Shown one piece after another: positions 1 through 26,287 of a stretch of DNA of 26,287 nucleotides. The stretch's first letter is position 1, and the number at the start of each line of letters is the position of its first letter. A program made the translations under genes and the position numbers. Source of the stretch: a virus; the IMG/VR virus record IMGVR_UViG_3300025687_000276, positions 1 through 26,287 of that record, one strand, 5' to 3'. Below the pieces are notes generated by a model, which was not told the origin of the DNA, ran no database searches, and saw nothing but the letters and a program-made list of their open reading frames with translations.

Positions 1-785
1 GTTATACTGGCTCACAAGGTACAACTGGTTATACTGGATCAGTCGGATATGATGGATCACAAGGTATAATTGGTTATACGGGGTCTACAAGTAATGTTAC
101 TATTACTGACAATTTAACAGATAATTCGGAACGATTTGTAACGTATACAACTGTAAGTACCGGTGTATTAGATACAATTTATACCAGTTCGTCAAAATTA
201 ACATATAATCCAAGTACTGGAACAGTAACAACTTCTGGGATTATAGTTACTAACGGTGATATAATAGTCGGTAATGCACAACTAGCAACAACTGCAACTT
301 CAGATTTCTTATGGATTAACAGTAGCAACGGTACTCCTACAGGATCTATTACTAGGCCGCATGCTGGAGCAGTTGCATTACATTACGATACTAGCACAGA
401 ATTATTATACAGGAATATTGGAGGAACTGATTGGAAACCAATATCTAATAATACTTTATCAGGTGCAATCTTAAATGACGGTTATACCGAAGAAGTATTT
501 GCCGTAACTGGAACTACTCCAGCATTATCTCCTACTAATGGTTCAATTCAAACATGGACTTTAACAGCATCTTCTACACCAACTGCTGGAACATGGAATG
601 ATGGCCAATCTATTACATTAATGATAGATGATGGTACAGATTATACTATTACATGGACTTCTTTATCTATTACATGGAAAACTGATGGTGGAACAGCACC
701 AACATTAAACACTACTGGATATACCGTAATAACATTATGGAAAGTTGGTTCTGTAATCTACGGAGCAAGAGTAGGAGATGCTTAA
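1..785 (+). CDS. Tail fibre protein with collagen-like repeats (C-terminal 260 aa, 5' partial)
   Basis: The frame is open from base 3 to a TAA at 783-785 and has no start inside the window, so the gene begins to the left. The first ~27 residues are about nine Gly-X-Y triplets (GSQ GTT GYT GSV GYD GSQ GII GYT GST), a collagen-like trimerising stalk seen in many phage tail fibres. The rest is rich in Thr, Ser, Gly and Asn, with a segment TELLYRNIGGTDWK and several W/T-rich beta-type stretches, which suggests a fibrous beta domain near the tip. No catalytic motif is visible. The next gene starts on the base after this stop, and its ribosome site AGGAG (773-777) lies inside this gene, so the two are probably translationally coupled. 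The exact role in host binding is inferred from composition and position only. Confidence 0.7.
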   Translation, partial: YTGSQGTTGYTGSVGYDGSQGIIGYTGSTSNVTITDNLTDNSERFVTYTTVSTGVLDTIYTSSSKLTYNPSTGTVTTSGIIVTNGDIIVGNAQLATTATSDFLWINSSNGTPTGSITRPHAGAVALHYDTSTELLYRNIGGTDWKPISNNTLSGAILNDGYTEEVFAVTGTTPALSPTNGSIQTWTLTASSTPTAGTWNDGQSITLMIDDGTDYTITWTSLSITWKTDGGTAPTLNTTGYTVITLWKVGSVIYGARVGDA

Positions 786-3254
786 ATGTTATTCAATAAA
801 TTATTAAGCGCATTAAGCAGCATTGCGGCATCTTATTCTGATATAACAATAGTGACAAGTGGGTCGGCTTTAGGTCGGTCAACTACAGGCATTACTTTTT
901 CGCCCCCGTTGCAGCAAAACGATGTTGTGTTCTTGATTGTGGGTTCTAATGATACAGATTGGACTGTTCCAGCGGGATACATCCCTTTTGATAAAGGGAT
1001 TTTAGACATCAACTATAAGTTCGATTGCTATTTTAAAGTCATGGGGGCAACGCCTGACACGGGAATAAACCTGTATGACGGAAACGATTCAAGCGGGTTT
1101 GTCTATTATGCCTTGCGCGGAGTTCAAACCGAATTGCCGCTAATTGAAACCGCCTCGTTTTGCTTATATAACGATCCGGCAGCACTCAACCCATTGCCTG
1201 TGTCCGTTATAAATAAATCACTGGTACTGGTCGGAGGATTTACAGGAAATGGCTCACAAGCGGAAATTGCAGCACCACCAACAGGATATTCTGGTTTTCT
1301 AACAATAGACGCACAGGGTAGTCAGGACACGTTTGTGGGTGCGGCTTACAAGCAAATCACGGAAAACGGAATAGAAGACGCAGACAGTTTTTCATTAAAC
1401 AACTCAGCGAATGGCTATGGTTCTTTTGCGGCCTCGGTTAGACCGTACAGTGATCCGTTCATTCCACCACTTGCTCCTGAAGTTATTAGTCATTCGGTTG
1501 GAGTTTCAGCAAATACCGTTTCGCCTTTCACATTAACACTCCCCAAACCGAGCAATGTGCAACAGCATGACTTGTTATTAGCCTATACCATGTACGGAGA
1601 TAGTAACGGCTATGCACCCCCTGATGAGTGGAACATCCTGCTACCCGCTAGGCAAGACATTGATAACCCATCCTTGCAAATTTTCTTTAAATTTGCAAAC
1701 AACAATGAACCTTCTTCGTATGATTTTGTGTTTGCTAATTACAGTGGTTCTGGTGCAGCTAAAAACGAAGGGTGTGGGTCAATCATTTGTTGCCGTAGTG
1801 CTACGATAGATGCTTTAACGCCACCCATGACCAGCACCGGTTCTTTGGTTCCCAACCTAGATTTAGATGATTATTATCGATTGCTTTTATTGTCAGCATC
1901 AACAACATCAACCAGAATCTTTTCAAATAGTTTATTTAACGCTTTATACCAAAGCGACGGAGCTGTTGGCGTAAACGGAGGCGTTTTGCAGCGATACTGG
2001 CCGTCGCGTAAAACAGGGGAATTATCGGCACATATCAACTTGTCTGGTCTAAGACAAAACTGTTGCGCTTTAAAATACAGCACAGTGATACCACCGGATA
2101 TTCTTCCTAAATATATTATAACAGGAGGCGTAAACTCAACAGCTAGTGCATCTTCTATAACATTAACAATCCCATCGGAAAAGCAACTAGGCGATTTATT
2201 GATTGCCGTTGTGTTTACACAATCAGGTTATCGGTCTTTTACCGAACCGGCGGGTTGGAATACAGCAACAACAATTTATACATCAGGGTCATTTTTAGTT
2301 GCTTACAGTATTGTTACGGCAGCAACAGGAAATAGCGTAGTATTTCCTATAAGCGCATCATCGATTTTGTCCGGGTGCATTGTTGTTTATCGAGATGCTG
2401 TTATTGACACACTCGGTACAGCGGTGAACGGAATATCAGCAAACAGCATTAATGTGACTCAAAACTATGGATTGGCTCTTTATCTGGCAGGCGTACAAGA
2501 AACTCTGGTTGATTCATCTACTGGATTAAACCAACGCCTACTTTACAACAACACTACTTATCCATCTCTGGCAGTCTATGAAAAAATTATGGATACTGCC
2601 GGAGCAACGGGGGTTTTAAAACCTGTTGAAACAACAGCAGGAGCGATAAATTGTACAAGTTTATCTTTAAAACCCCCAATTCCTCCTGTTTTTGTTGCAG
2701 CAATACATTCTTACGATATTTCCGACACATTAACAATTAATGTCCCATCGGGGACACAAGCAGGCGACTTGTTGGTCTTTATTGGTGGAATCGGTGGATC
2801 ATCCGGAGGCTGGTTAAAACCGCTTGGATGGACAGAAGTGATCGATCAAGGTACTGACCCCAGTTTATCCTTTATGTATAAAGTGGCATCAAGTAGCGAA
2901 CCGACCTCTTATACATTCACAACAAGCGGGGATAGTGTGATGGGTCTGATCGCAACTTTCAGAAATACGTTGTATAAAAACGTATCATCGGTAACTTCAG
3001 CAACGTCTAACTCAATATCGTCGCCAATTATAAACACAAATTACGGGGCGCTTTATGCAGTTGTAGCAGACGGGGACGGCTCAACTTTTAGCACACCTGT
3101 AGGTTTAACAAAGGTTGATGAAATTGGTGGTTTAACGGCTACGGTTGCTTTGTATTTTAAAGATAACGCCAGAGGCGACACGTCGATTGAAACATTTAGT
3201 TATGACGCTACCGCCACGTTAGCAAGCATTCAAATTGGATTAACCCCAGCATAG
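786..3254 (+). CDS. Four-domain repeat tail/receptor-binding protein
   Basis: This 822-aa protein is built of four related beta-rich domains of ~180-205 residues, at about 18-223, 232-434, 442-630 and 637-822. They are joined by proline-rich linkers (FIPPLAP, VIPPDILP, PPIPPVF). Each domain has a strand ending in a turn and L-L (QQHDLLLAY, KQLGDLLIAVV, TQAGDLLVFIGG), then P-x-G/E-W/Y (PDEWN, PAGWN, PLGWT, PAGYI), then an F/Y-x-K/S-V segment followed by EPSSYDF or EPTSYTF. ATG 786 follows AGGAG at 773-777. Base composition is unusual: ~45% G+C in sampled stretches, with frequent CCG, GCG and TCG codons, against 27-38% in sampled neighbours. This suggests replacement by transfer, as is common for adhesins. 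The role as tail tip or receptor-binding protein is inferred from position and architecture; no enzyme motif is seen. Confidence 0.7.
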   Translation: MLFNKLLSALSSIAASYSDITIVTSGSALGRSTTGITFSPPLQQNDVVFLIVGSNDTDWTVPAGYIPFDKGILDINYKFDCYFKVMGATPDTGINLYDGNDSSGFVYYALRGVQTELPLIETASFCLYNDPAALNPLPVSVINKSLVLVGGFTGNGSQAEIAAPPTGYSGFLTIDAQGSQDTFVGAAYKQITENGIEDADSFSLNNSANGYGSFAASVRPYSDPFIPPLAPEVISHSVGVSANTVSPFTLTLPKPSNVQQHDLLLAYTMYGDSNGYAPPDEWNILLPARQDIDNPSLQIFFKFANNNEPSSYDFVFANYSGSGAAKNEGCGSIICCRSATIDALTPPMTSTGSLVPNLDLDDYYRLLLLSASTTSTRIFSNSLFNALYQSDGAVGVNGGVLQRYWPSRKTGELSAHINLSGLRQNCCALKYSTVIPPDILPKYIITGGVNSTASASSITLTIPSEKQLGDLLIAVVFTQSGYRSFTEPAGWNTATTIYTSGSFLVAYSIVTAATGNSVVFPISASSILSGCIVVYRDAVIDTLGTAVNGISANSINVTQNYGLALYLAGVQETLVDSSTGLNQRLLYNNTTYPSLAVYEKIMDTAGATGVLKPVETTAGAINCTSLSLKPPIPPVFVAAIHSYDISDTLTINVPSGTQAGDLLVFIGGIGGSSGGWLKPLGWTEVIDQGTDPSLSFMYKVASSSEPTSYTFTTSGDSVMGLIATFRNTLYKNVSSVTSATSNSISSPIINTNYGALYAVVADGDGSTFSTPVGLTKVDEIGGLTATVALYFKDNARGDTSIETFSYDATATLASIQIGLTPA

Positions 3255-3263
3255 GTAAAAAAA

Positions 3264-3806
3264 ATGTACGTTAAAGTAACTGAGCAGATTGTTGATAAAT
3301 ACCCTTATACCGTCAATGACCTGAGAAAAGATAATCCACAAACAAGTTTTCCAAAAACACCTACAGATTCTTTATTAGAATCTTATGATGTTTTTAAAGT
3401 AGTTTATTTACAAAAACCTGTTTATGATTTAGATACTCAAAAATTAGTTCAAGATAGACAACCTTCATTAATTGATGGTGTTTGGTCTATTGGATATGCT
3501 ATAGTAAATTTAACACAAGAAGAAATTGATAATAATATTAAATTATTAACAAAAAAATATATGGATGCTGTACAAGAGCATTTAGATACAACAGCACAAG
3601 AAAGAAACTATGGTGGTATTCTTTCTTTGTGTACTTATGCAACATCACCTAATACTACATTTGCAACAGAAGGTCAAGCTGGTGTTGCATGGAGAGATGC
3701 TTGTTGGACATATGCTACTCAAGTTTTATCTGATGTTAATAATAATATTAGAACAATGCCCACTATTGAAGAATTAATCCAAGAATTACCAACAATTACT
3801 TGGTAA
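3264..3806 (+). CDS. Probable tail-fibre accessory/assembly protein
   Basis: A 180-aa AT-rich gene starting 9 bases after the preceding stop. The N-terminal half (YPYTVNDLRKDNPQTSFPK, then SYDVFKVV, then LIDGVWSIGYAIVNLTQEE) has the look of small proteins encoded just after tail fibre genes in many phages, some of which act as fibre chaperones or caps. The C-terminal half has a helical stretch (KKYMDAVQEHLDTTAQERNY) followed by GGILSLCTYATSP and GQAGVAWRDACWTYA, a segment I associate with phage proteins of this type. There is no transmembrane segment or enzyme motif. The function is inferred from position and general resemblance. Its low G+C returns to the phage norm, in contrast to the gene before it. 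Confidence 0.55.
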   Translation: MYVKVTEQIVDKYPYTVNDLRKDNPQTSFPKTPTDSLLESYDVFKVVYLQKPVYDLDTQKLVQDRQPSLIDGVWSIGYAIVNLTQEEIDNNIKLLTKKYMDAVQEHLDTTAQERNYGGILSLCTYATSPNTTFATEGQAGVAWRDACWTYATQVLSDVNNNIRTMPTIEELIQELPTITW

Positions 3807-3820
3807 TAGGAGACCGTATT

Positions 3821-4192
3821 ATGGGAAACCTTTCTAAACATTTTGACGCAAAAGAATTTAAATGTAAATGTGGTAAATGTGATTCTACAGGAGTAGTGAA
3901 TCCAGAGTTAATAGATGTGTTAGAAAATCTTCGTTCTGAAATACTTTGTCCAATACAAATAAATTCAGGACATCGCTGTATCAGACATAATAGAGCTGTA
4001 GGCGGTGTTCCCAATTCACAACACTTGCTAGGGAATGCTGCTGATATTGTTTCAAGAGACAAAACACCAGTAGAGTTGTACACCTTATTAGCTGTAATGT
4101 ATCCTGATAGTTTGTGTTTAAGATTATATCCTTCATTTGTACATGTTGATGTACGTCCTGAAAAACTAAGATGGGTGTGGTATAGTGTTTGA
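3821..4192 (+). CDS. Endolysin, peptidase M15A-like (zinc D-Ala-D-Ala type)
   Basis: A 123-aa protein with the M15A signature SGHR (49-52), SQHLLGNAADI (66-76) and FVHVDVR (106-112). Predicted zinc ligands are His68, Asp75 and His108. The N-terminus carries CKCGKC (15-20), a cysteine cluster often seen in phage M15A proteins. Members of this family cut the peptide cross-links of peptidoglycan. The frame is open upstream to a TTG at 3800, but ATG 3821 is chosen because AGGAG at 3808-3812 sits 8 bases before it. The gene overlaps the holin start by 8 bases, giving a compact endolysin-holin pair. No signal peptide is visible, so release would depend on the holin. A second, different M15 peptidase is encoded at 8031-8693 on the other strand. 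Confidence 0.85.
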   Translation: MGNLSKHFDAKEFKCKCGKCDSTGVVNPELIDVLENLRSEILCPIQINSGHRCIRHNRAVGGVPNSQHLLGNAADIVSRDKTPVELYTLLAVMYPDSLCLRLYPSFVHVDVRPEKLRWVWYSV

Positions 4193-4607
4193 TGTAATAA
4201 GTGCTGTAAAAGCTGGCAGCGAACTTGCTAATGGTATTATAGAAAGAATATGGCCAAATCCAGAAGAAGCTGACAAGAGGAAATTAGAGGTTCTTAAAAT
4301 AGAGCTAGAGTCTCACTTTAATATAATGTCTAAGCAATTAGAAATAAGTATTAAAGAAGCTGAGCATCCTTCACTATTTGTAGCAGGTGCTAGACCTTTT
4401 ATTCTTTGGATTTGTGCTTTTGGTTTAGCTTATGCTTCAATTTTAGAACCATTAGCAAGGTTTATTGCTGTTGTGTTTTTTGAATACGAAGGGGATTTTC
4501 CTCAAATAGATACAGACTTGACTTTACAAATACTACTAGGTATGCTAGGTCTTGCAGGTATGAGGAGTCATGATAAACGATTTAAAGTTGAAAGAAATAA
4601 ACTATGA
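4185..4607 (+). CDS. Holin, 3-TM phage holin family
   Basis: This 140-aa protein has an amphipathic N-terminal half (PNPEEADKRKLEVLKIELE) followed by hydrophobic segments at about 70-88 (ARPFILWICAFGLAYAS), 90-100 and 112-126 (LTLQILLGMLGLAGM). It ends in a charged tail beginning RSHDKRFK. The ARPFI-W pattern and the LLGMLGLAGMRS ending match my memory of the 3-TM phage holin family (Phage_holin_3_1). Holins oligomerise in the inner membrane and trigger lysis. The start is GTG 4185, overlapping the endolysin stop; no better ATG lies nearby and the ribosome site is weak, so translation is probably coupled. Its stop overlaps the next gene as ATGA. Confidence 0.85.
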   Translation: MFDVISAVKAGSELANGIIERIWPNPEEADKRKLEVLKIELESHFNIMSKQLEISIKEAEHPSLFVAGARPFILWICAFGLAYASILEPLARFIAVVFFEYEGDFPQIDTDLTLQILLGMLGLAGMRSHDKRFKVERNKL

Positions 4608-4894
4608 AAGCAATGTTAGAACGGTTTTACAAGGAAGTAGGTATTGTTTTTTACATACTAGATAGTGATAAAACATCTATTAAAATAACATGCAACACAG
4701 ATGAACTTAATGAGCTTTTCTATTCTTTATGTTCATCTGGTTATTTCAGAAGAGTTTGTCTATACGTTTCTGAAGCATATATTCACATAGATAATGAAGG
4801 AATTATTGAAGGTTCCTTTGTCTGTCTTGATGGTAAAAATTGGGAAAAGATATACAAAAAAGAGCATTACGAGTATAGTTCTAAATTTCTATAG
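4604..4894 (+). CDS. Hypothetical protein at end of lysis cassette
   Basis: A 96-aa protein of unknown function that begins with an ATGA overlap on the holin stop and is therefore very likely cotranslated with it. The sequence looks like a small alpha/beta fold: a helix (MLERFYKEVG), strands (IVFYILDSD, SIKITC), a helix (DELNELFYSLCSSGYF), then strands (RVCLYVSEAYIHID). There is no transmembrane helix, lipobox or cysteine pattern, so it is not an obvious spanin. It is the last rightward gene before the convergent junction. Confidence 0.6.
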   Translation: MKAMLERFYKEVGIVFYILDSDKTSIKITCNTDELNELFYSLCSSGYFRRVCLYVSEAYIHIDNEGIIEGSFVCLDGKNWEKIYKKEHYEYSSKFL

Positions 4895-5100
4895 CAAATT
4901 CTCCCAAAAATTTTTGGGCAATACCTTTGGATGGGTTTCCGGTTTTCGGGCCACCAGCGTAGCAGGATGCCAAAATTTTGGGAACTTCCAGTCAGGTTTC
5001 ACCCGCCAAGTTGAGTCACAGCCACTCACAGGTCGATAAAAATCATATGCCCGTGAGTAGGCTTCTCTTGTCAGATAGTGGTGATTAGGGAATAACAAAA
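4895..5100. other. GC-rich patch without a clear gene, with palindromes and inverted repeat
   Basis: This stretch is about 48% G+C (92 of 190 bases counted at 4901-5090), well above flanking genes. It holds a perfect 16-bp palindrome CCCAAAAATTTTTGGG at 4903-4918, a 12-bp palindrome CCAAAATTTTGG at 4970-4981, and an inverted repeat pairing ccactcacagg near 5022-5032 with cccgtgagtagg near 5050-5061. The minus strand is open for ~60 codons with W/P-rich text (e.g. STWRVKPDWKFPKFWHPATL), but that frame has no ribosome site, ends in the convergent junction and would start in the poly-T tract. It could be a host-derived dispersed repeat, a gene remnant or a structured RNA; I cannot choose between them. 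Confidence 0.5.
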
Positions 5101-5106
5101 AATAGG

Positions 5107-5166
<60 letters not shown>

Positions 5167-5169
5167 AGT

Positions 5170-6297
5170 TTAATTATTAATTAACAGATCAATTAAAAAG
5201 TTTTGCATCTTTCTTGTATTATCAGAAAGCCTAAATGCAAGATGTAAATACTCTTCTAACAGAGTACCTTTCAATATCACATCACCCATCATAAAGGCTC
5301 TTGCTGCTATAAGTATTTCACCGTTTTCAGCAGCACCTAATATGTCTTCTCCTAAGGTTGTTACAAATTTTACATTGTATTCCTCAACATTATAACCAAA
5401 CTTGTTCTTAAGGAAACTTACAGCCTGTCTGTATTGTTCTCTTTGTTTTTCATTTAAAATAAGTGTGTCATAAAGATCATGGTCTTTTCTATATCTTTTA
5501 ACGATTTCAAGAAAACTGCTGTTCTTATGAACATTTTTAGAAATAAAATCTAAAAACACCTCACTATAACTTTCATTATAACCGTAGTTTAGTTCTGCAA
5601 TCCATTGCATTGACATTGCTTTTCTAATAACAACTTCATCATCGCAATCAGAGACGATGTTTCTTACAGCAGATGAGACATCCCAAAACTCTTTTATTGT
5701 CCTGTCTTCCGTTAACTGCATTTCTTTAGTTAAGTTGAATGTAATTGGAGCCATTTCTTCTAACTCTAAGACTCTTATATTACGATAATACAAATATTTA
5801 GAAGGTGCTGAATATAGTTCTCCAAGTTTATTCCAATAAGCAGGATTCTTTTTGCTTAATATTGTTTTATCTTTGTCATAGAACTCAGACAGGAGCCCTT
5901 TTACTGATATTATTGTCGTTCCTTTTTTAGACGGTGGTATGGTAGGGCTTAAATACACTTCACCCTTTTCATCTAAAGCATTTGAATAAAGCTCTCTGAA
6001 AACCATCCAAAGTTCCCAGTTTTTTCCTAGTTCGGTTGTAAAACCGAGTTCAGTATTATTCATTTGAATAACTTCAAAACTTTTGTTTTTAACCTTTATG
6101 CTCTTTTTAGAAAATACATATTTACGTTTACCAGACGTAATTGTTATTTCTCCATTAATTCTCAAAAGCACTGCAATAGCATATTTAAGCCCTGTTCCAA
6201 AGAAGCCAATAGGGTTTTCTGTACTTTTAGCATTTATACCTAATGTTGTGATAGCCTTGGGATTAATGAGCCCTTCGTTTTCAAAAACAACTAACAT
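5170..6297 (-). CDS. GHKL-like ATP-binding protein, permuted motif order, degenerate zincin-like C-terminus
   Basis: This 375-aa protein begins with a G1-like motif (FENEGLI, 5-11) and TTLGINAKS, then a clear G2 box IGFFGTGLKYA (30-40). Together these resemble the Hsp90/HATPase stretch from the DxGxG loop to GxxGxG. An N-box-like helix RELYSNALDE (101-110) and a G3-like KKGTTIISVKG (124-134) follow. In standard Bergerat-fold ATPases the N box comes first, so the order here (G1, G2, N, G3) suggests a circular permutation. The C-terminus has a helix TLLEEYLHLAF (345-355), in which E-x-x-H recalls an HExxH metallopeptidase helix lacking its first His. ATG 6297 follows AGGAGATAAAAT. I recall similar uncharacterised ATP-binding proteins in phages; the cellular role is unknown. 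It is the last gene of the leftward block. Confidence 0.65.
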   Translation of the reverse strand: MLVVFENEGLINPKAITTLGINAKSTENPIGFFGTGLKYAIAVLLRINGEITITSGKRKYVFSKKSIKVKNKSFEVIQMNNTELGFTTELGKNWELWMVFRELYSNALDEKGEVYLSPTIPPSKKGTTIISVKGLLSEFYDKDKTILSKKNPAYWNKLGELYSAPSKYLYYRNIRVLELEEMAPITFNLTKEMQLTEDRTIKEFWDVSSAVRNIVSDCDDEVVIRKAMSMQWIAELNYGYNESYSEVFLDFISKNVHKNSSFLEIVKRYRKDHDLYDTLILNEKQREQYRQAVSFLKNKFGYNVEEYNVKFVTTLGEDILGAAENGEILIAARAFMMGDVILKGTLLEEYLHLAFRLSDNTRKMQNFLIDLLINN

Positions 6298-6307
6298 ATT
6301 TTATCTC

Positions 6308-6688
6308 CTATTTTTTGGCTATTAAAAAGTTGTTAAGAGCGTTTCTATCGTAATCTTTGTTAAAGACTTTCAAGATAGTGCTTCCTATTACATGATCTGT
6401 TTCAAGGACCATGTCAGGTTCCAAGTATGCCAATGCAGACAGTATAAAAAAATTTCTATTTAAGACAGAATCAAACCTTTCAGTGAGGTCAATAAGCGTA
6501 TCACCGTCTAGCTGGAGTTCACTTATTAACAAGTGAACTATTTCTTTCTTGTTGTATTTTGCTAAAAAACAATCACCAACAAGAGATGGTAAACTATGAT
6601 CAGCTTGTTGCATATAATCATCTAAAGCTTTTATTTTATCATCTACGACAAAACCTTCAAACAACACTTCTAATATTTTTTCATTCAT
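6308..6688 (-). CDS. Hypothetical protein
   Basis: A 126-aa protein starting at ATG 6688, which overlaps the previous stop as ATGA. The frame runs on upstream to a TTG at 6712, but the overlap and lack of a ribosome site there favour 6688. It is predicted to be mostly helical (NEKILEVLFEGFVVDDKIKA, KKEIVHLLISELQ, LIDLTERFDSVLN), with no recognisable motif. It ends 10 bases before the GHKL-like gene, whose ribosome site overlaps its stop, so the two are likely cotranslated. Confidence 0.6.
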   Translation of the reverse strand: MNEKILEVLFEGFVVDDKIKALDDYMQQADHSLPSLVGDCFLAKYNKKEIVHLLISELQLDGDTLIDLTERFDSVLNRNFFILSALAYLEPDMVLETDHVIGSTILKVFNKDYDRNALNNFLIAKK

Positions 6689-6921
6689 ACTTTTACCAGT
6701 GTTTCTTCCCAATCATTATTAAAAAAGATAACAGAACCTATTTCAAAAAAGTCATTAGTCTTTTTTGGTAACCAATTTGAACCTTTTAACAAACAAGGTT
6801 CTTCTTTAAAACCCCATAAAATATTTTCTTTATCTATTGCTAAATAGTTAATCTGTTTTGGAATTAAAACCTCTTCACCTAAATAAATAACTGTTTTAAT
6901 ATAAGTATAATTTATTATCAT
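6685..6921 (-). CDS. Stand-alone copy of the domain fused to the second M15 peptidase
   Basis: A 78-aa protein. Residues ~10-78 align with the C-terminal ~70 residues of the M15 protein at 8031-8693: VIYLGEEVLIPKQINYLAID against VSYLGKIIKVPIFVKYIAVE, then WLPKKTNDFFEIG against WLSQEPNDFIKIG. Both end on the last turn of this domain. The function of the domain is unknown; in the longer protein it could be a cell-wall or protein-binding module, but that is only inferred from its fusion to a lysin-like domain. ATG 6921 has a strong ribosome site (AAGGAGCTACT) and lies just after the terminator at 6936-6967, so this gene may begin a separately transcribed segment. Confidence 0.65.
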   Translation of the reverse strand: MIINYTYIKTVIYLGEEVLIPKQINYLAIDKENILWGFKEEPCLLKGSNWLPKKTNDFFEIGSVIFFNNDWEETLVKV

Positions 6922-6932
6922 AGTAGCTCCTT

Positions 6933-6967
6933 AAAAAAGCCCTAGACTTTTTATCATCTAGGGCTTT
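6933..6967 (-). terminator. Leftward intrinsic terminator, copy 1 of a duplicated hairpin
   Basis: AAAGCCCTAGA (6936-6946) pairs with TCTAGGGCTTT (6957-6967) over 11 bp with a 10-base loop, CTTTTTATCA on the plus strand. Reading leftward, the stem ends in TTTTTT. It lies 5 bases after the stop of the 26-codon ORF at 6973-7053. A near-identical hairpin with the same loop lies at 9471-9504. Confidence 0.85.
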
Positions 6968-6972
6968 GTTGT

Positions 6973-7053
6973 TTAGTGTACAATACACATCATTCCTATT
7001 AAAGCTAAGTAAGACATTATAGCTATTAATAGGTATGTTATTACAAGTTTCAT
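6973..7053 (-). CDS. Predicted 26-aa single-span membrane micro-protein
   Basis: ATG 7053 overlaps the preceding gene's stop as ATGA. The ORF encodes 26 residues, nearly all hydrophobic (starting MKLVITYLLIAIMSYLALIG and ending MMCIVH), consistent with one transmembrane helix. Its TAA is 5 bases before the terminator stem, which is where the last gene of a transcript should end. The start overlap and the terminator placement are the main support. No function can be assigned. AT-rich DNA favours hydrophobic codons, so a chance ORF is possible. Confidence 0.5.
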   Translation of the reverse strand: MKLVITYLLIAIMSYLALIGMMCIVH

Positions 7054-7241
7054 TTTTCCTCTTCTTCAAAAACAAACTGGGTTTCTGGTTTTACTCTATA
7101 AGTATAGATAACCCAATCCCATAAAGGTTTTGGTTCATCTTTCCAAGGAGAGTTTAAAGCATTAAATTTCTTTTGAATTTTAGCCCCTTCTTCATAGGCT
7201 TTCATTACTTCGTAAGGTTTCATTACTTCATACGGTTTCAT
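7050..7241 (-). CDS. Small protein with triplicated N-terminal hexapeptide
   Basis: A 63-aa protein that starts with three tandem six-residue units, MKPYEV MKPYEV MKAYEE. Each unit supplies a possible start (ATG at 7241, 7223 and 7205). The units differ at synonymous positions (CCG TAT against CCT TAC). The rest has W..EPKPLWDWVIYTYRVKPE, a pattern I associate with small uncharacterised phage proteins. No ribosome site clearly distinguishes the three starts; the outermost ATG is given. It overlaps the following micro-protein by 4 bases. Confidence 0.55.
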   Translation of the reverse strand: MKPYEVMKPYEVMKAYEEGAKIQKKFNALNSPWKDEPKPLWDWVIYTYRVKPETQFVFEEEEK

Positions 7242-7247
7242 ACGATC

Positions 7248-7442
7248 TTATAAACAAATTGCATTTATTTTTGTGTTATCATCTTCAGCTGGTTGAAAAT
7301 AAGTGTCTGTCACTTCTCCTAACTCAGGGTCAATGACATCTTCCCACGTAGTTTCCAAGTCTTTTATAACTCTTATATCTAATGTAGATTTATCATTTTC
7401 GACCATTTTGTTTAAAAATGATAACAGTTCTCTTACAGTCAT
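7248..7442 (-). CDS. Hypothetical acidic small protein
   Basis: A 64-aa protein with an N-terminal helix (VRELLSFLNKMVENDKS) followed by an acidic, probably extended region (DVIDPELGEVTDTYFQPAED). ATG 7442 lies 2 bases past the previous stop, and the GAGGAG of that gene's last codons serves as the ribosome site, so the pair is coupled. The start resembles small phage proteins of the MTVRELL...L type. No function is known to me. Confidence 0.6.
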   Translation of the reverse strand: MTVRELLSFLNKMVENDKSTLDIRVIKDLETTWEDVIDPELGEVTDTYFQPAEDDNTKINAICL

Positions 7443-7444
7443 AT

Positions 7445-7921
7445 TTACTCCTCACCAAAAGCTCTAGCATTATTGTACAACACCAAGTCACCTCTAAGAA
7501 CGACTTTCCCACCTGCTCTGGCATTATCCATAACTTTAACATCATCAAGGATTTCTGCTTTACCAAAAACTTTAGCATTTCCTTTAATAACAGCATTATT
7601 TAAAACCTTAGCGGTTCCAAATACTGAAGCTCTTCCAAAAACTTTAGCACTATCCTTTATCCTTGCTCTCCCATACACTTTAGCGTGCTCTGCTATTATA
7701 GCATTTCCATAAACCCTACCGTGTTCATAGACTCTAGCTTTATCTATAACACAAGCATCATCATATATCCATGATTTTCCTGTTTGTGATAAGTTATGTT
7801 CACCATGAACAAAACCACCAAGATCACCTTCTAATACAGAAGAAAAATCTTTTAAGGCTTTTATTCTATACACACGCTTCCCTTCTAAAACAATATCTGT
7901 TAATATAAGTTCGTATTTCAT
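7445..7921 (-). CDS. Hexapeptide-repeat left-handed beta-helix protein
   Basis: A 158-aa protein. The first ~45 residues (RVYRIKALKDFSSVLEGDLG, then GFVHGEHNLSQTG) match the N-terminus of a phage/prophage family with hexapeptide repeats. From ~52 to 155 there are about 16 six-residue units with a small residue and an aliphatic one at fixed places (AKVYGR, ARIKDS, AKVFGR, ASVFGT, AKVLNN, AVIKGN, AKVFGK), which should coil into a left-handed beta helix. Such folds occur in acyltransferases and in structural proteins; no catalytic His typical of the transferases stands out, so a structural or binding role is more likely. ATG 7921 follows AAAGAGGG. Confidence 0.7.
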   Translation of the reverse strand: MKYELILTDIVLEGKRVYRIKALKDFSSVLEGDLGGFVHGEHNLSQTGKSWIYDDACVIDKARVYEHGRVYGNAIIAEHAKVYGRARIKDSAKVFGRASVFGTAKVLNNAVIKGNAKVFGKAEILDDVKVMDNARAGGKVVLRGDLVLYNNARAFGEE

Positions 7922-8002
7922 AAACCCTCTTTGTTAAGTAGTAGTTTTTAATCAAGCTTATTATTGTATTGATTAGAATTAATACTTTAAAAACTTAATC
8001 AT

Positions 8003-8024
8003 AAAAGCCCCTCCGAAGAAGGGC
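8003..8024 (-). terminator. Leftward intrinsic terminator after the second M15 peptidase gene
   Basis: Read leftward, GCCCTTC (from 8024) pairs with GAGGGGC (to 8007) around a UUCG tetraloop. This gives a 7-bp stem with one G-U pair, followed by TTTTAT. It begins 6 bases after the stop of the upstream gene. Confidence 0.8.
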
Positions 8025-8030
8025 ATCTTG

Positions 8031-8693
8031 TTAAACAGCTCTAAGAGACTTTGTATAATCTCCTTTAATATTTATTTCACCTATTTTAATAAAATCATTT
8101 GGTTCTTGAGACAACCATTCACCATTCACTAAGACTGGTTTTTGCCTATAACCTAATAACGAATCGACATTTTCATCAGGTTCTACTGCAATATATTTTA
8201 CAAAAATAGGAACCTTAATAATTTTTCCTAAATAGCTAACATTTTTTAAACATGTCTGCTTAAAAGACGCAATCTCCACTGTATCTCCTACTAGTAGTTC
8301 TTTTTTCAACTGAAAGTGCATTCCAACCGGCACATCCCAATAACCGCCCCAGTCAAAACCTACAGATTCAAAGATTTCAACTATTCTAGGTGATATTGAA
8401 GGTGTCGCACCTATTTGATTGGTTTTAGAGTTAACATCAAAAGCTAATCCCCACGAATGAATAGACATTGTGGCACTATTTCTAGAGGCTCTGATATTGA
8501 AACAACCATCCCATGTTTCGAAAGAAAGATTTGCTTCTTTCATCATTTCAAGACCTTTCTTAAAAGGTGTTTCCATTGCCTTATTCATATACACCTTTTT
8601 TGGCATGAACTTCTCATCAAAGGTGCTAAGTATTATATTGTTTTCATTTTCTGGCGGACCAAAAAGATTAAGACAATCTGATTCGTATAACAT
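8031..8693 (-). CDS. Second M15 (M15C-like) peptidase with a C-terminal accessory domain
   Basis: A 220-aa protein. Residues ~1-130 carry the M15C/VanY-type zinc motif: SIHSWGLAFD (77-86, ligands His79 and Asp86) and GMHFQL (124-129, ligand His126), with GFDWGGYWD between them. Members cleave peptidoglycan stem peptides, as in the T5 endolysin. After ~150 follows a domain (KYIAVEPDE, GYRQKPVLVNGEWLSQEPND, IKIG) that is also encoded alone at 6685-6921. ATG 8693 follows AAGGA. Being in the leftward accessory block rather than the lysis cassette, it may serve a different step (entry, superinfection control or a particle component), but its timing cannot be read from sequence. No signal peptide is seen. 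Confidence 0.75.
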   Translation of the reverse strand: MLYESDCLNLFGPPENENNIILSTFDEKFMPKKVYMNKAMETPFKKGLEMMKEANLSFETWDGCFNIRASRNSATMSIHSWGLAFDVNSKTNQIGATPSISPRIVEIFESVGFDWGGYWDVPVGMHFQLKKELLVGDTVEIASFKQTCLKNVSYLGKIIKVPIFVKYIAVEPDENVDSLLGYRQKPVLVNGEWLSQEPNDFIKIGEINIKGDYTKSLRAV

Positions 8694-8714
8694 ATTCTTT
8701 CCTTATTCAATAAA

Positions 8715-8743
8715 ATTATAGATAGCTCACTATAGAGTTTGAA
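8715..8743 (-). promoter_or_regulatory. Possible sigma70-type leftward promoter
   Basis: Read leftward, TTCAAA (8743-8738) and TATAAT (8720-8715) are separated by 17 bases. The -10 is perfect and the -35 matches 4 of 6. It lies 22 bases upstream of the M15C-like gene start. Such matches are common in AT-rich DNA. Confidence 0.35.
8719..8738 (+). promoter_or_regulatory. Possible T7-type phage promoter pointing rightward
   Basis: CTCACTATAG at 8726-8735 equals the T7 promoter core from -9 to +1 and is followed by AG. Positions -17 to -10 match T7 poorly. It points against all nearby genes. The window encodes a T7-type RNA polymerase, but no other copy was found in the gaps between genes, so a chance match is possible. 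Confidence 0.3.
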
Positions 8744-8755
8744 TATTATTCAAAC
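8737..8755. repeat. Perfect 9-bp inverted repeat
   Basis: GTTTGAATA and TATTCAAAC flank a single central T. The repeat overlaps the -35 of the possible leftward promoter and directly follows the possible rightward T7-type core, so it could be an operator or an RNA hairpin. Confidence 0.5.
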
Positions 8756-8794
8756 CGGCATTTTATGTCAGTCTTTACTAAAGTATATTTCATT

Positions 8795-8953
8795 TTAAAA
8801 CACCATCACTTGAAAGATTACTAACTCTTCAATTCCTTCTTTAAGAACAACAACATTTAGACTACCATGTAACCTCCATCCATGTTTTAACAACTTTTCA
8901 ATATCCTTCTCAACACTAATAAAATTATCTCCATACACTATTTTATATTTCAT
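8795..8953 (-). CDS. Hypothetical small protein, DUF1737-like pattern
   Basis: A 52-aa protein starting MKYKIVYGDN at ATG 8953. This start overlaps the previous TAA by one base, so it is preferred over an in-frame upstream start at 8986 lying inside the other gene. The pattern of a strand, a helix (SVEKDIEKLLKHGWRLHGS) and strands (NVVVLKEG, ELVIFQVMVF) resembles short phage and bacterial proteins with a conserved GW. No function can be assigned. About 100 bases follow before the next gene; these hold the inverted repeat and promoter candidates. Confidence 0.55.
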   Translation of the reverse strand: MKYKIVYGDNFISVEKDIEKLLKHGWRLHGSLNVVVLKEGIEELVIFQVMVF

Positions 8954-9147
8954 TATTGATACCATTCTGTTGTTGAACATGAACAATGAGCAAAAGGCTC
9001 ATCATATTCAGGAATAATCAGATCTTTACAATCGTTACAACGACCAACTAACCTAACTTTAAAATCATTATCCCTGTCTTGAGGTAATGGTTGTTTGACA
9101 TCTTTTAATATTTGATAGTAACCATCCTTCCAGATTCTTGCTCTCAT
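8953..9147 (-). CDS. Hypothetical small protein with possible zinc-binding cysteines
   Basis: A 64-aa protein starting MRARIWKDGYYQ at ATG 9147, with AGGAGGAGG just upstream and an ATGA overlap with the previous gene. An in-frame ATG at 9186 lies deep in the upstream gene and is rejected. Four cysteines are arranged as RCNDC (two) and HCSC (two), like a small zinc ribbon. No function is known to me. Confidence 0.6.
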   Translation of the reverse strand: MRARIWKDGYYQILKDVKQPLPQDRDNDFKVRLVGRCNDCKDLIIPEYDEPFAHCSCSTTEWYQ

Positions 9148-9446
9148 TTTTCCTCCTCCTTTACAAAACCATTTGCTAAAGCCCATTCTTCTAACACAGA
9201 TGTTGGAAAGACATATTCAGGGTCATAATAGCCAATAATAAAAGACAATATTTCTTTTTCTGAAAAGACCTCATCAACCTCTAAATGATCTGCAGCCCAA
9301 TCTAATACATCTTCTTGAACAATTTCTGCTAATTTGTCTCTGTTATAAATTTGATCTGGTTCTACGTTTTCTTCTAACCAAGCGAAAATATCATAAATAC
9401 TTACAGCTACTTCTCTTTGAAACCTTTCTTCTAGTTGTCTACTCAT
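9144..9446 (-). CDS. Hypothetical acidic protein
   Basis: A 100-aa, mostly helical, strongly acidic protein (SIYDIFAWLEENVEPDQI, DKLAEIVQEDVLDWAADHLE, then VDEVFSEKEIL). It ends WALANGFVKEEEK, and the codons for that ending provide the ribosome site of the next gene. It begins 24 bases after the terminator at 9471-9504, so it should be the first gene of the segment running to the terminator at 8003. No enzyme motif is seen. Confidence 0.6.
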   Translation of the reverse strand: MSRQLEERFQREVAVSIYDIFAWLEENVEPDQIYNRDKLAEIVQEDVLDWAADHLEVDEVFSEKEILSFIIGYYDPEYVFPTSVLEEWALANGFVKEEEK

Positions 9447-9470
9447 AATTATTCAAAAGTTTTAGTGGTT

Positions 9471-9504
9471 AAAAAAGCCCCTAGACTTTTTATCATCTAG
9501 GGGC
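9471..9504 (-). terminator. Leftward intrinsic terminator, copy 2 of a duplicated hairpin
   Basis: GCCCCTAGA (9477-9485) pairs with TCTAGGGGC (9496-9504); the 10-base loop is identical to that of the hairpin at 6933-6967, and the leftward strand ends in TTTTTT. It follows the 230-aa gene. A second small inverted repeat (TTGAGA/TCTCAA) lies between them at 9507-9523. Confidence 0.85.
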
Positions 9505-9542
9505 AGTTGAGACTCAATCTCAATTAAGGAGCGTATGAAAAA

Positions 9543-10235
9543 CTATTCAGCAGCTTTGTAAGCATTTACAATAGCTGTGTGGGAAGTGATTGTTTCCCAT
9601 TCTGGAACTTTGGATTTTACTTCTTCAGCAAAAGCCTCAGAAGCTTTAATTTTATCTTCTTGTGTCATTTCTGACCAACCTTCATTGTCTGACTTTTGAA
9701 GATTCCAAGCAGCTTTTACCACCGGAGCCATGTTTAACCAGAAAGCCAGACCATCAGCATTCCCTGATTGGGCTTTGCCAATGTTATAAGATTGTTTGAT
9801 TGCTGCTAAATTATCAGCAACAAATTCAGCCAGAGCTTGGTCGTTTTCTATCTTAAGAACAGCAGTGATCAGTTGTTCTTTCAACTCTTCTTCAGACAGT
9901 CTTGTTGTTTTAGGTGGAACATAACAGATGTTATCCAAATGTTCTTTGATAAATGGAACACTCACTTGAGAAATAACTAACTCTAATTCACTTCTGAGTT
10001 GTTCTTTTTCTTTCTTAGTTACACGATTGACAGTATTAGTTGCTGATAATTTACTAATAATAGTTTCATTATTAATTAAAAAATCTGCTAATTCTGAATT
10101 GTTGTTGTCATTAATTTTCATCAATGATTCTTTTATTTCAGGTAACTTTTCTAAACGATATTTATCAGCTTCAGTTAATGGTGTTGCTTCAATGATTTCA
10201 CCACTTGGCAGCTGTACATAAGTTACTTTAGACAT
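9543..10235 (-). CDS. Hypothetical helical protein
   Basis: A 230-aa protein starting MSKVTYVQLPSGEI at ATG 10235, with GGAG 6 bases upstream; the longer frame uses a TTG that is part of this ribosome site. It is predicted to be almost entirely helical and charged (KKEKEQLRSELELVISQV, LSEEELKEQLITAVLKIE, QALAEFVADNLAAIKQS), with a conserved-looking GLAFWLNMAPVVKAAWNL near residue 165. Its size and composition suggest a structural or scaffolding-type protein, but that is a guess; I do not recognise the family. It stands alone between the GC-rich patch and a terminator, so it may be separately transcribed. Confidence 0.65.
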   Translation of the reverse strand: MSKVTYVQLPSGEIIEATPLTEADKYRLEKLPEIKESLMKINDNNNSELADFLINNETIISKLSATNTVNRVTKKEKEQLRSELELVISQVSVPFIKEHLDNICYVPPKTTRLSEEELKEQLITAVLKIENDQALAEFVADNLAAIKQSYNIGKAQSGNADGLAFWLNMAPVVKAAWNLQKSDNEGWSEMTQEDKIKASEAFAEEVKSKVPEWETITSHTAIVNAYKAAE

Positions 10236-10257
10236 TATTATCTCCAATCAATTAATT

Positions 10258-10399
10258 AAATAAATAAAAGAAAACCACCAAAACAGGGATTTTCAGGATT
10301 TCCGGCCTTATCATTAAGGACGAGGGTTTGCCTCCTGCAGGCCATGCCCCGCAAGGGCTGGTTTTTTCACCAAAAACATCCAGATTTTTTGGGCGGATA
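10258..10399. other. GC-rich noncoding patch
   Basis: About 48% G+C (62 of 130 bases counted at 10271-10400), against about one third in flanking genes. It contains a plus-strand terminator-like hairpin (10341-10367), a CCTGCAGG palindrome (10334-10341) and a small CCTTA/TAAGG stem near 10306-10320. The only frames through it are short and lack ribosome sites. It is similar in composition to the 4895-5100 patch. A host-derived repeat or a small RNA gene are both possible. Confidence 0.45.
10341..10367 (+). terminator. Rightward intrinsic terminator-like hairpin
   Basis: CCA-T-GCCC pairs with GGGC-TGG (7 bp with one bulged T) around a CGCAA loop, followed directly by TTTTTT at 10362-10367. 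It points opposite to all nearby genes, so it would end an antisense or small rightward transcript. Confidence 0.55.
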
Positions 10400-10888
10400 T
10401 TACAAGAGAATCTTTCTCTCTTTGTAAAGTGAAATGACATCTTCACTAATTTTTATAGCTCTGTCTGTACAAGACAGTCTTAAAAATTCTTTTAAATTTA
10501 ACTCCTTATGTAATAACATTGTAGTTCTATATTCTCTATAAGAATAAGGACATGTTGGAAACGGAAAGTTGTTTCTTTTTAGTATTGCTTTAAGAACAAG
10601 TGGATCATAGAAATCACCCCAGATAACACTCTTCTTTTTACAAACAAAAGAATATATTTCTGCAGCAGCGGTAGCTTCAGAAATACCTGTTTCTTCTATA
10701 GGGTTCTCGAAAGAATATCTCTCAATAATAGATAATAGATTTATTGTACCTTTTGAACTATCAGGCCATATTGCTATATCTTTAATTGTTTCAATTTCTT
10801 CTTTATTGAATCTAACTAATGATACCTTAGTTACAGCAGCATTCTCAGAAACATCTAATTTGTCACAAGAGACTACTATATTACTCAT
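10400..10888 (-). CDS. DnaQ-like 3'-5' exonuclease fold protein, possibly degenerate
   Basis: A 162-aa protein starting at ATG 10888, overlapping the previous stop by 8 bases. The layout recalls the Rv2179c-like branch of DnaQ-fold exoribonucleases: an N-terminal LDVSENAAVTKVSLVRF (where active members have DxE before an NAAI-type strand), a mid-region EATAAAEIYSFV, then VIWGDFYDPLVLKAIL with the usual WG...D, and YREYRTTM near the place of the last motif. The expected D-x-E pair is not intact (D-V-S-E here), so activity is doubtful. The resemblance is from memory of motif spacing and is moderate. It follows the nucleotidyltransferase-like gene and is probably cotranslated with it. Confidence 0.5.
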   Translation of the reverse strand: MSNIVVSCDKLDVSENAAVTKVSLVRFNKEEIETIKDIAIWPDSSKGTINLLSIIERYSFENPIEETGISEATAAAEIYSFVCKKKSVIWGDFYDPLVLKAILKRNNFPFPTCPYSYREYRTTMLLHKELNLKEFLRLSCTDRAIKISEDVISLYKERKILL

Positions 10889-11666
10889 AGTCAAATACCG
10901 AGTCTAAGATTTCAGCTAATACAGTATAGTTAACTTCACCTCTGTCTGCAACTTCTTTTATAAATTCTGACATGTATAAACTGTCTACACCTATTAATTG
11001 GTCTTTTAAAGTTTCTAGGTCGTAGAGATCCAGTTTATTTGTTTTTAGTATTATTTTGACCATTTGGCCAGCTGAAATTCTCCAGCCTCTGTTTATAAAT
11101 TTCCTTATTCTCAATAAAGCAGCTACAGGATAAACACTGTTAATAAATACTAAATCTTTAGCGAGTATACTAGTTAAAGCAGCTTCAGGTAAATTGAGCT
11201 TATTATCGCAAAAATCATATACACAAGTAGCGTGTACAAAATCAAAGTTTTTGTGTATTTCATGTGAGCTTCCTGTAAATCTAATTATTAATTGAATATC
11301 ATTGTTTAACGTAATGGCATTGTCTGTTATGCATCTTACAGCGTAATTTTCTTTACCATCACAAACAATTTGACCTCTGTCTCCTATCAAAGGTTTTACC
11401 CTGCTTCCTTCTACTAACACTTTAACATCAGACGCATCAGCGACATACAAGTAAAATGATAATAATCTTTCTGCTGTTTCTGTAGTTTTGAAATACAGAT
11501 CATAATCGTTTACTTCTTCTCCTAAGAGGAGAGATACAATACTACCACCAGAAACAAGAACATCTCTTTTTATTAGCTTTTGAAGCTCTTCATCTGGTAT
11601 TGTTTCTATCCAGTTGTTTATCTTTTTCCTTAATATTTTAACTATTGTTTGTTTTTTAGCACCCAT
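10881..11666 (-). CDS. Nucleotidyltransferase-like protein (pol beta superfamily)
   Basis: A 261-aa protein with the superfamily core LVSGGSIVSLLLGEEVNDYDLYF: GGS at 40-42 and the metal-binding pair Asp54 and Asp56, with a likely third acid at Asp142 in NFDFVH. After it comes a helical region (EAALTSILAKDLVFINS, AALLRIRKFINRGWRIS) typical of phage members. Enzymes of this fold transfer nucleotides to RNA, protein or small molecules; the substrate here is unknown. ATG 11666 follows AAGGAG. It sits directly after DNA ligase and before the DnaQ-like gene, so a nucleic-acid role is possible. I have seen such proteins annotated only as phage nucleotidyltransferases. Confidence 0.65.
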   Translation of the reverse strand: MGAKKQTIVKILRKKINNWIETIPDEELQKLIKRDVLVSGGSIVSLLLGEEVNDYDLYFKTTETAERLLSFYLYVADASDVKVLVEGSRVKPLIGDRGQIVCDGKENYAVRCITDNAITLNNDIQLIIRFTGSSHEIHKNFDFVHATCVYDFCDNKLNLPEAALTSILAKDLVFINSVYPVAALLRIRKFINRGWRISAGQMVKIILKTNKLDLYDLETLKDQLIGVDSLYMSEFIKEVADRGEVNYTVLAEILDSVFDYE

Positions 11667-11675
11667 AAATACTCC

Positions 11676-12554
11676 TTAATCTAATTCACGCCAACCTACA
11701 AATCTAGGGAAGCGTGGTTTGTCTTTAACACCAATGGCAAAGTGTCTAAATGTAAATCTCTTACCTAAAAATGTTTCATAGTTTTCCCATATAAATTTCC
11801 TCTCTTCTTTGTTCAAAACACCAGGAGCTACATTAATAAGCTCTCCTTTGTAATTTGCTACAATTGTCCCTAATGTGTTACCGTTTTCAAGACCTTCCAT
11901 ACTAGATGATCTCTTTGCATATCCTCTTTCATCTGTTTCTAAAGCGTTGTTGTTTATCATCATTTCTTTTAATTCAACTACAACAGCCTCGTCGTCACTA
12001 AACCTTTTTAGTTTATAAATGATATTATCATTAAATGTTGCTCTGTTGTGTTTATAAATTCCTTTTGGGTTTCTTAACATTATCCCTTCGTAACCTAATA
12101 ACAACTGTTTTTCTTCAAAGTCAAGCAACTCATCATAATCGCTGATTAGTTTGTGCTCTACTATTGATACATTTTGATCCTCCTTTAATAAAGAAAATCT
12201 ATACTCGAAAGGCATGTTTGAGTATTTTAAATCAGTAAAATCAAAAACCCTATACTTCAAATCATTATGGGGTTTATCAAAAGACATTACATGAGATTGA
12301 GTTCTATTGTAAACATCTTTGTCTGTCTCATTACCAACAATTAGTTCGCCATCATAATGCTCATAACTATTGAACATTTTTTGAACTTGGTAACTTCTTA
12401 TTTCTTTCAAAGTCCTAGAAACAACAACACCAGATTTTACAATAGCTCTTACACCATCTAATTTAGGACTACATAATAAAGGATACTTAAGCTTTTGAAA
12501 GAATTTTTTATTTTTCAACGGGTCATCATTTGGAGCTAATAAGGGTTTGAACAT
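11676..12554 (-). CDS. ATP-dependent DNA ligase
   Basis: A 292-aa ligase with motif I SPKLDGVRA (adenylated Lys31), motif III HYDGELIVG, motif IV YEGIMLRNP and motif V IYKLKRF. It seals nicks in duplex DNA using ATP through a ligase-AMP intermediate. The C-terminal third (GTIVANYKGE through FRHFAIGVKDKPRFPRFVGW) is the OB-fold with the basic, aromatic ending found in T7-type ligases, although it is shorter than T7's 359 residues. ATG 12554 follows GAGGAAAAG and overlaps the preceding small gene by 29 bases. Its place among replication genes fits a role in Okazaki-fragment joining. Confidence 0.93.
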   Translation of the reverse strand: MFKPLLAPNDDPLKNKKFFQKLKYPLLCSPKLDGVRAIVKSGVVVSRTLKEIRSYQVQKMFNSYEHYDGELIVGNETDKDVYNRTQSHVMSFDKPHNDLKYRVFDFTDLKYSNMPFEYRFSLLKEDQNVSIVEHKLISDYDELLDFEEKQLLLGYEGIMLRNPKGIYKHNRATFNDNIIYKLKRFSDDEAVVVELKEMMINNNALETDERGYAKRSSSMEGLENGNTLGTIVANYKGELINVAPGVLNKEERKFIWENYETFLGKRFTFRHFAIGVKDKPRFPRFVGWRELD

Positions 12555-12783
12555 ACTTTTCCTCTAAGATTGTTTTTCTAATTATATTGAAGTTATCTTC
12601 AGACATCTCTTTTAAAAATGCCAGAAAACTCATTGGAACTAACACAGCTTTGTTGATGTTTAGTTCAGCATCATTTTTCAATTTTATGTTAAAACTTTCT
12701 ATTGCAATACACCTACCTTTTACTTTTGTTACTAATTTATATTCTATAACATCTTCGTATTTTATATTGTTGAGTATTTTCAT
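12526..12783 (-). CDS. Hypothetical protein
   Basis: An 85-aa protein of unknown function between ribonucleotide reductase and ligase. It has an N-terminal beta-like region (EYKLVTKVKGRCIAIESFNI) and a helical C-terminus (SFLAFLKEMSEDNFNIIRKT). No ribosome site is visible before ATG 12783, which lies close behind the hairpin at 12793-12817, so initiation may depend on that structure. It overlaps the ligase start. Confidence 0.5.
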   Translation of the reverse strand: MKILNNIKYEDVIEYKLVTKVKGRCIAIESFNIKLKNDAELNINKAVLVPMSFLAFLKEMSEDNFNIIRKTILEEKYVQTLISSK

Positions 12784-12792
12784 AATATTAAA

Positions 12793-12817
12793 TACCCTGA
12801 CAGTACTTGCCAGGGTA
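12793..12817 (-). terminator. Hairpin after ribonucleotide reductase, weak terminator or attenuator
   Basis: TACCCTG (12793-12799) and CAGGGTA (12811-12817) form a 7-bp stem. The leftward continuation ATTTAATATT is AU-rich but lacks a solid T run, so read-through into the next genes is likely. It could also be a processing site. Confidence 0.5.
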
Positions 12818-12822
12818 ATATT

Positions 12823-14772
12823 TTATTTAATAGGACAAGCTCCACCTGCACATTCTTCTTCTTTTATTTCTTCAAAAGAATCAGTAATCTCTACAGGTTT
12901 TAATTGACTAACATAAGAATCGTATTTTTCTTTATCTACTACTTCTTGTGGTAAATAAGCATAACCAAGATCTTTTGCTGTCTTTGTGGGGTCATTCCTA
13001 AACAGAAAACTTACAGCTACGTAGCTATCCCAGTTATCCAGCAACCAGTCAACAATTTTAGGAACCTCTTCTACAGAATAACTTATAGTATTACTAACAT
13101 TCTGTTGACACCAGTTATTTTGTAACATTTTGTATCTTTCTAATTGATCAATAGCTGATTCAAGATTGACTTCCATTCCGTCAACAATATCAAACTCTAC
13201 ATCATCCCAAGATACAGGAAAAGTTACAATAACACCTGTGTTATCAAAAGGATTATCAAAAACTCTGTAATTAGCTTGTTTTAACAAAGGAACAATACTG
13301 TCATGTTTTGAAAAGTTTACATTGTTAAAAATATACCTTCCTAATGGCTTATGAACACCTTCTGTAGTATCCATTATCTTTGACAAAGTACCACTAGGTT
13401 TAATAGTGGTTACGTTTTTAGGTCTTTGTAAACCTAATTCATCGGCCATACTGTAAGCAGCTGTTGTAGCTTCTCTAGCTAATACAGAAAAATCATATGG
13501 CTCTAAGTCTGATCTTCTAGCTGTACCGGTAATACCTACACCGCATAATCTTAAGAACTCATTATTTAAATGCCACGATTCCTGTAAAATACCATCTTTT
13601 AAATTTACACAAGTTTGTCTATAATTAGCTCTTGCTGCTAAATATACTGCTCTAGAAAGATCAGCAGAGTTGCCTCTGAATTTACCAATATCTATTTCTG
13701 TTAAGTTACAGAACGACTTGTTACCTAATAATATCTCACCACACGGATTTAAGCCTTTAAACCATGGTGCTCTCTTTAAAGCAGCTTCACCATTAACAAA
13801 GCCAGGTTCTGATCCTCCTCCACTGATCATTATTTCAAACATTTCTTCTAGTTCACCTTTTGTAGGTTTTTTATAGAAGACCAAAGAGTTATTTGATTGA
13901 CAACGGTGTGCATTATCATGTAGCCAGAATTCTTTCTTAGCCAAAGCAAACTCTCGCCACTCAGGGTTAGACACAGGCATTAAACAAATTTCAGCTGATC
14001 TTCTAGAGGACAATATTGTCCCCATCCAGTTGCAGATGTCCAAAATATCCATACAAGATAATAAGGAGCCTGCTCTTTTGTTTAAGATTTTAGCAATAGC
14101 TAAATAAGCTTTACTAATACTCTCATCTCCAGATGAAATCCAACCATATCCTTTTAAACGCTCTCCTGCTGGTCGTATTTGGCTAAAATCCAATATTAAT
14201 CGTTTAGCGGGATACTTCCCTGCAAGTAACTTTCCTATTGATTTTGCCCAAGCAACAGCTGAGTCTCCTACAGAAAGTCTCCAAACTTTATTCAAAGGGT
14301 CAAAGCTCTCTGTATTGTATTCCCTGCCACCTTTTTCTTTTCTTGTTGATCTTACTACTTCTATTTTAGTAATGGGTTTCATAAAACCATTTAGGGTTCC
14401 TCTTACTGGTGTAAAACCTACACCACAACCCTGTAGGAGTAACCATAAAACATCTACCATATCGTAGACCGTTTCAACATTAGTGAAAGAACAGTTAAAC
14501 TGACTGGCTTCATTCTTTTTAGCTACTTCTGTACCGCCTAGCCATAAAGTTCTACCTGAGACTGACATCTTTCGTTCAATCATCAGTTCAGAAAGTTCTA
14601 TTAACTCTTCAGTTTGACTTTCAGACAAAGGTTTTCCTTGAGCTCTTTCCCATAGCCATCTTTGATGGGACATTACTCTATTTACTGTTTCTTCCCAAGA
14701 CTCAAAAGAGCCATCTTCTTTTGGTCTGTTGTAAGATCGTCTTGTTATGATTTTTGCTCTTGTACTAGTCAT
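12823..14772 (-). CDS. nrdJ: Adenosylcobalamin-dependent (class II) ribonucleoside-triphosphate reductase
   Basis: A 649-aa monomeric class II enzyme that reduces ribonucleotides to deoxyribonucleotides using vitamin B12. Redox cysteines fit the Lactobacillus leichmannii enzyme: Cys94 in FNCSF, thiyl-radical Cys344 in NPCGEI, and Cys355 exactly 11 residues later, as in C408/C419. The tail ECAGGACPIK carries the swinging pair Cys641 and Cys646, five apart as in C731/C736. It is shorter than the 739-residue reference. ATG 14772 overlaps the helicase stop as ATGA, so the two are translationally coupled and dNTP supply is tied to replication. Activity would need host or environmental cobalamin. 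No phage thioredoxin gene is seen in the window. Confidence 0.93.
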   Translation of the reverse strand: MTSTRAKIITRRSYNRPKEDGSFESWEETVNRVMSHQRWLWERAQGKPLSESQTEELIELSELMIERKMSVSGRTLWLGGTEVAKKNEASQFNCSFTNVETVYDMVDVLWLLLQGCGVGFTPVRGTLNGFMKPITKIEVVRSTRKEKGGREYNTESFDPLNKVWRLSVGDSAVAWAKSIGKLLAGKYPAKRLILDFSQIRPAGERLKGYGWISSGDESISKAYLAIAKILNKRAGSLLSCMDILDICNWMGTILSSRRSAEICLMPVSNPEWREFALAKKEFWLHDNAHRCQSNNSLVFYKKPTKGELEEMFEIMISGGGSEPGFVNGEAALKRAPWFKGLNPCGEILLGNKSFCNLTEIDIGKFRGNSADLSRAVYLAARANYRQTCVNLKDGILQESWHLNNEFLRLCGVGITGTARRSDLEPYDFSVLAREATTAAYSMADELGLQRPKNVTTIKPSGTLSKIMDTTEGVHKPLGRYIFNNVNFSKHDSIVPLLKQANYRVFDNPFDNTGVIVTFPVSWDDVEFDIVDGMEVNLESAIDQLERYKMLQNNWCQQNVSNTISYSVEEVPKIVDWLLDNWDSYVAVSFLFRNDPTKTAKDLGYAYLPQEVVDKEKYDSYVSQLKPVEITDSFEEIKEEECAGGACPIK

Positions 14773-17279
14773 AATACCTCGAATACGTCCACTCTACTGC
14801 AAGTTAATCTACCAGTCTGATGATTGTAAATTGTACCATCTACTGGACCTGTTAAGCCTGTATACCTGCTTTTTAATACAGACATTTTTGTTTCATCTCT
14901 TTCTTTGTCACTACTACTGCTTAAGTTTCTAGCAAAAGCAATAACATCAAAAGAAACTTGTTTAATACTACCACTACCTTTAATATCGTCTAACGTAGGA
15001 AGATGACCTTCCTCAAAGGAAGATACTCCTTGTTTTGTTTTTCGAAGATGTGATACTAATCCTATCCATACTTCATGTCTTTTAACAAACCTCAAAAGCT
15101 CATTCATCATCCTATCTACTGCTTCGTTACCTGAAGCACCATCAATCCCTTCAGATGTTAGCATTGTTATATGGTCGATAATGATATATTTACAACCACT
15201 TAATGCCATGTATTCTAAATTATCAATTATACTTTCATCTTTAATTGCTCCTTGATGATCTAAGATCAACAGTCTGTCATCTTTAAAAACTTTATCAAAA
15301 CCAACTTTCAATTCTGATAGAGGTATTTCTGTCTCTGATGGATTTTTGTTAATCATCATTCCAGCTAACTTTCTTGCAGAATCTGCAGGTGTTTCTTCAA
15401 AAGCAGCTAGTCCTACTTTATCAGTAGTAGTTTCTAATAAATGTAAGATTATCTCTCTCATTGTAGTAGACTTCCCACTGTTATGTGTTACAATATGATT
15501 TCCTAACACATAACGATTATCACCATCAACTGCAAAACCATTATACTTACTAATATCTAGAGGTATAACTTCTATTCCAGATCTTAAAAGATCTTTTTTA
15601 GAAGTCACATTCTTAGGTGAGAACCTTGTTGTTGGTATTGCAGATAAGTTTTCACCAGAAACTCTTATGTACATTGGTTTTTCTATGCTTGTCTTTGCTC
15701 TGAAGCCTAGAGAGTTTGCTAATATTTTTATACCATTTGCTAATGCCTCTGTTTTTACATAAATTTTGAAAAAAGATTTATTAGCGAAAACACCACTAGC
15801 ATCTATGAAACCAGCTAATAGCTCTAACCTGTCATCTATCGATGATGCGAGATAGATTTCAGGTATTCTTTTAAGAGGATGAAAAATCATTTTTTCTATA
15901 ATTTCCCTGTCTTTCCTAAACTCTCCACTAAGCCTAGCTTCAAGGTTTTCATTAACATATCCAATTTTATTTAACTTGTCACCAATACTGTAACTAGTAT
16001 TATCATACTTCCTTACTTCTGCTAGATACAAAGCTAATGTATATGGATGAATTAATAAAGATTTTTCAGGATATTCTAGACAATTTGTTTTAAAAGCTTT
16101 TAACCTCCTTCTAGATCTTGGTGGCAAGTTTAAAAAGTCTTTGACAGAAATATCAACTACCCTGTTTGTTTTGTCAGATGTTATTAGTGATAACACATGT
16201 GATTCATTACAAACAAATGAAGAGTCTTCTGTTAGTTTGATTTGGTACATCCTTTCTGTACCACTAAACAACTTCAAAACATTTCTGGGTTTGTTATCAG
16301 CACCCATCAAAACATCACCAATAACAACATCTCTAGCTCTTTTAGTATAACCATCAAACATAAGAACTTCAGTGTCTGGGTGTAAACATCCAGTACCTGA
16401 TATAAACAAAGCAATTTCATTAAACCTCATCCCTTTTAGCTTAGAATTTAAACCATCTAAACAAGGAGGATAAGGTATTGAAGGCATACTATTATATTTT
16501 ACAAGAGCTTCCCAAATATCTTCTGTACTTATTATACCAGACGGTTTATATAAAGAAGCATCCCATATCGCTGTTGTTAATTCTTTAGATCCTTTCTTTA
16601 AAAGAATATCACAAGCGTCTTTACAATCTGAAGGGTATTTGACAACTTTTGCTTTATCTATCCCTACTATTTTTAACAACTTACTGGTAGCTACTTTACC
16701 AGCTTCGTCATTATCCATCATTATAACAACTTCACCAAAAGACCTAAGCCAGTCTCTAGCTTCTAAGACATCTTTTGTTGCAGTAGCTGAAGACATTGCT
16801 ACTACAGGATATATCTTATCATACCTGTCTTTTGAAGCTTTGGCTACAGCAAGAGCATCAAGTTCACCCTCACAGATTACAACTCTTTTACCTCCTTCTG
16901 GAAATTTATTCATTCCAAACAAACCACCAGCTTCTCCTATCCAAGAGAACCTCTTAGGAAGCTGACGACGTTTAAAACCGTTTGGGTATGGATAATAATG
17001 CGCTACTATTGATCTGTTATCATCATACGAAACACGGACATCAAAGAAATAACAGATGTCTTTAGGTATTTTCCTCTCTTCAAAACCTCTAACATCATAG
17101 GATAAGACTTCTTGTATTGTTTCCGTATTACACTTGTCCATTATAGACTTCTTTGGTTTATTATTAGAACCGGTGTTACAGCTATAACACCAGCTCCCGT
17201 CTTCGTATATTGTAACAGCATCAGACGATCCACACTTAGTGCAAGGTTGGTGAGTTTTTATTGCTTTTCTTCTTTCCAT
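14769..17279 (-). CDS. Primase-helicase (T7 gp4-like) precursor containing an intein
   Basis: An 836-aa precursor. Residues 13-34 hold a primase zinc finger (CTKC...CYSC); a Toprim domain follows (ICEGELDALAV at 135-145, MMDNDEAGK at 187-195). The RecA-like helicase has its P-loop split by an intein: ISGTG (293-297) joins SGKSTT (601-606) after splicing. Walker B is YIIIDHI (698-704), the likely catalytic Glu is in AFEET (626-630), and SHLRK (743-747) and KSRYTGLTG (803-811) match later helicase motifs. Without residues 298-600 the mature enzyme is 533 aa, close to T7 gp4 (566). It unwinds the fork and makes primers. ATG 17279 lies inside the end of the membrane-protein gene and has no good ribosome site. 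Confidence 0.92.
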   Translation of the reverse strand: MERRKAIKTHQPCTKCGSSDAVTIYEDGSWCYSCNTGSNNKPKKSIMDKCNTETIQEVLSYDVRGFEERKIPKDICYFFDVRVSYDDNRSIVAHYYPYPNGFKRRQLPKRFSWIGEAGGLFGMNKFPEGGKRVVICEGELDALAVAKASKDRYDKIYPVVAMSSATATKDVLEARDWLRSFGEVVIMMDNDEAGKVATSKLLKIVGIDKAKVVKYPSDCKDACDILLKKGSKELTTAIWDASLYKPSGIISTEDIWEALVKYNSMPSIPYPPCLDGLNSKLKGMRFNEIALFISGTGCLHPDTEVLMFDGYTKRARDVVIGDVLMGADNKPRNVLKLFSGTERMYQIKLTEDSSFVCNESHVLSLITSDKTNRVVDISVKDFLNLPPRSRRRLKAFKTNCLEYPEKSLLIHPYTLALYLAEVRKYDNTSYSIGDKLNKIGYVNENLEARLSGEFRKDREIIEKMIFHPLKRIPEIYLASSIDDRLELLAGFIDASGVFANKSFFKIYVKTEALANGIKILANSLGFRAKTSIEKPMYIRVSGENLSAIPTTRFSPKNVTSKKDLLRSGIEVIPLDISKYNGFAVDGDNRYVLGNHIVTHNSGKSTTMREIILHLLETTTDKVGLAAFEETPADSARKLAGMMINKNPSETEIPLSELKVGFDKVFKDDRLLILDHQGAIKDESIIDNLEYMALSGCKYIIIDHITMLTSEGIDGASGNEAVDRMMNELLRFVKRHEVWIGLVSHLRKTKQGVSSFEEGHLPTLDDIKGSGSIKQVSFDVIAFARNLSSSSDKERDETKMSVLKSRYTGLTGPVDGTIYNHQTGRLTCSRVDVFEVL
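15480..16388 (-). mobile_element. Intein with LAGLIDADG-type homing endonuclease, in the helicase P-loop
   Basis: Residues 298-600 of the helicase precursor (303 aa). It starts with Cys (CLHPDTEVLMFDG, block A), has NESH at 358-361 (block B His), and ends YVLGNHIVTHN followed by Ser, which is the standard His-Asn/+1 Ser junction. The endonuclease region has HPYTLALYLAEV (411-422, first LAGLIDADG helix, acid at Glu421) and LAGFIDASG (488-496). In the second helix the usual catalytic acid is Ser495, so nuclease activity is doubtful while splicing residues are intact. Its codon use matches the phage, which suggests long residence. Confidence 0.92.
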
Positions 17280-17538
17280 TGTCTATGAAACCCGCTGCTG
17301 TTATTAATATTAATATTAACGTTTCTGTGCTATACGGTACAGTGTATGCAATGTAAAAACCATAACATAGAAATAAAAATATTACAAACGCTATTAGCGG
17401 TTTTGATAGGCTGTACATTTGTGCTATCATTCCTAAAGCAAACACCACTAGGATTATTTCAGTCAGACCTACATATGAAGAAGTTAACGCGAGCCCTATG
17501 GCCATTACTGCAAAAATCGTAAAAGTTATATTATACAT
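17236..17538 (-). CDS. Small membrane protein
   Basis: A 100-aa protein made largely of hydrophobic segments at about 2-20, 26-40, 46-66 and 71-84, ending in a basic tail (DNGKKKSNKNSPTLH). It is predicted to be an inner-membrane protein with three or four spans. No family is recognised. It overlaps the helicase start by 44 bases and the preceding nuclease stop by 8, so it is embedded in the replication operon. A role in host takeover or as an additional holin-like protein would be speculation. Confidence 0.6.
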   Translation of the reverse strand: MYNITFTIFAVMAIGLALTSSYVGLTEIILVVFALGMIAQMYSLSKPLIAFVIFLFLCYGFYIAYTVPYSTETLILILITAAGFIDNGKKKSNKNSPTLH

Positions 17539-18001
17539 TTATGATACCTTTTAATCTTTCTTTATGACGGTTAGTAATTGTTTCTTTAGATCTCCACGAG
17601 ACCTTATTTATAAGTCTATTATATGATCTATTGTTTGTAGGTGTTTCTACGTGACAAAGACTCCAAGTTTCTGCCCAAGAAAGACCGCCTAATGTTTTAT
17701 ATTGTTCTAAAACAACAAACAAAAAATCAGCCTTTTCCAGCTCTTTGATCTCTTCGGATAAACTCTTACTAGATGAAATATACCATCTCCAATTACTTTC
17801 TTTTCCTTTTGTAAGTTTTCCTTTACTCCTATAAGTCTTTTTCCCTATATAAAACTTATCGTCTTTTGTATTGACAATAGCATATACAAAACCAACATAT
17901 TCTTTTCCTCCTAATGGTTCAGGAAAATACCAATGACCATTGCCTTCATAGTCTTTACTATCAACCCTACTATTCTTTTTCCCTTCTAGTGAAATTCCCA
18001 T
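17531..18001 (-). CDS. GIY-YIG-like endonuclease
   Basis: A 156-aa protein starting MGISLEGKK at ATG 18001, just after GGAGGT; the longer frame opens with a TTG and is rejected. The core GFVYAIVNTKDDKFYIGKKT resembles the GIY-YIG pattern (here FVY...FYIGKK). It is followed by a basic insert, NWRWYISSSKSLSEEI, and a helix with WAETWSL that may supply the metal-binding Glu. Related phage proteins are annotated as homing or recombination endonucleases. The gene sits between exonuclease and helicase, and no T7-type endonuclease I is seen in the window, so it may cut branched DNA. That role is inferred from context only. Confidence 0.6.
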   Translation of the reverse strand: MGISLEGKKNSRVDSKDYEGNGHWYFPEPLGGKEYVGFVYAIVNTKDDKFYIGKKTYRSKGKLTKGKESNWRWYISSSKSLSEEIKELEKADFLFVVLEQYKTLGGLSWAETWSLCHVETPTNNRSYNRLINKVSWRSKETITNRHKERLKGIINV

Positions 18002-18759
18002 ATTACCTCCATAATACTCCAATTTTTACAGCAAAAATAATCATCAAAACTTTTTTGCAAATGTATCAATTTCCCTGTTAATAGCAAAGCATCTAAGAAA
18101 TGATCTTTACCAAAATGATTAAGATATGCAATAGCTACAACTTCTTGCATTTCTTCCTCATGTTTGCAATTTTCCAACATCTTCCTAGCCCTAACATCAC
18201 CTACTTTAGGAAGTCCTTGGATGTTATCTGTCGGGTCTCCTTTCAACAATTGTTCGTAATAGAATCTGATAGCTTGTTCTTTTTCAACAAACTCTATCTC
18301 TTTCTTTTTTATATTATAATGTGCTCCTTCTATACACTTTAAGTCTTTATCTATTGAACAGACAATAAAAGGATCTTTAGCTTCTAGTGCCCAAATCCTA
18401 ATTAAGTCGTCAGCTTCTCTTCCATGAGCAGGTACAGCTCCTTCTAAAATAGCCGTTTCTCTTAGTCTAGGGACAAATAAAGAAGCAACTGTTTGCCTTT
18501 TATGTCTGTTTGCTTTATACTCAGGATAAACATCTTCTCTGAAGTTTCCTTCACCTTTAACAGCAATCAAAGTCTCTGTAGCAAAGACTTGATCTTCAAT
18601 TTCTGAAATTATCTTCTTAAAAGCCTGCCAAGCTTTTTCAAAGTACAGTTCCAGCTCGTTTTCAGTAAAATCTTCGGGGGTTGACTTCCATGTAATCCCC
18701 AAGTTCTCATTAGAACAAGCTAGATAGCAAACAACATCACCATCTATTAAAGCAATCAC
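17986..18759 (-). CDS. 5'-3' exonuclease (T7 gp6-like, FEN family)
   Basis: A 257-aa protein with the flap-nuclease acidic sites: Asp6 and Asp8 (LIDGD), YPEYKANR (78-85), READDLI (114-120), SIDKDL (135-140) and KGDPTDNIQGLPKVG (173-187), the last leading into a helix-three-turn-helix that binds DNA. It removes RNA primers and resects 5' ends for recombination and host DNA breakdown. The start is GTG 18759, directly after the previous TAA, with GAGGAG about 8 bases upstream. It overlaps the GIY-YIG-like gene by 16 bases. Confidence 0.9.
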   Translation of the reverse strand: MIALIDGDVVCYLACSNENLGITWKSTPEDFTENELELYFEKAWQAFKKIISEIEDQVFATETLIAVKGEGNFREDVYPEYKANRHKRQTVASLFVPRLRETAILEGAVPAHGREADDLIRIWALEAKDPFIVCSIDKDLKCIEGAHYNIKKKEIEFVEKEQAIRFYYEQLLKGDPTDNIQGLPKVGDVRARKMLENCKHEEEMQEVVAIAYLNHFGKDHFLDALLLTGKLIHLQKSFDDYFCCKNWSIMEVIWEFH

Positions 18760-18942
18760 TTAGCATCTCTCCTCATAAATTCCTGTAACTTCTTCATAAG
18801 TACAGTCAACCTCTTCAGATTGACTCCATTTACCACTATCATAGTTTTCCATAGCGTCAGCAACACTATCTGCTTCTACTGTAACAGTGTACTTATGAAT
18901 TTCATGCCTATGTACTGTCAATTCAAATAGACTCTTTTTCAT
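18760..18942 (-). CDS. Hypothetical small protein
   Basis: A 60-aa acidic protein with a beta-strand, helix, beta pattern (KYTVTVEADSVADAMENY, then CTYEEVTGIYEERC) like small phage proteins of the DpnD/PcfM-like type; that match is weak. It overlaps the MazG-like stop as ATGA, and its last codons carry the ribosome site for the exonuclease, so the three genes are translationally linked. Confidence 0.55.
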   Translation of the reverse strand: MKKSLFELTVHRHEIHKYTVTVEADSVADAMENYDSGKWSQSEEVDCTYEEVTGIYEERC

Positions 18943-19220
18943 CTTTTATCTACCTTATTTTCCTTACTTAACGCGTTCTTACGCATTACCCCTAACAGAG
19001 CTGCGTAAGCAATATCTAACAATTCTTCTTTTTTGTCTTCTTCAGACAATCTATCATGGATTGCTTCATTATACTCATAAAGCTCTTGATACAGAACTCC
19101 TAGAATTTCAAAATCAGATGTTAAATGGTTTAACCCTTTTTGTTTAATTCTTTGATTTCCTTTTGCTCTTACTTCTTTTAAAGCTTGTGAGAAATCTTCT
19201 TTTGTAAATTGATCATTCAT
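18939..19220 (-). CDS. MazG-like all-alpha NTP pyrophosphohydrolase candidate
   Basis: A 93-aa helical protein. QELYEYNEAI supplies E46-x-x-E49 and KEELLDIAYAALLG supplies E66-x-x-D69, the EExxE...ExxD metal-binding arrangement of all-alpha NTP pyrophosphohydrolases. Such enzymes split nucleoside triphosphates and can adjust nucleotide or alarmone pools in phage infection. ATG 19220 follows AAGGAAAACGT. The motif is short and the protein is at the small end of the family, so the call is tentative. Confidence 0.5.
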   Translation of the reverse strand: MNDQFTKEDFSQALKEVRAKGNQRIKQKGLNHLTSDFEILGVLYQELYEYNEAIHDRLSEEDKKEELLDIAYAALLGVMRKNALSKENKVDKR

Positions 19221-19254
19221 ACGTTTTCCTTAAAATAATATTAATTAGTGTTTG

Positions 19255-19434
19255 TTATCCGTTCCAATAGTTTCCAAAAGTAACTCCACGATCTCCTTTA
19301 CTCCAGTACCGCATCCCAAACCACATTAGATTAACTCCCCAACATAACCCGTTTAATGTCGGTGAATAAATAATAAACCCGACACTAAACTCACGATGGA
19401 TAAAAAACGTCCATCTTTTGTTTCTGTCTATCAT
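19255..19434 (-). CDS. Small hypothetical protein downstream of DNA polymerase
   Basis: A 59-aa ORF in an otherwise empty gap. It is rich in aromatic residues (RWTFFIHREFSVGFIIY, CWGVNLMWFGMRYWSKG, VTFGNYWNG), like a group of short W/F-rich phage proteins of unknown function. It has more CCG, CGG and GGG codons than its neighbours. ATG 19434 is preceded by TTTGGAAATTTGAA, a weak ribosome site, and by a CCAAATATTTGG palindrome at 19444-19455. Confidence 0.6.
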   Translation of the reverse strand: MIDRNKRWTFFIHREFSVGFIIYSPTLNGLCWGVNLMWFGMRYWSKGDRGVTFGNYWNG

Positions 19435-19472
19435 TTCAAATTTCCAAATATTTGGTTAATTGTCAAAATTGA

Positions 19473-21320
19473 TTAATGTATTTCATACCAGTTATTACCA
19501 ATTTTACCATCACCATCCATGATTTCTATTCCAAACATTTTTGGTCCTTCCTTGAAAGCCTTAATACCTAACTCTTTTGCTCTTTCTTCATAACCAATAG
19601 GAACAGCAAAGTCTAACTCATCATGCATCATTATACATGGTTTGTAAGGTATCTTTTCTTGTTCTAAGTACTCCATTAATAAATAACAAGCAGCAGAGCA
19701 TGTTGCTTTCTCAGCAGCTTGTAACAAGTAAACTAACAGTTTATGAGGACTATCAGAATAAATTTTATTACCTCCTATACCAACAATAAATCTTTTCTTA
19801 GAGTCTTTAGAACTACCCGTATACATGTTATTTAATGTTTCCATTAAAGATTCAAATCCTGGTACAGACTTTATAAAACCATCTTTAAGTCTAGCACCTT
19901 TCTTACTATTAAGTTCGCCAAAGATATAGCTCCAAAGCTTAGCACCAGAAGCACCAAATAGAAAAGCATACAGCACTCTCTTAGCTTTTGGTCGCATTGT
20001 TTCAGGTGTAAAGTCATGTTTAACTCCCATTTCATTTAGAACACTTATTAATGCTTTAGCATTATATATGTGAATATCTTTGTTTAATACTGTATCTATG
20101 AACTCATCATCTTTCAGATAATGGGCTAAGCCTCTTGCCTGATTGCCTGCTGAATCACAACCTACAAGAACCCAACCAGAGTCTACAGTGAACAACTCTC
20201 TCATTTCTTTACCCCATTTACTTTCTCCACTAGGTATATTAACAATTACAGAATGTCTAGAACGCATACTAGGTGTACCTATGGTAAAACAATTACCATG
20301 TAGTCTACCGTTGTTTACGTTTTCTAACCAACCTTTGAGTACACCATGTCTTGATAATGCTGTCAAATATTCTTTATATAGCTGACCTTCTTCTCCTAAA
20401 TATGTTAAACTTTCAGGTGTGATCTTTGCTGAAGTTTTTCTTCTAGAACCATCAGCATTTTTGACATAGTTATACTCTAAAGGAACCCAACCATGTTTAT
20501 ATAAAAAGATTTTAACATCATCTGAAGAGTTTAATCTTAACTGTCTAAACTCTACTCTACAGTAAGCTCCTAGTACATAGAAAGAATCATCAGTCTCAAA
20601 CCATTTTGAAACAGTAGCAACAAGCTTTCCTGCTTTTGTCCATTTTGGTGTTTTGATAGCTATTTCACCTTTTAGCTTGTCTTTAGGGAAAGCTTTAATT
20701 CCTAACAAAGGTTCTAACTTTGCTGCTATCTCTTCAATAGAAGCTACAACCTCTTTTTCTAGTTGAATTGCTTTTTCTAGATCAAACTTCCAACCATTGA
20801 AAGTAGCCTTAGCTGCCCATTTAGCAACAGCATGTTCTACTTTTAATAGTGTTTTAACTTTGTCTTTTTTACTACAATTGTTTAACTCTTTTACAAGATG
20901 ATTAAAAACTTTAACATTTATTAATACATCTGTTTCACACCTATTAACCATTTCTTCACTAAACTGTGACCAGTCTTCATGTACTACTTTGGGATATCCT
21001 AAAAATTCACCCCAAGCTTCCAAAGAGTGTTTTCCAGAAAATCTGTTATAGTCTAATATTTGACTAAGTAATAAAGTGTCTACTATTTTTGTTTCTTTAC
21101 TTGGCCTCCATTTAAAAAGCTTATACAGTACTATAAGGTCATAACCTATAATATTATGACCAATCAGTTGTTTACAAGAACTGAATGTTTCTTGCCAACC
21201 TAAATCACCTAATCTCCACTGATACTTTTTACCACTATCTAGATCAGTAGCACAAATTATCCATAATTTGTTAGCTTCAAATAATAGTCCGTTAGACTCT
21301 AAATCAAAAACAAGTCGCAT
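19473..21320 (-). CDS. DNA polymerase, family A (T7 gp5-like)
   Basis: A 615-aa replicative polymerase. The 3'-5' exonuclease has Asp6 and Glu8 (FDLES), GHNIIGYD (54-61) and a later CETDV (128-132). Polymerase motif A is GCDSAGNQARGLAH (catalytic Asp389; the usual ribonucleotide-gate Glu is Gln394). Motif B is RPKAKRVLYAFLFGA (Arg443, Lys447, Tyr451), and motif C is MHDELD (His566, Asp567, Glu568). Tyr451 takes the place of Klenow Phe762, as in T7. At 615 aa against 704 in T7 it probably lacks the thioredoxin-binding insertion. ATG 21320 follows AAGGAAACAATT and overlaps the preceding small gene by 22 bases. Confidence 0.95.
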   Translation of the reverse strand: MRLVFDLESNGLLFEANKLWIICATDLDSGKKYQWRLGDLGWQETFSSCKQLIGHNIIGYDLIVLYKLFKWRPSKETKIVDTLLLSQILDYNRFSGKHSLEAWGEFLGYPKVVHEDWSQFSEEMVNRCETDVLINVKVFNHLVKELNNCSKKDKVKTLLKVEHAVAKWAAKATFNGWKFDLEKAIQLEKEVVASIEEIAAKLEPLLGIKAFPKDKLKGEIAIKTPKWTKAGKLVATVSKWFETDDSFYVLGAYCRVEFRQLRLNSSDDVKIFLYKHGWVPLEYNYVKNADGSRRKTSAKITPESLTYLGEEGQLYKEYLTALSRHGVLKGWLENVNNGRLHGNCFTIGTPSMRSRHSVIVNIPSGESKWGKEMRELFTVDSGWVLVGCDSAGNQARGLAHYLKDDEFIDTVLNKDIHIYNAKALISVLNEMGVKHDFTPETMRPKAKRVLYAFLFGASGAKLWSYIFGELNSKKGARLKDGFIKSVPGFESLMETLNNMYTGSSKDSKKRFIVGIGGNKIYSDSPHKLLVYLLQAAEKATCSAACYLLMEYLEQEKIPYKPCIMMHDELDFAVPIGYEERAKELGIKAFKEGPKMFGIEIMDGDGKIGNNWYEIH

Positions 21321-21544
21321 AATTGTTTCCTTATTTTAGGTAAGTCAGAACCTTTGTAAATGACTGTATTCTTTACAACATGAAAGTCTTTCCACCATTC
21401 AAAGTCAGGAAGAGAGTAAAAATTGGACATTAATTTCTCTCTAATTATTTTTTTAGATTTACCTCTTGCTAATATATCTACTAAAGCAATTTCAACGTCA
21501 TTGCTTAAAAACTGTTTTTGTTTTCTTAAGTTATATATTGTCAT
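21299..21544 (-). CDS. Hypothetical protein upstream of DNA polymerase
   Basis: An 81-aa basic protein of unknown function (LRKQKQFLSNDVEIALVDIL, ARGKSKKIIREKLMSN, FEWWKDFHVVKNTVIYKG). It starts at ATG 21544, a few bases beyond the terminator at 21549-21571, without a visible ribosome site. It overlaps the polymerase start by 22 bases. Its basic charge could suit nucleic-acid binding, but no motif supports that. Confidence 0.55.
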   Translation of the reverse strand: MTIYNLRKQKQFLSNDVEIALVDILARGKSKKIIREKLMSNFYSLPDFEWWKDFHVVKNTVIYKGSDLPKIRKQLCDLFLI

Positions 21545-21548
21545 TATT

Positions 21549-21571
21549 AAAAAGGGGGCTATTAACCCCCT
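21549..21571 (-). terminator. Leftward intrinsic terminator upstream of the DNA polymerase segment
   Basis: AGGGGG (21571-21566 read leftward) pairs with CCCCCT (21558-21553) around TTAATAG, then TTTTT (21553-21549). It lies 8 bases after the stop of the 56-aa gene. Confidence 0.75.
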
Positions 21572-21578
21572 ATGTTAG

Positions 21579-21749
21579 TTATTGTTTATTTACCTTTACT
21601 ATTGTTTTTAACTTAAACTCAAGTTCTGGTAATAGTTTATTGGCTACTTTAGTAGCTTTTGCTCTTGCTTCTTCTACATTGTTGCCTTTAATAAAAAAGG
21701 TCAAAGATTCACCTTTTTCATTGATGAAGTTTACTCTATAGTTGTTCAT
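21579..21749 (-). CDS. Small hypothetical protein
   Basis: A 56-aa ORF (NNYRVNFINEKGESLTFFIK, VEEARAKATKVANKLLPE, FKLKTIVKVNKQ) with a strand-strand-helix-strand pattern. It starts at ATG 21749, overlapping the DUF3310 stop by 14 bases in another frame, and ends just before a terminator; both facts support a real gene at the end of a transcript. No function is known. Confidence 0.6.
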   Translation of the reverse strand: MNNYRVNFINEKGESLTFFIKGNNVEEARAKATKVANKLLPELEFKLKTIVKVNKQ

Positions 21750-22347
21750 CAATAAGCTCCTTTATTTTATTAATTTCTAAAGGACCATCGCTTAAGTGAC
21801 TAGCAATGAGAGCGTCTAAGTACCAACGGGCTTTTAAAAGTTCTTGAACAGGAGCATCTTTTTGACCAAGTCTGTCAAGATACTTTCTCATCTGTAGCTC
21901 TAACGCTGCTTGGAATTTCTCTTTGTCTCTGAAAGTTGGTAAATGTTGCATTGTTTCGATCCATTGCATCCCTAAGCAGTATGCTTTATAGTGGCTAGGA
22001 TTTACAGCTTTGTTTGCACCAATCCATTGTCTTGCTCTTCTCCTATTTTCTATCCATATTTGAAGATCTTCATCATTACCAAAAATATCTAGTAATATTT
22101 TATCTTTCCAGACAGTTATTGGAAAGTTCAGCTTATTAGAAGTGCTTAGCGTTTTAAGCTCTATTGATGTTGCTTTCTTCTTATCATTTGAGATATAAAC
22201 ATATACCCTTTTATCTTCTTTTTCAAGAATTTCTTCAAAGTTGTTTACATCATCTTTTGTCAACATTAATAAACTCTCGTTTATGTTGATTGATATCGAG
22301 TCAACACCAATTAAAGATGTTTTTAGATCATTAAGACTATAATACAT
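21736..22347 (-). CDS. DUF3310 protein (T7 gp1.7-like family)
   Basis: A 203-aa protein. The C-terminal part has the DUF3310 pattern: NPSHYKAYCLGMQWIETMQH, then FQAALELQMRKYLDRLGQK, then ELLKARWYLDALIA. T7 gp1.7, a member, is a nucleotide kinase acting on dGMP and dTMP, so a nucleotide-metabolism role is likely but not proven here. The N-terminal ~95 residues (SININESLLMLTKDDVNNFE, EDKRVYVYISNDKKK) are not recognised. ATG 22347 follows TAGGAG. It lies between SSB and DNA polymerase. Confidence 0.75.
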   Translation of the reverse strand: MYYSLNDLKTSLIGVDSISININESLLMLTKDDVNNFEEILEKEDKRVYVYISNDKKKATSIELKTLSTSNKLNFPITVWKDKILLDIFGNDEDLQIWIENRRRARQWIGANKAVNPSHYKAYCLGMQWIETMQHLPTFRDKEKFQAALELQMRKYLDRLGQKDAPVQELLKARWYLDALIASHLSDGPLEINKIKELIDEQL

Positions 22348-22358
22348 GTTTACTCCTA

Positions 22359-22868
22359 TTAATAAATATCATCAGCAGCATTAGCATCCTCTGCTTCAAA
22401 AGCAGCATCAGCTTCCTCAGCAGTACCTAAGATTTCGAACTCATCTTCTTCAGGAGCCTCGTAATGGACAAGGTCTACAACTTGAACTTTTCTTAATGTT
22501 ACTCCTTTTTTCTCATCCTTAGTCCAAAAAAGAACTGCTGCATTTATAATACTACCTACACCTAATGTAGCAGGGTTTAATGGTTTTGTGAATCTATCAA
22601 CTACTTCTGGTGGACTATTCTTTTCACCATTGTAGTTTGTTTCTTTTAAGGTTAAATTGAAAACCGTGAAAGGTTTGTTATTTTTAAGAATAAGCTCACC
22701 TTCTTTGTCTTCCCATTTCTTTGTTCTTATTTCATACTCTTTTAATTTAGCAATAATTTCTGGGTCTTGTGTAGCACATTGTACATTCCATTTAAAGTTT
22801 TTGTCACCTTTATAGTCTCTCGCTTTAGCCAAAGACGGGAATACAACTGTCAAATTTTTCAAGATCAT
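22359..22868 (-). CDS. Single-stranded DNA-binding protein (T7 gp2.5-like)
   Basis: A 169-aa protein with an OB-fold-like core opening LKNLTVVFPSLAKARDYKGD and containing KFTKP-like DRFTKPLNPATLGVG. It has a strongly acidic tail (PEEDEFEILGTAEEADAAFE onward) that ends DDIY. T7 gp2.5 likewise ends in an acidic tail with a terminal aromatic residue, through which it binds polymerase and helicase. It coats single strands and promotes annealing. ATG 22868 follows AAAGGT. The ~75 bases upstream hold an imperfect CTCT/AGAG hairpin but no clear terminator. Confidence 0.85.
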   Translation of the reverse strand: MILKNLTVVFPSLAKARDYKGDKNFKWNVQCATQDPEIIAKLKEYEIRTKKWEDKEGELILKNNKPFTVFNLTLKETNYNGEKNSPPEVVDRFTKPLNPATLGVGSIINAAVLFWTKDEKKGVTLRKVQVVDLVHYEAPEEDEFEILGTAEEADAAFEAEDANAADDIY

Positions 22869-22943
22869 TTTGTTACCTTTAGTTTTTTAGTTAGTGGATC
22901 ATTAAAAACGAGGGTTACTCTTAGAGAGAACTTTCAAACTATA

Positions 22944-23144
22944 TCAGCTTTTTCCGAAAATCTCTTCAAACTCATTTCCGATCAAACCAGAAATGATAAA
23001 CTCTCTTTCTTCAGCTGTTAACTCTGGTGCTACCTTTTGAATTAAAGCACCGTTCTGCCAATCTAAATAAGCTTGCTTAGAGATGTTTATTTCCATCTCT
23101 CGTATCTCATTTGGATTGAAAGGGTTTTCTCTTTTAACTATCAT
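22944..23144 (-). CDS. Small conserved-looking phage protein
   Basis: A 66-aa protein starting MIVKRENPFNPNEIR at ATG 23144, one base beyond the previous stop, with GGGGA upstream; the in-frame ATG at 23165 lies inside the upstream gene and is rejected. The pattern NPF...REMEI, then YLDWQNGALIQKVAPELTAE, then REFIISG and EEIFG is one I recall from many small phage proteins annotated only as hypothetical. Function unknown. Confidence 0.65.
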   Translation of the reverse strand: MIVKRENPFNPNEIREMEINISKQAYLDWQNGALIQKVAPELTAEEREFIISGLIGNEFEEIFGKS

Positions 23145-23145
23145 T

Positions 23146-23499
23146 TTATTTCCCCAACACTTCATTGTATATAGAAATTATAGTATCATGGATGTAGTAT
23201 ATATTTCCTCCTGCATCGTTTGTTATCATTGATAATACCCAATAATCTTTATTGAGTCTGTCAAATATGTCAAAAGGTTCAGTATTAAACTTTTCAAACA
23301 TATTATATTCAGTATCATCCTTAAAATCATAATATGAGATTTCTTTTAAGTCTTCTACTGATTCAACAATATACAAATAACCACCAATGAAATACCTAAG
23401 ATCTTGTTCTTCTGTTTCTTCATCAATCAAGATATTTGTTACTGTTTGGTCTTTAAAGCCACTATTTAAATAATCTTCCTTAGTCTTTAATTCTATCAT
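23146..23499 (-). CDS. Hypothetical protein
   Basis: A 117-aa acidic protein (TNILIDEETEEQDLRYFIGG, YLYIVESVEDLKEISYYDF) with a C-terminal YWVLSMITNDAGGNIYYI, a stretch that recalls uncharacterised phage proteins. ATG 23499 follows GAGGTTTTAA and overlaps the previous gene by 20 bases. No motif indicates a function. Confidence 0.6.
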   Translation of the reverse strand: MIELKTKEDYLNSGFKDQTVTNILIDEETEEQDLRYFIGGYLYIVESVEDLKEISYYDFKDDTEYNMFEKFNTEPFDIFDRLNKDYWVLSMITNDAGGNIYYIHDTIISIYNEVLGK

Positions 23500-23695
23500 T
23501 TAAAACCTCTTCAATATATTTTAATTTTTCAACATCAAATGTTATTCTAGGAACAAAGCCTAAAACCTTACCTACAGCAAAAGGAACATCTCCTGCTACG
23601 TTGCAAAGTACAATATCATCTTTTTTGACAACCATACCTTCTGGTATCCCAAAGGTGTACTTTTTAAAACTTATTTCGATTACAGCATACGCCAT
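23480..23695 (-). CDS. Hypothetical small beta protein following RNA polymerase
   Basis: A 71-aa protein whose core FGIPEGMVVKKDDIVLCNVA, then FAVGKVLGFVP, resembles the small beta barrel at the N-terminus of PriA-type primosome proteins. This is a resemblance of pattern only. A C-terminal helix follows (DVEKLKYIEEVLNDRIKD). ATG 23695 follows TAGGAG. It is the first gene after RNA polymerase, where T7-like phages often encode host-takeover proteins, but no specific role is supported. Confidence 0.55.
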   Translation of the reverse strand: MAYAVIEISFKKYTFGIPEGMVVKKDDIVLCNVAGDVPFAVGKVLGFVPRITFDVEKLKYIEEVLNDRIKD

Positions 23696-23714
23696 GTTTT
23701 TCTCCTATCAACGT

Positions 23715-25895
23715 TTATGAAAAAGCATATTCGCTATTTAAAATCTCTTTCAAGTCTAGTGTCCCAATATCATCATATGAAGCTTCCATGTCATTTAGTA
23801 GACTTTCCAGAGGGTTAGTAGCATATAAAGCTACGAAAGACTCTCTTACTATTCTATATAGTTCATCCATATCTCCTAATAAAGCACCATACGAATCGTG
23901 TACAGTGGTTATGTTAAAGTCAGCCATAACAGTAGCTAACATTAAGTGTGCTGCATCCAATGAATGAATAGCATTAGGACTTGCACCCAACTTTTGCTTT
24001 CTAGGATTTTCTTGTTTATCTTCAATAAAACAAACAGACAAATCTAGCGTATTTCTGAAATAACCGCCAGACAATCTTGGACCTTCTGGTGGCCCATATT
24101 GTACTCTTACTTTTTTTACTTTCCCTGTAAAGTAGTGTTGGTATACTGGAAAGTTAGTAGCTTTAATTACCCAATTAAGCCTTTCTTTCTTCTTCCCAGC
24201 AGCTGCTCCTGCAGCTTCAAAGACTCTTAAGAGTTGCATAGGTCTTTTTAAAGACTCACCACAACCCTCATAAATAAGTCTTCCCATATAAACACCCCAT
24301 TTTCTTTCCATAGATTTTAAGATCTCAATACCGTGTTTTTTGGCGTCTTCAATAACTTGAGTACCTAAGCCGTATTTAGTTCCGCCATAGGGTAGTGTCA
24401 TTACTCCTCTTTTAACAACTTTCCTTCTATCCTCTTTTTTAATTCTGTTCCAAAAGACAGAACAACTTTTCTCTAATGATTCTTTGTCAGCTAGTAACTC
24501 TCCTAATTCTTCTGATAAAGGTTTTAATGCTGTTTTTGCAGTAACAGCCATTGTCTCTCTGAGTTCTATTATTTTATCAACATATTCCTCAAGCTCTTTT
24601 GATTTAACATCGTTATAATCCTTTTCAACATGCTTCCATACGGTTTCTGCAACTGTTAAGTATAAGTCTCCTGGCAGATCTGTTGGTACTAAGTTTACTA
24701 AAGGAGCTGTTACTTCATCCTTTGCTAAAGCTGCTAAGTGTTGAGATCCATTTGTTGTTCCATCTATAAAACAATCAATAGAACTAGAATAAGTGTAAGG
24801 GTTTCTTAACTTATGAGCTTTGCTAAGTTCTAAGACATTAGCTATAAATTGCCAAGGCTTATCTGCAAACATCCATCCTTGGTTTGCTTTAGGATTATCA
24901 GCATATGATAATATTATTTCTAAATTATCTTGAACCCAATCATACCTCCCTTGCAGAGGCATTTTATCTGTCTTTAGACCTGTAGCAACATCTAGTTTTG
25001 CCCAGTTGTTTGCTATTGCTACACACAACCAAAAATAACCAGATTTACCGATCACTTTGCTTTCAGCTCTTAATAACAGACCTTTCGCATTATCGCTTCC
25101 TTGCTCATTTAGATATGCTGTCGCATTATACTTACGTCCTCTGAAATCATAATAATAGAAATGATAGAAAGTTTTGTCTAATACTTTCTTTGCCATTATT
25201 AATATTGTATCAGCCTCTCTGAGCTTTGACTTCTTAGCTTCTGGATTATGCTGACCCCATATAGAGTCAAATGCTGGAGCTTTATACTTAAGACACCATT
25301 TTTGAATTTCATACACCTCTTTGTTTATTCTCCATCCTTGTCTTTGAGCTCTGTTTAATGTCTCAAATAATATAGGATGTGTTTCTTTTTTGATCTTTCT
25401 AAGTTCAGGAGCAAACGATTTTATCATTGTCTTTTGCTCATTCTGAAAAGATTCCCAATCAGGGTATTGATCTTCATTAGGTGTCCTATCTGTTTGAGAT
25501 CTTTTTATTTTCTCAAACATTTTACAAAGCAGGTCATTGTTAGTAACTTCTACTTGATACTGCTTTTTGTTTTTAGCAGTATCCTCTAGTGTTACCGATA
25601 TTATATCCCACAACTCGTAGGAATACAACATAAATGCACCAGTCTTTACAGCTAATGCGCTATCTGTTTTTAGTTTATTTGCCTCTCTTATAGCATGGCC
25701 GATTGTGGCAGCTAATATTGTGAACTCAGTAGGTTTTGTAAAACCTCTGTCTCTTGTAAACAGAAACAGAGTTTCAGTGCAGATATCTACTGCTTCTGGT
25801 AGGGATGTTTTTGTTAAAAACCTTATAGGGTTTTGTGGAGCTAGTTCTAGGTCTATACGAGCCAGTATAGATTCTAATATTGCTTTATTATTCAT
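23715..25895 (-). CDS. Single-subunit DNA-dependent RNA polymerase (T7-like)
   Basis: A 726-aa polymerase that would transcribe phage genes from phage promoters. Motif A is CFIDGTTNGSQH (Asp378; T7 Asp537). Motif B is RRKVVKRGVMTLPYGGTKYG (Lys495, Tyr503; T7 Lys631, Tyr639). Motif C lies in IHSLDAAHL and TVHDSYG (Asp667; T7 Asp812). It ends EYAFS, like T7's FAFA foot. It is ~160 residues shorter than T7's 883, mostly at the N-terminus, where T7 binds the promoter AT-rich region and opens DNA, so promoter recognition may differ. ATG 25895 has no Shine-Dalgarno; an eight-T tract lies just upstream. The next Met is at residue 89, so this start is retained. Confidence 0.95.
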   Translation of the reverse strand: MNNKAILESILARIDLELAPQNPIRFLTKTSLPEAVDICTETLFLFTRDRGFTKPTEFTILAATIGHAIREANKLKTDSALAVKTGAFMLYSYELWDIISVTLEDTAKNKKQYQVEVTNNDLLCKMFEKIKRSQTDRTPNEDQYPDWESFQNEQKTMIKSFAPELRKIKKETHPILFETLNRAQRQGWRINKEVYEIQKWCLKYKAPAFDSIWGQHNPEAKKSKLREADTILIMAKKVLDKTFYHFYYYDFRGRKYNATAYLNEQGSDNAKGLLLRAESKVIGKSGYFWLCVAIANNWAKLDVATGLKTDKMPLQGRYDWVQDNLEIILSYADNPKANQGWMFADKPWQFIANVLELSKAHKLRNPYTYSSSIDCFIDGTTNGSQHLAALAKDEVTAPLVNLVPTDLPGDLYLTVAETVWKHVEKDYNDVKSKELEEYVDKIIELRETMAVTAKTALKPLSEELGELLADKESLEKSCSVFWNRIKKEDRRKVVKRGVMTLPYGGTKYGLGTQVIEDAKKHGIEILKSMERKWGVYMGRLIYEGCGESLKRPMQLLRVFEAAGAAAGKKKERLNWVIKATNFPVYQHYFTGKVKKVRVQYGPPEGPRLSGGYFRNTLDLSVCFIEDKQENPRKQKLGASPNAIHSLDAAHLMLATVMADFNITTVHDSYGALLGDMDELYRIVRESFVALYATNPLESLLNDMEASYDDIGTLDLKEILNSEYAFS

Positions 25896-25922
25896 AATGA
25901 AAAAAAAGTTAAACGAAAATGC

Positions 25923-26018
25923 CTACCTACCCCTAAGGGTAGGTTTATTTCTCAGTAATAATTTATTAAGCTTCTTTAAATAATAAGAAGGCCTTGTGCC
26001 GCTTAATACATTACTCAT
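25923..26018 (-). CDS. Possible 31-aa leader micro-ORF upstream of RNA polymerase
   Basis: ATG 26018 opens 31 codons (MSNVLSGTRPSYYLKKLN and on to a basic end, TLRGR). It starts 6 bases after the stop of the 42-codon ORF, with TTAGG as a weak ribosome site. The stop lies at the base of the hairpin at 25926-25943. The product would be strongly basic. Position and spacing suggest a leader peptide or small early protein, but a chance ORF is possible at this length. Confidence 0.35.
   Translation of the reverse strand: MSNVLSGTRPSYYLKKLNKLLLRNKPTLRGR
25926..25943. other. CCTACCC hairpin in the RNA polymerase leader
   Basis: CCTACCC and GGGTAGG form a perfect 7-bp stem with a 4-base loop, 31 bases upstream of the polymerase start. 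Reading leftward, the T8 tract lies about 20 bases beyond the stem, too far for a standard terminator. Reading rightward, TTTATTT follows directly, so it could end antisense transcripts. It shares its core with the hairpins at 5135-5166 and 26186-26207. Confidence 0.55.
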
Positions 26019-26024
26019 TCTAGC

Positions 26025-26153
26025 CTAAATGTCTAGTATATTGTTTAGAGACAACAACAACCCTAACACAAGTATTAAATAAATGGTGTTAATGACTGCT
26101 GATTTGATTATTGAGAAAATAATGTATACTAAAAATTTTAATTTCCAGATCAT
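26025..26153 (-). CDS. Possible 42-aa membrane micro-protein upstream of RNA polymerase
   Basis: ATG 26153 opens 42 codons with two hydrophobic stretches (FLVYIIFSIIKSAVINTI, YLILVLGLLLSL), which could be one or two membrane spans. It lies downstream of a strong terminator and upstream of the polymerase, so it would be in the first transcript of this segment. Its start region (TTGAGAAATAATG) is one arm of an inverted repeat whose other arm is inside the gene. AT-rich DNA makes hydrophobic ORFs by chance, so support is moderate. Confidence 0.4.
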   Translation of the reverse strand: MIWKLKFLVYIIFSIIKSAVINTIYLILVLGLLLSLNNILDI

Positions 26154-26163
26154 TATTTCTCAA
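26111..26163. repeat. Inverted repeat covering a start codon
   Basis: TTGAGAAAATAATG (26111-26124) and CATTATTTCTCAA (26151-26163) are inverted copies that differ by one A and are separated by 26 bases, which themselves contain AAAATTTT. In the leftward RNA the stem would cover the ribosome site and ATG of the 42-codon ORF. In DNA it could be an operator or origin element. Confidence 0.6.
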
Positions 26164-26176
26164 AAAAAAGAGGATT

Positions 26177-26207
26177 AAAAAACTGAACCTACCCCGAAGG
26201 GTAGGTT
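26177..26207 (-). terminator. Leftward intrinsic terminator upstream of the RNA polymerase segment
   Basis: Read leftward, AACCTACCC and GGGTAGGTT form a 9-bp perfect stem around a UUCG tetraloop (26186-26207), followed by CAG and TTTTTT (26182-26177). It ends the transcript of the partial gene at the window edge. Confidence 0.85.
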
Positions 26208-26214
26208 TAACTGT

Positions 26215-26287
26215 CTATAAAGCTTTAAGCCGACGATCTATATCGTCTAGCTGAAATTTTAGTAATTTTAATTCTACTAATACTGCA
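26215..26287 (-). CDS. C-terminal end of an unidentified gene (partial)
   Basis: The minus-strand frame is open from the window edge for 24 codons and stops at TAG 26217-26215, just before the terminator. The visible end (VELKLLKFQLDDIDRRLKAL) has heptad spacing of leucines, like a coiled coil. The terminator directly after the stop supports a real gene; nothing can be said of its function. Confidence 0.5.
   Translation of the reverse strand, partial: AVLVELKLLKFQLDDIDRRLKAL

Follow-up and report, generated by a model that had tools for sequence, protein, structure and literature searches.

A widespread small phage domain, free and fused to an M15 endolysin-family protein with valine at the catalytic aspartate position

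Why should the same small domain occur twice within a short stretch of a phage genome, once as a protein of its own and once as the tail of a presumed cell wall peptidase? The window considered here (the entire IMG/VR record IMGVR_UViG_3300025687_000276, 26,287 bases) is of the tailed-phage type, and its minus strand encodes a T7-type RNA polymerase, whose best-ranked named-phage match is DSS3_VP1 (35%), a DNA polymerase A, a Toprim/DnaB-type primase-helicase and a ribonucleotide reductase. Two genes on that strand raise the question, namely those of P0001, a protein of 78 amino acids (6685-6921), and P0002, an M15 endolysin-family protein of 220 amino acids (8031-8693). They are separated by 1,109 bases, in agreement with the 1.1 kb or so given in an initial annotation of this DNA.

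The surroundings of the two genes have some features of their own. Between them lies a hexapeptide/beta-solenoid-like protein (7445-7921, minus strand), which matches phrog_5070 and has Pfam matches below the cut-off, and three 18-base direct repeats (7190-7243) at the start of a 63-aa open reading frame give a repeated MKPYEV-like peptide. The primase-helicase (14769-17279, minus strand) is interrupted by an intein that matches Hint and homing-endonuclease families, an insert of about 300 aa that is missing from relatives L108, L109, L111 and L113, and a SegE-like GIY-YIG endonuclease is encoded at 17531-18022 (minus strand). PADLOC had no match for the seven window proteins tested.

One domain in two settings

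P0001 and the C-terminal region of P0002 are certainly homologous. Residues 6-78 of the former align by BLASTP to residues 147-220 of the latter (8034-8255, minus strand) with 27 identities over 76 positions (36%, E 5e-11), and the score of their local alignment (112) was never reached when the P0002 tail was shuffled 5000 times (maximum 54). The initial proposal that the 78-aa protein and residues ~150-220 of P0002 are one domain is therefore upheld, and it also stands up to profile comparison, as two profiles of phage proteins built without the window sequences recover the P0002 tail (alignment A4, E 1.6e-7; A2, E 3.3e-6). Likewise, phrog_1972 matches both copies (E 3.3e-15 for P0001 and 4.5e-8 for P0002), and so does phrog_11307 (E 4.6e-6 and 4.4e-4, respectively). 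A domain profile scan of the window finds these two copies and no other.

The predicted structures agree with this. AlphaFold models P0001 with a pLDDT of 86.0 and a pTM of 0.75, and the fused copy alone with 85.9 and 0.77, the two models not being independent because most rows are common to their input alignments, each of which also includes the other window copy. At E≤0.001 the model of the fused copy has ten matches in BFVD, all ten of them among the 26 of the free-copy model; it is by these shared matches, rather than by direct superposition of the models, that the common predicted fold is judged.

Distribution of the domain and origin of the window copies

The domain (PHROGs 1972/11307) is uncharacterised and is not private to this locus, being widespread in phages. 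A tblastn search at E≤1 reaches 105 phage records with P0001 as query and 534 with L131, a relative of more central position, 183 of these 534 covering 80% of the query. A domain model was built from 15 copies, including the two of the window, and applied to the window, to L003 (an M15 relative) and to the full records of 18 phages out of 19 retrieved on account of tblastn matches; it detects the domain in 17 of the 18 phage records. Thirteen of these 17 phages supplied a row of the model, so that their first copy is found by construction and only further copies are new. At least two copies are present in nine of the 17, and 27 of the 32 phage copies lie in open frames no longer than 126 aa, measured stop to stop. 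The search for other carriers proposed at the outset thus leads mostly to small free proteins. The five longer copies are in Shigella phage vB_SdyM_006 (three), phAPEC8 (one, annotated with 151 aa) and Acinetobacter phage Ac42 (one); the Shigella phage carries the domain in four paralogues in a row, of which three are long and one is free (L010:349-2264). Three shorter copies have an N-terminal Zn-ribbon-like stretch, of which one was scanned and gave a Pfam match below the cut-off.

By sequence both window copies match the two PHROG families significantly, and their predicted fold recurs in BFVD among phage proteins that are free or longer. The relatives encountered stand alone or follow an N-terminal part that is Zn-ribbon-like or MIB_HERC2-like (in both cases with Pfam matches under the curated threshold; one such relative is named DUF4314), whereas in P0002 the domain is joined to a peptidase. 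The fold of the phrog_1972-type domain is predicted as mostly beta. P0001 matches no Pfam or NCBIfam family at E≤1, its model matches no PDB chain at E≤0.001, and VIA-align returned low-Z rows only (best Z 2.4 and 3.1, including kinases and a viral matrix protein), which were taken as no match. SUKH_6 matched a relative weakly (E 0.12). Dhakavirus tblastn matches by an ‘endonuclease’ gene were discarded too, as the overlap with that gene in phage dhaeg is of 2 bases; at E≤1 the domain model finds nothing in either Dhakavirus stretch, nor across the whole dhaeg record. None of 14 control genomes is positive for phrog_1972, and viral contigs searched with P0001 and P0002 singly gave no relatives. 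Genome contigs searched with two domain alignments gave none either, the sequence patterns used being narrow, so that bacterial absence does not follow. Literature searches on phrog_1972, on DUF4314 with phage and on GAP32_356 found no paper.

How did the domain come to be present twice? The initial annotation offered duplication or fusion, and of these fusion is clear. Two scans, overlapping in part, supplied the M15 relatives, with 115 loci in one and 558 in the other, of which the 80 best were kept each time. At E≤1 the domain is found in none of either 80, so that, as far as sampled, the fusion is particular to the window phage. In tblastn P0002 matches 242 records, none of them covering 80% of it, and its matches in 14 plasmid records involve the M15 part only. 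A local duplication in the window is possible. The top partner of the fused copy among 35 copies is P0001 (score 112; the next scores 98), and P0001 has its own top partners in phages GAP32 and Carvaje (118 each) and ECP2304 (115), ahead of the fused copy (112). In a tree of 34 copies neither window copy has a supported placement, the fused one is the longest branch, and grouping the two is not rejected (p-AU 0.246).

The same results bear on the suggestion that the free copy is an inhibitor, targeting subunit or decoy acting on the fused protein. The two copies do sit in one genome 1.1 kb apart, the fused one scores best with the free one, and free and longer copies also adjoin in Shigella phage vB_SdyM_006. 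Against this, P0001 has matches in 105 phage records and 80% of P0002 in none, and P0001's closest partners are in other phages. Co-occurrence aside, such a partnership finds no support, and we consider it highly improbable.

The M15 part of P0002

Residues 1-132 of P0002 (8298-8693, minus strand) match Pfam M15_4 (PF13539, E 1.1e-12), and this match together with the zinc ligands H79, D86 and H126 places them in the M15 (LAS) metallopeptidase fold. Endolysin PHROGs 17001 and 2649 are matched by all 22 members of alignment A9, P0002 included. With these families and the M15C L-Ala-D-Glu peptidases (2vo9, ChiX 5opz and EndoT5) P0002 has in common the motifs SxHxxGxAxD and GGxW...GMHF, the zinc ligands and the Trp (W119). 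Unlike them, it has Val in place of the catalytic Asp, a C-terminal extension of about 90 aa and no adjoining holin. A relative with Tyr for the first zinc His and the Asp kept was observed at L165:1333-1917.

The Val in question (V123, codon GTT at 8327-8325, minus strand) precedes the last zinc His by three residues. Of 161 relative loci (both scan sets plus L003), 158 were matched by a motif search and yielded 102 distinct proteins, the three non-matching loci being left uncounted. All 102 have Asp at this position and the GGxW-type Trp, and all end at most 30 aa past MHFQ; P0002 runs for 93 aa past MHF. Across 58 unique relatives, 61 columns reach a conservation of 90% or more; P0002 deviates at 23 of them (three being gaps) and the next worst sequence at 11, a divergence that may be overstated because the relatives were picked, from best-80 lists, by patterns inside the conserved motifs; relatives that are closer or equally divergent may be missing from those sets. 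The aligned solved enzymes 2vo9, which we take to be Ply500, and 5opz (ChiX) also have Asp at the V123 position.

Replacement of this residue is informative in two of the enzymes. ChiX loses its activity through D120A (PMC5778951), and so does EndoT5 through D130A, although this mutant still competes for substrate (PMC10487532). The residue lost in EndoT5 D130A is the one naturally lost in P0002; the inactivity and the substrate binding are those of the laboratory mutant. On such grounds P0002 is likely to have lost catalysis, and the ‘fused lysin’ of the initial annotation stands as regards the fusion to an M15 endolysin-family part and becomes doubtful as regards the lysin, since that part is without the catalytic Asp of its family. 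Two considerations temper this. GTT differs by one base from an Asp codon and comes from a single metagenomic sequence, so that V123 could stem from an error in the consensus or from a rare variant (a single near-identical contig was found, L107, which spans only about 13.8-18.9 kb). In addition, D120, three residues from V123, might replace the missing Asp.

Could P0002 nevertheless be an active modular lysin, with an M15 part that still cleaves peptidoglycan and a C-terminal domain that serves for targeting? It does keep the zinc ligands, the conserved Trp and many invariant residues, and C-terminal binding domains are usual in lysins of phages of Gram-positive bacteria (PMC10487532). What speaks against it is the Val at a position that Asp occupies in all 102 distinct relatives, the inactivating effect of Ala at the same position in ChiX (PMC5778951) and EndoT5 (PMC10487532), the distance of the gene from the holin, and the company the domain keeps elsewhere, where it is on uncharacterised phage proteins (none of six longer ones scanned in Pfam matched a peptidoglycan hydrolase). 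An active lysin is, then, unlikely.

Genomic setting and possible roles

The window has a second M15 gene (3800-4192, plus strand), which matches Peptidase_M15_3 in Pfam and the phrog_894 endolysin family and is likely to be the working endolysin; a GTA_holin_3TM holin (4185-4607, plus strand) adjoins it. P0002 is apart from this pair, in the minus-strand block of the RNA polymerase, DNA polymerase and primase-helicase. Its location suits a non-lysis role only weakly, because several M15 relatives (L003, L033) are also outside an obvious lysis cassette. Neighbours were listed for ten M15 relatives, and ten neighbours from eight of these were scanned in PHROGs. A holin is directly upstream of L046 and L102; L068 has a tail fibre protein and L033 a dCMP deaminase among the scanned neighbours; a portal gene is 2 kb away from L025; and L003 sits among non-structural genes. 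The same scan gives no family for the neighbours from L065, L059 and L092, and for that of L044 it gives only families without an assigned function. Of 79 relative loci read, 26 have a directly adjacent open reading frame with a membrane span, as predicted by a simple hydropathy rule.

A terminator-like hairpin found by the terminator scan immediately 3′ of P0002 (8007-8024, minus strand), together with a hairpin repeat immediately before P0001 (6933-6963, minus strand), suggests that the two genes may be transcribed apart. The latter hairpin, absent from the list of the terminator scan, is 94% like another at 9472-9502, the two being near-identical 31-base repeats at two gene borders, of which the second is terminator-like on the minus strand. 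Putative promoters were rejected, since a T7-promoter-like string (8726-8737) is not above chance and the sigma-70-like sites (18, against a shuffle mean of 22.0) are not above shuffles.

Terminator-like hairpins between the two genes would also fit an absence of any functional link, i.e., an accidental fusion between a drifting lysin gene and a mobile accessory domain, with the free copy functionally unrelated. The domain is often multi-copy, the M15 part of P0002 is the most divergent of its set, and the searches that pick up P0002 and the domain in the window find neither of them in 12 related-phage records (several of them fragments). On the other side, the open reading frame of 220 codons is intact and retains the zinc ligands and the domain motifs, which argues against simple decay. 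An accident of this kind is possible, if rather doubtful.

The reading we prefer, at a probability of roughly one half, is that a phrog_1972-type domain occurs here both free, as an accessory protein, and fused to a retired, non-hydrolytic M15 protein of the endolysin family that has taken on a new role. Given the zinc ligands and Trp kept, the change from Asp to Val and the inactive mutants, P0002 would be expected to fold, to bind zinc and not to hydrolyze, and it may bind peptidoglycan peptides. The M15 part would have ceased to hydrolyze peptidoglycan whilst retaining zinc binding and perhaps binding of stem peptides, and the domain could be an interaction module that gives the retired lysin its new role, being produced with the replication genes and separately from lysis. 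The free copy would belong to the same accessory family and, more tentatively, might bind the same partner. In a bolder version, P0002 would be a natural pseudo-endolysin of the phage, derived from a lysin but without catalysis and produced with the replication genes. By binding peptidoglycan peptides it would either restrain the window's working M15 endolysin or label the cell wall for whatever partner the small domain brings in, and the free copy would modulate that partner too; this is speculative and decidedly unlikely.

Whichever of these holds, the window gives one concrete protein in which a widespread uncharacterised domain, with a predicted fold that has no clear match among solved structures, can be probed against a well-understood enzyme scaffold. 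If the M15 part is indeed dead but still binding, phages can recycle their lysis enzymes as regulators.
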